DNA from: Eremomyces bilateralis CBS 781.70
Lineage: Eukaryota > Ascomycota > Dothideomycetes > Eremomycetales > Eremomycetaceae
Length of the DNA stretch: 64,000 nt
Direction: 5' to 3'
NCBI RefSeq assembly: GCF_010015585.1
Contig: NW_022985071.1
Coordinates: 499,979-563,978, forward strand
Below the pieces are notes generated by a model that had not been told where the DNA came from, made no database searches, and worked only from the letters and a program-made list of their open reading frames with translations. Shown here piece by piece: positions 1 to 64,000 of this stretch. The translations under genes and the position numbers were made by a program. Within the stretch, counting starts at the first letter, position 1; each line of letters opens with the position of its first letter.

Positions 1-252
1 GTGCAAGTGATGGAGACTCGCAAGACGAAGCTGGGAGCAGACCATCCAGACACGCTGACCAGCATAGCCAATCTAGCGTCGACTTACAGGAATCAAGGTC
101 GGTGGGATGCAGCGGAAGAGCTGGAGGTGCAAGTGATGGAGACTCGCAAAACGAAGCTGGGAGCGGACCATCCAGACACGCTGACCAGCATGAACAATCT
201 TGCTTTCACGTGGAAAGCACAAGGTCGAGCTACAGAGGCGATACGTCTAATG
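1..252 (+). repeat. 126 bp tandem repeat inside the TPR gene
   Basis: Bases 1-126 and 127-252 begin with almost the same sequence, and the identity is very high for about 70 bases of the second unit. Near-identical in-phase repeats are typical of fungal NLR sensor domains that change by recombination. Confidence 0.75.
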
Positions 253-393
253 ACAGAATGTGTACAGCTTCGAGATCGAGTTCTAGGAACTAGACATCCC
301 CATTTCATTTCCTCCTCGAAAATATTGGCAGACTGGGAGGCAGACCGAATAGAAGAAAGCAGTGAGCAAGATGATACTGGTGCTATCAGGTAG
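1..393 (+). CDS. 3' end of a TPR (kinesin light chain-like) protein, probably an NLR C-terminus
   Basis: The frame is open from the first base and stops at 391-393, so only the C-terminus is in the window. It encodes tetratricopeptide repeats of the kinesin-light-chain type: the unit with ADHPDTLTS and NLA occurs twice, 42 residues (126 bp) apart, followed by a diverged third unit (RVLGTRHPH). The first two units are nearly identical at the DNA level. In filamentous fungi this repeat usually forms the sensor end of NB-ARC or NACHT NLR proteins, often with a patatin or PNP N-terminus. That architecture is inferred, because the N-terminus lies outside the window. TPR identity is secure; the NLR assignment is likely. 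Confidence 0.7.
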   Translation: MQVMETRKTKLGADHPDTLTSIANLASTYRNQGRWDAAEELEVQVMETRKTKLGADHPDTLTSMNNLAFTWKAQGRATEAIRLMTECVQLRDRVLGTRHPHFISSSKILADWEADRIEESSEQDDTGAIR

Positions 394-1342
394 GATTGCG
401 GCGGCTGAAATCTTAAATGTATACAGTGTTGAGATGATTGGCAGGTCTTCATAATGCTGCTGGAACTTCGCAAGACCTGCTCACTTGCTATGAGAAATTT
501 ACCTCGAGTAATTTACCTCACATGGGAAGAGGCTATGGTATTGCTGGGCGATGACACTCGTACATCCACACAGCGAACTCTGCCTCACCCAATGGCGCTA
601 GCCTGCCCAGTCCCGATAGAGAATAGAGTCTCTGGAGGGACCGGGCTAGATTACGGCTGAAATACTTACGCGAAAGTCCCGTGGCTGTATGGGTCGCCGA
701 AAGCGGAAGCTTGATCGGTCGCATGTACCAGCCTGCGTGGTGGAAATTTCTAAAATTGCTTTAAACACAGCGCATACCACGGATGAAGGCGTTCTAACAT
801 CATATCGGAGTTTTGTGTCTTAGATTAGTCCATTCATGACTTTTTCCAATGGAAAATTGGATGATGGTGGTGTAGCAGGGAAATACTGTCGCGCCGTCTA
901 AGGTGCACTTCAAATACACCCCGGGAAAGCAGCTAACTTGCAGCCAAGCAATCGTAACTTTTGAGATGCACATAGTTTTTAAAGTCTAGAAACGATGAAA
1001 AAGCGAAGTTCACGTAAATTTATAAGAGCTGCAACTTTGACGATGCAGGTGTGTCTTGGCATAATTTATGTAGATTCCCTGAATCAAAGGATTTCGTAAA
1101 CCAGAAGAACTTGACCTTTATTAGAACTGTAGAGCACGTGCATAAAGATAAGAGATAAGTAGACTACAGATAGATCCTCTAAAATAGAAGCGCAATGAAG
1201 AAGCAGTAATAGACGACTAGCTACGAAATCGCGAAGATACTTCGAATTAGAACTGATAGAGATAAAGAAATAACCATGTTCCTCGATCGTAACGCCTCCG
1301 CTTCAATCAGCGGGCCAAGCGTCGATAACTTAGTATTAAAGT
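394..1342. other. Intergenic, no gene recognised
   Basis: This stretch lies between the TPR gene end and the DUF3435 gene end. Only short, uninformative open frames are visible, and I see no RNA gene or clear repeat. Confidence 0.5.
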
Positions 1343-3836
1343 TCACGATACTGTCCCATGGATCTTCATCGCGTGGTTTTGCAAGTGCATCTTACAGTTG
1401 AGCAATATATTGCAAACCCTGCAGTCGATCCTCTCGCCGTCCCTGATATTGGATAAGTGTTTTCGCCGAAAGTGCTTGCTAAGATCAGAGGGGATGCTGA
1501 AAGAATAAACCCGTGTAGTAAGCGGTAAAGCGACATTACCAAGACAAAGAAAACATATCGTCGGTCGCTTTTCCTTAAACACCGACAACATAGCGGCCTC
1601 TATTTCCTTCTCCATTGGCTCAGCGGAAGCTGCTGATCGGTAGTCATCCTCCTTTTTAATCAATAGGCGCTTCGTCTGGCCTCGAGAGCGCGTTCGGCTT
1701 TTGGGTGTATCGCCTTCTTCGATTTTGCAATACTCTGTGACGGCGATAATGGCCTCGCTCCGCCGCCGGAACTCCTCCTCGAGAGTGTTCCCTGGTGGGG
1801 CAAGTATAAGCGCCTCGATCAATCTCTTCTGTTCCGGCAGTGTCTCGCCCCTGAAGTAGGACGCAACCGTTGGCTTTTGAGTTTTGACTGATCTTCACGC
1901 CCGACAGCTGGCGTTCAATCGCTCGTACCGGGCCTTCCTTCTCATACTTCTCTTGAAGTTCTGCAAGGAGTGATGCCCGAAGGCGTTGCTTCTCACCTAT
2001 GATCGTCTTGTTGTGTTCAATGTACTTAATATGCTTCGGCCCGTAGCGACGCTTTAGTCTGTCCCGATCCTGCAGCAGGGAACGAATAAGCGGGTTTTGG
2101 TTCACCGAGTCTGCCTGCTCTGCAGTCAGGCCCCAGGGCTGATTCGGGTCAATCCATCGGCTCATGTTACAAGCCGCTTGCATGACTGCATCTTGGGGCT
2201 GGAGTCGCCGCACAATTGCAGCAGCGTCCACGGTCACTCGTCGATGGAGGTAGTGTTTTAATGCAGCAGCGTCCACGGTCACTCGTCGATGGAGGTAGTG
2301 TTTTAAGAACGTCCGCGGATCACCGTGCTGCATCATCAGGTTCTGGAGCGCCTCGCTGACGTTGCCTACCAAAGAACACCACTCGCATCAGCCAAATAGA
2401 GCGTTAAGGGGAGGCCACATACCGTTTTCATTAAAAGCCTTTCCAGCACCATATCGGAGTGCGTATGGGCGCAGAAGCAGCTTGAACCCAGTAAGCTCGC
2501 CGACCTTCTTCATCGCATACCGGATCGTTGAGTACTCTAGTGGCTCGTCCTTCGATATCTCCCATCCCTCTGGCGTTTTAATAGCTTTGCGAAAGATCGG
2601 CACATCGTCTAGGTCAGATCGTAGCGGCAGTAGTAGTTGGTTATGACCTGGCTCGATATCCAGCCTGCTAAGCTGCTTCGGGGAGGTAAGGCTTGGTGCT
2701 GCGAAAGCTTGGTCATCGAAAATCAAACCCAGCAGGAGCACATGTGGGCTGTAGATTAAAGACGGATCATATATGATCTCTGGGATCGGAAATGTATTCC
2801 TACGCACCAGTAAGTAGGTTGCATAAAAAGAAGAGCAGCTGTAAGGGAGGAAATATAAGGAAATTCAACGCACATATCCTTAATACCAAGGAAGCTCTTT
2901 GTAAACTCGAATGCAAATCCAAGGAGAATCCGATTCGGCCCGCCTTCAGGGTCTCGCAGTAATGTAACTCTAATGTGTCGGTAGCAGAGGTTTAGTAATG
3001 CCCCAGGACGATTAGCCGTAAAACCCCCAATTTGCATGAAAAGCTGCATCTCGACCCGGATTCTCCCATGTGAGTATCGTTTTTTGACTGCGCACAAATT
3101 TGTCCGCAGCGCTTCTTTCAGATCCTCGACATACATGCGCGGCTTTTCCCTGGCTCCCTTTTTCAATCCCGTGTCTCTTCGCCAGCTTTCGCAGCACCTG
3201 AAAGACAGCGTTAAAATGGACCGATGATACTACGGCACGAGCTGTCATACCGTATGCATCCCACGCGTCGTCGGTCGAACCGTTAATCTTGTCGCCAGTG
3301 GCTCGCTCGTACGTAAGCCAATAGATTTTCCAGTATGTCCCTAAAGAACTAGCTAGTTTAGTCCCTCGAAGTCGCCGTCCCTCCTTCCCGCGGCGTTGGC
3401 TGAGCAGCCAGTGGAAAAAGTTGTGCAATACGTTGATTGATATGGTCTGGTACATCTTCTTGGGGTCTTTTCCGATATACGCACAGTATCTATCCAGCGT
3501 CAGAGAAATATAGCAATATAGCATAGAAGGCCATGCTGCTTACTGGTACCATTGCGCTTCGCTCCGGTCGAGGAGGAGGGTAGTACCATCGCTATAATCC
3601 TCCTTGGTATACTCGGAGTCGTCAAAGTCATCCAGCAGCTGATTGTAGTACTCTGGTGGATGCTCATTGCCTTCGAGTAGCCATGCTGACCCTTTGTTAA
3701 GGCCTTCGTCCGAGTCATAACCTGAGGTATCCGGCGTATCGTTCAGATTCGTTCGGTGTGCCGACGAGTCGTCGTCAGATTGCGAGCTGGTACTGTCCCC
3801 GTCAGACCAGGAATCGTCCACGGTCGGGCGACGCAT
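1343..3836 (-). pseudogene. DUF3435 tyrosine recombinase (Starship captain-like), decayed
   Basis: Read right to left from the ATG at 3836: an acidic N-terminus, then the conserved block EHPPEYY...LLLDR..QWYQ, a core with RGTKLASSLGTYWKIY and the motif RPYALRYGAGKAF, and a C-terminal Cys/His region (CFLCLGN...HFRRKHL...CRVCN). This is the DUF3435 family, which includes the tyrosine recombinases of Starship elements. Three introns restore the family sequence: 3490-3543 (giving WYQYCAY), 2800-2873 (giving KDMNTFPIPE) and 2366-2422 (giving NENGNVSEAL). Two further frame changes are not explained by introns. One lies near 3160-3180 (RKLAKRHG then LKKGAREK) and one near 1875-1895 before the GETLPEQK block, so I call it a pseudogene unless these are assembly errors. 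Transcription points left, so any Starship body would extend out of the window. Family identity is strong; captain status is inference. Confidence 0.8.
2220..2310 (-). repeat. 45 bp in-frame tandem duplication in the DUF3435 gene
   Basis: The stretch encoding KHYLHRRVTVDAAA occurs twice in direct succession with identical DNA. Family members normally have one copy, so this is a recent slippage or unequal-exchange event. It keeps the frame. Confidence 0.8.
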
Positions 3837-4860
3837 TGAGTCCGGTTCGCCGACTCCAACGCCGGTGAAAGTGCCGGAGAGGCGAAGGCGTATGTGAGAG
3901 TAGAAGGAAAGGGAAGAGACACAAGATCTTTGGAGCAAATAACAGTCTTCGGTTGTATAGGAAGGACAGTGGGGAGAAGAGATAACGATTCGAAGAACGT
4001 GAAGAGAAGGAGGGCGACGCCATTTTAAGAAAATGTCGCGGAATCTGTTGGAGAGCCATTTCGGGCCCTTCTTCTGGCCCTTTAGACGCCAGAGGATGAG
4101 CGAGTGAGAGTAGAGTTGGAAAGCAGAGTTAGAAAACGAAATACTGAAAACTAGACGTCGCATGCTCTAAGTCAGAGCGGAGCTAAAATGGGACATAGAC
4201 CAAAGTTGGTAGGGCATGACTCAGATCCATGTCAGTGAGATCCATGTCAGCGAGTAAGGGGAGTTCTCATTGGCGCTGGAGCATGGCAGATTTACCTCCA
4301 AAAACGGCGTCACAAACCTCCAAAAACGGACGTCAATCTGCCGTCTTTTTGTTTAAATAGGATTTACCAACAAATTCGCAATATCAGGAACTGTAAGAAA
4401 CTAGACCGTTTCCAGCGGGTATCCACAGTTGTAAAACTGGGTTGTCAACGAGCTAACGTACTGTGGATCGGAGGTTGCAAAACCTCTCCAATGTCACAGA
4501 TGCCTAGCTGCGGACCAATAGACAAGAACTTTGACTCGGAGTGTGTAGAATCTTGAACTTTTGCTGTAGACGAGGGGAGTGGCCACCAGCCCGTGGTTCA
4601 TGGAAAGTGTCCATTGTTATAGACTCATACAGAAAGATTGCATATGAGATTGGTTCTACACGGGGAAAGCGAGAAATATGTAGCAAGGAATGAATCGAAG
4701 GCGGGAAGATGGCGACGAGAGGAACTGCAGGCATCACCGTCGACTGAAATCCAGATGCGAGAGGTCAAGAGAAACGGGAAGCGCAAGTTCCTGTTCGTAC
4801 CTGACATGTACCGCTGTTCTCTCCGAAGTATATCCGGAGCGGACGGGACCACATCAACTT
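3837..4860. other. Upstream flank of the DUF3435 gene, no gene recognised
   Basis: Apart from the short repeats listed separately, only overlapping small frames without family resemblance are seen. The promoter of the recombinase gene should lie at the left end of this stretch. Confidence 0.5.
4226..4345. repeat. Short direct and inverted repeats upstream of the DUF3435 gene
   Basis: A 15 bp unit with gatccatgtcag is repeated in tandem at 4226-4255. The inverted pair ggcagatt (4285-4292) and aatctgcc (4335-4342) encloses two copies of acctccaaaaacgg. They sit about 400-600 bp upstream of the recombinase start, where Starship ends usually lie. I cannot show that they are element termini. Confidence 0.45.
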
Positions 4861-4863
4861 GAA

Positions 4864-4960
4864 TATAGGGCATCCCGTCTGCTCTGCCGTACTCAAGCAG
4901 GTTAGAGACAGAATAGTACTACGGTGGGTGACCACGTGGGAAGTCTTCACAATAGTACCA
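4864..4960 (+). pseudogene. 5S rRNA-like fragment
   Basis: The segment contains two blocks typical of fungal 5S rRNA: gggcatcccgtctgctctg followed by ccgtactcaagc (internal promoter box A side), and ggtgggtgaccac (box C side), in the right order and spacing. The 5' end of a normal 5S gene (acatacgaccat) is missing and the middle is diverged. It is best read as a truncated 5S pseudogene or a 5S-derived retroposed sequence. Fungal 5S genes are dispersed, so an isolated copy is not surprising. Confidence 0.6.
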
Positions 4961-5062
4961 TCCGGTTCGCCTGCCATTGGCCGGGCGAGTTACCATACAT
5001 ACTTAGTCAACGCGTCGTTAGGAGATACTGTAATCAAAAAATTAGGGCTGCGTAGAGTACTG

Positions 5063-5324
5063 TGTCACAGAATATCTGTGTTTCTTGGCGTTTCCTCACG
5101 GCTTCATTCCGCATTCGATTCTATACACCTATTCTTTCCCTTTTTAGGGAAAAGATCACCATTGTAAACCATATAAAATAGCTGCAGGAACAGCCTGTTT
5201 TCGTAGGATCCGGCTCTTCAGGATCAAGGCCAATCTATCTACGCTCTTTTGGAATCTAACGGTGTTTTCCCACTGTGCCGCTGCATTAATCACCTGATTG
5301 AGCGAAACCGCTATTTATCTCACA
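5063..5324 (+). repeat. Left arm of a ~260 bp long inverted repeat
   Basis: This arm runs from tgtcacagaatatctgtg to gaaaccgctatttatctcac and matches the reverse complement of 8557-8821 along its length with scattered substitutions (roughly 85% by eye). The pair encloses the lectin-like gene and a foldback repeat. Arms this long and diverged could be terminal repeats of a DNA element or a duplicated, inverted segment. Confidence 0.8.
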
Positions 5325-5387
5325 TACTGCATGTAGTACTAATAGGAACAGGGCCTAAATCTAATGTTGCGAATTAGGATCATTTGC

Positions 5388-7048
5388 TTATTGATCATAG
5401 CTATCTGGCACCATTGTTCCAATCATCCACTTCCCATACACACTCTCTGTCGCGAGCTCTTTGATCTTCCCATCGATTAGATAATACATCCGCACTGCTG
5501 TATTGCTCCATCCTGCCACACCTATCGGCCCATTCGGTGTGCTCGAGCCCGGAACCGATGACCCAAGATCTCCAACTGACCATTTGCTGTTCGAATACTG
5601 CACCTGCTGCATCTTAGTGCCGTCGAGGTAGAAGACTTGGACTGCATCGGGGGTATCAGACACCGCGACGCCAAGCGAGCGGGGGATTTCTCTGGGGATG
5701 TTCGCGGGGATTGTCTGGACTGTTTTAGGTTAGTTTCTTAAACCTTAACATCACGCCGACACGCAAAACTACAGAGTAGGGGTGGAAAAAGCACGATAGA
5801 CCTTTTGTCCACGTTGAACTCGTCCAAACTGACGATGCCATCTGCAACCTTGTCTCCTCATTGAACCAAAACAGCCAAATCTCCCCCTTCACCATCTTCA
5901 CTGCGACTGGCGACGCCAGATGTGCCTTTGCACCATTACTGATTTCCCGCGGCGCGCGCCATCCGCTCGTAGGGTCGTATGCGGCTTCTAGGACAGAGCC
6001 GTCGCTACCGACCATGTATTCGCGTAGGATGTTTAATGAGGGGGAAATGAGAGAGAGTCCGGCGCCCGCGATGAGGGCGGAGGAGGACGGGATGGTGTTG
6101 CTCTCTGGGTTTGTGCAGAGCGTGCCGTTCCCGTGGCAGCGGAAGACGAGACTGGCGAGGGTGCTTTGCGAACGTGCCGTATAGTGCATGCGGATTTCCT
6201 GTAACTCGAATGTTAATGTCCGTATACGCTAGAACCACGTAGGTCAAGTCTCACAAAGTAGTCGTTGGACTGCCATGTCGCAGCAGCAATCGGAGTATTG
6301 TCAATAGCAGGCAACGACATGTTTAGTTTCATGGGATTCGCCCAGATGCTGGGCTTGTTGAAGTAGCCATGCATATACAGGTCCCCATTGGATACCTGCC
6401 AGAAGATGAAGATTGTCGCATCAGATTGGGCGGCTACGATTGCGCGCATTGGCTTCGGTGCTGGGACACTGGTGTTTGTGTCGGGCGGGGAGTTAAGGTT
6501 ATTGGTGGTTAATGGAGCTTGCCCATCTTGGCGATTCTGGTTATTGACAGCGTTAGTCGGGCTGTTTCATATCATACTGAAATCATATCCTATGCTATGT
6601 TAGACTTACAGACTTGTGCCTGCTCCCAAGAATACCTCCCGCTACGCCTCCCACTATGGCCGCAACGAGCACGAAGAAAACCAGGCCAAAATATAATATC
6701 CTCCGGCGAATACCGCATACTCTCTTCTTATTCTCAGCCGGTATGACACTGGCGGCGTTGCTCTTAAGTGCATTAGCATCTACTTCATGAACCGCTACCG
6801 GATACAAGCCATGCGACTCATGTTGATTGTTCGGGTCGGCGTGAGCATATTGACTTCGGTATTGGTCTTGAGACTCCGAATAATGTACCTCGGGGTAGGA
6901 GTGGTCAAGATGATGCGAGTTCTGGAACGATTCCGGAAGCGGGTCAAGATCGTGCTCTACGGGCTGTGAATTTCCAATTATTTTTAATTCCTGGATGTGT
7001 TAGCCACGAGCATAAAGTCAGACTCACAGTGCTTTGCAAGCCCGTCAT
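5388..7048 (-). CDS. Type II membrane protein with fucose-specific-lectin-like beta-propeller
   Basis: Five exons: 7048-7028, 6990-6610, 6536-6255, 6198-5802 and 5719-5388, giving about 470 residues. Introns are 37, 73, 56 and 82 bp. The first three have good GTRAGT/GTGAG donors and several have CTAAC branch points; the 5801 donor (GTCTAT) is weak. The protein starts with an Asp/His/Gln-rich cytoplasmic stretch. A single membrane segment follows (ILYFGLVFFVLVAAIVGGVAG), then an Asn/Pro/Thr linker. The rest is a repeated fold with units such as IFIFWQVSNGDLY, EIWLFWFNEETRLQ, VQVFYLDGTKMQQV and VRMYYLIDGKIKEL. This arrangement resembles fungal fucose-specific lectins (PF07938, six-bladed propeller) with an added signal anchor. 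It likely binds glycans outside the cell or in the secretory pathway. The domain call rests on pattern recognition only. Confidence 0.65.
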
Positions 7049-7752
7049 GATTATATATGCGAGCACCGATCTTTCTACCCTTAGGTTACCTCGCCATTTC
7101 TCAAGCCAGGTTGGGTTTCCATTCGATTGAAAACCAGAAATGGGCGGACAGATCAGGGTCTTATTAACGCAAAATCATATGCATTCTGATCTGCAAGCCT
7201 CGTTCATCTGAGGATGCAGCCTATCGCGGATGGCTAGCGCATGTAAGAGCAACAATCGGTCACGGGGCTTTTGAGCGTGAAAACCACACGCTAGGACGGG
7301 ACTCGTCGCTAAATCGGGCCTTCCTCTAACTAATTCTAGTTGGTAAGACAAGGGTTATCATTAAGGTGGCCCCCCGATGCATACTATTTTTTCGCATAGG
7401 TTGTCACAGTAATGACTTGTCGCTACGACTTTGGCTGTTTTAGCCCTACGGCCTGAGGGTGATGGAGGCCTAAGCATACCTGCCGGACCGGCCCGATATG
7501 AGACTCTATTCAGGCGAAAGACCTCGCTCGTACTGCTGGAGGGATCATATCCATACCGCATACTCTGGAACTAATTGAACTCCACAGCACCGCGTATACG
7601 AACTTTCCTGGGGTGATTATAGTTTTTTTTTAGCATTATATCTATTCGCAGAGAACTTTTTAGCATGTTTACGTATGGAAACCATGGTATTCTGTCACGG
7701 TTGTACTTTTCGTTGCTTCAAGGCGTTGATGGATTGATGCCTTATGGCTTGA

Positions 7753-8210
7753 CCACCAGGGGGACGAAATTCGTGGCGCGGAGGCCAAACCCCAAATCCT
7801 CACCAAAATCGCTAACTTTGACCCCGAATATCTCCGCCAAACGAGGCTTATTTTCAATTCTGATCAATAGAATCAATTTGTACTTAAAGATATCCTTATA
7901 ATAAAAGATGCAGAAAGTTACAGTTTAATTTGGCGGACTCAGCAAATTTTGGTAAGGTTTTATGGATACAAGTGTGCAATCCTCACCAAAATCTTGCCCG
8001 CCTCCTCCGCCAAAATTTGCTGAGTCCGCCAAATTAAACTGTAACTTTCTGCATCTTTTATTATAAGGATATCTTTTAAGTACAAATTGATTCTATTGAT
8101 CAGAATTGAAAATAAGCCTCGTTTGGCGGAGATATTCGGGATCAAAGTTAGCGATTTTGGTGAGGATTTGGGGTTTGGCCTCCGCGCCACGAATTTCGTC
8201 CCCCCGGTGG
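7753..8210. repeat. 458 bp foldback (near-perfect inverted repeat, 57 bp spacer)
   Basis: Arm 7753-7952 is almost exactly the reverse complement of 8010-8210, with one single-base indel in the ggatatctttaagtac region and a few substitutions. The 57 bp spacer also contains a copy of tcctcaccaaaatc, which is present in the left arm. It resembles a foldback or MITE-type element without coding capacity. I could not define a target duplication. The transcript would form a long hairpin. Confidence 0.85.
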
Positions 8211-8556
8211 ACGATCATAGCTCTAGTAGGATATAGTCGCATGTGTTGAGGCTGGGCGCTCCCTATGGGAGCGTCCTCAAACTGAGGATGAGTAAGCTTC
8301 AGATGACGAACGGGGGGCCACATGGGCGACCTATTGGCCCGAACAGATGCATGAAGCAATCAATCAATCAACTAATTAGTGATGAGCCCCAATCACTCCT
8401 TCGGAGTTTTGGCGCGACCGTCCAATACAGGCGTGGCTAAACTATAAGTTTGCTTACCATCTCTTGGCATGGCTTCTCACGCCAAGACATACTGAGTGAG
8501 GCTTGGCCCATCATCCTTGTAGAGATGAGAATCAACGGATCCTATGTCTTGCATTT

Positions 8557-8821
8557 TGTGAGATAAATAGCGGTTTCGCTCAATCTGTTGGTTGGTGCAG
8601 CGATACAGTGGGAAAACACCATTAGATTCCAAAAGAGCGTAGAAAGATTGGCCTTGATCCTGAAGAGCAGGAATCCTACGAAAACAGGCCGTTCCTGCAG
8701 CTATTTTATATGGTTTATAATGGTGATCTATTCCCTAAAAAGGGAAAGAATAATTAGGGATAGAATCGAATACGGAACGAAGCCGCGGGGAAACGCCAAG
8801 AAACACAGATATTCTGTGACA
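8557..8821 (-). repeat. Right arm of the ~260 bp long inverted repeat
   Basis: Reverse-complement partner of 5063-5324, from gtgagataaatagcggtttcg to acacagatattctgtgaca. Together the arms bound about 3.76 kb. Confidence 0.8.
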
Positions 8822-9507
8822 CCTGCCACCTTTGTCAACCGGACTCAGCCTTGCTGCAGTTTACACCCAAGCGGATGCCTGGGCAAAGTGGGCATGGCAC
8901 TGATTTATGGACTAGCCTTCGGCCGGCATCAGGTCGATTCAACGTCCTTCGAGGATACCACACAATATCCCAATGACTCGACCGGGAATATGTTAAGGAC
9001 GACGCATATTTGGAGATTAGATTAACTATCGTCTTTGACTTTTTGCACTTCAGGATACTTCGTTAACTCGTATAAAAAAGCTACAATATGTAGCCTTGGG
9101 TAGTGAGGCTGGTGGCGCATTGCCAGCTAGACATCTTGATACTTTAAAGTTTAAACCGAACAGCCTTTGCTGCGCTTTACACCGCGCTGAAAGCCTTGTC
9201 CAGCGGCCGAAGGCAAACCATATTGATTCTGCCGCGTCGTGGCAGAGCCTCACTTTTCCACCTCCCATAATTATGGCTTCACCGTATTTTCTCCTTCTCT
9301 TCTGTAAGCCTCCTTCGGTCAACTGTGAGCTCCATCTCAACAGATTCTGGTTGCTTGATAACGTCTTATATAGTCTGATACGATCAGGCCTCACTAATAA
9401 CTACCTCGGATTAAAAAGAGCTACCTATATCTATCTCCGCACCTGCGAATTCAGGACCTTTCCTATCGACCTTACATTCTACCGTTTTTCGATATAACTT
9501 ACCAAAT
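8822..9507. other. Intergenic, no gene recognised
   Basis: Only small open frames of unlike composition are seen. This stretch separates the inverted-repeat unit from the truncated NLR. Confidence 0.5.
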
Positions 9508-10220
9508 TCTGAAACGATTCCGAAGAGAGACCTCGAGCCTAATAGTGGTCAAGGGCAAGAAAAGAAGAGGAAAATAGACTACGAGGATCATCAACTACCA
9601 CCGTCTAATGCTTCTACACGAACGTTTGCCAACGAATGCTATACGATCGGTTGGATTTGCGCCCTCGTTACAAAGTATGTTGCCGCGCAGGCTTTCCTCG
9701 ACGAAGAACACGACCGGGCAGAATTCGTCGATACTAACGATAACAATGACTACATATTGGGCAGAATGGGAGAACACAATGTTGTTATTGCTGTTCTACC
9801 CGAGGGCGAGTACGGGCTGGCCTCCGCAGCAACCGTAGCGAGAGATATGCTGCATAGCTTTCCTAATGTCAGAATTGGCCTGATGGTCGGCATCGGTGGC
9901 GGCGCACCGAGTCGAAAGCATGATATCCGTCTAGGTGACGTAATCGTCAGTGTTTCCCGCGATGGGAACGGCGGTGTATTCCAGTACGACTTCGGCAATA
10001 CGATACAAGACCAAAGCTTTCGAACGACTGGTTACTTGAACCAGCCGCCCACAGTCCTCCGCACGGCGGTAAATGGGGTCAAGGCACAGCATGAGAAGAA
10101 CGGGCACCAGTTTGAAGAAACAATCAACACTATTCTGGAGAAGAATCGGAGAATGAGGAAGAAGTATAGGCGTTCTGACCCAAGCAGTGACAGGCTGTAC
10201 CTAAGCCATATCACCCATCC
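9508..10220 (+). pseudogene. Truncated NLR: PNP/UDP-phosphorylase-like N-terminal domain
   Basis: The open frame runs through KKRKIDYED, then the nucleoside-phosphorylase-like domain found at the N-terminus of many fungal NLRs: [76 protein letters not shown] and [18 protein letters not shown]. It matches the NLR at 43741-47580 closely. After the shared ITHP/VTHP motif (base 10220) the similarity ends abruptly and the sequence continues as an HNH-nuclease gene in a different frame. No in-frame ATG is visible near the expected start. In intact relatives this domain precedes a NACHT or NB-ARC switch and repeats; all of that is absent here. Confidence 0.75.
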
Positions 10221-10222
10221 TG

Positions 10223-11491
10223 GCATCTACTCGTGGACCCGAAGCAGAGTTTGACGACCCACGCCGCAAAGGGCTACTCCAAGCTTTTAAGGATGCTCTA
10301 GCTGTCGATACAATACAACCGACAGCTTGGGCGTGCCTCTGGCTTAGCGATATTGATGCCCTAACGGACCTTGTCTCCGATGCTAAAATAAAGCCAGCCT
10401 ATATCAAGGGTATTATTGGAGGCATAGAATCACAAGCAAGATTAGTTCCAACATGTATGTTGCTAGCCCTTATTCTGTTCGATTACTAATATTATATATA
10501 GGGACCCAACGAAAGCGACCGGCCTCTGCTGCTTCTACTTTACAGCATCCGTCTACTCCACAGCAACCTTCTACTCCTCTTCAGCCGTCTCCGTTACAGC
10601 AGCCCCCTTCGGCACAGGGTAGTCGAGGACAAAAGCGAAATAGCAGTGGTAGGTCGTTGACTTCTCGCTCTAGACAAGAGCGAGATCTGGTTAGTCCATA
10701 TTAAGAATATTTCTATTAGGGTTTTTACTAATATTCTATAGTGTCAAGAGAGAGATCAAAAAAGATGCATACTTACAAAATCCGGCGAGCCAAATGAAGT
10801 TGCGCATATCTACCCATACTCCATGCGATACGAGGACGGAACTACTAAACCGCTAGCGCTCTCTTTTTGGGATATTCTACGGGCATTCTGGTCCAAGGAG
10901 CGTATAGATGCTTGGTACAATACAATATTCCCAACCGGCACTGAGGTCTGTCAAAACCTCATATGCCTTGCTCCGAACGCACACGCATACTGGGGAGGAG
11001 CATATTTTGCACTCAAACCAATTAGGATTTCGGACGACAAGAAGCGTCTGGATATACAGTTTTTCTGGTTATCGTCAAGCGCACGCGTTCCCGAGATTAA
11101 TATCCTTCAAGCTCCTTCGTTATGGGCCTTAGATCAAGGACCAAATCTAACAATGCTCTTCAATAATGAAACTCGAAAAGAAATTCGCTCTGGAGACGAA
11201 ATCGCTCTTGAAACTGACGACCCGGTATTACGACCTCTGCCCGACTTTAGGTTATTGGAGATGCAATGGTTTTTGCACCGCGTTACAGCAATGAGCGGAG
11301 CCGCTGAACCCCAGAACGACTTCCACGATAATAGCGACGACGACATTACAATGACCTTGCAAGATCGATGGAACATGTATACGCAGGATGATTGGGACAT
11401 GGAGACAGAGGAAGGGCCTGATACATACGTAGAAACTCCGAGGGAGTGTTTCTCGGAAGAACGCAGCTTTGTGCAACTCAATGCTTATTAA
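10223..11491 (+). CDS. HNH endonuclease domain protein, 5' end replaced
   Basis: Three exons: 10223-10454, 10502-10689 and 10742-11491, with introns 10455-10501 and 10690-10741 (GTATGT and GTTAGT donors). The product has an acidic N-terminal block ([18 protein letters not shown]), a Pro/Ser/Gln-rich linker, and an HNH_2-type core: [21 protein letters not shown], then a long helical region and [13 protein letters not shown] with the second His. This matches a family of fungus-specific HNH proteins that are multicopy in Eurotiales; their function is not established and a nuclease role is inferred. No ATG precedes the first conserved block, because the sequence runs straight out of the truncated NLR. 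It is either a 5'-truncated pseudogene or a fusion whose start I cannot place. Confidence 0.7.
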
Positions 11492-11626
11492 AGATCCGAC
11501 CGTATAGTCACACTTCGTGGTGGAGAACATCGTGAGCAGGAGAACCACGAAAGGAAAGATTATGATGAGGAGTATTATGACGGGGAGGAGTGCCAAGGGG
11601 AGTTAACAAAGCTGGATAGCATTAAC

Positions 11627-12480
11627 ATGGCAACGAATTGTGAGGAAGAACCTTGTATGACTTTATTCAACGATCACGTTACGGCATTTCTTTCAAGAAA
11701 GATGACTCCTGCAGAGACCAATTACGACATTTACGACAAGGAACTTTTGGCCATCATCAAGGCCTTTGAAGAATGGTACGTCGAACTGTCAGGCAATAAG
11801 GTTGAACACCCGATCCAAGTGATTTCAGATCACAAGAACCTCGAGTACTTCATGACGACGAAGAAACTTAACAGGCGTCAAGCTCGCTGGGCAGAGTTTC
11901 TATCACAGTTCAAATTCGTCATCAATTATCGACCAGGAAAGCAAAGCACTAAACCTGACGCGCTTACGAGGCGCCCTGGAGATCTCCCAGAGAGTTTCGA
12001 CGACCCTAGAATTAAACAGCAAGAACAATGCATTCTCGAACCTCACCGTCTTGATCCGCGGATACGCCAAGACTCGAAAACCTTGATCCGACTGGCTTGC
12101 ATAGTCACTGACACGTTGACATACTCTATGAAGGAGATCATAGGAGCACTAACCGACGTGCTCGAAACGGAAGTCCCGGAAGCAGACACCCCAAAACCAT
12201 CCGCCGAACTAGCACCTGAACCGGAGCCGTTAGGACCAAGACTGACCGCCGACGACCCAACAGTGGACACTCGAGAGTTCCTTTCAAGAGATACTAAGCT
12301 CCCAGATACGCAGGAAGTATGAGAACGTATCATAACTCTTTCGAAGGAAGATCAAATCATCCAAGACATTATTGCTGCAGTGGAACGAAAGGACCGAATC
12401 ATCCCTTACCGCTTGATACATCGACACCATATTCGCCTTGACATTGCCAAATGTACCGTCTCTCCCGAGGGAGTTCTGAA
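11627..12480 (+). mobile_element. Ty3/Gypsy LTR retrotransposon fossil (pol fragment)
   Basis: The open stretch at 11627-12322 matches the RNase H end of a Ty3/Gypsy polyprotein ([32 protein letters not shown]) and leads toward the integrase part. Only this fragment is recognisable. No LTRs are seen nearby, and the element is broken and incomplete. It appears old enough to have lost most of its length, but the remaining frame is still readable. Confidence 0.85.
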
Positions 12481-13652
12481 GAGGCCGCCATAGTTGGGAG
12501 AAAAGGTCAGTGATGACAAGGTAAGAATGGGCAGAGATGACTGATAGGACTGACTGGGTCCTTGATGGTTAGGGGTTTGGGAGATGGAAGTTGGATTCAT
12601 ATGTGTGCAGCGTTTTCAGATATAGATTTAAAACTTTAGAACCAGCTCGAGATCTAAAATTGAGTTTAATAATGGAGAGTTTGATTGACGCTGTGGATGG
12701 TCGCAAGACCTGACTGGATAGTGGCTCCCGCGATAACCTGAAGTGTTTAGGTCGATTCCCCTCAAAGATGCCGGGTTGAACCTTTTACAACTGTAGACGC
12801 TTGTCAGAAATTCTTAAATGGACTGATGTCTCAGCTGCCATGATGATGATGGTTTCTCAGTGATGAACGATCGACCCACATTCGGCATCATACAAATGAA
12901 CGAAGGATTTAACACCACCAAGGATCGGAACTCAACTACGGAATTCATGCCGGGCACTATAGAGAGGCAGCTTGATCTGGTAGGGCTATAACCACTGATT
13001 TGATTGGAAGTATTATCAAATATTCCGCTCTGGTTGTTCGGTTTATCCACGCATTAGCTGTGATGGCATGTATGACCACATTTATTACATGATTGAACCG
13101 GTTTTCGCACTGTCTTGCCACATGTCAAACGCTTCATGAACATCGCTATGGGAGTCTTCAGAGGAGAAGCAGCCCAATGTAAGGTATACTCCAGACCCTT
13201 AAACGCATAAGGTAATACTGTGAAGCTACTGATATAATCATGGACATTGGTACAGCTGGAGTTGAAGTGCTTGGTAGCATTTCACCCTTTCCGGCCTCTT
13301 TTCACTTGCCATATATAAACCGCCTAAGAGCATTTCCTATTAATGGTAATAAAACTAAACCAATGGTGCAACGTTGGGGACTTGTGAAGCTTGTGAGGCG
13401 CCCGTATTGGTCCCTGAACTTTTGCTGATTCACGGCTCGATTCCTACTGGGTTCCTTTTCTACCAAGTGGTTTTTTTGACTATGGTTAGATTGATATATT
13501 CTTCTTGGCATCCTGAGCATTATTCTTTAAGAAATGTTGACACCCTAAGGGTAGACGTCAGGGCCATCGGTTTCGACCGCACCGTTGGGCTATCATTCAG
13601 CTCAGGTGGTATCTTCAGATCACCGTGGGAATATATGTCGGGGATTCTCTGG
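12481..13652. other. Intergenic, no gene recognised
   Basis: Between the retroelement fossil and the SAM carrier gene I see only short unrelated frames. The right end should contain the 3' untranslated region of the carrier gene. Confidence 0.5.
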
Positions 13653-14842
13653 CTACAGCATGTCCCCTTCATTCAACTTCTCGCCCCGTCTCCTGGCTAA
13701 GTAGACCCTCCCAGTTTCATACACGCCCAAATACAGACCACTCCCAGCCAACGTCCACACAAACCGCAACGCCCCCCCTCGAAACAAACCTCTCGCTCCC
13801 TCCTCCGCCAATATTCTCTTCCCAACCGCCCACGAACTCTCCGACTTCGCGAACACACGCACATGCCTATGGCCCGTTGCATCCAATATCGGCTTTCCAT
13901 CCCTATTCCCATTTCCGTTCCCCGTCGCCTTCCCCCCAGACTTTCTCCTTCCCCCTTCCCCATCCATTACCTCCGCCGCCCTCAACATCACCCTCGTCTT
14001 CACCACATCCACCGGCGTCGTCACCCATGCCGCCACACTCCCCGCCATCCCCGCCGCCCCGGCCGTCACCGCGGTCGTCTCCCACAAGCTCCCCGTCGCC
14101 CTCCCCGACCTTTCCAACCTCCCCCGCAGAAACAACTTTAGCTGCTCGAACAGCGGGAACTGCAGCGCGGTGAAAGGGAGGTTGCGCGAGGCGAGGGCAG
14201 AATAGCCATGCCAGAGGTGGAGGGGGTGCGAGCGGAATTTGCGGAGAGTGAGGAGGGAGGGGGAGGAGTGGAGGAGGGAGGAGGGGGTGGATGGACAGGA
14301 GGTGGAGGAGAGCATTTGGGCGTTTTGTTTGATGACTTCGGCGGGGGTGAGGATGGCGCAGGAGACGAGCTCGGCGATGGAGGAGGCGGTGGCGTGGATG
14401 ATGGGGGTAGGGAGGAATGGGATGGAGGCGGAGGGGAGGGTAGGGTTGATACGGGTTAGAGTCGCTTTGATAGCTTCGTAGGTGGTGAAGAACGCTCCTG
14501 CTGCGATAGCGTTACTCTTTGGTCCCGATCGTCTCACATAACTAGAATTTAGGGCGTACAAGATGGCAATGTTGCGATGACCACCATGCCCACGCCTTGG
14601 TATAGTCCGCGGAACAGGGCATGCCGATTGACGGCCTGCGTCTTCGCGTCGAGGTAGCGCGTCCGGTATGAGGGCGACTGAATCCGAGTTTTGAGCGTAT
14701 CAAGCGGGTAGACGATCAGGTCCACGCTGAATGCGGCGACGGCACCGGCCTAGGGCTACTTAGTTGTGTTCCATGCTCTTGGGGGGTTTCTTTGGTGCCC
14801 TACCAGTAATATGTCCGCAGTGGTGTTCTTTTGGTTTGGCAT
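13653..14842 (-). CDS. pet8: Mitochondrial S-adenosylmethionine carrier (Pet8/SAMC-like)
   Basis: Three exons, 14842-14804, 14749-14560 and 14500-13653, give 358 residues; the introns are 54 and 59 bp. The protein is a mitochondrial carrier: three repeats with the signatures PLDTLKTRIQ, TPAEVIKQNAQ and TPVDVVKTRVM, six membrane helices expected. The second signature has the EVIKQ form typical of the S-adenosylmethionine carriers, as do FRGLYQGVGMVV and LPFTALQFPLFEQLK. It should exchange cytosolic SAM for mitochondrial S-adenosylhomocysteine across the inner membrane, supporting mitochondrial methylation, biotin and lipoate synthesis. A Gly/Asn-rich insertion in the third repeat makes it somewhat longer than yeast Pet8. 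The assignment is strong and the splice model agrees with the family at both joins. Confidence 0.85.
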
Positions 14843-16444
14843 TTAGGCGACATGAGGGAATATGGCTACTGAATCAAAGAAATATCCAATAACTGGAGTT
14901 TGTGTCCTGTGAGATGAGTGAGAGTAGATTCATTTGGCCGTGGACAGTTGGCGATGTATGACGTCAGGGATTGATGCCACCAGCCCCTCTAAGGACTTGA
15001 CTTCCGCTTCGAACGTCTCCGTCAAACCTGTGGTATGCCATAATTTGATTGCAAATCCTTTATTGCATCTTCGGTAGTGGTTTGCTATACAATAATGTTA
15101 CGGAATATCTCCTGTCGTCAGTGAAATCAAATGGTCTCTCGAATCGACATGCGATCCTCTTGAGATGTGAGTCGTGATATGAGGATGTGATGGCCGCGAG
15201 GGGCGAAAAACCGGTCGACCAGCGGGCTGGACCCGTGGGTCAATCAAGCCGGTCAGTACGGTGGTGTACCAGTGATTATGATCGAGCATCGACAAATATT
15301 CACCGACTGGTGGGCAGTGCCGGATGAATTGGGTTGGGCTGGTTCATAAGGCTGGAGTGCACCGCCCATTACCAGCCATCTTGATACATGCTGATATCCA
15401 CCCTGATACTAGTATCGCAACGACAATCGTTCACTATTATGTACAGCAACCCGGGACGCCACATCCGGTGATGATCTTTGGGCTGTCGTCATGTCGCACG
15501 GAATAGTTCGGTCAGAGAGCCCCGGGCAGCACTGGGGGATTTCCGGACATCATCGTCGCCTCGTCGTTGCCTACTCGTTGACTGCAATTGAGCGCGACAT
15601 ATTCTTCCTTGCAGCCGAAACTTGAACAATAATACCTTAAATCAACATTTCCTGACCTTGTGGTGATTGGCCTGACGCCTCTTTTGACCGCATTTTTCCT
15701 GTCGCATCTCTAAGTCAACTACCCTTCAAGTGTAAATTGCTATTGAAGCGCCCCGCTGCTGTGCGCTACTCGAAACGACACCACCTGCAACACTCCCCTT
15801 CTACGACACACGCATATTGCTGTCATGCGGGCACCTGATTGAATGATAGCGTATCAATCCCTTGACATCGCTGGCTTTTGCCTCTCTCCGCTTCAGGAAC
15901 CGTAGCGTGACGTGCTGCCCAGCATTTTCGAAGCTTTCTCGGTCTGCGTCTGGCGCGGACTCATCATCATCTCACCGGCCCTATTCACCGCAGACACTAC
16001 TATTGCGCCTCCAGCCTCCTCTAGCATCCGCCCCCACAGTGGCCAAGCCCCGAGCGTTCTATTCGAGAACGACGCACCTATATCTCACCCCATTCCAACC
16101 TTGTCGTCCCATCTCTCTTCTTTCTTGTTTCTTTTTCAAGAAAGCTCAAATTCATTTGAAGAGCGTCGGCTTTTCTTTTTGTGCAATCCGCCACCTTTCA
16201 CCCCCGCCTGACGTCACATCCGTCAGCAAACATTCCCACTGCAATCGCAGATCAAGGTTCGTGCTCAAATTCTTTTTATCATGGCGTCTCTATCAAAATC
16301 GCATCGATCAGGAATTAACATTCTGAAAGAGAGGTCGTCGCCACCTTCCGAACAGCCCTTGGATCGATTGGATAGTGTTTCGCGCTCCAGCAACTACCCC
16401 GCCTCACCTAGCCTGCCACATCGAGCCTCGTCGACGTCGCAGAA
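14843..16444. other. Divergent promoter region between the SAM carrier and the DUF3824-like gene
   Basis: About 1.6 kb without a convincing gene lies between the two divergent start codons. The right half (from about 15700) is pyrimidine-rich with CT tracts (ctctcttctttcttgtttc near 16110), as is usual in fungal 5' leaders. Confidence 0.5.
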
Positions 16445-18253
16445 ATGTCCGACTACTACGACGATGATCGGTATCGGCGCCGAGCTCGCCCGACTCGTGA
16501 TTACTCGCCCGAGTATGTGAGAGAAGAAACATACATCTCACGCGGTTCTCGCGACGCGCCCTCACGAGATCTCGTCTATCGCGGGCGTCCAGAAGAGGAA
16601 TCTGTTGAGGACATCCGTCGAGAATTCCCTCCTCCTCGTGGAAACGACTATCTACCGCGACGAGCCAGATCGGCGCGCAATCGACGGGAGAGCTACTACG
16701 ACGATGATGACTACAGCGAGTACAGTCGTGGAGCCGGCGGCTATGCGCGTGGAGCACGACGAGATCGCTATGACGATGGCTACGGCAGCGACGAATACGA
16801 CCGGCCCGAGCGGCCACGTATGGAGCGGCGGAAGAGCAGAGTCGAGAAATTCGCCGACGAGCTCGGTCTCGGTGGCATCGTTGGGGCCGTGACTGGTGCA
16901 GCGCGCTCCAGGTCAGGAGGCCGCCACGACCGACACCGAGACCGTGGCTACGACAGCGATGGCGACCTCCACTACGACCGCCGGGGACGCGCTCGCAGCA
17001 AGTCTCGCGATACCGGGAAGAAATGGCAACAAGCCGCCACCGCGGCCGTCCTTGCAGGTGCCGTCGAAGCATATCGGACGCGCAAGGTCGACGGGCCATG
17101 GAAGGGAGAGAAGGGCAAGCGCATCGCAACCACTGCGCTGTCCGCCGCCGGTATCGACGGTTTGATCGACAAGGACCCAAGCGACCACTCCAAACGCCAT
17201 GTGGTCGAATCCGTCATCGGCGGTCTCGTCACCAACCGCATCGCCAACGGACCGCGTTCCCGCTCTCAATCCCGCGGCCGCGGTCTCGATCACCCCCGCT
17301 CCCGCTCTCGCGGCCGCTCTCTCAGTCGCGTCAGCTCCATCTTCTCCCGTAGCAAGTCCCGAGGCGACTCCCAAAGCGGCTCGCGTAGCCCCAAACGAGC
17401 TCGCTCCCGCTCCCGCATCGCCGCACTCGCTACCGCCGGAGGCGTCGCTGCTGCCGGCAAAGCCATCTACGACCGCGTCCGCTCCAAGTCGCGACGTCGG
17501 GACCGCTCCCGGAGCCGCAGCTCCAGCGAGGATTCATATGTGCCGTCACGGCGACAACGCTACCAAGGTGGGCGCGACCGAGGCCGGGACCTCTCCCTCA
17601 GCGAAAACTCATATATTGACGACGACAAGGTCGCGCGACCTAGAGGGCGCGGCGCGGCCGGGGCCGCGGGCATGGGTGGGCCCGGGGCCGACAGGAACCT
17701 ACGAGATCAAAGTACGTCCAGTATTTCTACTACCGATTTGGAGAACCAGCGGCGGAAGCGGCGCGGCAAGGAGCTTATCACGGCGGGGCTGGCGACCGTC
17801 GCGACAATCCACGCGGCGCACGGCGTCTACTCGTCCATGGCGGCGTCCGACAAGCGCCACAAGGCCGTCATGGAGGGCGAGATGTCCCCTGAGGAGGCGC
17901 GCAAGAACAAGTCCAAGAACATGCTCCAGGACGCTGCGTCCATCGGCATCGCCGCCCTCGGAATCAAGTCCGCCTTCACCGAGTGGAAGGGAATGAACGA
18001 GCAGCGCCAGGGCATCAAGGAGCTTGAGGAGAAGCATCGCAAGCGTCGCAAGCTGAAAGAACGCCGTGCCCGCGAGATGTCGCTCGTCGGCTCCACTGGA
18101 GCTTCGCAGTATGGTGGTGGTGGTGGTGGTGGTTATTATCCGCAAGCTAACCCTTACGGCTACACAGCACCTCCGACTTCATACCAGGACGGTAATCCGT
18201 ACGGCAGCGCCCTGCCGCCGCCACCCATGGGTGCTCCACCCAATAGGTATTAG
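16445..18253 (+). CDS. RS/RD-rich DUF3824-like protein, 602 residues
   Basis: A single open frame from ATG 16445 to TAG 18253. The N-terminal third is rich in Arg, Asp and Tyr (YYDDDRYRRRARP, DRYDDGYGSDEYDRPERP). Two Ala/Gly-rich helical segments (WQQAATAAVLAGAVEAYRTRK and the GLATVATIHAAHGVYSSM region) alternate with Arg-Ser stretches, and the C-terminus is Gly/Tyr/Pro-rich (NPYGYTAPP, GAPPNRY). This composition fits fungal proteins annotated with DUF3824, whose function is not established. The hydrophobic Ala/Gly segments might associate with membranes. The codon usage is strongly GC-rich and uniform, as in a native, well-expressed gene. Confidence 0.75.
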   Translation: MSDYYDDDRYRRRARPTRDYSPEYVREETYISRGSRDAPSRDLVYRGRPEEESVEDIRREFPPPRGNDYLPRRARSARNRRESYYDDDDYSEYSRGAGGYARGARRDRYDDGYGSDEYDRPERPRMERRKSRVEKFADELGLGGIVGAVTGAARSRSGGRHDRHRDRGYDSDGDLHYDRRGRARSKSRDTGKKWQQAATAAVLAGAVEAYRTRKVDGPWKGEKGKRIATTALSAAGIDGLIDKDPSDHSKRHVVESVIGGLVTNRIANGPRSRSQSRGRGLDHPRSRSRGRSLSRVSSIFSRSKSRGDSQSGSRSPKRARSRSRIAALATAGGVAAAGKAIYDRVRSKSRRRDRSRSRSSSEDSYVPSRRQRYQGGRDRGRDLSLSENSYIDDDKVARPRGRGAAGAAGMGGPGADRNLRDQSTSSISTTDLENQRRKRRGKELITAGLATVATIHAAHGVYSSMAASDKRHKAVMEGEMSPEEARKNKSKNMLQDAASIGIAALGIKSAFTEWKGMNEQRQGIKELEEKHRKRRKLKERRAREMSLVGSTGASQYGGGGGGGYYPQANPYGYTAPPTSYQDGNPYGSALPPPPMGAPPNRY

Positions 18254-18727
18254 GGAGTGGTCACGATAGGATGGAGGGCCGGATGGGTATCCGTTCGTCG
18301 ACCCCTACTCATGCCTTCCCTGTGCAACCCATGAGTTTGTCGACAGTGTTTTTCTGGTTTCCGATGAGTATTATTATTTCGGAAAATACGTATGGTCGAA
18401 TGGGCAGAATTCAAGAATAATGGAGGATTCCTCCGCGATGGACGGGTGGGCTTCATGATGCGATGACATTTTTCACGGATGAAACGGTTCTAGATCGGAG
18501 ACCGGGCTTTTCTTTGACTGAGACTGGCTTTGAGGTCGGAATTTACTCCTAGCTCTCTACCTATGATTCTCTAAATCTTCAAACCATGCGGTGGTGCTTG
18601 GAATGTGCGTGTTCAATGTCGTGTACTCGTTCGGTCAATGGTCTACAAATCAAGGACTGGGCTGGGGTATAACTCCAGTAACTCCGTACCGTAAGACGGT
18701 AGTTCGTCAAAAATGACCATAAAATGA
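18254..18727. other. 3' flank of the DUF3824-like gene up to the transposon
   Basis: No gene is seen. This should hold the 3' untranslated region and terminator; the transposon's TA target site is at 18728-18729. Confidence 0.5.
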
Positions 18728-18729
18728 TA

Positions 18730-18804
18730 TTCTCATATTCAGGTTAAGGTAGGATCCTTGGCGGCTTGGCAATTTTTACTCCACCAACACGCGTCAGAAC
18801 GCGC
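18730..18804 (+). repeat. Left terminal inverted repeat (75 bp)
   Basis: Identical to the reverse complement of 22088-22162 across all 75 bases. It contains ggatccttggcggcttgg. Confidence 0.95.
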
Positions 18805-18907
18805 ATTTCATCAATTATATCAACGCAGCAACCACCACGTTCATTACTTTATCAATTTAGGTATTTTTGAGGAGCTATTGACAGAAAACACCTACTTATC
18901 TATTTAG

Positions 18908-19965
18908 ATGGTAGCCATGCCTCCTTTCCAGCTACCAGCTACCAGGTCTCAGATCTCAGATGCGACTTTACGCGACATAGAGTACCGTCTCAACGCTGGA
19001 CAAGTCAATATGCACATAATCGCCGCAACGAGTATAAACAAGAATACAATGACGAGATTAAGGAAGCGATGGAGCGAGACTGGGACCATTTACGCCATAA
19101 GGACGCGTCGCCCTGGTCCTAGACCTATNNNNNNNNNNNNNNNNNNNNNNNNNNNNNNNNNNNNNNNNNNNNNNNNNNNNNNNNNNNNNNNNNNNNNNNN
19201 NNNNNNNNNNNNNNNNNNNNNNNNNNNNNNNNNNNNNNNNNNNNNNNNNNNNNNNNNNNNNNNNNNNNNNNNNNNNNNNNNNNNNNNNNNNNNNNNNNNN
19301 NNNNNNNNNNNNNNNNNNNNNNNNNNNNNNNNNNNNNNNNNNNNNNNNNNNNNNNNNNNNNNNNNNNNNNNNNNNNNNNNNNNNNNNNNNNNNNNNNNNN
19401 NNNNNNNNNNNNNNNNNNNNNNNNNNNNNNNNNNNNNNNNNNNNNNNNNNNNNNNNNNNNNNNNNNNNNNNNNNNNNNNNNNNNNNNNNNNNNNNNNNNN
19501 NNNNNNNNNNNNNNNNNNNNNNNNNNNNNNNNNNNNNNGAGAGATGTTTAAACAATGGCTTCAGGAATGCGTTTTGCCGAAAATGAATCCATTCCCTGGT
19601 CCGCGGTCTATTCTGATTATGGATAACTGCAGTACTCATCGCATTACGGTAGGTCTTCTGTCTTAGCCTGGCTATCATATAAACTTACAAAGTAGTAGGG
19701 TATTCGCCAATTATGCGACGCTAAGGGTGTTCTTCTTAAATACTTCCCTCCATACTCGCCAGACTTAAATCCCATTGAGCCCTCGTTCCATGTCTTAAAA
19801 AGCTGGATGAAGCGGAATGATGATTTGCTTCCAGAGTTTAGGGAAGGCTATGAGGCGGCGTTTGTAGAGTTTCTAAAGGCAGCATGTATTGCTTTTACTG
19901 ACCGGACAAACCATCAAGCGCTGTGGCTGAAGTCTGGATATAATGTTCATGGTATTAATTTATAG
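18908..19965 (+). CDS. Tc1-type DDE transposase (interrupted by an assembly gap)
   Basis: The N-terminus from ATG 18908 shows a helix-turn-helix DNA-binding region (ATLRDIEYRLNAGQ, ATSINKNTMTRLRKRW). Bases 19129-19538 are Ns. After the gap come MFKQWLQECVLPKMN and ILIMDNCSTHR, with the second catalytic Asp. A 50 bp intron at 19649-19698 joins HRIT to GIRQLCDAKG, and then YFPPYSPDLNPIEPSFHVLKSW carries the third acidic residue. The first catalytic Asp is hidden in the gap. The stop is at 19963-19965. The HTH plus DDE_3-like core is the Tc1/mariner transposase layout. Whether the real length equals the N run is unknown, so the frame across the gap is assumed. Confidence 0.85.
19129..19538. other. 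Assembly gap (410 Ns)
   Basis: The gap lies inside the transposase, as expected if several similar copies of the element confused assembly. Confidence 0.99.
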
Positions 19966-20001
19966 ATAAATCCGAGACCGTTTAAAAGGCACGATGGTTT
20001 A

Positions 20002-21894
20002 CTAGCCACCCCCTCTAGTGACCGGAGGGTTAATAAACGACCGTTTAAAGCGTTCGAGTAGCTTCTTTGACCCGATGCTCTTAAGATAACCATCCTTGAT
20101 ATTCAGCCTCTCAGCAAGACGGATAGGATTTCTGCGAGCCTCCAGATTCGCATCGCCTATGGTATAACCTTCATTATCAAGGTCCTCGCCTGCCTTGATC
20201 AACTCTTCCCTTTGCGCTTCAGGCCAGCCCTGACCTATCCACCTACAAAACTCCCGGACCGTGAAGCCGTCGACTGATGATACTGGAGAACTGGGAGGTA
20301 CTGGAAATTGAGTTGCCATAGGTGTGGTAGGCGGCATACCCCAGGGCGTCATACCCATAGATGGGAAGCCGAAGTTGAAGTTCTGGGTAGGGCCTGGCTG
20401 TGATGATAGAGTCTCAGTGGAAGACCGCTTTGATTTGGAAGTATTTCGGGCCTCTTGTGCTTGTTTCTGTTGGTCCCACGTAAAAAGCTGTTGCTGGATA
20501 GGGGCAGGAGGTGTTTCGATACTGTGAAGAGTAGGAGATATGCGGATTAGTTCGGCCCAGTTCTTAGTAATGCGATCAGATATCTCCATATGGCGATTTT
20601 CTGCCTGTGGGTTCGGCCAGCAATATAATGACCTTGCAGGACACCGATGTGAACCCAACGTGCACTTCCATCGCTGGGTAATCTCAGTCACAAGCGCACT
20701 CTTATCTGTATTGGCGGTGGTAATCGCTTGTACCGCCGGAGTAAGAGGATGCGCCAAAGATAGGGTACTGCCAGAAGATGCAGCAGTTGTCGATTGCCTG
20801 AGAATAGGGACTGGAGTCGGTAATGGCTCGAAAGTTGTGCCATATTTAACTTCAATGGTAATCTTGAGGTTTTGTAGGTTGAGTTCATGATACTGATAGT
20901 GTAAAACAGCGCGGAATTCTTTAGCGTCGTTATCAGTACTAAGATCAATGTCGTTCTCAACCACAGGTTTCGTTCGGCTATCAATCATTGCTGCAGAGAA
21001 TGAAGCCTTCGTCTCATGATGATAGACGAGAGGTTCAAACCGCTTCATTGCTTGTGATTTGGCGATAGATTGCGCAACCTCCAGAATCTTCTCGCGATTG
21101 ATATCCGCAAGGCTCGCTGCTGTCATTTTCTTCGGAAGTGCTAGCCCATCAAGGTATGGAATGAGCGTGAGGATGTTCTTCATAGTCTTGCCGAATAGAT
21201 TGTATATCTTATTGGTTGATTGAGATGCTGAATTCGCAGCAGGGCTGGCAATAGGCGATGATATCCCAGGTTGAGATCCGGTACCAAACCCTTGGACATT
21301 TGCTAAAACAGAACCTCGTTTCAGACGCTTGCGAGGTAACTCAACAACACCATCAGTAGAATCTACCTCATCCTGGCCGTCGCTACTATCGTCGTTATCC
21401 GAAATGATAAAGGTACGCCCCCTGGCAGGAGTCGGCGTGGACGGTGGAAAAGAGACTGCTTTCGTTTGCTTGCGTTTCTTCGCTGCTGCTACAGGCTGAG
21501 CCTTCGTAGGCCCTGCCCTCGTTGTGGTCTTCGCGGATTTCGTAGTCTTCGAACTAGCAGCTCTGCCGTTATCACTAGTAGAGCTACCTTTTGAATTCGA
21601 CTTTGTTGCCTTTTTTATAGGTCGACGACCAACCGCTGGTGCTAGTCTTGCTTGCACTACGTTATCTGGTGTGTCTTGATGTAGAGGATCCGCGAAACCG
21701 ACTCGCATCTGCCTGCGTCTGAGTCTACGTCGTCGAGAATATGGTGTATCCGTTTCTATATCGGATTTCAATTCGGATTCACTATGACGAGGACTTGATG
21801 ACGGGATATTGCGGTTTGATTGATCGCGCGTACGGGCCATTCCTAACAGAGTTTCGACTGCAGCTTCTTCTCCAGAGTCGTATTCGTTGTTCAT
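20002..21894 (-). CDS. Second ORF of the Tc1-type element, 630 residues, unknown function
   Basis: An uninterrupted frame lies inside the terminal repeats and converges on the transposase. The N-terminal ~220 residues are disordered and basic, with likely nuclear signals (SRRRRLRRRQ near residue 55, PRKRLKR near 190). A folded middle follows (about 225-360). Around residues 408-440 there is a Cys/His cluster (WKCTLGSHRCP, YCW, NRHMEI) that could bind zinc. A Pro/Met-rich linker follows, and the last ~80 residues form a compact helical region (VREFCRWIGQGWPEAQREEL, LAERLNIKDGYLKSIGSKKLLERFKR). I do not recognise the family. A nuclear DNA- or protein-binding accessory of the transposon is a guess from composition and position; captured host sequence is the alternative. 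Confidence 0.8.
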   Translation of the reverse strand: MNNEYDSGEEAAVETLLGMARTRDQSNRNIPSSSPRHSESELKSDIETDTPYSRRRRLRRRQMRVGFADPLHQDTPDNVVQARLAPAVGRRPIKKATKSNSKGSSTSDNGRAASSKTTKSAKTTTRAGPTKAQPVAAAKKRKQTKAVSFPPSTPTPARGRTFIISDNDDSSDGQDEVDSTDGVVELPRKRLKRGSVLANVQGFGTGSQPGISSPIASPAANSASQSTNKIYNLFGKTMKNILTLIPYLDGLALPKKMTAASLADINREKILEVAQSIAKSQAMKRFEPLVYHHETKASFSAAMIDSRTKPVVENDIDLSTDNDAKEFRAVLHYQYHELNLQNLKITIEVKYGTTFEPLPTPVPILRQSTTAASSGSTLSLAHPLTPAVQAITTANTDKSALVTEITQRWKCTLGSHRCPARSLYCWPNPQAENRHMEISDRITKNWAELIRISPTLHSIETPPAPIQQQLFTWDQQKQAQEARNTSKSKRSSTETLSSQPGPTQNFNFGFPSMGMTPWGMPPTTPMATQFPVPPSSPVSSVDGFTVREFCRWIGQGWPEAQREELIKAGEDLDNEGYTIGDANLEARRNPIRLAERLNIKDGYLKSIGSKKLLERFKRSFINPPVTRGGG

Positions 21895-22087
21895 CGATCG
21901 AGATAGTGCTTTGGAATATGCGATACGACGCGAGCCTGACGCGATTTAGTTCAACAAGTTCTGTAACTATAGTATTAAAACATACAGCGTTACGACAGCA
22001 GAAAATAAAGATTTCAACAAATGTTTGAAGCCTAAGAGCAATGATTATGGGCTAGATAAAAGCGCGATATTGATATAATTGATAAAA

Positions 22088-22162
22088 GCGCGTTCTGACG
22101 CGTGTTGGTGGAGTAAAAATTGCCAAGCCGCCAAGGATCCTACCTTAACCTGAATATGAGAA
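22088..22162 (-). repeat. Right terminal inverted repeat (75 bp)
   Basis: Perfect reverse-complement match to 18730-18804, followed by the TA target duplication. Confidence 0.95.
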
Positions 22163-22164
22163 TA

Positions 22165-22568
22165 TGGCAATACGGCTCCGAGGAGATGCAAGAAGCCGAC
22201 GGACGGTCCGCAGACTCATACCCTACCATCCCCGATTGTGTTTGTCCACGACTATGTCTCTTCAAGAGGATTCTAGCTGCCACTGGATAGACATATGGAG
22301 TTCCACTGCAGCTGCCTGCGCGTGATTACCGCTGGTCGTCTCGTGCCATCACCGCTACTTCACAACACAACCGCAAAGAGCCGCTTTAAATTCAGCCCCA
22401 CCCTTCAGTAAACCTTCTCAAGACCTGCAAAGAGGAGAAAAAGACACGAAGCAACGAATATTCAAACATAGAAAAATAACCAGTCAATAACAAGTCCTCA
22501 ATGTGAGTTCGACTAGCTGCCCTCCTGTTCATCCTTCCAGTGAAATCAGTGCCTAGCAACCACCCACG
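22165..22568. other. Promoter and leader of the small secreted protein gene
   Basis: The right TA duplication is followed by about 400 bp without a gene. A GTGAGT donor at about 22505 and a ttccag acceptor near 22540 suggest an intron in the 5' leader. Confidence 0.4.
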
Positions 22569-22820
22569 TTGCGTCTTTCGAACCTCCTCATCATCCTTCC
22601 GTTCACCGTCCCCATTATCACAGTATCAGCGGGACCAGTTCTCTACGCCGGTTGCCAAGTGGGTTGCGCTGGCGCCGTTATGGCTTGCTACTCCGCCGCT
22701 GGGTTCACCTGGGGCGCCACCTTAGGTATCACTGCTCCAGCGACGATCATCGCGTGCAATATGGCCTTTGGATCTTGCCAGGCGGGGTGTGCCGCGGCGC
22801 TTTTGATACTTACACTTTGA
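22569..22820 (+). CDS. Small secreted Cys/Ala/Gly-rich protein, 83 residues, start unclear
   Basis: The frame encodes a signal peptide (LSNLLIILPFTVPIITVSAG) and a short mature part with regularly spaced Cys and small residues: GCQVGCAGAVMACYSAAGFTWG, ACNMAFGSCQAGCAAAL. It resembles small fungal cysteine-rich secreted proteins often labelled zygote-specific-like; function unknown. No in-frame ATG exists. The frame opens at TTG (22569), and the codon before it is ACG, one change from ATG. A spliced upstream start, use of a near-cognate codon, or loss of the start are all possible. Confidence 0.55.
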   Translation: MRLSNLLIILPFTVPIITVSAGPVLYAGCQVGCAGAVMACYSAAGFTWGATLGITAPATIIACNMAFGSCQAGCAAALLILTL

Positions 22821-23189
22821 GAAATGACGCGGAAGGTCACGCTCGTTATGTCAGGGTTGAAAGGTGAAGATCGAGATGTATGATTTGTTTTGTGGAAATC
22901 CGGCAAGCGAGCAGGACTGGAAAGTACTGTGGAGAGGGACCGCGCTCACGCTGTGTACAACATGCGGGGGACTCGCAAAGAGTTGACCAGATCGACATTC
23001 GGTCCCTGATATTGAAACTTGGTCGCATACCGTCATGGCATGACGTCACACATCAACCATCATATATACGCGGTATAATAGCACATGGAGCAATTCAACT
23101 GTTGAACCACATTATCAATCGTGAAGAGAGTCCATTTGCAAGAACCTCCAAACCACCAGACCTGTTGAAACCCATCGATACTGTTCACC

Positions 23190-23566
23190 ATGTCCGAACC
23201 GAACAGGAACCCATCACTCGTCACTAGCCATGCGCAATACGCCAGAGGCATGGCCGAAGTACGTAACCGCACCTCATGAACACATCCTCCTCTTTTTTCC
23301 TCCATCTCTCCCCCTTAACTCCATAGTCGCATGCCAACTCACCTCCCTAGGCCACCATCGGCCAGCTCTCCGGCTCCGAAGCGTGGAAGGCGACCGGTGC
23401 GCAAGATAAGGTCACCGCCATGGATCACATGAAGCGGGCGGAGCAGCAGAGGGAAGGGGAGAACAAGGGGTTTGGGAAGCCGGAGGAAGTAGCAGGGAAG
23501 GTGGTGGGTTGTGAGGGAATGAAGGAGGAGGGACAGCGGACGGCGGAGACGGGTGCCAGCCAGTAG
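23190..23566 (+). CDS. CsbD-like small stress protein (mismatch/cruciform DNA-binding Hmp1 type)
   Basis: Two exons, 23190-23258 and 23351-23566, encode 94 residues; the 92 bp intron has a GTACGT donor and a CCTAG acceptor. The second exon carries the repeated amphipathic pattern of CsbD-like proteins: GQLSGSEAWKATGAQDK, MKRAEQQREGENKGFGKPEEVAGKVVGCEGMKEEG. Fungal members are annotated as mismatched base-pair and cruciform DNA recognition proteins (Ustilago Hmp1) and are usually abundant, hydrophilic and stress-induced. Length and composition fit the family. The molecular role in this organism is not shown. Confidence 0.75.
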
Positions 23567-23732
23567 AGGTGGCTTAGGTGAAGAATGTTGGGATGAGGTT
23601 GATTTTTATGGCGTGAATCGGATTGGGAGAGAGTAGGGACTTGGCTGGTAGTTAATCTGGCATACTTAGGGTGTAATAGATATGGTTGTGAACTGGAAGA
23701 TGTGGGCTTCGAGTAAGTTTTCATTAATCCTG

Positions 23733-24754
23733 TTATCGTGATATGTGGAAGTGCGATACCCTAGTCAGAGCCCTTGCAATGAGGGCAACCATTCCGGCAA
23801 TCAAAATAGGAGCCGTCCATAGTATCCGCCTTTTCATGACACACCCCAACCGGGCTGCGATCCTTCGCTTACTGGGCTCTCCAAACTGCTCAGACTCGTT
23901 CATGTGAGGATATGGTTCATCTGGAATATCTCTCCCAAGAAAATGGCACAGCGGCTCCCAGCCATCGCCAGGTTCCCACTCGAGCAGACTCTCCCTCGGG
24001 ACTAGCGACTTGACTTGCTCGTAGTGCTTCTTATATTGTCGAACCAACAACTCTGTCTCGATCGACTTTTTACCGAAGAATCCCGCCCAGAGTTCCCTAT
24101 TCACCGTGATGTTTTTGGCCAGAGTTTGCGGGTCGAGGAATGCAATGAAGGCGAATTGCCAATCCATGAGTATCTTGCTGATCGTGGACTGAACCGACTG
24201 AGCCTAAGCTTCTGGATTTCGGTGTGTGAGAATAACCTTGGCTTCGGGGTATGAGGCGATGAGTTCCGGCGCAAATGCGGCGCAAGGAAAGCCAAGAGCA
24301 GCCTAACATAAAAAGGAATGAGATCAGGTTTTTAGGTTCCATACTTGTAGCCTCATCCAAGTCAAACCTACCATACAGTCACCCAGCAGCTGGTCCCAAT
24401 CCGCACGCTCGTACGGCTCCCCTTTGCCGTACCACTTCGCATCGACAGCTTCATTCCAGAGATCAAAGTCTTTAGTATTCTTGATCGCCCGAAACATGTG
24501 ATAGACGTCTCGATATCCCAGCTTCTGGAGTGCTGTAAACATTGCTACAGATTGCGAGAACTGTTAATAAAGTAAGAACAAGGATGCCTGGGCAATTAGA
24601 AGTCAAGTATAGGCGGTCCCAGTGCGAGGCATTCCTAACGCCAGCACCTCCATAGGCACCACTCGCTGATTCCCACGCTTGTCGATTTCATGCCTGATGG
24701 ACGGGTTGGGTCGTAGTCGAGGATTCCGAAGAGCTTTTGCTTCTGTTCCAACAT
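23733..24754 (-). pseudogene. Sulfotransferase-family gene (Sulfotransfer_4 type), inactivated
   Basis: Exons on the - strand are about 24754-24611, 24544-24372 and 24302-23733. The N-terminal part reads VVPMEVLALGMPRTGTAS, the P-loop-like PAPS-binding motif of this family. It is followed by MFTALQKLGYRDVYHMF, YERADWDQLLGDCM, PELIASYPEAKVILTHRNPEA and a C-terminal membrane-like segment (ILWTAPILIAGMVALIARAL). Three defects are visible. The donor after RTGTA reads AT instead of GT (24610). A TAG replaces the expected Trp codon after THRNPEA (about 24204). The frame of the first exon also shifts between its ATG and the conserved block. The first two are G-to-A changes on the coding strand. The substrate of the intact family is not known. 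Confidence 0.7.
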
Positions 24755-25389
24755 GACAAACTCTGAAGTCAACTCAGGTGCTTCTGGAAAGGTGCTTTCG
24801 GCCTAAGTCATAATGTTTTCACTGAAAATGGTTGGAGTGTGTATGGGTGGTAGAAATGTGGTTCTGAAGTATTGCCAGTCAGGATACGAAAGGCCTTAAT
24901 ACAACTACGTGCGAGAAGCCGCACGAATGACTCGTACACTTGACGTTGTGCGCAGGCCCCTGCAACAAGCCAGAACGGTTGGCCCAAAATCAATACCGGA
25001 CTCTGTACTTCAGTCTGTAGTAGCATTAAATTTGACAATTGGAAGTTCTCCATCATGGCGACGGCGAAATTGTACTGGGGGTGGACGGGATTGATGGCCC
25101 TGAAACGTCTCTCCAGCCCGTCGAATACTTAGCCGTTCCCAATGATCGGCTGTACCTTACCAACAAGTAAAGACCCCCAGTATTATATCAGATTGCTTGC
25201 GGTAGAGTAGGTAGATGTTGCACTTGACACTTTATTCAGTATCGATGTAGAGATTCATTTCTATGCACCCATGACTTTTCCTTATCGATCCGTGATTCTG
25301 AAGACTATCCCATTTTATTTCGAGAGGTTCTTAGTAAGTCTCTCGAACACTCTCTTCACACTGCTCGAGAGTCGTTGCTTCATAGCAAT
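24755..25389. other. Intergenic, no gene recognised
   Basis: Only short frames are present between the sulfotransferase pseudogene and the 3' end of the duplicated-module gene. Confidence 0.45.
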
Positions 25390-27458
25390 TCAAGCATCTT
25401 TCAGTAAGAAGAGCAACGACAACCACCCCTTATTAGTGGGGTCTTCGTAAGCAGTGATGCTCCAGATCTTCTTTATACCCAGCTGATCTTTGTGACGAAC
25501 AAGGAGAAGCGAGGCATCAAGCCCTTCTGGCGTCCCCAAGAGCGCATAAAAGCACTCACGTCGAGCCTCATTTTCAGGCCAAAACCCGGAACCTGGCCAC
25601 GGAGGAAATTCATTCCTCCCGACTGATTTCAAGCACTGTTGAGTGATGTTCTTGGTAGTCGCTGTTTTGATACCGGCGTCGAAAATGTATGCTAGGCTCC
25701 TGGTTTCCTTTTTCCGATACTGGATGGCTCGTTCCCATTCCAGGAAAGCTAGGTCGTACTTCTCTCGGAGTGGGACCATTGCTCGACCTTCGCGGGTCCC
25801 CCTTGTGACGAACTCTGTAGTGTAGACGTTGGAGATGATGAGGACGCCGATGTCCACATTGTGAGTCGCCCTCCATGATGCACCGGTTGGCTATCATGTA
25901 AGTTAGCAAACCCGGCCATTTGAAATAGCTGTGGACTGAACGTACTTGAAACAAGATCTCGTCAGATCCGTCTTTGGACTTCACTTTAGCAGGTGCGTCT
26001 TGCTTAATATTGGACCCTTCCCACGGAGGGGCAGTCAAACGGGCTGATAAGCCAAGGTCGGAGACTATGGGGACGTATTTGTCGACAATGTCCAAAAATC
26101 TCTTGTCTCCGGTCGATTCTCGTACGTTCCACCCATATTTGAACAGGTCGTTGGGGTCCGAAAAGGGACTTTGGGCACCTGTGGCATCGCCAAACGCTGG
26201 GTCCTCGGGCCACCGACAGCCTTTATTCAGTTGGTCGTTGGACTTGGAAAAGAGGGCTTCCAAATTCTGGCCTCGCTCTACCGCGTCAAGGAATTCCGTA
26301 GGAGAATTTTGTCGAGGTCGAAGGCGTCTGCCACCACTTCCAGATCCACTTGGTGTAAAACTGCATTGTGGCCCTGAATCGGCATCTTCCATTCGGTAAA
26401 GAATATGGATCTCTCCTTGTAACCCAAAGATAGTGATGGCGGAAATTCTTCTCAGGCCGAGCTGCTCTTTATGTTGATTCAAGAACCAGCCCCAGACCAT
26501 AGAAACTGGCACACCCTGAAGTACGAGGAACTTCTCCTTGTTGTCCGGGTTGGCATCGTCATATCGATGCCGTAAGCCAGGCCAGGGGGTAGGCTCGTTG
26601 CTGGACCCAAGGATCTTTTCCAGGACATCGATGGTAGGACGGTTGATGACCGAATCGATAATCACGGTCTTCAGGGGTTGGTTGTGTCCCCGGTCAAGAC
26701 ACACTCTCTTGTATTCAAGGAACATTACATCCGACATCAGTCCTAGGGGTGGTGGCTCCTTTCCCATCCCACGGGGACTATCGAAGGACCACACGACAAG
26801 GGCACGATCAGCGCAATTGATCATGACTTGGGACTCAGCATAGCTAGCCTGAAGGTGAGGTTAGTAGAGCCGTGAATGGGCGCAACATGCTCACTGAAAA
26901 TTGAAGGGTCTTCCCATTTTTGAAAATAGTCACGTCTTCACCGTGTATAGTGTAGACGACTTGCCAAGCACTTGCATCTCCTGAAATCCCGAACTCTTGG
27001 AAGGGGCGATCGTACTTCTTCCGAAACGGGTCTGAAATCTGAGCAGACTCGCGGTCTAGAATGTCTTCAGCGGTCCAACCATTCCGCTTCATTTCTCCAT
27101 ACTCCTTGAATTCACTTTGAGAAGTCCTAGGATACCCGAAATTGGGTTCGTTTGGCCATCTCTGCGCCTTGTCCAGTTCCGCAATTGTCATCGGATAGAA
27201 ACAGTTTTGTTTTGCCCCTTTCGCACGCAGAGAATCCCAGTCTAGAGCCAAAGCAAGTCGGGAGATATTATGGCCCTCGAAGCTGGATTCATTGTGCGTA
27301 TCGTCGTCGAACAACAGGGGAGCCTCTCGAGAGACGATTTGACCGCGACTCGGTCCATGAGAAAGGCTAGCGTGCCATAATGGAGCTCGTCCATAAAAGG
27401 CAATGATAGATCCAAGCACGGCTATAAAAGTGACGATAAACTGTTTAGTAACAACCAT
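25390..27458 (-). CDS. Membrane-anchored protein of two tandem modules, 655 residues, unknown
   Basis: Three exons, 27458-26895, 26848-25946 and 25890-25390, with introns of 46 and 55 bp (GTGAGC and GTACGT donors). An N-terminal membrane segment (FIVTFIAVLGSIIAFYG) precedes two copies of one module. Copy 1 has QRWPNEPNFG...NGW, then PWPGLRHRY...LVLQGVPVS...NQHKEQLGLRRISAITIFG. Copy 2 has CRWPEDPAFG...YGW, then PWPGSGFWP...ALLGTPEGL...RHKDQLGIKKIWSITAYED. Each copy also has a middle part with a long helix (EYKRVCLDRG; EWERAIQYRKKETR). A signal anchor with the bulk outside or in the lumen is likely. The start at 27458 was chosen because it places the membrane helix at the N-terminus. I do not recognise the family and assign no function. 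Confidence 0.75.
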
Positions 27459-28559
27459 GGTATAACGATTATCCCACTTGAAAGCGGTGTTAGGTCTGAC
27501 TGAGGAAGGTAAAAAAATTGAGGAAAGTCGAAGTGGATACAATTTTGAAATGTTGTGGCATTGGACCATCCTGAGGACGATGAAAAGTCTCTATCATGTG
27601 TTTTTCATCAATTTCCAATCATTCACCTGCAATCAAGGCTAATAAGGAGAGTGAATTGAATTCGGCTTTTTGGCCGGACTAAATAAAGCTGCTCAACCGA
27701 CACTGATAACTGTGGGAAAGCAGCACCTACTAGTTGCCTATTTTTACATATGCCAACTGTCATCCAGTAGCCTCTTCTTGTTCTGAACCGGCGACTAGCT
27801 GCCAAAGCCACTGTGGCCTTGAGCATGTACATAGCAGGAGGATTATCTATAGTACAATGAGCGGTCATTTGGAAGGCACTGCGGAATGGCGACATGAGTT
27901 AGCGCCTGGTCATATGGACATCGAAATGGAAGGCACTTGTGGAAGTTGTCAGATTTTCCATTCTGTTACTGAATTCAGTGAATTTTGTACAAGGGGCCGC
28001 TCTGGGTCGAGGGTGAGGAGCAAATATTGCACATACCGCAAACATGCCACGAAAGACACCCATCTTTTGCTTCAGAGGGGGAAATGGCAGGGAAGGTTCC
28101 ATCCTAAGAATCATTATCGTGAATCGGCTCCTATGTTGGGGCAACAATGCATCTGAAATAGGAGGCATTGACGGTCCCTTGCCATGTGTCTTTGAAGTCC
28201 TGTAGCGGCAGGATTCCGTATTTCAAAGAATCAAAGTCGAAGCCATGATACCCATTCAGGTGGATTTGAAACCTTCAGTCATCCCGATATGAGGTGCTGG
28301 CTCATATCGCGTTGTATTCAGACATGCCATTATTGAGACACGTGGAATGAAATATCGTTGCGCTCTTCTCTAGCGTATACATGTTACTAATATCCACTCG
28401 CTAGGAATCTTAATATATGACATTTCGTATAATAAATAAAGATTGTAGCAATCAGTGGATGAACGGATCTGACGTTGCTCTAATAAAGATATGCAGCTGA
28501 CGTAACCCTCAGCCGCTGCTCCACTCCCCCCTGTCTTGATCTCCAGCCTCTACACATGC
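27459..28559. other. Intergenic between the two-module gene and the first pogo element
   Basis: No convincing gene is seen. The left end should carry the promoter of the two-module gene. Confidence 0.5.
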
Positions 28560-28561
28560 TA

Positions 28562-30423
28562 AGACAGGACCCCCGGTTTGTAACCACCCCACTTTGTAAC
28601 CAACTAAACCCCTTCAATCTGGAGATGAGACAGATCAATAAAATACATGTACCACCACACAATCATGCTGTAACTGTGTCGAAATCCCTCCAGTTAATGA
28701 AGAGGCTATAAAGCTCGCGATTCAGGCTTATATTAATAGAGAATTTGACTCTATACATAAGTGCGCGGACCAGTACGGTGTTACCTACTCCACGCTCCAA
28801 AAGCGCCTCCAAAACGACCGCCAATCGCACCAAATTGGTGCTCAAAAGCTCCAGAAGCTGTCTCCTGTACAAGAACGATATCTAGCGGAATGGATAGCCC
28901 TGGAAGACCGGGCTTCGAATGCCCCCTCCCACGGCAGGGTTCGTCAAATGGCAGAAGCAATTGCCCGCGAAAATGGTGACCACACGCCTTGCGGGAAGAA
29001 CTGGGTGGACGGATTCCTCAAGCGAAACCCCCATATAAAAACTATGGTGGGCAAATCAATCGAAGCTTCCCGCGTAAATTGTTCGTCCAAGGAAATCATA
29101 GCGGCCTGGTTCAACCTTCTCCAGAGCCTGATCGACCAGTTTCACATCAAAACGGAGAATATCTGGAATATCGACGAGCACGGGATTGCGCTTGGGTGCG
29201 GCGTAAATGGGCGTGTCTTAGCACCAATACAAGAGAAAAAGATGGGAAAGAACAGCAGGAAAAAGACCTATATCAAGACTCCGGAGGACCGCGAATGGGT
29301 CTCCGTCATTGAGGCCATTTCAGCCGTTGGCCGCGCGATCTCTCCGCTCATCACCTTCAAGGGCAAAAACCTCCAATCTACGTGGTTCCCTGCGGATCTC
29401 TCGAGCATGAAGGACTGGCATTGGACAGTTTCAGAGAACGCCTGGACGTCAAACGAAATCGGGCTCAAATGGTTGGAGAAGAAGTTCCTCCCGGAGACCG
29501 CACCAAAAGACCGTACGGAATGGCGTCTCCTAATTTGCGATGGGCACGGATCGCACGCGACGGTCGAGTTCATGAAGATGTGCAAGGATAATAAGGTAAT
29601 TGTCCTATATCTCCCTCCCCATTGCTCCCATCTGCTTCAGCCCCTAGATGTCGCTTGTTTTTCGGCCCTGAAGAGTAAATATCGCAAGGAATTAACCCAA
29701 TTGAGCTCCCTCGACGACTCTGCCCCAGTTAAGAAGCATAATTTTATAAACATTTATAATAAATCCCGCATTGAAGCTTTGATAAACCATAATATCCGCG
29801 CTGGGTTCAGAGGCACCGGAATCTGCCCATTCAACCCACACAAAGTATTAAATAGCACCCAATTAAACGAGAACCATACTATACAACGTCATGTGACCCC
29901 AGAGCCCATATATGATTATATATTTAATACACCCAAAGGCCCAAAAGACGTGTATACGGGGAAAAAGTTTGAGGACATGCCTGGACGGGATTTCAGGGGT
30001 TTACAGGGGAAATTGGCCAAGGCACTCTCAAAGAAGAACGTCGAAATCGCAGCACTGAAAGCGCAAGTTGCAAAGCTCGAAAAATCACTGGAAGACATAG
30101 GCGGATTGTCTAAGAAAAGGAAAAGAGTCCAAGTCGACCAAAATGAGCGATTTGCGACGATTGATCAGATTGTTGCTGCGCAAGAAGAAGCAAGACAAGC
30201 GGAGCTGAAGGAGGCGAAGAAGAAGCCCAAATTTGACGCGCAAAAAATTTCGGACGAGCTGCAAAAAGCAGAATTCGAATCACTTTGCTCACAGTTTCAG
30301 ATATAATATATAAATTTCAATATTGGTGGAGTTATTATACAGAATCTATAGTCCTCTGTTGTTGGTGTTGCTGCGTGTGAAGTTGTTACAAATCGGGGTG
30401 GTTACAAACCGGGGATCCTGTCT
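28562..30423 (+). mobile_element. Pogo/Fot-type DNA transposon, copy 1 (1,862 bp)
   Basis: The ends are inverted repeats starting agacaggacccccggtttgtaacc (one mismatch at the right end), each with a second inner copy of the tttgtaac motif. TA duplications lie at 28560-28561 and 30424-30425. The length equals that of copy 2 exactly. It carries one transposase gene in the + direction, whose start codon is changed. Confidence 0.93.
28684..30306 (+). pseudogene. Pogo-type transposase, copy 1, start codon lost
   Basis: The 540-codon frame is open over its full length, but the first codon is ATC where copy 2 has ATG; the next in-frame ATG (28948) removes the first 88 residues. Domains in order: a psq-type helix-turn-helix (HKCADQYGVTYSTLQKRL), a CENP-B-like second DNA-binding part (GDHTPCGKNWVDGFLKRNP) and a DDE core. 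The core has NIDEHG (first Asp), LICDGHGSH (second Asp) and YLPPHCSHLLQPLDV (third Asp position), then a basic coiled C-terminus. Copy 2 has NFDEHG, the more usual form. With the HTH missing, any product from 28948 should not bind the ends normally. Confidence 0.85.
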
Positions 30424-30784
30424 TACAGTACATAAAGTGCTGGAATTACCGGGAGTTTTATTCTGCTGTACATCCATCGCACTCAGTGGGGATTGGGCAG
30501 CTTACTTGGGATTCACCTTGTGATAAATATAAGGTATCAAATTAGGAGCCACGGAGCCTACCCCTGACTGAATGGTTAAATCGATCAACAAATGATTTAT
30601 ATCGATGGTGGGATGGAGTAAGAGCTTGTGATGAAATACCGTGTGTGGGTTCGGAATTGACAGACAGAAGTGATCGTCGCTCTTGGATTGATTCTTATAC
30701 TTGTCTATCAACAACTATCAAGGCGAAACTTGCTGCATATCCAAAGGGGGCGCTGTATAGACCATGCATTCCTTGACACGGTAG
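30424..30784. other. Intergenic between pogo copy 1 and the proline-rich repeat gene
   Basis: About 360 bp with no gene seen; the right end is the 3' flank of the repeat protein gene. Confidence 0.5.
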
Positions 30785-32538
30785 TCACAACTTCGAAAAC
30801 CCCTTGCCACACTTTCCGCATGAGATTCCTGGGAGAGTCCTGTTGAAAATGGTTACTCTGGGTCTGGTTAGTCCTCAGAAGCTGGACCAGCATAGTCATC
30901 GGCTTACCAGTTTGGCATGTCCCCTCCGATCTCCTCCTCTTCCTCGTCAACTTTTATCGCAGTTCCATAGCCAGGACTCTGTTTCTTGACCCGAGTGGAA
31001 CGTCGGGTTGCGCCTGCAGACCCTTCCACGCCCGTCTTCCGTGCTTTCGATCCTTCAGCCGCGAAGCTACTCTTCCTTTTTTTTGACGCCCTTGCAATGG
31101 CGGTCCGGGGTTGCAAACTGCTCGAACTAGCGACCACCTTCCCTTTCCTCCGCTTCCGTCCGGGGTCCGACAAGTCGGCGAGTTCCACAAGCTCGGCTGC
31201 GGCCAGAATTGTACCCATAAGTTCCTCATGCTTCATGGAATCTGCAGTGTCCACCGATTCCGGTGGTTCAGGTGCTTCTTCGTCGGGAATAGAACCAAGA
31301 TGGTGAGTAACTTGGTCTTCTACCCACTCGCGGATCTTGTAAGTTTTAAACGAACCGGGTGACAGTATTTCGGGGGACCCCGCCTGTCCCTCTTCAAGGG
31401 GGCTGTGACGGCGAGTCTTTATACGTGTAGACACAGGAGAAACTACCGGTTTTGCGTGGCCGCTAGGATCCGGGGTATCGAGCAAAGAATCGTGGGTAGT
31501 AGGCCCGAAAGGGGTTTGAGAGCTGGCAAGCGCGCGAACGCCCGGTGTCCTGACCTCCGAGGTAGAGAAATTGCCTCGCTGGTTGGGGATCTGCGCGTGG
31601 ATGGGCAGGGGAGTACTGCGGATATTGGACTCTGGCTGGCGGGGGGGTAAATGAGGCACATATGAGTTGTGGATAGCAGAAGGCTGGGTAGACGAAGGCT
31701 GCGACTGGTTTTGCTGTCCAGAGAACACATCCGGGGAAGTGCTGAAGAACATAGTGGGCGGGGTGTAGGCTGCGAAGCTGTAGTGCGGACCGTGTTGAGG
31801 AGCCGGCGGAGGTAGATAGTCCTGAGGCCTCATAGGATCGTACAAGTAGTAAAAAGGCCCATAAGAAATGGGAGACTGAAACCCCTGAGGAGCAAAGTGA
31901 TTTTGAATGCCTGGCGCAGGGACAGTAGGCATAGAGGCAGACACGCCAGACGGATGAACGGCCGACGTAGGGGCAATCGGCACAGACTGGGGCCCACTAG
32001 GCAGATGAACAACTGACGTAGGGGTAGCGGGAATAGAGGCAGACACGCCGGTAGGATGAATGACCGATGCAGGGGCAATATGCACGGACTGAGGACCGCC
32101 AGGCGGATGAACGGCCGACCCAGGGACAGCGGGAATATAGGCAGACACAGGCGGATGAACAACCGACGGAGGGAGAACAGGCGTAGATCCAGACACGCCA
32201 GGCGGATGGACGGGCGGCGCAGGAGCAATAGGCGCAAACATGGACAAGCCAGGCGGATGGACAGCCGGCGCAGGGACAATAGGCGTAGACTGAGACATGC
32301 CAGGCAGATGAACTCCTGGCGGAGAGGTGCCAGGCGGAGGGTTGCCATGCGGAAGAACTCTCGACAGGGAGGTACCAGGCGGAGGGTTTCCAGGAGGAAG
32401 GTTTCCGGGCGAAAGGTTTCCAGGCGGAAGGTTTCCAGGCGGAAGGTTGCCCGACGGAGGTGGTGCTAAGGTAAATAAGTTCACTGTGTACCATGTACTG
32501 AATAGGATTTGAGGGAGTTTACCTGCAGTATTGTCCAT
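30785..32538 (-). CDS. Proline-rich repeat protein with a short Cys motif at the C-terminus
   Basis: Exons are 32538-32523, 32465-30908 and 30839-30785. The first intron (57 bp) is a multiple of three and open, so its retention would add 19 residues. The second (68 bp) has a GTAAGC donor, a CTAAC branch site and a CAACAG acceptor. It replaces an immediate stop after MPNW with TLPGISCGKCGKGFSKL. The protein begins with PPGNL pentapeptides, then about eight 17-residue repeats (PPGVSGSTPVLPPSVVH type). A Tyr/Pro-rich middle follows, then a short structured block (FKTYKIREWVEDQVTHHLG) and a basic, nuclear-signal-like tail (GRKRRKGK, SKKRKSS). It ends in CxxC and SKL. Nuclear location is likely from composition; the terminal SKL would match a peroxisomal signal but may be chance. 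Function unknown. Confidence 0.65.
31900..32465 (-). repeat. 51 bp and 15 bp coding repeats in the proline-rich gene
   Basis: Around 31920-32310 a 51 bp unit (17 codons) recurs about eight times, and at 32330-32465 a 15 bp unit coding PPGNL recurs. Both keep the frame. Confidence 0.8.
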
Positions 32539-34211
32539 GGTGAATGGTCGGGAATCAGACTACGAAGGAAAATGTAGAAGCAATCGAGAGGAAGACAACT
32601 ACTATGAGAGAATTAAGAGGAACAGATCGACTGTGAGAGAATGGAAAGGAAGAGAATGGAGATCTGACTGGGGGGTTCTGCCGCCCGATTTGATGGACCT
32701 GAAAGCGGAAGTCACGATAGACCGAAACAGCAGGCACGACGTTACAATAGAATTTACCTTGAATCTCCTCCACGTCACATGCACAGACAATTGCCGCTGT
32801 CTACGTCGTCCGAAGCAGTCGAAAGAGAACCGAGACGCACTGAATTGGATATACCGGTAACCATCTCTAGGTTTAATGACGCGGATGTGAAGGTCCTCAT
32901 GGAACTAACAGACCATCCCACACTACACTGCATGTCCTTGTACCAATATCGAAGCTGCTAATGGAACCCATGGTCGACTCCGGGCAGGTAATTTTTGGAG
33001 GAGCCGTCCACCACGCGGTATAGACCGTATCGAAGTACGGGCTGCACGAGGAAGGCCGAGATCCGATGCATCTGACCCCCGCACAACTGAACTTTGAGTT
33101 GGCGACTAACGAGGCATACGACTTCAACCGGTTCGCAAATGAAATCCTGATGAACGGAAAGGGATAAAAGAGAGGCGTTGGAGGATGGCCATCGAGCATG
33201 TCAAGCAGTACGTGACACTATGCTAATGAAATCAGGACTGTGAAAAGTATGCGAACGTAGATGATTTTTTGACCATCGTCGGGTAGGAACATGCGAAAGA
33301 GGCAAAAAGATAGTCTAAGTGCGGTACGTATCCAAGAGTTCTAAATCGGACTTGTCCAAGGATTGAGACTCGCGGATGCTAGAGTTATGCCACGGCTCAA
33401 CCAAGGAGACGCCCCGATGCCAGCAATGCGATAAGAGAGAAAGCTGCAGATGTGGTCAAAGAAGATGCCGTGTATTGAGTCTGTAGAGATTTGGTATCAT
33501 CCGGGTGGAAGAAATTGAGGGCCCTTCACCTTTGACGTACTCCCGTAGCCGACGAGATATCTCGATGAAGTGGTCGTGATATTGGAACATGTCGTTGAGA
33601 AGAATAGGAGGGTAAAATGGTAGGTGCTGCATCCCGTACCTCATGGCTCATGCCGTCATGCGATACCTATATGCATCTGGAATTAATTTCTGTAAGAGAT
33701 AGATCAGTAATATCATTGAGAATTTCGGCGGATACCGAGTTCCGTTAGTTGGAAGGGATAAATCCAAATTGACTTTTGGAATACAAATGTGCTTGAAGTT
33801 TTCTGTCAAAGTTCGTGTCATTATCTAACTTAGTTAATGGATCTAACTTAACTAAGTTAGTTAAGTTAAGTTAGTTACCAATTAGTTACCACCAAATATC
33901 TGATTAGTTACCTTATTTCCGGCCCGGGTACTAGTCTCCTCCCGCCCTCCACCACACGGTCCACTCTACCAAGTTCCAACTCCTGTCCCGCAAACTAACA
34001 AATAGTTAAGACGTCCGTTGTATCCCCGCATTTGACCTCCTCTCTCGCTTTCTCAGACCCGAGGACTGCTCGCATATCTGACTATCCTCGAGAGCCTCGG
34101 CCGTAAAAGTGGTCGATGCCAGCAATAAAACATCATGATATTGATTCTATCCATTACTAACATACAGCATTAATTTCTAGCACAGTGAAACAAGCCAAAT
34201 ACGCCTTCACC
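32539..34211. other. Intergenic with a small AT-rich repeat block
   Basis: About 1.7 kb without a convincing gene lies between divergent start codons. Bases 33825-33912 consist of overlapping short repeats of the type taacttaactaagttagtta, with palindromic character. Confidence 0.5.
33825..33912. repeat. AT-rich palindromic short repeats
   Basis: Tandem and inverted copies of ttagttaa/ttaactaa type units, upstream of the AtuA-like gene. Confidence 0.75.
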
Positions 34212-36094
34212 ATGCCCAACCGTCCCATCCGCATCGTCGGCATTTCCGGCAGCGCTAGCGACCGTCGCGATGCGATGGCTGCCGTCGCTGCCTCGTATCC
34301 CTCGGATCCCATCGACGTGATCATTGGTGACTGGATGTCCGAAGGAAATATGACCTCCCGCGCCGCGTCCAAGGTCGACGGCACCGGCGACACGTTCGAG
34401 ACGACGTTCCTCGAAGCATTCGAGCCGGCGATTGAGAACATCGCGAAACATAAGATCAAAGTGGCGGTCAACGCCGGGGCGACGGGTACGCTGGCGTTAC
34501 GTGACGTCGTGGTGAAGATGGTGGAGGAGCGGAAGCTAGACCTCAAGGTGGCGTGGGTGGAGGGAGACGAGTGTCTGGAGGCGGTGACGCAGGGCCTCCA
34601 GGGCGGAAGCAAGTTCGAGAATATCTGCACGGGGGAAGAGCTAGGGAACTGGAAGTTCGAGCCGATTTTCGCGCAGGCGTATCTCGGTGGGTTGGGAATC
34701 GCGGAGGCGTTCCGAAAGGGCGCGGACATTGTGATCTGTGGACGGGTCAGCGACGCGTCGCCTGTTATCGGAGCCGCATACTGGTGGCACAATTGGAAGC
34801 GTGACAATTTGGATCAACTGGCCAATGTCCTTGTCGGTGGCCATCTGATCGAATGCTCGTCCTATGTCTGTGGCGGTAACTTCAGCGGCTTCAAAGTGCT
34901 CGAAGGGTCTACCGGCTGGGACGACATTGGCTACCCAATCGCCGAGATCTCGTCTTCCGGCGAAGTCATCATCACGAAGACCGCGGGCTCCAAAGGCGCC
35001 GTCACTGTTGACACATGCAGTTCTCAGCTCCTCTACGAAATCCAAGGTCCGTGGTATTACAACTCCGACGTCACCGCCATCCTTTCGAACCTTTACTTCG
35101 AGCACGTCGGCGCGAATCGCGTCGCACTCCGCGGCGTAGAGTCTGCCCCTCCGCCACCCACCACTAAAGTCGGCATCACCGCTCGAGGCGGTTTCCAAGC
35201 CGAAGTCCATTGGTCCCTCGTGGGTCTCGACATCCCCGAAAAGTCACGGATGCTCGAATCCCAAATCCGCCGCCTTCTCGCCCCGTACTCCTCCAAGTTC
35301 TCTCTCCTGAAGTTCACCACCAACGGCGTCGCCGACCCCGATGCCTCCAACCAATCCGCCGCGACCGTCGACTTCCGTGTCGTCGCCCAAGCCCCCAACG
35401 CTGACGACCTCTCCCCTCAGAAGTTCGTCCGACCGTGCCTCGACTGTATGATGTCCGCCCCGCCCGGCGCCACCACGCACTTCGACCTACGCACCGGCTT
35501 CCCCCGGCCCATCTACGAATACTACGTGACGCTGCTCCCGCAGTCGGCGGTGCGCCACCAGGTGCATTTCCACACGGGAGAGAGCGCGGAGATCCCGCCG
35601 CCGCCAGTGACACGCACGTGGGATCGCCAGCAGCCGAGCGAGCCGGCGACGGCGATACCGGTGGATTTGCGAAGCTTTGGGGAGACGACGCGGGGGCCGC
35701 TAGGGTGGGTGGTGCATGGGCGGAGCGGGGATAAGGGGAGCAATGCTAATGTTGGGTTCTGGGTGCGGCATGCGGATGAGTATTCGTGGTTGCGGACGCT
35801 ATTGAACGTGGAGAAGATCCAAGAGCTATTAGGGGACGAGTACAAGCAGAGGAACAAAATCGTAAGTGTCGACGTGGAGAATCGTCTGGAGTTATAGCAT
35901 GCTAACCGTTGGGCTACCAGGACCGATTTGAGCTCCCGAACGGACGTGCGGTTCACTTCTTGCTGCATGATCATCTGGACCGCGGGTTCAGCTGCTCTAG
36001 CACGTACGATGTGCTCGGGAAGAACGTTGCTGAGTACCTTCGCAATCGACATATCGATATTCCCGTGAAGTTCTTGGCGCGGAAAAAGCTGTGA
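34212..36094 (+). CDS. AtuA/DUF1446 family protein, 607 residues
   Basis: Two exons, 34212-35861 and 35921-36094; the 59 bp intron has a GTAAGT donor and a GCTAACC branch. The start at 34212 gives MPNRPIRIVGISGSASDRRDA. The family region follows: DVIIGDWMSEGNMTSRA, VAVNAGATGTLALRD, WVEGDECL, AQAYLGGLGIAEAFRKGADIVICGRVSDASPVIGAA and GHLIECSSYVCGGNFSGF. A C-terminal domain has GRSGDKGSNANVGFW and, after splicing, a tail with FLLHDHLDRGFSCSSTYDVLGKN. Bacterial AtuA is needed for acyclic terpene (citronellol) use in Pseudomonas. Fungal homologues are common but their reaction is not established. The gene looks intact. A pogo transposon begins 64 bp after its stop, so its 3' end may be formed inside or just before that element. 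Confidence 0.85.
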
Positions 36095-36159
36095 ATGTAC
36101 AGTACATGTCATCTGGGAGAATTGGCTGGGATTAGAATAAAGGGTTGCCATTGCTGATA

Positions 36160-38021
36160 AGACAGGACCCCCGGTTTGTAACCACCCCGATTTGTAACCA
36201 CTTCACACGCAGCAACACCAACAACAGAGGACTATAGATTCTGTATAATAACTCCACCAATATTGAAATTTATATATTATATCTGAAACTGTGAGCAAAG
36301 TGATTCGAATTCTGCTTTTTGCAGCTCGTCCGAAATTTTTTGCGCGTCAAATTTGGGCTTCTTCTTCGCCTCCTTCAGCTCCGCTTGTCTTGCTTCTTCT
36401 TGCGCAGCAACAATCTGATCAATCGTCGCAAATCGCTCATTTTGGTCGACTTGGACTCTTTTCCTTTTCTTAGACAATCCGCCTATGTCTTCCAGTGATT
36501 TTTCGAGCTTTGCAACTTGCGCTTTCAGTGCTGCGATTTCGACGTTCTTCTTTGAGAGTGCCTTGGCCAATTTCCCCTGTAAACCCCTGAAATCCCGTCC
36601 AGACATATCCTCAAACTTTTTCCCCGTATACACGTCTTTTGGGCCTTTGGGTGTATTAAATATATAATCATATATGGGCTCTGGGGTCACATGACGTTGT
36701 ATAGTATGGTTCTCGTTTAATTGGGTGCTATTTAATACTTTGTGTGGGTTGAATGGGCAGATTCCGGTGCCTCTGAACCCAGCGCGGATATTATGGTTTA
36801 TCAAAGCTTCAATGCGGGATTTATTATAAATGTTTATAAAATTATGCTTCTTAACTGGGGCAGAGTCGTCGAGGGAGCTCAATTGGGTTAATTCCTTGCG
36901 ATATTTACTCTTCAGGGCCGAAAAACAAGCGACATCTAGGGGCTGAAGCAGATGGGAGCAATGGGGAGGGAGATATAGGACAATTACCTTATTATCCTTA
37001 CACATCTTCATGAACTCGACCGTCGCGTGCGATCCGTGCCCATCGCAAATTAGGAGACGCCATTCCGTACGGTCTTTTGGTGCGGTCTCCGGGAGGAACT
37101 TCTTCTCCAACCATTTGAGCCCGATTTCGTTTGACGTCCAGGCGTTCTCTGAAACTGTCCAATGCCAGTCCTTCGTGCTCGAGAGATCCGCAGGGAACCA
37201 CGTAGATTGGAGGTTTTTGCCCTTGAAGATGATGAGCGGAGAGATCGCGCGGCCAACGGCTGAAATGGCCTCAATGACGGAGACCCACTCGCGGTCCTCC
37301 GGAGTCTTGATATAGGTCTTTTTCCTGCTGTTCTTCCCCATCTTTTTCTCTTGTATTGGTGCTAAGACACGCCCATTTACGCCGCACCCAAGCGCAATCC
37401 CGTGCTCGTCGAAATTCCAGATATTCTCCGTTTTGATGTGAAACTGGTCGATCAGGCTCTGGAGAAGGTTGAACCAGGCCGCTATGATTTCCTTGGACGA
37501 ACAATTTACGCGGGAAGCTTCGATTGATTTGCCCACCATAGTTTTTATATGGGGATTTCGCTTGAGGAATCCGTCCACCCAGTTCTTCCCGCAAGGCGTG
37601 TGGTCACCATTTTCGCGGGCAATTGCTTCTGCCATTTGACGAACCCTGCCGTGGGAGGGGGCATTCGAAGCCCGGTCTTCCAGGGCTATCCATTCCGCTA
37701 GATATCGTTCTTGTACAGGAGACAGCTTCTGGAGCTTTTGAGCACCAATTTGGTGCGATTGGCGGTCGTTTTGGAGGCGCTTTTGGAGCGTGGAGTAGGT
37801 AACACCGTACTGGTCCGCGCACTTATGTATAGAGTCAAATTCTTTATTAATATAAGCCTGAATCGCGAGCTTTATAGCCTCTTCATTAACTGGAGGCATT
37901 TCGACACAGTTACAGCATGATTGTGTGGTGGTAGATGTATTTTATTGATCTGTCTCATCTCCAGATTGAAGGGATTTAGTTGGTTACAAAGTGGGGTGGT
38001 TACAAACCGGGGGTCCTGTCT
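36160..38021 (-). mobile_element. Pogo/Fot-type DNA transposon, copy 2 (1,862 bp)
   Basis: Same length and ends as copy 1 but in the opposite orientation, with TA duplications at 36158-36159 and 38022-38023. The sequences differ by only a handful of bases, so both insertions are recent. The transposase is intact. Confidence 0.94.
36277..37899 (-). CDS. Pogo-type transposase, copy 2, intact (540 residues)
   Basis: The full frame starts at ATG 37899 (MPPVNEEAIKLAIQAYINKEF). The order is an N-terminal psq-type HTH, a CENP-B-like region, a DDE_1 core (NFDEHG, LICDGHGSH, PPHCSHLLQPLDV) and a Lys-rich coiled C-terminus (KNVEIAALKAQVAKLEKSLEDI). The tail also has nuclear-signal-like KKRKRV. All expected catalytic positions are present. 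It could serve both this copy and copy 1 in trans. Differences from copy 1 include Lys/Arg in YINKEF, Phe/Ile in NFDE, Ile/Thr in IIFKGK, Thr/Met in SSTKDW and Ser/Pro in DMSGRD. Confidence 0.93.
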   Translation of the reverse strand: MPPVNEEAIKLAIQAYINKEFDSIHKCADQYGVTYSTLQKRLQNDRQSHQIGAQKLQKLSPVQERYLAEWIALEDRASNAPSHGRVRQMAEAIARENGDHTPCGKNWVDGFLKRNPHIKTMVGKSIEASRVNCSSKEIIAAWFNLLQSLIDQFHIKTENIWNFDEHGIALGCGVNGRVLAPIQEKKMGKNSRKKTYIKTPEDREWVSVIEAISAVGRAISPLIIFKGKNLQSTWFPADLSSTKDWHWTVSENAWTSNEIGLKWLEKKFLPETAPKDRTEWRLLICDGHGSHATVEFMKMCKDNKVIVLYLPPHCSHLLQPLDVACFSALKSKYRKELTQLSSLDDSAPVKKHNFINIYNKSRIEALINHNIRAGFRGTGICPFNPHKVLNSTQLNENHTIQRHVTPEPIYDYIFNTPKGPKDVYTGKKFEDMSGRDFRGLQGKLAKALSKKNVEIAALKAQVAKLEKSLEDIGGLSKKRKRVQVDQNERFATIDQIVAAQEEARQAELKEAKKKPKFDAQKISDELQKAEFESLCSQFQI

Positions 38022-38563
38022 TATTTGCTTTTTTTCAAATGAAAACCGCCCATATAGGTTGACGCATAGCATACGCTGTGATGGCGGACATGATGCGATA
38101 GGATACATAGTAAGTTGATAACGCCTCTAACCATGGCAAGGAGATTTACACTCGGATCTTTACACGTAATTCCCGGGGTGAGGCAGCAAGGCGACAAGAC
38201 AGCAACCCGTTTTCTCCCAGCCCGTTGTCGATCTCCTGCGCAATTGACGATCGGTACGGGATCAGGCCTATTGATGGATTTAACCCTTTACTTCAGCTAT
38301 TGTTCTCTTTCTTTCCTATCCATCCTCAATTTTCTTGCAACGACTATACCTTGACCCATCGGACCATCTCGAGTTCTCGAATCTCCAAGCATCCAGCGCA
38401 GTGGTAATTACATAGTAGACATGAGCTCACCCTGCTGATGGAACGAGCCCCTGACCGAACCCCGGACCTGCATGGGACTACACTGGATTGGCTTCGTTTC
38501 CGACTCCGACGTTACTCCCCGCCCGTTTCGTCTAAAACGTAGTCTTTTTCTTTTCGCTTCTCG
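38022..38563. other. Promoter region of the 1,218-residue protein gene
   Basis: No gene is recognised; Ct-rich tracts near 38300-38340 and 38540-38560 fit a fungal 5' leader. Confidence 0.5.
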
Positions 38564-41500
38564 ATGACTTCGACTTTGCAATATACCCTGTTTCCGGCTC
38601 CAAAGTTCCACCCTCCCTACCATGTGCTGCAGACGGGTACGCACAGCAGAGAGCATAGCTTGACCAGCTCGTCAACCACCAGGCCTCCGCAATTGTTGTG
38701 TCCCAGTCCCGACATGCCGTCCACCTCGACCACCACGTATCTCGACACCACCCTCCACACTCTCCCGCCCTCTCTCCCCTCGCCGACCTTCACCAACCCC
38801 GACCTTATCCTCCCTGATATATCCCATCTTTCCCGCTCCGCATCCACGCCGTCTCCACCCCCATCCGCCGACCTCCCACCGTCGCCGTCGCATCTGGTGC
38901 GCCAGCTCAAATCGCAGCCCTCAACTCTCTATAACGCGCCACGGTCCGCTGCCCCCGCGCCACCCACCACGTTCAACTTCTCGTTCGGTGAGCGACGGAG
39001 CCATTCCGCGCTGGGAGTGCGCACGCGGACGCCATCTGTCGCGCGACCGGGAGGACGACCCCTGAGCGACATCGAGGAAGTGGACGTCGCCAATCCTCGG
39101 GGGTTCGCCGGGCTTCCGGTCCGGACAGGGGTCGCGTTCGATCCCAATTCGACATCGCGCGATGCAACCAACGGCGCGGATCAGGGAGCAATTAGAAATG
39201 GGTTTGCGAGCGGGTTTTGGAAGGCGCGCGAGGAGAGGTTGCGGGAATCAGAGGGCGCGACGGGACATCAGAGGGCGCTGAGCGATGCGTCGAGCTCGGT
39301 GCATAGCGATGATCTAGAGAATATGGAGTGGCCGGGTTTTGACAGCATGGTTGAAGAAGAGGATGATAAGAATCCCGCCAAGGAGAAGCCGTCGAAGCAG
39401 GTGAAACCGTCAGGGAGCGATGACGAGGCGGAGTGGAGCGATCCGCAGATGCGAGGGGACGAGGATGATGAGGATTCGTCGGCGAGCTTGAGCAGACGAG
39501 CGGATATTATCCTGGCTAACGCGAAGAAGAGGCTAAACGTAAGCATTCTCTCCCGCCGGTTCAACGAGATATGAACTAATGTACATGTAGCTGATGGAAG
39601 GCAATCTTCGCGGCGCGCGTCACTCTCTTCTGGTCACTCCCGCGAGGTCCTCGAGCCCAAACCAGCCTCTATTCAATCCCTCCCGACATTCAACAATCGG
39701 ACCTTTGGGGAACAAATCTCGTCAATACTCCTCCCCACTAGCAACAAGCACAGCCTCCCAGCGCCATTCCCGTGTTTACAGCGAAACCATCGTTCCTCCC
39801 CTCCCCTCCCCAACGCACTCTCCGCAGAACTCCCGAGGCAACATTGTTAAAGAGACAAGGTCGACCAGCGCGCTGGCGGCATCCTCAATCGACTCGTTCA
39901 TGGATCGGAACCTTGCGATCCGTAATGCTCGAAGCCACGAAGTCATGCGAGATAGCCGGCTACGCAACTGGGTTATGAGCGAAGATCGCCAGTACCATAC
40001 CTCGACTCCGTCTTCGCCACCACCGGCCCTCCCACAGCTTCAGTATTCTTCGAAACCTAGCAATTCGAGTCTCCGTCATGCCCAAGAACCGCTACCGGAG
40101 TCAAAAGACGCCTACTCCCCTCAGGTGCAATTGACTCCGTCACCTGGAGCGCCAGCGGCTCCGACCAAGGCTTCTTCAAATAATACCTCTCATCCTCGCG
40201 TTTCTCATACCCATACCTCATCCACGACCAGCACCGCCTCCTCTCTGCAACTTCAAATGCAAGATCTCAAGGGCCGGATCTCCTCGCTCAAGCGGCGCGC
40301 TGCCGAGGAGAAATCCAAGCGCTACAGCCTACAGGCCGCGCGGACTCCATCCCCAATCAATACCGCCGAGACGTGGTATCAAAGCGCCGAGACCTACCGC
40401 AGCGGGACCTGGGGCATTGGGCAAGATGCCGGGATCGGCTGGAGTATGAGCACCGCGGGATTCCGGCCCGAATCGGCGATGAGCGGGACGCAAGGGGAGA
40501 TGACGGGACCGCCGGTGGGCGTGGTGACGCCGGCGGCGCATTCGCGGCAGACGAGCCGATCGGGCGTCAGCTTCCTCGAGGATTCGTCGATCGAAGTGAA
40601 GAGTCAGGTGGGGAGTGCACAGGGCTCCAATGTCGAGTCCGCGGGAGGGTCGGCTGTGAAGGTCGGGGCAGCGGAGGAACGGCCGAAGACGGTGGTCGAG
40701 GTTGGGGGACGGATGTTTCCTTTGAAGAGCGGGTCGAGCCGGTCGACGTCGAGAAGTTCGTCTAAGCAGCCCCTGATTATAGCGGCGCTAGCTGCGCCCG
40801 AGGTACAGCTGCCTTCGTCCGAAGTTCAGGAAGAGGTGGTGGAGGAGACCGAGCAAACGGCTGAAAAAGAGACCCAGCAGTCATTCCTTGATGGTCCAGA
40901 GGAAACTAGAAGCGATTCTACTACGATATCAGTCGAAGAAGAACCGCCCACCCTTCCTGTATCCGAGCCTGAAGTAGAGGTCGAAGTCGATCAAGAACAA
41001 GACGATCTTGATGAAGACACAGCTGATGAAGACTCTGAATCGGAGTATGAATCAGCATACGGAGATCCGCTTCACTCCGACCCTCTCAATGGCGAAGAGG
41101 ACGCACTGGCCCTTCTTGACGCAGAGGAGGCCGAGCATGGCGGGCCTGTCATCGCACCACGCCACGAAGACCGTGCGGATGCATTTGACTATGAAAATTT
41201 TTTCCTGCATTCCGCCATGGGCACCTACTCGCGAGAGCGGAGAAACAGCAGTGACAGCTGGCGGAGCGGTAGCGGCAGCGAGAGCGACACTGGAAGCGAT
41301 GGCACTGCCCGAGCTCCCAGTGTTAGGGGCGATGTGGAAGCTCGAGAGACTGAGAGCGACCACTCCACCGAACCACCGACTCCACGCGCCGTCCCGCCCC
41401 AACCCGCTCGCCCTATCACTGCCATCTTCACCCACGTACCCGGAAGCAGTCCCACGAAGCCAGGGTTAACTCCTTCCTCCACCCTTGCCGCGCAAGACCC

Positions 41501-42272
41501 GTTCCCACTCCTTCCCCCACAACCCAACTTCCTCCACGAACGCTCTCCCTCCGGCGACTCCATCTCCACCCTCGCAACCTTCATGACTGCCACCGAAGGC
41601 AACGAGTCCGACGATGACGACGCAAACAACACCCTCGACGCCATCGCCCGCGACACATTCGGCCTCGGCTGGTCGGCGCCTCAAGCCGCCAGCGCGCCCG
41701 CCCCTCATCCCACCACCACCAACGCCCAAGGCGAAACCACCGTCCAAGGCGGCCGTGGCAACGCCTGGGCCCAGCGCCGCCACAACTCCACCTCCCCCCC
41801 CACCATCGCCTCGCCGCGCCGCAGCCCGACGCAAAACCTCCACCATCCACTCCTCCCCGCGTTTCAGTCGCCGGGGAAACCCGCTGCGCCGCACGCAGAC
41901 CACCATATGCCTACAGCCGCGCAGTCGCCGCGCGCGATCCCCCTCCCGCCCTCCCCGCAGCACTCACCCCCAGCCGCGCGCACGAACCTCATGGACCAGA
42001 TCCCCGTGACGTTTCCGCTGCCGGAGGCGCCGCCGATCAGCACGGAGGAACTGGTGGCGGTGATGTTGGGCCCGGGCGGGTCGTGGGAGGGGGGAGAGGG
42101 GGAGCGGGAGGCGTTGGGGATGTTGGTGGAGGGGATGAGGAGGGCGGTGGGGGAGTTGGGGGGGTTGGTGAGGGAGGGAAAAAGGGAGGGGGATTATGAA
42201 AGGAAGGAGTGGAGGAGGAGGGTGGCGTGTGCGGGGGAAGCGTTGGGGGAGAGAAGGGATGAGGTATTATAG
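38564..42272 (+). CDS. Large disordered Ser/Pro/Glu-rich protein, 1,218 residues
   Basis: Two exons, 38564-39538 and 39591-42272; the 52 bp intron has a GTAAGC donor and a TGTAG acceptor and joins KKRLN to LMEGNLRGARHS. Most of the protein is low complexity. It has Ser/Pro-rich N-terminal blocks, an acidic stretch with WPGFDSMVEEEDD, and a short predicted coiled coil (LQLQMQDLKGRISSLKRRAAEEK). Next come NTAETWYQSAETYRSG, a long Glu/Asp-rich part, and a C-terminal helix rich in Gly, Glu and Arg. The last ~200 bases are strongly purine-rich on the coding strand. Multiple SP and TP sites suggest phosphorylation. It looks like a conserved Eurotiales hypothetical protein; I see no catalytic motif. 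A later start (38714) is also possible. Confidence 0.7.
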
Positions 42273-43740
42273 GGGGAGTGAGGGGATGGTTTCGGTGTCG
42301 ACATTTTACTTTCTTGCGTTCGAGCGTGGCTCGACGCTATTAGGCGATATACCCAGCAGATATATTATATTCATTCTAATTATTACGCAGCATAGCTGTG
42401 CATTCCCTCCACTCTATGTCTTGTTCATATCTGGTTTGGTCGAGACCTGGGGCATCAGCATTCTCATACTCTGGATATGGCCACATGATTTATGGCATAC
42501 AAATGTGGTGAGGCATGACTCGTTATCGTCCCGAACTTCGGATTGGAGTAACTTAAATGTTGCGCTACTAATAGTTACAAGAAATTGGAGATACTATTGC
42601 CCTCTCACTAAAAATACTTGATTGTCGACACGGCAACAAAAACAAAACACACAGCAATGGGAGTTCCCCGTAACTCTCCCGCCGGTATAAACGAGGTCGA
42701 AATCAGAGGGTCAATAACGCCGAAAGACGAGGGTCCGCCGAAAATACTCTCCCTACAGCCATAGTAAGGATTGTAAATATGCTCTTTCTCCCTATCGAAG
42801 AGGCTTGGAGCGTAGACGGTAGACCCAGACAGCAGGATGCTATTGGGACCGTGCCGTGGATCGTAAGCTGCTGCAATCTTTTTCAGTCCATTATTCATTT
42901 CTTCAGTCGCTTTACTTTATTCGGCTCTTCGCTCTCAGACGCAGTCAGTCACAGTTTACAGGGCTCTCCTTCAATTACAGTTTCATTGGCTCGGCCGCAA
43001 TCCCCGTTATCAACGCTCCAAGAGCAGCAGAAGCCCTATATATCTATGAAAGCAGCGTTTTGAGATATGGCTCCACGACGCTCCATCCAAGAGGGTAAAG
43101 CCAAAGAATAATAGGCAAGGAGCTTCTAGCCGATTTACAGAGCAAGTCCCTCGACGATACGGTCCCGGTTTCGAACAGCACTGTATGGATATACAAACGC
43201 GGCTACGCTATGAGGCTCTTTAAAGAGTAGATATTCCTCGATCTTATTATAATCTATACCGAAATCCTCTAGATATGTTTGCGACGTTCTGCATCGCGAG
43301 CCGGACGATGCCTGGTTACCTCTTTCTAGCTCTTCACCAGAGGTGGATTTTGCTTAAGACACCTGTCTCGCCTATCTTAAGACCTGTGTCTCAGACACCG
43401 CGGTCTCGGTGACTGTCCTGGGATATCAAGAATATGAAGAAACCGGACAGGTTACTCGAGAATCAACCGTCCTAATACTTTCGAGAGCTCTTATGTAGGA
43501 AGGAGACGAAGCAGTCCTTACACCCAAAAGAAGTAAAAACCAGCACACTCAGAACTAATGAACTCTCGTAAACACTAGTAGTAAATGAATTACAGGGCCA
43601 GTTTGGGAGGTTGCAAACGTAACGTCCGCCCTTCACTCATATAGAAGTATAATATCGTCACTGCACTAGGTTGTTTACGATTTGCCTTCGCTTACTAGTA
43701 TCTCTAACGGACTCCTGCGCCGAAAGCTGGTCACGACTGC
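42273..43740. other. Intergenic; possible decayed sequence
   Basis: A 96-codon frame at 42608-42898 (-) reads NPYYGCRESIFGGPSSFG but matches nothing I recognise. At 43070-43540 several frames carry peptide-like stretches broken by many stops (KELLADLQSKSLDD; STVWIYKRGYAMRLFKE), suggesting an old decayed gene of unknown kind. Confidence 0.35.
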
Positions 43741-46700
43741 TCAAGATGATAATCGTTCAGACATTGCCAAGAGCGTTGGATCGCCTTCCCACTTAGCGTC
43801 ATCGGCCAGTAGTAGCTTGACCACCGTCTCGTGGCCTCTATCGCCGGCGACTTGCAGCGCTGTGCCGTAGTGACCGCCTTGCGCGTGGACGTCGGCGCCG
43901 CGCGCCAGCAGCCGCTCGACCTCCTTCTCGTGGCCTCTATGGCTGGCGGGCGCCATGCGCCAGCAGCCGCTCGACCACCTTCTTATGTCCTTCAGCGCTC
44001 GCGGCTTGCAGCGCCGTGCCGTACTGTCCGCCCTGGGTGTGGACATCGACGCCGTGCGCCAGCAGCCGCTCGACCACCTTCTCATGGCCTCCAGCGCTAG
44101 CAGCTTGCAATGCCCTATCGTAGACTCCGCCTTTCGCGTTAACGTCGGCGCCGTGCACTAGCAGCTGCTCGATCATCTTCTCGTGGCCTCCAGCGCTAGA
44201 GGCTTACAGCGCCGTGCCGTAGTGACCGCCTCGCGCGTGGATGTCGGCGCCGTGCGCCAGCAGCCGCTCGACCACCTTCTCGTGGCCTCCAGCGCTAGCA
44301 GCTTGTAATGCCGTGTCATAAACTCCGTCTTTCGCGTTGACGTCGGCGCCGTGCACTAGCAGCTGCTCGATCATCTTCTCGTGGCCTCCAGCGCTAGCGG
44401 CTTGCAGCGCCGTGCCGTAGTGACCGCCTCGCGCGCTGACGTCGGCACCATGCGCCAGCAGCCGCTCGACCACCTTCTCGTGGCCTCCAGCGCTGGCGGC
44501 TTGCAGCGCCGTGCCGTACGATCCGCCTTGCACGTTGACGTTGGCGCCTTGCGCCAGCAGCCGCACAGCCACCTTCTCGTGGCCTCCAACACTGGCGGCT
44601 TGCAGCGCCGTGCCGTAGTGTCCGCCTTGCGCGTTGACGTCAGCGCCGTGCGCCAGCAGCCGCTCGATTACCTTCTCATGGCCTTCAGCGCTGGTGGATT
44701 GCAGCGCCGTGCCGTAGCGTCCGCCTTGCGCGTTGACGTCGGCGCCTTGCACCAGCAGCTGCTCCACTGCGTGTATCAACCCTCCGAATGAAGCATGATA
44801 TAACGCTGAAGCAGGATATTGGCTCTCAGTTGGCTCATCCTCCCATGGTCGATCTGGGTCATAGAGCCTATAACAATTCCAATAGGACTGTGGGTGATGG
44901 CAGAGAAATTGAATGATAAACTCTTGTAGTCTTTCGTCCTTCCCTTCCGCCACTACGGCGTGGCGCATCCAATACCTTGCGCAGTATTGCGCGAATGGAA
45001 AGCTCTGTCGAATCTCCTTGATCGAAATTTTTCAGTTTAAGTATAACAGATATGCAAGTCAAACCGTCGTAAGTGATGTTTTGGCAGTAATTTCCTGGAA
45101 GCTTTGACTGAAATTGTTGTTAAGTCGGTTTGACTTCAGGTATTCTTTGACCGAGAAATGTGCTAGCTGAATTTCTCCATACTTGCCATCCTCATCGTAA
45201 GACTCTTTTCGATTGGATATTACAACCACTAAACTGGAGCAATAACGTGTGATCTCGCGAGAATCAGGCATTCGACAAATTTGGATCGAAGTATAGACTG
45301 CCCTCCGTATCCACTGCTAGAGCGTCTACCATCTCATTGATTCGTAACGGCCGCTCGGAGTATATCAAGAATTGAAGCATCCTCGTAGTATATCGCTCAT
45401 ATTGAGGAGGAATGCTACGCAAGATTCTAGCATAGGTCTCATCTAACGTCTGCGGAAGGGATTTAAGAGCGATTTGGAGTTGGGGATAATCTAGGCATTC
45501 TTGTAGAGCATCGAGCTGGCATGTAACCCATTGAAGCCTGGCGGCTATAAGCATCTTTTACAAATAGTTAACAGATAAATAAAAATATTATGTGGACCTA
45601 CATTCCATTCGCTTTTTTTATGAGCTGTGTCTCAATCTCTTTCTGGATTCCCGGTTGCGTGCGCCATCTTTTAAACCCGTCATCTTTTGCCACTCGCTTG
45701 TGAACGTAGGCACGAATGTCATCAGCGATAAGGTCGCTCTGAATAGGGATTATGTCGCCCATACGAGCAAATTCGCTAATGATGGACTCGATGTCTTGTA
45801 CTGGCTGACTTGTCACAAGAAGATGGACGTTGCTTTGCTCTAAGATTCGGAGGTCTTTGAACCAATCGAGTAATCCTTCAGTCGGAGACCCTTTCCGCGT
45901 GCCGCATTCGTCAAGGGCGTCAAGGACAATAGACACTTCTTGAACCTGCTCTGCCATGCTCAAGAATGTCTTACATAGTGACTCACACGACGGTTGTCGA
46001 TCTCCGTCTTCACAGGAGGAATAGAGAGTCTAACTCTTTCAACGTTTCTCCAGATCTGGAATAGAGCTGACTGATTAGTGACCGGATCATACCATCTAAT
46101 GTTTGCTTGGACATATCGTTGAAGTCAAAGTATAAATATAAGAGGGGCTGACACGGGATGGTCCTCCCAAGGTCTTCAATGATGGTGGAGCTAAGGATCG
46201 TCTTGCCACATCCAACAATGCCATAGAGCCACAAGAACGAGTTTCGCTGTGTCTTCCATTTTATGAAGTCCTCGTTCTACAAGAACAAATGGCCCGTATC
46301 CTTCTGGCGTTGCTAGATGGCTTTGTTGTAATTTGTTGATGGATCTGGTGACGAAAGCCATCTTGCGATTTTCGCATGCCTCTGCTCAGATCCCAAGTCT
46401 TGAACAGCATTTTTTGCCTCATGAATATCACCGCGTATTTCAGCCACATGGTGCTTAACTAGGTTCCGTTAACAGAATGAAATTCATACGGTCTAGTCTA
46501 CTAACTGATGTCAGCAATCCTTTTCTCAGCCTCCACTTGATTGGGAGCAATTCGGAAAAGAATTGCCTTGGCATACGCAGCTGCCGTCATTGCTGCGTAC
46601 CCTTGCCACTCCTTGTTCTTATGCGAGTCCGAATAGTAGTCGCATATCCCGCGAATAACTAGGCACGGAAGGTGATTCATTAACCCGGCTGCCTCCATTT

Positions 46701-47580
46701 CAAAGCACAGGACCTCTTTCTCCTTTATAAGGTTGTACCGGATATTAGCATCCTTCATCAGCGTATTGGCTAACGCAATCACACCATAGTGTATTACGGG
46801 ATTGTCCTCGTCTTCATCTCGCTGACGCCGATATATCAACTTTGATGGATCATCTCCGCACACCTTCGCGCAGCTTGATTCATCATTTTCGGGATGGGTG
46901 ACTTTGCTTAGGTACAGTTTGTCACTACTTGGATCAGGACGCTTATACTTCTTCCTCATCTTCGGATACTTCTCCAGAATAGCGTCAATTGCATTGTTAA
47001 CTGATGCCCGTAAGTCTCATGTTCAGCCTCGAGTGTATTCATCGCCGTGCGAAGGACCGTTGGCGGTTGGTTCAAGAATCCAGTCGTTCGAAAGCGTTGG
47101 TTTTGTATCGCATGACCGAAGTCGTACTGGAAAACACCGCCAGTCTTGTAGGGAGCACTAACGACTATGTCACCCAGACGGATATCATGCCCATATCTCC
47201 TGCTCGGTGCCCCACCACCGACACCGACCATCAAGCCGATTCTGACATTAGGAAAGGTATGCACCATGTCTCTCGCAACGGTTGCTGCGGGGGATAGACC
47301 CGTACCCGCCTTTGGGTAGAACCACGATGACGCCATTGTGTTCTCCTATTCTGCCCAATGTGTAGGAATTGTTGTCGTTCGGTGGGACGGATGTCGGCCC
47401 GCCGTGCTTTTCGTCGAGGAAAGTCGCCGCCGCAGCAAGTTCTATAGAGAGGGCGCAGATCCAGCCGACCGTATAGGATTCGTGTGCAAAACTTCGTTTA
47501 GAAGCAGTGGTTCGGGGTGGTTCGGGGTCATCGTGGTCTGTTTTTCTCTTCTTTTCTGGCCCTTGCTCACTCTCAGGCAT
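43741..47580 (-). pseudogene. NLR gene: PNP-like domain, NACHT, ankyrin repeats; decayed
   Basis: Read right to left: ATG 47580; KKRKTDHDD; a PNP/UDP-phosphorylase-like domain ([67 protein letters not shown]); a 47 bp intron (46459-46505). Next is a NACHT ATPase with P-loop GIVGCGKTILSS and VLDALDECG, a winged-helix-like part (LPQTLDETYARILRSIP, LAHFSVKEYL), then about ten ankyrin repeats. Defects are frame changes near 47285, 46990 and 46020 and in-frame stops near 46310, 46275 and 44205, so it is a pseudogene unless there are sequencing errors. Intact relatives are cytosolic receptors with roles in heterokaryon incompatibility or defence; the PNP-like end is proposed to act on nucleosides or nucleotides. 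It is a close relative of the truncated NLR at 9508-10220. Confidence 0.82.
43780..44790 (-). repeat. Array of ~10 near-identical 99 bp ankyrin repeats
   Basis: The 33-codon unit reads AAS(A/V)GGHEKV(V/I)ERLLAHGADV(N/H)A(Q/K)GG with TALQ after it. Units are highly similar at DNA level, which points to recent unequal exchange or selection for a changing sensor surface. Confidence 0.88.
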
Positions 47581-49198
47581 GTGTGTTCTTTTCTGTGGTG
47601 CCTAAGCAATTTCGTGATTCGTCTTCCCCTTCTTTTCTTGTCCTCTAGCTCTCTCAGGCTTGAGTGTTCTCTTTTGTGCTGTTTGACCAGCTTCACCACA
47701 CTCTGTCCTGTTTTTCTGTTCTCTTTGACTGAACTCTTGCGTACGATTTCTCAAATTCATCGTAAAAATGTCTAACTACCTAGAGGATATAAGATCCTCG
47801 ATGCAAATTTCCGGATTCGATTGGTTAATCAATCTTGGTCATTGCGGTGTTCTCTTCGATTCGGGGTAGTTATCAGGAAGATTTAGTCGCTCCGACTTTT
47901 CAATATGATGCCAGGCGCTCATCACCCTTTAAGAAGTAAATTGCGCTTCACTGAAAGGGTTGATGGAAATGTAGTGTAGATTTCTAGGAGAAGGTAAAGA
48001 AGATAAGGGCCCCGTAAGTCTCCCGACTTGTCATCTAGCGTTGCCTTTCTGCCATCAACAGCACGACTTTCCAGGGCTGTCGTATTCCCTCTGCAGGAGA
48101 ACCTATTGCTTCCGTGATTGATTTCACCTAATTTCAACATATTCCTGTAGTTTGTACGCTCGTTAAGGATCAAAATCAATCAACACTTTCAATTCTTGGT
48201 AATCGAGTGCTCTCCTGCTGAAATCGCATCTCTAGATCACCTGATCAAAGGAACAGCTATTTTCTCACAACAGGACCGGTCCAAGAACCGACACCAGAAT
48301 CACAACCTCAGATGCCAAGGTTGACCGTTGGAGTGATTTTCCGTACGAAATCGGCCGTTTTATATTCCTCATCCGATGGTTCTGAAGTGTCAGAATCTAC
48401 CCAGACGTACGGCTGTTCGATTTCGAATGCCCACACACGATGAATCCCGTCTCTTCCCATCCATCTAACAATCCTGTGGTAGTCGGAATGCACCGTCGAA
48501 ACCCTTCGACCCAGATTCCGTTGCTGGCGTGGCCACCGCCACTGGGCTCATGGATGATTGAGAACGGTTTGATCGTACTGTGTACGGAGTATCTGGTCGA
48601 AGGTGTCGAGATCGCTGCTGGTATGCTTTGTTGTCCAATCGTCGCAGAGGGTAGACGTGTTGATAGTTTTGGCGTGTCTATCCACACGGAAGCAATAGGT
48701 TACGTGACGAAGAATGTAAAGTGCTTGTATTTCTGTAAGAAGTAGAATACCGAACGGGGTAGATATACCCATGACTAAGTAATAGCCGAGGCGGGGAAAC
48801 GAATGACTAAGTAATGACCTCAGATCTTGAAAATACGCCTGCCAAGATAGGCTATTCCCTTTTAGGAATGAGAATAAACCTTTACTATCAATTATTTTTC
48901 CCAGTTCCCAATTCCCATCAACCCAAATCCCATGATCCCAATTCCCATGATCCCAATTCCCATGTAGTATTTTCTTTCTATTTTCTAACTATCCCTTGGA
49001 AGTTGGCAGCGCTACTTAGGCTTGGAACTTTAATGTCGAACCTGCCCGCCAGTCGCCAACGCTGAGCAACCATTTGTTGATTTGATCGGACTTCGCACCA
49101 ACACTCCTTCCATGATCCATCCATAGTTAATATATCCGGCACCTCCCTACACATACGTGATACACTTCCCTCTTTCCACTTCCATCTTTCCACTTCCT
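47581..49198. other. Intergenic, no gene recognised
   Basis: This is the region between divergent gene starts. Short frames at 48300-48770 (- strand) have some protein-like composition but no family resemblance. A small tandem repeat is at 48903-48963. Confidence 0.45.
48903..48963 (+). repeat. Short tandem repeat (tcccaattcccatga type)
   Basis: Four imperfect copies of a unit based on cccaattcccatgat in a row, about 240 bp upstream of the DUF7924-like gene. Confidence 0.8.
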
Positions 49199-50830
49199 AT
49201 GGATCCGCGAGCTGCTCCTCTCCAGAAGAGCAGGCGGCAGCTCGCAGCCGATCCTCAACGCGAGTCCTCTATAAGGCCCGACCAGGCAGCTCGCCCTCGA
49301 AGTAGCGCAAGATTTCGAGCCAAAGATTCTATGGAGTCTTCCGTTTCCCACGCTCCCCAGCCTGTCCAAGCATCACCTATCCGTCCTGCACGTATCTCTC
49401 CGCCGGCCCAGACCAAGCGGAAGCGTTCGCAAGAAGACTCTAAAGCTGAAGCTGACAAGCCAAAAGGCGAGCACGTTGCGAAGCAGCCCCGAAGGCTTCT
49501 GCCCCAACTCGAGCTCTCGGAGAAGAACCTACGGAAATTCAATGGGGAAGAGATGGATTCCGCAGTCAATAATGCTACGGCTCTGAAACGGTCCTCGTCA
49601 CAGCGTTCTATAGCCAGGTCATCAGAAACGGGCACGGTCCGATCCAAATCGTCGTCTAACTCCATCCCCTACTACCGCTACCATGAACTTGCGACCGCTG
49701 GGGTCTATATCCACACCGATCCGCCTGCCGACATACAGGCCGCTATCAACGTCATTGTCCAAGGTCAAGTCTCCACGGAGCGCCGCACCGAACTCCACGC
49801 CATAGCCCAAGGACTCTATGACGGCTGCAAGAAAGCAGTCAAAGCCGCGTGTAGCGAAAATGACTTCCTTGTGCTTTTCCAGATTGCACTCGTGGCTATG
49901 GACCACAGCCGCCTCTGTCTCTGTACCAATGCCGACTGGCGAGAGGAGATTAAACCAACGATCCGCAAGTCAGATTTGAATTTGAGTTTCTTAGCAGATT
50001 TCAACGCCATGCCTAGTGACCAGCAACATGGGGACACGTCGGCTTCACCACTGAAACGCCAGAAGCAGGATGCTGCCCCGACGCCCATCTCCTCCAGGCC
50101 CTCTGGGGCCGGCACATTGGATTCCACTCCAGAAAACCAGCCACTGGAATCGGACATCATGCACCCTCCAGCCCCCGGCCCCCTGGAGAAACCCAAAGAG
50201 CGGTCCCCGATCAAAACGCCCCGTCCCGACATATCCATAGGCATACAAGGCACGGCTCTCATTTCCGCGCTCTCGTCGCAAATTCTGGACAACACCCGGG
50301 CCATGCTCTTCCTTGACCAGCTGCAGAACACTATGAGGCGCCGCGAGCGAGGCGGGCCGGAAGAACCGCTCTTGATCGCCGTGCCCACGAAACGTGCATC
50401 CGATCTCGTCTTCCCGTTTGCTATCGTCGAGGGCAAGGGCTATTCGACCGGCAAGCAAGTCTTCGAGGCCCAGAACCAGGCTGCAGTTTCCGGAGCTTCT
50501 GGTCTGAGGATACAGGTTGATCTGAATGAGCTGGTTGAACGCGCCACAAGTTCCGATATTCCACCCGTACCCTCAGGCACTGCGCCCGAACTCTTCTTTT
50601 CCGTCTGCACCGAGGGCCCCTACCACGAGCTCTGGGCTCACTATACTTATATTGAAGATGGTGTGCGAAATTTCAGCCAGATCCTTTTGGAGATTTGCAA
50701 TGCACTGCTGCTAAAGAGCGTGGAGAACTTTCTTGTTGTGCTAGATCTGGTGTTGGGTTGGGGTACAGGGCAGTTTCTGGAATCCGTGGCAGAGCGCCTG
50801 GGCCAGGTAGCAAAGAAGGCGGAGGCTTAA
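49199..50830 (+). CDS. DUF7924-like protein with PD-(D/E)XK-like motif, 543 residues
   Basis: A single open frame; ATG 49199 (MDPRAAPLQKSRRQ) is the first good start. The N-terminal ~150 residues are basic and disordered, with nuclear-signal-like KRKRS. The C-terminal domain contains LVFPFAIVEGKGYSTGKQVFEAQNQAAVSGASG and then LFFSVCTEGPYHELWAHYT. The E-x-K and following Q-N-Q-A-A are typical of the fungal DUF7924 group and of PD-(D/E)XK nuclease-like folds in general. Such proteins are lineage-variable and multicopy in Aspergillus, with no settled function. An upstream Asp for the active site cannot be pinpointed by eye, so activity is uncertain. Confidence 0.7.
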   Translation: MDPRAAPLQKSRRQLAADPQRESSIRPDQAARPRSSARFRAKDSMESSVSHAPQPVQASPIRPARISPPAQTKRKRSQEDSKAEADKPKGEHVAKQPRRLLPQLELSEKNLRKFNGEEMDSAVNNATALKRSSSQRSIARSSETGTVRSKSSSNSIPYYRYHELATAGVYIHTDPPADIQAAINVIVQGQVSTERRTELHAIAQGLYDGCKKAVKAACSENDFLVLFQIALVAMDHSRLCLCTNADWREEIKPTIRKSDLNLSFLADFNAMPSDQQHGDTSASPLKRQKQDAAPTPISSRPSGAGTLDSTPENQPLESDIMHPPAPGPLEKPKERSPIKTPRPDISIGIQGTALISALSSQILDNTRAMLFLDQLQNTMRRRERGGPEEPLLIAVPTKRASDLVFPFAIVEGKGYSTGKQVFEAQNQAAVSGASGLRIQVDLNELVERATSSDIPPVPSGTAPELFFSVCTEGPYHELWAHYTYIEDGVRNFSQILLEICNALLLKSVENFLVVLDLVLGWGTGQFLESVAERLGQVAKKAEA

Positions 50831-52649
50831 GTATGATAATGCGAGGGACAAAATCTCATTTCGGGCACAAACGTATGCCCGGCTTCTTTATTCAATACGC
50901 TTAAGCATCCTGAAGAACAGAAGAACACCAAAACATTACTAAAATATTCATGCTTTTCAGCATATCTACAAGCTTTCACGAATCTGGTCTAATGCAGTTA
51001 TGAAGTCATCTCGCCTCAAATCAACTTATCCTGAATCTAGCCAACTCAACGCGATAGTAATATTCATTCTCCACGCTCAGACCTTCTAGAAGTTTTCTTA
51101 GTATCTGTAAGAATACATCTTCCTTTGCCTATCTCCTCCCCTTATTCCCATCATTATTGTTAGCCATTCTGGCCATACCCCGCAAGGTGCAAGGCCTACA
51201 TAATGGAACACACCCACGTAAACCCACAGTAATGGTAGGCAGTTGATATAAGATCTGGGGTTCTAAAGAAGGGGTATTATCGCTTCGCCATTGCGTCGCA
51301 TACGCTTCCTCAGGCCGATGAACCAACAGAACCATCATGAGACATATTATAGCAGCATGTTGCGTCCTACTGTACAGTACAAGTATTGCAGAAATTGGAA
51401 AGGCGATCCAATTGACGGAGCAGAAGTGCTGGAGCAATAAAAAAAAGTTCCATAGAGCTACGTATGACCTGCCGCAATGAATACGAAGAGCAACGGAAGA
51501 ACGAAATTAAAATGCGTTCATGCAGCTTTGAGGCTGGGACATGAACCAGGCTGGTAGCGGCGCCACGATCGCCCACTTCACCATCACAGCCTTGAACCTT
51601 TCGCCGCTTTCGTGGCCCGTCCTCGCTCGTTCCGGTTTTCCTCTTGCAAACCTCGAACCGCTGTTCCAGCACCATCGTTGCGCCGTGTAGCAGTCCAGGC
51701 AGTTCTCCTCCACCACAGTGCATCGCACCTCTCAAAGCGAGTACCAGTACGCCACAGATCTGGCCAAATGGGGGTGGACCATGCATGATGTTTCTGAAAC
51801 CATGAAACCTGTGGTCAGTGGGGTGGTCCCGGTTTTGAAAAAGATGGGATACAACATAGGCAGAGACTTCGGGGCATTAGGAGGCCATTTAACTTTATAA
51901 CTATCGAGAATAATATTGATAGGGGTGGTATGCAAGATATGGATTATGGATATGCAGACCTTGGTCAACGAACTGACATCAAGGGGAACAATAGAAAAGA
52001 ATAATATCTTCACACATCTGAGACAGTACTCCAAATGAATGAGGGACTGATTTGAAATGCTGATGGTCTATCCGGAGTGGAAGAGCCTGGCGACCTTGAA
52101 GAATGCTTCGCACTCCCAGGAGTCGAACTCCAGCAATCGTTGTCCTCCTCTCCCTTCACGTTAACTTTCTAAGGCTATAGAATAATGGCAGCTCAGTATC
52201 TGCCAATATATGGGAATAGATATACGCGAGCCTGAAATAAATAGCGATGTTTCGTTACTACAGTTCCAAGTTTCTCATGATGAAACGATGTTGTGTTGTG
52301 AGATGTTAGTTGACACCTTGCTACCTGGCATTGCTGCCTGACCATGGCTATTTCCCAGTCACGTGATGAAACCCCTGGACTCCTCACGTGACATTGGAAT
52401 AAGCCAGAACCCGGGAGGCCGGGAATGGCTGATGATTATATAATCCATTAGGCAACAAGGCACATCCAAGTTCGACTTCACATCGCCGCACCTCCTCGTC
52501 CCACTTCCACCATCTCGTTCATTTTCACCCTCCATCTGCCTTTACTTAGTTTCTCCGACGAGACCAGAAGCTTAAGGTCTGTCGGAGGAGAGTCTTGTCT
52601 TGCCATTGATTCCACATCCCCCGTTCCTTACCGCTTGGCAGCTCAGAAC
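50831..52649. other. Intergenic and promoter of the Caf40 gene
   Basis: No convincing gene in 50831-52400. A TATA-like gattatataatcc at about 52434 and CT-rich leader sequence follow, upstream of the Caf40 start. Confidence 0.5.
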
Positions 52650-53868
52650 ATGCTCTCGGGTCAGCACGTCTTCTCTCACCAACACCAGTATCCAGACTGG
52701 CCGCAGTCGGGCCACCACCATCCGAACCAGCATCACGCTGCGCAGCAACATGCGGGAGCTGGACATTTTGGTCGGCCAGCAGCGAACAGTGTCTCCAATT
52801 CTATAGTCCCAAGCCTGGCTGGCAGTGATCTTCCCACTGAGCACGCCAATATGAGCGACGAGAACCGCCGGGTCCTGGATTGGATCGCGAACTTGATGAA
52901 CCCTAACACGCGCGAGACGGCATTGCTGGAATTGAGCAAGAAGAGAGAACAAGTCCCAGAATTGGCCTTGATCCTCTGGCACTCTTTCGGTACGTGTACC
53001 TGACCGGTCTGCGAAACCCTTATTGACACTTTGGAAAGGTGTGATGACTTCGCTCATGCAAGAGATCATTTCTGTGTACCCTCTTTTGAATCCTTCGCAA
53101 CTCACTGCTGCGGCATCGAACCGAGTTTGCAATGCGCTGGCTCTTCTTCAATGTGTTGCATCCCACACGGACACTCGGCAACTCTTCCTGAATGGTAAGC
53201 GCTGGCCGCCACTGTAACATCCAGCACGACGCTGATCCTCATCCGTTGCAGCTCACATCCCACTATTCCTTTACCCATTCCTCAACACCACCTCGAAATC
53301 TCGACCGTTCGAATACCTACGACTTACCTCCCTTGGCGTCATCGGTGCTTTGGTCAAGAACGACTCGTCAGAGGTGATCAATTTCCTCCTCACCACCGAA
53401 ATCATTCCTCTTTGCCTTCGAATCATGGAGACAGGATCCGAATTGAGCAAAACTGTGGCGATCTTTATCGTCCAGAAGATCCTCCTTGATGACATTGGCC
53501 TTGCGTACATCTGCCAGACATACGAGCGCTTCTACGCGGTTGGCACGGTTCTGAGCAACATGGTCCAGCAGCTGGTGGACCAGCAGACTGTGAGGCTGTT
53601 GAAGCACGTTGTCCGTTGCTTCCTCCGGTATGTTCTACTTCAAGCATATCCGCCCAGCGCTCAAACTAACGTAGCCCACAGCCTGAGCGACAATGCTCGT
53701 GCACGAGAGGCTCTCCGTCAATGCCTCCCAGAACCGCTCCGTGACGCTACCTTCTCCGCCGTATTGCGAGACGACGCGGCTACCAAGAGATGCTTGGCCC
53801 AGCTCCTTATCAACCTCTCCGACAACGTCGACCACCCCGGGCCTCCGCTTCTTTCGCAACATCAGTGA
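52650..53868 (+). CDS. caf40: CCR4-NOT complex subunit Caf40/Rcd1 (CNOT9)
   Basis: Four exons, 52650-52989, 53039-53194, 53252-53627 and 53682-53868; the introns are 49, 57 and 54 bp and each join restores the family sequence ([46 protein letters not shown]). An N-terminal His/Gln-rich tail precedes the armadillo-type Rcd1 domain: [67 protein letters not shown] and [12 protein letters not shown]. It is a core subunit of the CCR4-NOT complex, linking deadenylation and translational repression to RNA-binding partners; in yeasts it also takes part in the nutrient response. Highly conserved and apparently intact. The true start is ATG 52650; the frame upstream has no ATG. Confidence 0.93.
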
Positions 53869-55360
53869 GCGGACTACGCCTGGATCGAGCGAGTGATGCA
53901 CGAATATTCAAGAGATCAAAATCTGCAGTCCACGCACCTCTTGAATCGCAAAACGGAGGCTAGGAATTACGAGCCCATAGACGCTTCAAGCGGAGGTCTT
54001 ATTAAGATATCCTGCATAAGTCCGGTGCTTTAGGTTGGTTTGATGCAGGTTGACTTCAACTGTACCATCATGATTTTATACCCCGGGTCTAACGGATTGC
54101 ATAACTGGTTCATGGTCCATATCGGGCTGGCAGGAAGCCAATGGGAGTTACGGCTGGTGGGCGTCGCCAACTGCCTTGCATGAGACGCGGTCTAGGGGCT
54201 TGTTTGGCCATCAGAGCCAACCAGGATGGATAACCCCTTGGGAATGTCCCACTGGATTCAAGATATACTTGGAAGGTTCCTCGTGGCTGAATTGGCAACT
54301 ACGATTGCTTTCAAATTTAAGTTCGCTCTTGTATTTCAATTTGAAAAGATGGTTTTTCCTGATTAGAGTCGGATTCTGAAATTCCGTGAAATCACACTAC
54401 TTCATCTTGAACGAGGTAGTGTGTCCTGATCGAGAATTGCAAGAGTCCGGCGATACGGCTCTCCGAATTAAACTCGATATGATATTGGGATCACAGCAAG
54501 AATATGTCCTCAGTCCCCGAGATAATCAAAGTCGCCATGTATACCTTTTCATAACGCTAACCCCGATGCAGAACAGTAGACTATTTGAAAATATTTCCTC
54601 CTCTCCAGCTGTTCCCATCCAGAGTAGACGAATTGATGGCGCTAGATGCAGGATACACCCCAGCCCTGGTAAACGTGGAAGATATTATAGTACACTTTCC
54701 GACTTGCCTCAAAGGAGTACCATACATGGCGTTTCTTCATACTACATATACGGTGTATGCAAAATATAACCAGGAATATAGCAATTGAGTTAAGCTCTAG
54801 AGATACGTATACTTCGGCGCCATTTTCGGCAGCCCTGGGTGATATCGCGTTTTTTATAATTCTGTCTCCTAGTAGCGTCGTCTCTCCATTCACCTCCTCG
54901 ACTTAGCATTAGCCATTATGTTACAATAAGGGGTAGTATACAGGACGGGATTTCGGCATGGCCAATTTCCATTCCCCGATATCGATATCAACGCATCCCT
55001 GGCATGGGAAACCCAATATGTCCCACTTCAATACGTGGTTCTTGTATATCCTTCTGCGTCACAACAATGCTGCTATATGCGCCGCAACCCTCTAGTGACG
55101 CTTCATAACTCGGTCCCCTGATATACCGCAATCGATCGTAGCGAGCAGTCCGTTCGGTTCTATTTATAGGTCCAATACCCTTCGCATCCCACTAGGCCAT
55201 CTCTGCGCCTATCAAACGTAGGTGGAATATTCTATCATGGGAGAAACCAGGACTTTTCGGGATAGAGCCGGTTCGCAATATGCCTGTCCGGGCGGATGTG
55301 TCGGTCGTTTCGGAGAAGCGGTTTCCGAAAATTTAGTTTTCGAAGTAGACCGTATCATTT
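53869..55360. other. Intergenic, no gene recognised
   Basis: Only short frames are seen; a 127-codon frame at 54386-54769 (+) has no recognisable features. Confidence 0.5.
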
Positions 55361-56471
55361 TCAAGTCGGAGGTGCGACGGAAGTCTCATAGAACAATGCC
55401 CGACAACGAGCGCTATTCACTATATTCGCAGTGGCTACTTTGATTTTCTCGAATGCCTCATCAGGTTCCGAAATGCCTTTGTCATCTCCTTCTCGCACTG
55501 GACTGACGAAGCCAGTGCTGCTGGGGGCTTCGTAGTGATGCATTACCTCGGGGTTGACCAAGATGCACCGCAAGTTGCCCGTCAAGCATTCATGTGCTAA
55601 CTTGGCATCGAACGCTTCGTTTCCTCCGCTACCAGCATATAACAGGATCTTTTGCGCACTGCTTTTGGTGACACCATACCCGAATGTGAATACGGGCCGC
55701 ACTGGCTTTTGAACTCGACGGTGACCGGACGTGATGTTCCCGATCCAATACTTTTCGACCAGTCATCATAGAGATTAGTGGGGATAACAGTCCTATCCGC
55801 ATATTCGAGGTACTTTGTCCCTGCCTCGTCCGACTGCTCCCCGCAATGTCAGATCCACAAAACGTCCCAGTGGCCACCGTACGGGCTCTTGTCTGTTGAT
55901 GATGTATTTGTGAAATTGCGCACGTTCTGCGAAATTTAGATCATCTGGTGGCGGATATCCAGGTCCCAGTCGACATCATCCTCAAGGACTAATGCGGTCT
56001 GAAACTGCGAGAAGACAACATATTTGAGCATGTCCAAGTGCGACAACCAGGTTGTAGCAGAGCCATGGGGTGGTTTTAGAGACCCCAAGTCCTCTTCTAG
56101 GTTCTCAAAGGCTGATATAAACTCCTTCGGGTTGCGAGGTAGAACCGGGATGTCGACTTGTAGACCGGTAAGCTGGGCTGCAGCTTGGATGCCTTGTATA
56201 CGCCATCCGCGGCGTGAAGAGAGTGCGAGAATCTTTTCGAACTAAATGGAAGACGGTCACTGGATGGTCGGTACTTCTGCGATGATTCACTTACACCAAG
56301 CGTTTCGTTCGATGCGGAGTCTCTAAGATGAGGCCCATGTGTAAGTGCCGTTCCTAAACTGCTGGTCGTGCTTCGATGGAACCATAATTCGGTGCAAAAT
56401 AAGAGTAAAACGGCAGCACCAGTAAGGCAGTGTTTTAGCTTAACCAAAGCAACCGGGCTGAGTCTCATCAT
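55361..56471 (-). pseudogene. Glycosyltransferase family 25 protein, decayed
   Basis: From ATG 56471, the protein has an N-terminal membrane anchor (LKHCLTGAAVLLLFCTELWF). A 53 bp intron (56242-56294) joins NETLG to FEKILALSSRRGWRIQG. The family core follows: AAQLTGLQVDIPVLPR, WLSHLDMLKYVV and ALVLEDDVDWDLDIR, with the DxD-like acidic motif. The C-terminal part has GYGVTKSSAQKILLY and NAEAFDAKLAHECL-like sequence. Breaks: TAA after RHQMI (about 55940), TGA in the VLWI-HCGEQ block (about 55845), and a frame change near 55700 before RPVFTFGYG. Intact members are Golgi or ER type II membrane enzymes that add hexose to proteins or glycans. This copy is probably not functional. Confidence 0.75.
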
Positions 56472-59306
56472 GTTTGAAGAGACAATTATTATGACTTGTT
56501 GGAAGATTGATAGGGACAGACGATATAGGTAGATCGAGAAGAATCCAAAACGAGAACGTGTAATTGACAACTTGGATAGTGAGAAGATCTGCCAAAGACA
56601 AAAAATACTCAATTAATCACATTATGGATGTGACAATATGGGTGAATGACTGAACATAATAGCCAGAAAGTTGCATCATCATCACGGTGCTGATATATTT
56701 AACAGAACGAGGAAACCTGCAGAACCGAAGAGAGACGGACGTCCTTTGTGATATATAGCTTCCGAGCCCAATTGAGATATAGTAATGGACCGATCAAGAT
56801 TCGTGGAAATGCAGGAATACGACGTACATGGTTGATGATCCTCTTGGGCCTAGATTTAATCTAATATCATGAACTTTGCGACATCAGCACTTACATATTG
56901 GCCAAGCCCTTGAAAATCCCATGTACGCTAATTAGTAAGTTCAACATAATAAACGGGCTGTATCACCCGATAATTAGAAGCCATTCCATTTTAACTGTAC
57001 CTGTAATCGGAAGGATTTCCATGACACAACCCTTCATCTAAGCAGTGATAAGGATGGAAGCAAGGGATGGACTCCTTCATAGTTAGACAACTAGAATATC
57101 AAAGTTCAAAGTTCAAAAACATAATTAGGGGGCACCCAAAGGATTTGAGGATGCCCTCTTTGATTGCCTTTCCCAGTCCGTACAAGCCTACAGAGAAATA
57201 GAGAATCTTCTACTGCGCTTTCAAGGCAATTGTGGCATCATTCTTGCCGGTGTTGCTTGACCTTTCGTAACGAGTGAGCAGTGGAGGATTTTGTTTCGCA
57301 GCTGTCCTGGTTCGGAGTCTCCTAGCGTTCTCATCGAACAGTCAGGACGACGTATCCGATGCAGCTATGTCATTTGGAGATTCAATGATTCAAAAATACG
57401 ACCATTGAGGCTTGACTAGCAATGCTAAGGAAGTTTAGAAATGGTGCCAGTTAATGGGATACCTGGATTCTGGTGGTCGTCGAACAGTCGAACTTATCTC
57501 TGCCGTATGGTATGGATATGACTCAGCAGTTTCTGACAGGTCGACAACCACTCTCGAATCTCTTATTTCAATTCCAACTCATCATTTCCATGATTTACTT
57601 TACTTGCGTAACCGCACTCTACGTCATCAATTCCATCATTTCACTATACCTAGAAATACTGGTAAGAGCAAGGAATCGGTAGAAGATCTAGAAGGAGGGG
57701 CAGTTCATACCTTCGGTTTCCCAATACAGTTAATCTTCCAGGGGAACTGTTTCGATCTGAGTTGATGGCAATAATCGATCTTCTTCCTATCCGAAGTCAC
57801 GCGCCATTCTTTTTCTCTACCATTCAATAAAAAACAGCATCTATATTGGCAACACCAGATCTGAGCCTGAATCGAAATCAGGCGGAGGCGTGAGTCCTTA
57901 GGCTCCAGGCTGCACTGCAGTGTGCCGTATCGACTACGCCGCTCTACGGTGTACGACATGGATGACCTCCAATCACCGCCTCACTCTAGGCTGTTATCTC
58001 CACAAATTCGGATAACGTCGTCCATCAACTGTGGGCGACATCGAGCTGGAGAGCGAAACGGTCCATAGGATGCGGTCTGTTCCTCGTTTTAGTTGTTCGT
58101 TACAACATGGCTGTCTGAGTGGTGTGTAGCATTGTCACCATGGCTGCAATGCGTCGATGTGCACCACTTAATCTTGGCAGCGTCAAGATAGCATGAATCC
58201 AGCATTGAGAGGGGGCTGCGCAGTCTTGAAGATGTTCTACATTCCGAACCTGAACCTGAAATCATCTTCCTCTCTCAATCTTATTCTTATATGTCATTAG
58301 TTTGCGATACGTGTATACCTCGTCTCATAGTTATTATGCGCAACGCGCCCGAAAAGTCTCCTTGAGTCCTGGATATTTGAGACCAGCCATGAGCTTCACG
58401 AATGACATATATTGGCATCAGGCTCTAGCCGCGGTCGCAACTTCTCCGTCAATAACCCCAGCGCCTACTGCTTCTTTGTACCAACGTGAGCTTCCTGCTG
58501 AGCTCATCGGCTACACGATACAGGAGTCAACGTGTGTTTCGATTGATCTTCATCCTCTGGGAATGTTAATACTAAGATAATCCAGGGACTCCTTTCTGGT
58601 GCAAGCTGAGCTCCACGCACGCGCTAACCTGCCACATTTGTATGAGACTCTTAGTTTGAAGTAACAGAAGAGCCGAGTGATCCAGTCAAGTGCGACTTGG
58701 TCCAATCAATACAGATATTTCAAGGATAAATTTCCAGAGTATCCTGGCCTTAAACAAGGAACGTTAACGGGGACAGGAGAGAGGCGATATCAGTGACAAT
58801 AATACTCGATGAGAAATTTCCAAGTGGTGACATGGATTATCGCATTCAGGTGGAAGGCCACAAGGCAACATGGCATCAAGGCACCGAGGCAACAAATCGG
58901 TACATCTCCCCATGTCGATGGAGGTATCGAAATATGAAGACATAAGGTATTATCAAGAAATTGTCCTAGAATTTAACTACACCGCAGCGGATAATAATAA
59001 TATCTTTGTCCCTTTGGAAAACTATGCCCGAGGATCGAGTTCCCCCTTCGGGATCTAACGTCAGCGCTGCTGCCACACCATAGGGACTGGTACTAACTCT
59101 CCGCTCCTGGACGATGTACCTCTGCCGTGCATTGCCTCGGATACCGGTATCGCGAAGGACGAGTAGGAGCTTGAGCTCTACAAACATAATCCTCGCTGCT
59201 GGTTGCTTTCTACTTCGATATTGAAATATAAATTTTTACTCATTATTCAAGTTTGTGGTCTTGCTTCGCTGTACATTATTTCCAACTCGGTTCCACATCT
59301 TCCGAT
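56472..59306. other. Long stretch without a recognised gene
   Basis: About 2.8 kb with only short frames. A 92-codon frame at 58302-58580 (+) has a secreted-protein-like composition (PSITPAPTASLYQRELPAELIGY) but no clear signal peptide or family. The last ~60 bases are the leader of the nitronate monooxygenase gene. Confidence 0.45.
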
Positions 59307-60666
59307 ATGGCTTCTCAACGTAAGTCTCACCCCACCCCTGAATGCAGAGTTCAGTCTGGCGCCTTGGTTGCGAAATAGTTTGTCTCCATTTGCATTGTCA
59401 CTGCAGTATTTATATCACAATATTTCGATGTTTAAGGAAGCATGAAGCACTTCGAGGTTTTTGTTCAATAATATACTTCATTAAACGACGGCTTGGAGAA
59501 CCATGCTAACACGAAGCAGAACAATTGAAGACTCCTCTTACGGAGCTGCTCGGTATCAACCACCCCGTCCTTCTCGCCGGGATGGGTACCGTAGCATCTC
59601 CTAAGCTCGCTGCTGCTGTCACCAATGCTGGCGGTTGCGGTGTCATCGGTGGTGTTGGCTACACCCCGTCCGGTCTCCGGGAGCAGATTGCCGAAATTAA
59701 GGCCAATTTGATTGACAAGAACGCGCCATTCGGTGTGGATTTGTTGCTCCCCCAGGTCGGCGGTACTGCTCGCAAGACCAAGTATGACACCCAGCATCTG
59801 ATAGTGCCATAGAGCGGTGCCGCTAACATGCCATCAGCTACGATTACACCAAGGGCAGCCTCGACGAACTAGTCACCATCATGATCGAGACCGGCGTCAA
59901 GATCTTCGTCTGCGCCATCGGCGTTCCCCCCGTGGCGATCGTCAAGCGCCTCCACGCCGCCGGCATCTTGTACATGAACATGATCGGCCACCCCAAGCAC
60001 GTCGCCAAGTGCATCGCCGCCGGCGCCGACATCATTTGCGCCCAGGGCGGCGAGGGTGGCGGCCACACCGGAGACGTTCCCACGAGCGTGCTGATCCCGG
60101 CCGTGGTGGAGCTGGTGAAGGGGCACCGCAGCCCGCTGACGGGGGCGCAGGTGCAGGTGGTCGCGGCCGGTGGGATGTACTCCGGGCGGTCGCTGGCGGC
60201 AGCGTTGATGCTGGGCGCCACCGGGGTTTGGGTGGGGACGCGGTTCATCATGGCGACGGAGGCGGGGGCGTCGAAGTACCACCAAGAGGCAGTGAAGACG
60301 GCGAACCACGATGATTCGGTGCGGTCGATCATCTACACCGGGCGGCCGCTGCGAGCGAAGAGGAACGCGTACGTGGACGACTGGGAGGAAAACCGCGCGC
60401 AGGAGATCAAGGACCTGACAGCCAAGGGCACCTTGCCGGTGGGGAATGATTTGGAGAGGAAGGATCTAGATGCCAAGCATAAGGAGTGGGTGGAGGAGTA
60501 CTGGAACCCGCAGTTGATGGGCAAGGTGGCGGCAGTGCTGGACAAGGTGCAGCCCGCAAAGGAAATCGTGGATGAGATTGTTGGGGAGGCTGTGAAGGTG
60601 ATTGCGGAGGGCAATTCTCTGGTTGTCTATGCCAACCATCCGTTGAGGTTCAAGGCCCAGATGTAA
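59307..60666 (+). CDS. Nitronate monooxygenase (2-nitropropane dioxygenase family)
   Basis: Three exons, 59307-59319, 59520-59781 and 59838-60666, encode 367 residues. The first exon (MASQ) is tiny and is followed by a 200 bp intron with a GCTAACAC branch; the second intron (56 bp) joins RKTN to YDYTKGSLDEL. The TIM-barrel FMN enzyme signature is clear: NHPVLLAGMGTVASPKLAAAVTNAGGCGVIGG, FVCAIGVPP, MNMIGHPKHVAKCIAAGADIICAQGGEGGGHTG and VAAGGMYSGRSLAAALMLGATGVWVGTRFI, which bind the FMN phosphate. It oxidises alkyl nitronates such as propionate 3-nitronate to the carbonyl compound and nitrite, a detoxification role. The gene ends 95 bp from the convergent dioxygenase gene. Confidence 0.9.
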
Positions 60667-60761
60667 TTTGGCGCTCTATCAAGATTGAATAGCGACGTTT
60701 CAGCTACGGTATCTCCATATCGAATTGTTTGACAGCTGGCCCATTTGACATATAAAGCGGT

Positions 60762-62155
60762 TTACAGTTTTGGTACAGTTTCTACCTTCTTTCCCGACGC
60801 CTTCAGAGCGTACTCCGAAAGTGCCATCGTCGCCTCCGTCTCGAATAGGCAGAGGAAAAACGGCCCATCATCAACTTTCTCGGGTGCGGTGCTTCGCTCC
60901 CTGGCCTCTTCATGCCGTGCTGGATCCATTCCGTGAGGAACCATCGGATTGTTGAGCAGCCCACCGAAAGGCAGAAATCTTCTTCCCTGCGACAACGGAT
61001 TCCCTGGGCTCTGGTCCCCCACCACGGGGAACGCGAACTCGCTCATGCAATTTCGGTGGAAATACGGTGCCCAGTACGTACCTTCCATGACGGACCATCG
61101 AGGAGGGATGACCGCGAAATCGATTACCGCCGTTCCGGCTTGGCGATTCGACGGCGCGGTGAGGACGGTGAAGATCGAGGGGTCGGGATGATCAAATAGG
61201 ACCGAGCCGAGGACGCAGAACCGGGCAAAGTCAAACTTATAGGGATAGTAGGTGCCGTTCCAGCCCACCACATCGAACGGAGTGTGAGTTTGCTTGCAGG
61301 AGAAGAGGGTACCGGCGAATTTCGTGACAATGGTCCACTCTTGGTCCGGGTGGTTGATCACGGCGACGCCGTTCTCGATTTTGCCGTCGAAGTACGCCTT
61401 GGGAACCTGGAAGTCGCGTACACCGGCCAAGGACGATGATCCGATTGGGCCGAGTTCGGGGAGCTGGAAGTGCCCTTGATACAGCTCGACGATGAGTCCC
61501 CGGGCGAGGCCAGTAGGAAGCGTGACTCGATATCGGATCCCGCGTGGAATTACGGCGAATTCGTTCTGGCGGACCAGCAACCGTCCGAGCTCGGTCTGGA
61601 TGTCCAGTGTGCCGGCTTGGGGAACGATCAAATAATCACCATCCGATGAGAAGAACGCCTCATGCTCGGCCATGTCCTTGGTCGCGGAGAAAACTAAGTA
61701 GGCACATCCGGTCTTGGTGGTCGGATCGCCATTCTTCGCAATCAGTTGCTGGGACGAGACGAAGTCAGCGTCCGCGGGAACCGGGAAATTTTGCCATAGG
61801 AAGGCATTCGGAGTCAGTTTGAGCTGCTTGTCTGCCACAGACTGCTCGTTCGGAACGCTATGCGTCCCAAAGTCGGCATGGTCCAGCGAAGGGACGACGC
61901 GATAGAGCCATGTCTGCTGGTTTTCCGCTCTGGGGGCGGTGAATGAACTCCCCGAAATTCGCTCGGTATTGAGGCCTAGCGGTGGTTTTTGAGGCGAATT
62001 GATCGCGACAGGATTTGCTCCTTTCACAGCCTCAGAGCTGGGAAGTGGTCAGTCGCATTTCGCGTTGAGGTCGGAATGTAGACTCACGAATGGTAGCAGC
62101 CAAATCCCTCCAAATACTCATACTTCTCCTCTACGGCAAACTGGGTCACTGGCAT
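60762..62155 (-). CDS. Homogentisate 1,2-dioxygenase-like protein
   Basis: Two exons, 62155-62088 and 62037-60762; the 50 bp intron joins YHS to SEAVKGANPVAINSP, giving 447 residues, the usual length for the family. Conserved parts are PNAFLWQNFPVP, DGDYLIVPQAGTLDIQTELGRL, NEFAVIPRGIRYRV, GWNGTYYPYKFDFARF and the metal site. The latter has HRNCMSEF (first His and Glu ligands) and MVPHGMD (last His ligand). The enzyme opens the ring of homogentisate to maleylacetoacetate in tyrosine and phenylalanine breakdown, using Fe(II). After SEF the sequence reads AFPVVGDQSP, whereas catabolic HGDs usually have MGL there. It may be a divergent paralogue with another aromatic substrate; the usual partner genes (fumarylacetoacetase, maleylacetoacetate isomerase) are not beside it. 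Confidence 0.88.
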
Positions 62156-62648
62156 AATGATGGCAGTGACTTGTATTTCCTAGGTTTGAAATTCACGTCC
62201 TACAAGGGGAGTTTCTTGGATGGGGATAGCTTCGAGAGCGCATTCAAATATGATGAATTGACCAAAAACCGGGACGACTAAACCGACCGGCACGGGATGT
62301 GGAGTATCCGACTCCGCATTCTACAGTTTCTACTTAACTTTACACCACTCCACAGTTAAGCGGACATCCTTGACTTGAACAGCCTGTTCAAGGCCCGAAA
62401 AGCATGTCGGGATAGGTAATGAGGGGACATACATCCGAACACCCCGCTTTTTGCGAATCAGCAGTCGCCGAGGGTTCACAAGCAATACATGTGCCCGAGG
62501 ATGAGCGTGTCGTAACTCGCAACCGTGATATGTAAAGCGCAGAGGGGAAGTGTAGAGACGTTATAGAAACCTAGAAACGGTACTTGATGTTGACTTGTTG
62601 AGTGACACGATTCAATTCCGAAATAATATCGCAATATATCGTCTCACA
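62156..62648. other. Divergent promoter region
   Basis: About 490 bp between the dioxygenase and the small protein gene start codons. No gene is seen. Confidence 0.5.
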
Positions 62649-63396
62649 ATGGTTCTCGCCAAACCCACCTCCCGGTGCACGCAGATGATCCTGCTTAAGG
62701 TCCCTGTTCAACATAACCTACGAGAGAAGACGCAAGGGACGGGTGCAATATGGTGGAAAGCACTTGCTGTGCTTCAGAAAAGCCCAGGCTTCGTACGTGT
62801 GTACTTTGGAAGACGAGTGGAGATACCCGACTCCGTTCATTTGCATGTCGGTATGCTGAGCCGCACTTGTCCGTTTCAATGTCCGATGCTGAATGATATC
62901 AGTCCGAGAGACGCTTGAGCAAAGCCAGGATTTCTTGAAATCGCCTCTATACCAAGAGTTCAAGTCAGCCATCGACCAGCTCACCAATGTTGAACCGACC
63001 ATTCGTCATGCATTCATCGGCGAATATAGCCCCGGATGCGAAAGCCTTGCAAAGGGAGCCCCGGTGACTGGAACGGCTATATACGTGGATCTCCAGGATC
63101 TCTGGGACGAACGCTGGGATCAATGGACGGGTATTGTGCCGAAGGTCGAAGGGTTCATGGGGATCGCGGGCGGACCGCTGGTGGAGTCCGTCGCCGGCTT
63201 CAAAGATTGCTATATCGCTTTGGTAGGATGGAAGAACGTCGAAGTACACGATACATATCATCATACGGCGGACTTTGCGAGCAAGAGTCATATTCTATTG
63301 GATCCGGGAAGGAGCAAGAAGAAGTTCACCGAGTACGGACATATTGCGTTCGAGAGTGATCTGGTGGTAGAGGCCGATTCTGCTAGCAAGTTGTAA
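62649..63396 (+). CDS. Small protein, possible dimeric alpha/beta-barrel (ABM-like), 231 residues
   Basis: Two exons, 62649-62850 and 62903-63396; the 52 bp intron has a GTATGC donor and an ATATCAG acceptor. It joins DSVHLHV to RETLEQSQDFLKSPLYQEF. The sequence has two similar halves. The first has WWKALAVLQKSPGFVRVYFGRRVEIPDSVHLHVV...FLKSPLYQEF; the second has DLQDLWDERWDQWTGIVPKVEGFMGIAGG...CYIALVGWKNVEVHDTYHHTADF. This alternation of helix and strand with a W near a conserved H resembles the dimeric alpha/beta-barrel (antibiotic biosynthesis monooxygenase or Dabb) fold. Such proteins act as small cofactor-free oxygenases or ligand-binding proteins. Fold assignment by eye only; reaction unknown. 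Confidence 0.65.
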
Positions 63397-63865
63397 TTGA
63401 TGAAATGAAGATATTGACTCGATGAATACGCTCTCCTAAACAAATATGATAGTTGGAACTGAAGAGAAGACCTTCCAAGCAGTTCGGAGAGGCATCTGAG
63501 GATGACTGAAATGAGTTGATTGTGCCAGACGCACATTGCTCAACTGTCCAGCTTCGAGTAGCAAATCACCTAGAAAAAACAAACCATCGACTCTGCAATC
63601 CCAATTGATGGTTTCAAATAAAGCATTTAATATGAAGTTGGAATGTCGAAAGTTGAAGATTGAACAGAAGAGTCAGAAGTATTTATTTCCCGTCCCAATT
63701 ATTGTCGTATTCCCACCTCACTAATTATGACATCAAATGCTGGATGCTCCTTAGCCTGATTTGTTGTTCAGTTCACCAGACCTACGACGGAGACCTGGAT
63801 ATGAACGGAAATATTAAAGGAACCCGACAACCACCAATTTCCTTCCTCCAACAGGATCAAACACC
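63397..63865. other. Intergenic, no gene recognised
   Basis: AT-rich short frames only; the right end is the leader of the last gene. Confidence 0.5.
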
Positions 63866-64000
63866 ATGGGGCTAGAAGATTTTGAGAAAGAGCTTGCCGA
63901 ATCGCAAGCGAAGACTGAACGGCGAGATCGAGATCGCAGCCGCAGTCGAGATCGTCACGGCGAGAAATTAAAGGTACGGTCATTTCCGAGACCTCACAAA
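63866..64000 (+). CDS. First exon of an RD/RS-rich protein (partial)
   Basis: ATG 63866 begins MGLEDFEKELAESQAKTERRDRDRSRSRDRHGEKLK, with a GTACGG donor at 63974 and the rest outside the window. The acidic opening followed by Arg-Asp and Arg-Ser dipeptides is typical of fungal pre-mRNA splicing factors. The exact protein cannot be named from 36 residues. Confidence 0.55.
   Translation, partial: MGLEDFEKELAESQAKTERRDRDRSRSRDRHGEKLKVRSFPRPHK

Follow-up and report, generated by a model that had tools for sequence, protein, structure and literature searches.

Tc1/mariner elements serve in textbooks as the example of transposons that need their transposase alone. A two-gene logic, in which the transposase is accompanied by a second protein, is known from Harbinger and MuDR, and the second protein of Harbinger is Myb-like. 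A typical member of the Tc1 group has one ORF, the mean length being about 1.3 kb, and the ciliate elements Tec and TBE are of Tc1/mariner type with extra ORFs, one of which, in TBE, encodes a zinc-finger protein (PMC7325037). Genes for Fanzor1, an endonuclease or a methyltransferase are carried by viral and other Mariners with TA duplications (PMC3627910). In fungi, the consensus elements TremE and TremF of Paracoccidioides are Tc1/mariner elements of 1.9 and 2.3 kb with two ORFs; the second ORF of TremE encodes 217 aa with similarity to a hypothetical protein, and in TremF one ORF has the CENPB domain and another the DDE domain (PMC2836289). Extra genes in Tc1/mariner elements thus already have precedents in Tec/TBE, the Fanzor1-type Mariners and TremE/TremF.

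The window analysed here, a stretch of 64,000 nucleotides from the genome of Eremomyces bilateralis, contains an element with two convergent genes, a transposase and a second ORF named ORF2 (Table 1). The element resembles the DD34E group of Tc1/mariner in its DDE_3 domain, DD34E spacing, inverted ends and TA, and differs from it in its length of 3.4 kb and its two genes. Tec and TBE, with three ORFs and ciliate hosts, were set apart from it by description, and the likeness to the Fanzor-carrying Mariners consists of a mariner-type transposase joined by an extra protein, together with TA duplications. TremE and TremF, compared by description only, are likewise fungal Tc1/mariner elements with two ORFs, although they are shorter. 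The ORF2 protein (ORF2p) follows the same two-gene logic as the second proteins of Harbinger, MuDR and VANDAL, which belong to other superfamilies. The literature matches listed, mostly from openly accessible papers, contained no report of this second protein or this pairing in a fungal Tc1/mariner element; either may be catalogued in Repbase or in subscription papers.

Structure of the element and its copies

Excluding the TA, the element spans 3,433 bp (window positions 18730–22162). Over their outermost 75 bases the two ends are inverted without mismatch, the first mismatch occurring at position 76, and a repeat search returned one inverted pair (18727–18808 and 22084–22165, 82 nt, 99 %). 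The stop codons of the two convergent genes lie 36 bp apart. A previous sequence-only reading had described the perfect ends of 75 bp, the TA on both sides, the total length, a Tc1-like transposase and an uninterrupted convergent ORF; all of these were found as it had stated them, the transposase being of the DDE_3/DD34E type and ORF2 being open over 630 codons.

Table 1. Features of the element, in window positions
Feature	Positions	Strand	Basis or remark
Left TA target-site duplication	18728..18729	.	TA in three of three two-ended copies, unrelated flanks
Left terminal inverted repeat, 75 bp perfect	18730..18804	+	
Transposase exon 1 (HTH and beginning of DDE domain)	18908..19648	+	410 N inside, 19129–19538
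Transposase intron, predicted, 50 bp GT-AG	19649..19698	+	Acceptor-site test on C22 copy
Transposase exon 2, final catalytic E (DD34E) and stop	19699..19965	+	Spacing counted by eye
ORF2, 630 aa, uninterrupted, convergent with transposase	20002..21894	-	Found in each of the four copies, entire or fragmented
ORF2 residues 546–621, helical C-terminal domain (predicted)	20032..20259	-	AlphaFold
ORF2 residues 411–435, Cys/His cluster	20590..20664	-	Common to second genes of other families
ORF2 residues 1–200, basic, nuclear-localisation-like runs	21295..21894	-	Signal reading by eye
Right terminal inverted repeat, 75 bp perfect	22088..22162	-	
Right TA target-site duplication	22163..22164	.	Same basis as left TA

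We queried the window's own genome (26.6 Mb, 62 contigs), whose introns and Fot1-type transposases are of fungal appearance, using the element's initial 81 bases, and obtained seven matches, corresponding to both ends of the window copy (C5) and of two further copies (C17 and C22), and to one end of a truncated copy (C3). The transposase and ORF2 stood in the same order in all four copies, which is what the sequence-only reading had expected of independent copies if ORF2 belongs to the element; the opposite finding, the same ends always lacking ORF2, did not occur, every end found belonging to an ORF2-bearing copy. C5, C17 and C22 were 98.8–99.4 % identical to one another where both were readable, and all three had TA on both sides. 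Their flanks were unrelated and each matched its own site alone in a genome search, so that segmental duplication of one insertion was rejected; 75 perfect bases at the ends and three copies with unrelated flanks indicate that the element is not a product of chance. C3 was approximately 95 % identical, with internal deletions and the right end missing. No empty site for this family was found by the flank search in the same genome. The C22 copy had an extra 411-bp insert in its left leader, with an 8-bp duplication. With ORF2 as the query, the whole genome gave eight matches at E ≤ 0.001, all of them within the same four copies; a separate host gene matching ORF2, which would have spoken for an origin as a single-copy gene of the host, was not found in the genome at this threshold.

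The transposase starts at the ATG at 18908 and its stop codon occupies 19963–19965. In the window copy the middle of the gene is hidden by the 410-N assembly gap, so that the whole protein cannot be read there; the corresponding stretch is readable in C22, which encodes 342 aa, with a Pfam DDE_3 match above the cut-off (E 4.9e-27). The sequence of the predicted intron is identical in the window copy and C22; when five acceptor sites were tried on C22, the one of this intron alone restored the catalytic domain through the final E. A count by eye on the C22 translation placed 34 residues between the second D and the E. DDE_3 was the best Pfam domain of this transposase (95 bits, with DDE_1 at 25.7 bits), and the same search returned no HTH_psq or Tc5 match; membership in pogo/Fot1 was rejected since DDE_3 outscored DDE_1 and both psq and Tc5 were absent. 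The element therefore combines the Tc1-type DDE domain, DD34E spacing, terminal inverted repeats and TA duplication of Tc1/mariner, and departs from the single ORF that is typical of the group, though not universal in it, by having a second gene in four of four copies.

The transposase was readable whole in C22 only, C17 having an early frameshift and 270 N and C5 the gap, and ORF2, open in both C5 and C17, had a frameshift near residue 488 in C22; none of the assembled copies demonstrably had both genes intact. The pN/pS ratio of ORF2 was 0.94 between C5 and C17 (4 synonymous and 12 nonsynonymous differences), 0.94 between C5 and C22 (3 and 9) and 1.20 between C17 and C22 (5 and 19). Against C3, it was 0.73–0.79 over 429 codons for ORF2 and 0.51–0.67 for the transposase. 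These small counts fit neutral decay since insertion, and they neither prove nor exclude selection at an earlier time. Purifying selection on ORF2, which had been put forward as a mark of a gene belonging to the element, was thus not borne out by the ratios, and the argument from an open ORF2 between intact ends carries little weight, since copies with the mutual identity given above are young.

ORF2 and second genes in other families of the genome

The Cys/His cluster that had been noticed near residues 408–440 of ORF2 agrees with the Cys/His positions found (411, 416, 418, 425 and 435); the cluster residues are C411, C418, C425, W426, P429 and H435, and the protein has four cysteines in all, at 411, 418, 425 and 550. 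The C-terminus, proposed from the outset to be helical, was predicted to be so at moderate confidence (AlphaFold pLDDT 69, from a single sequence), and the model of residues 225–460 was unusable (pLDDT 34). As for the basic nuclear-type signals, the basic character of the N-terminus held (38 K/R vs 24 D/E in residues 1–200), and the nuclear-signal part is a reading by eye. Neither Pfam nor NCBIfam gave a match to ORF2 at E ≤ 1, so that the protein has neither a Myb domain of the Harbinger type nor any other Pfam domain within that limit. A PDB search gave one match (E 0.78), and a fold search with the C-terminal model gave 29 matches up to E 10, the best at E 2.4. Contig scans detected no relatives of ORF2 in the viral collection or in the bacterial/archaeal collection. 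A Fanzor identity for ORF2 was rejected, as the protein has no compact C4 zinc finger followed by RD and no Pfam match.

A search with the transposase gave 33 matches in the same genome at E ≤ 0.01. Beyond the four copies, eight places were examined (C15, C1:2391k, C22:377k, C10, C47, C2, C38 and C13), with nine weaker matches left out (C21, C24, C11, C7, two on C6, C39, C48 and C5:1111773; E 1.5e-4 to 8.4e-3). A convergent second gene, complete or partial, was present in eight of the eight places, which represent three families and not eight independent cases, since C1:2391k, C10, C22:377k, C47, C13 and C38 form one family (the C1 family). Identity of the transposase to that of the window element was 30 % for C2, 29–31 % for the C1 family and 37 % for C15. 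The second gene of C15 was open over 463 codons from the first ATG (the queries made from it comprised 466 codons, starting 3 codons ahead of that ATG). In C2, it was broken by stops and lay within terminal repeats of 168 columns that were 90 % identical. Within the C1 family, both ends of the second gene flanked a run of N at C22:377k, inside 139-bp repeats; only the N-terminal 100 codons, followed by a gap, were present at C47, and at C1:2391k and C10 no more than the final 48 codons, as far as the contig end. At C13 and C38 the second gene was truncated, apparently by one shared internal deletion, through which the mid-part of this gene abuts the transposase end and the cluster and the C-terminus are lost; if this deleted form spread, the second protein is not needed in cis.

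The C2 element lies inside a repeated sequence of which two other copies have no insertion. Comparison with these two paralogous empty sites revealed a clean insertion of the whole unit, with AT duplicated, indicating that both genes moved as one unit in the C2 family. No terminal repeats were detected for C15 in the stretches compared (score 22 vs a shuffle mean of 21.8), which leaves C15 as a transposase paired with a second gene but lacking ends that can be demonstrated. Searches with the second proteins of C15 and C2 brought up further remnants at C52 and C1:490k, near which no clear transposase was found within 3.2 and 4.0 kb (best E 0.24; the C52 stretch holds 382 N). Scans of the viral collection detected no relative of the C15 second protein, of the C15 transposase or of alignment A2 either. 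In a test for shared motifs in the terminal repeats, the result for C1 and C2 was reached in 12 of 1000 shuffles and that for the window family and C1 in 19 of 1000, in another part of the repeats; for the window family and C2 it was reached in 83 of 1000, and we base no conclusion on these values. Target duplications were TA in the family of the window element and AT or CT in the C2 and C1 families.

The relatedness of the second proteins was evaluated with 500 shuffles per domain pair and with a real-sequence control, a ranking of 704 open frames (70 aa or longer) taken from ten loci and the remainder of the window. In the shuffle test, the Cys/His region of ORF2 scored 68 against C2 and 63 against C1, neither reached in any of 500 shuffles, 45 against C15 (8/500) and 27 against the C52 remnant (107/500, at chance). 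Its C-terminal domain scored 47 against C2 (1/500), 39 against C1 (4/500) and 31 against C15 (230/500, at chance), and the middle domain was unconvincing (best 12/500, the rest at chance). Between C15 and C2 the C-terminal domain scored 79 (0/500), as opposed to a chance result against the C1 piece (238/500), and the cluster of C15 was weakly similar to the C2 and C1 pieces (34/500 and 31/500). Ranking of the real frames by the ORF2 Cys/His region placed C2 (68) and C1 (63) on top, followed at 45 by a three-way tie that included the C15 second gene; by the ORF2 C-terminal domain C2 came first, barely (47 vs 45 for the next), and by whole ORF2 two C2 pieces (80 and 71) preceded C15 (70). With C15 as the reference, C2 came first barely by the cluster (47 vs next 43) and by far by the C-terminal domain (70 vs next 42). 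Eight columns were invariant across the three aligned cluster sequences (W, C, C, W, P, H, I and P), and the common pattern reads C..C..CW..P..H. Single second proteins used as queries over the whole genome gave no match crossing between families. The domain scores thus form a chain, from ORF2 to C2 and C1 by the cluster and from C2 to C15 by the C-terminal domain; the second proteins are linked by short domains, and the direct link between ORF2 and C15 is weak.

Candidate roles of the second protein

The same gene order in four of four copies and a related second gene beside distantly related transposases make it probable that ORF2 is resident in a two-gene lineage and not chance cargo, as the sequence-only reading had proposed. 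A chance ORF was rejected, given that second genes with shared domains stand elsewhere in the genome. Neutral carriage of a captured host gene would agree with the pN/pS of about 1 among the copies and with the lack of a known domain, but we consider it very improbable, since a domain-related second gene occupies the same convergent place beside transposases that are 29–37 % identical and no host source was matched in the genome at E ≤ 0.001.

The simplest reading, and our best guess from the features of the protein, is that ORF2p may be a nuclear DNA-binding partner of the transposase. The basic N-terminus would bring ORF2p into the nucleus, the Cys/His cluster would fold around zinc and contact DNA or chromatin, and the helical C-terminal domain would bind ORF2p itself or the transposase, so that ORF2p could aid end recognition, synapsis or target choice. 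Such a two-component system would work like those of the Harbinger or MuDR second proteins, no relation to these being implied. We infer this mechanism from anatomy only, and lean, with some reserve, towards a Tc1/mariner lineage that normally has two convergent genes and in which ORF2p acts as a nuclear partner in these steps. It is doubtful that these fungal elements make up a two-component clade of Tc1/mariner transposons in which the second protein serves in end binding or target choice and the shift from TA to AT or CT reflects its influence on targeting.

The basic N-terminus and the possible zinc cluster, as well as the retention of the second gene next to the transposase over long divergence, could also be those of an anti-silencing factor that binds its own element and removes or blocks repressive marks of the host, with no part in cutting. 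The VANC protein of the Arabidopsis VANDAL elements is a precedent for this in another superfamily (PMC5735166); the data fit a partner in transposition equally well, and we regard an anti-silencing function as unlikely. We give still less credence to ORF2p being a regulator of the transposase, by repression or copy-number control. Convergent genes 36 bp apart could also interfere through antisense transcripts, and C22 combines an open transposase with a frameshifted ORF2 as C17 does the reverse, but this distribution of damage, seen over three copies, fits random decay.

If the second protein was kept over long divergence, even the minimal Tc1/mariner system can turn two-component, and the lineage would offer a tractable test of the function of second proteins in transposons. 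A further implication is a protein family with no Pfam match, whose members annotations would label hypothetical; similar motifs presumably occur in hypothetical proteins of other fungi, which we take as a lead only.

Related two-gene families

At two loci of the related C1 family (L055 and L056), the copies carried an apparently identical internal deletion, in which the middle of the second gene was fused to the end of the transposase, as if this deleted form had spread. Target duplications in this family and in C2, another related two-gene family, were of 2 bp and other than TA: comparison with two empty sites revealed that AT was duplicated at the C2 element (L054 4284-8809), and CT flanked both ends of the C1-family elements at L051 and L056, as judged by eye.

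At the locus of a third related family, C15 (L049), the second gene (2335-3723) retained 463 open codons, although the transposase carried stops within its HTH part and a search for terminal repeats in the compared stretches of this locus found none. The second gene is a relic, or perhaps a gene retained by the host. Two stretches of about 105 bases, repeated across many contigs, adjoined the C15 transposase (L049 4873-4976 and 5092-5197).

Insert in the C22 copy

The left leader of the C22 copy (L008), which belongs to the same family as the main element, contained an insert of 411 bp that began with TAGGGC, terminated with GCCCTA and was accompanied by an 8-bp duplication, GCAACCAC. The insert resembles a short element of the hAT type.

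Other features within the window

Transposase frames and RNA gene match in the window
Feature	Window position	Strand	Match
Fot1/pogo-type transposase frame, open	28948-30306	+	DDE_1 4.7e-36
Fot1/pogo-type transposase frame, open	36277-37899	-	DDE_1 1.8e-37, plus HTH_psq and Tc5 domains
5S rRNA gene match	4841-4964	+	Rfam RF00001, 53.7 bits
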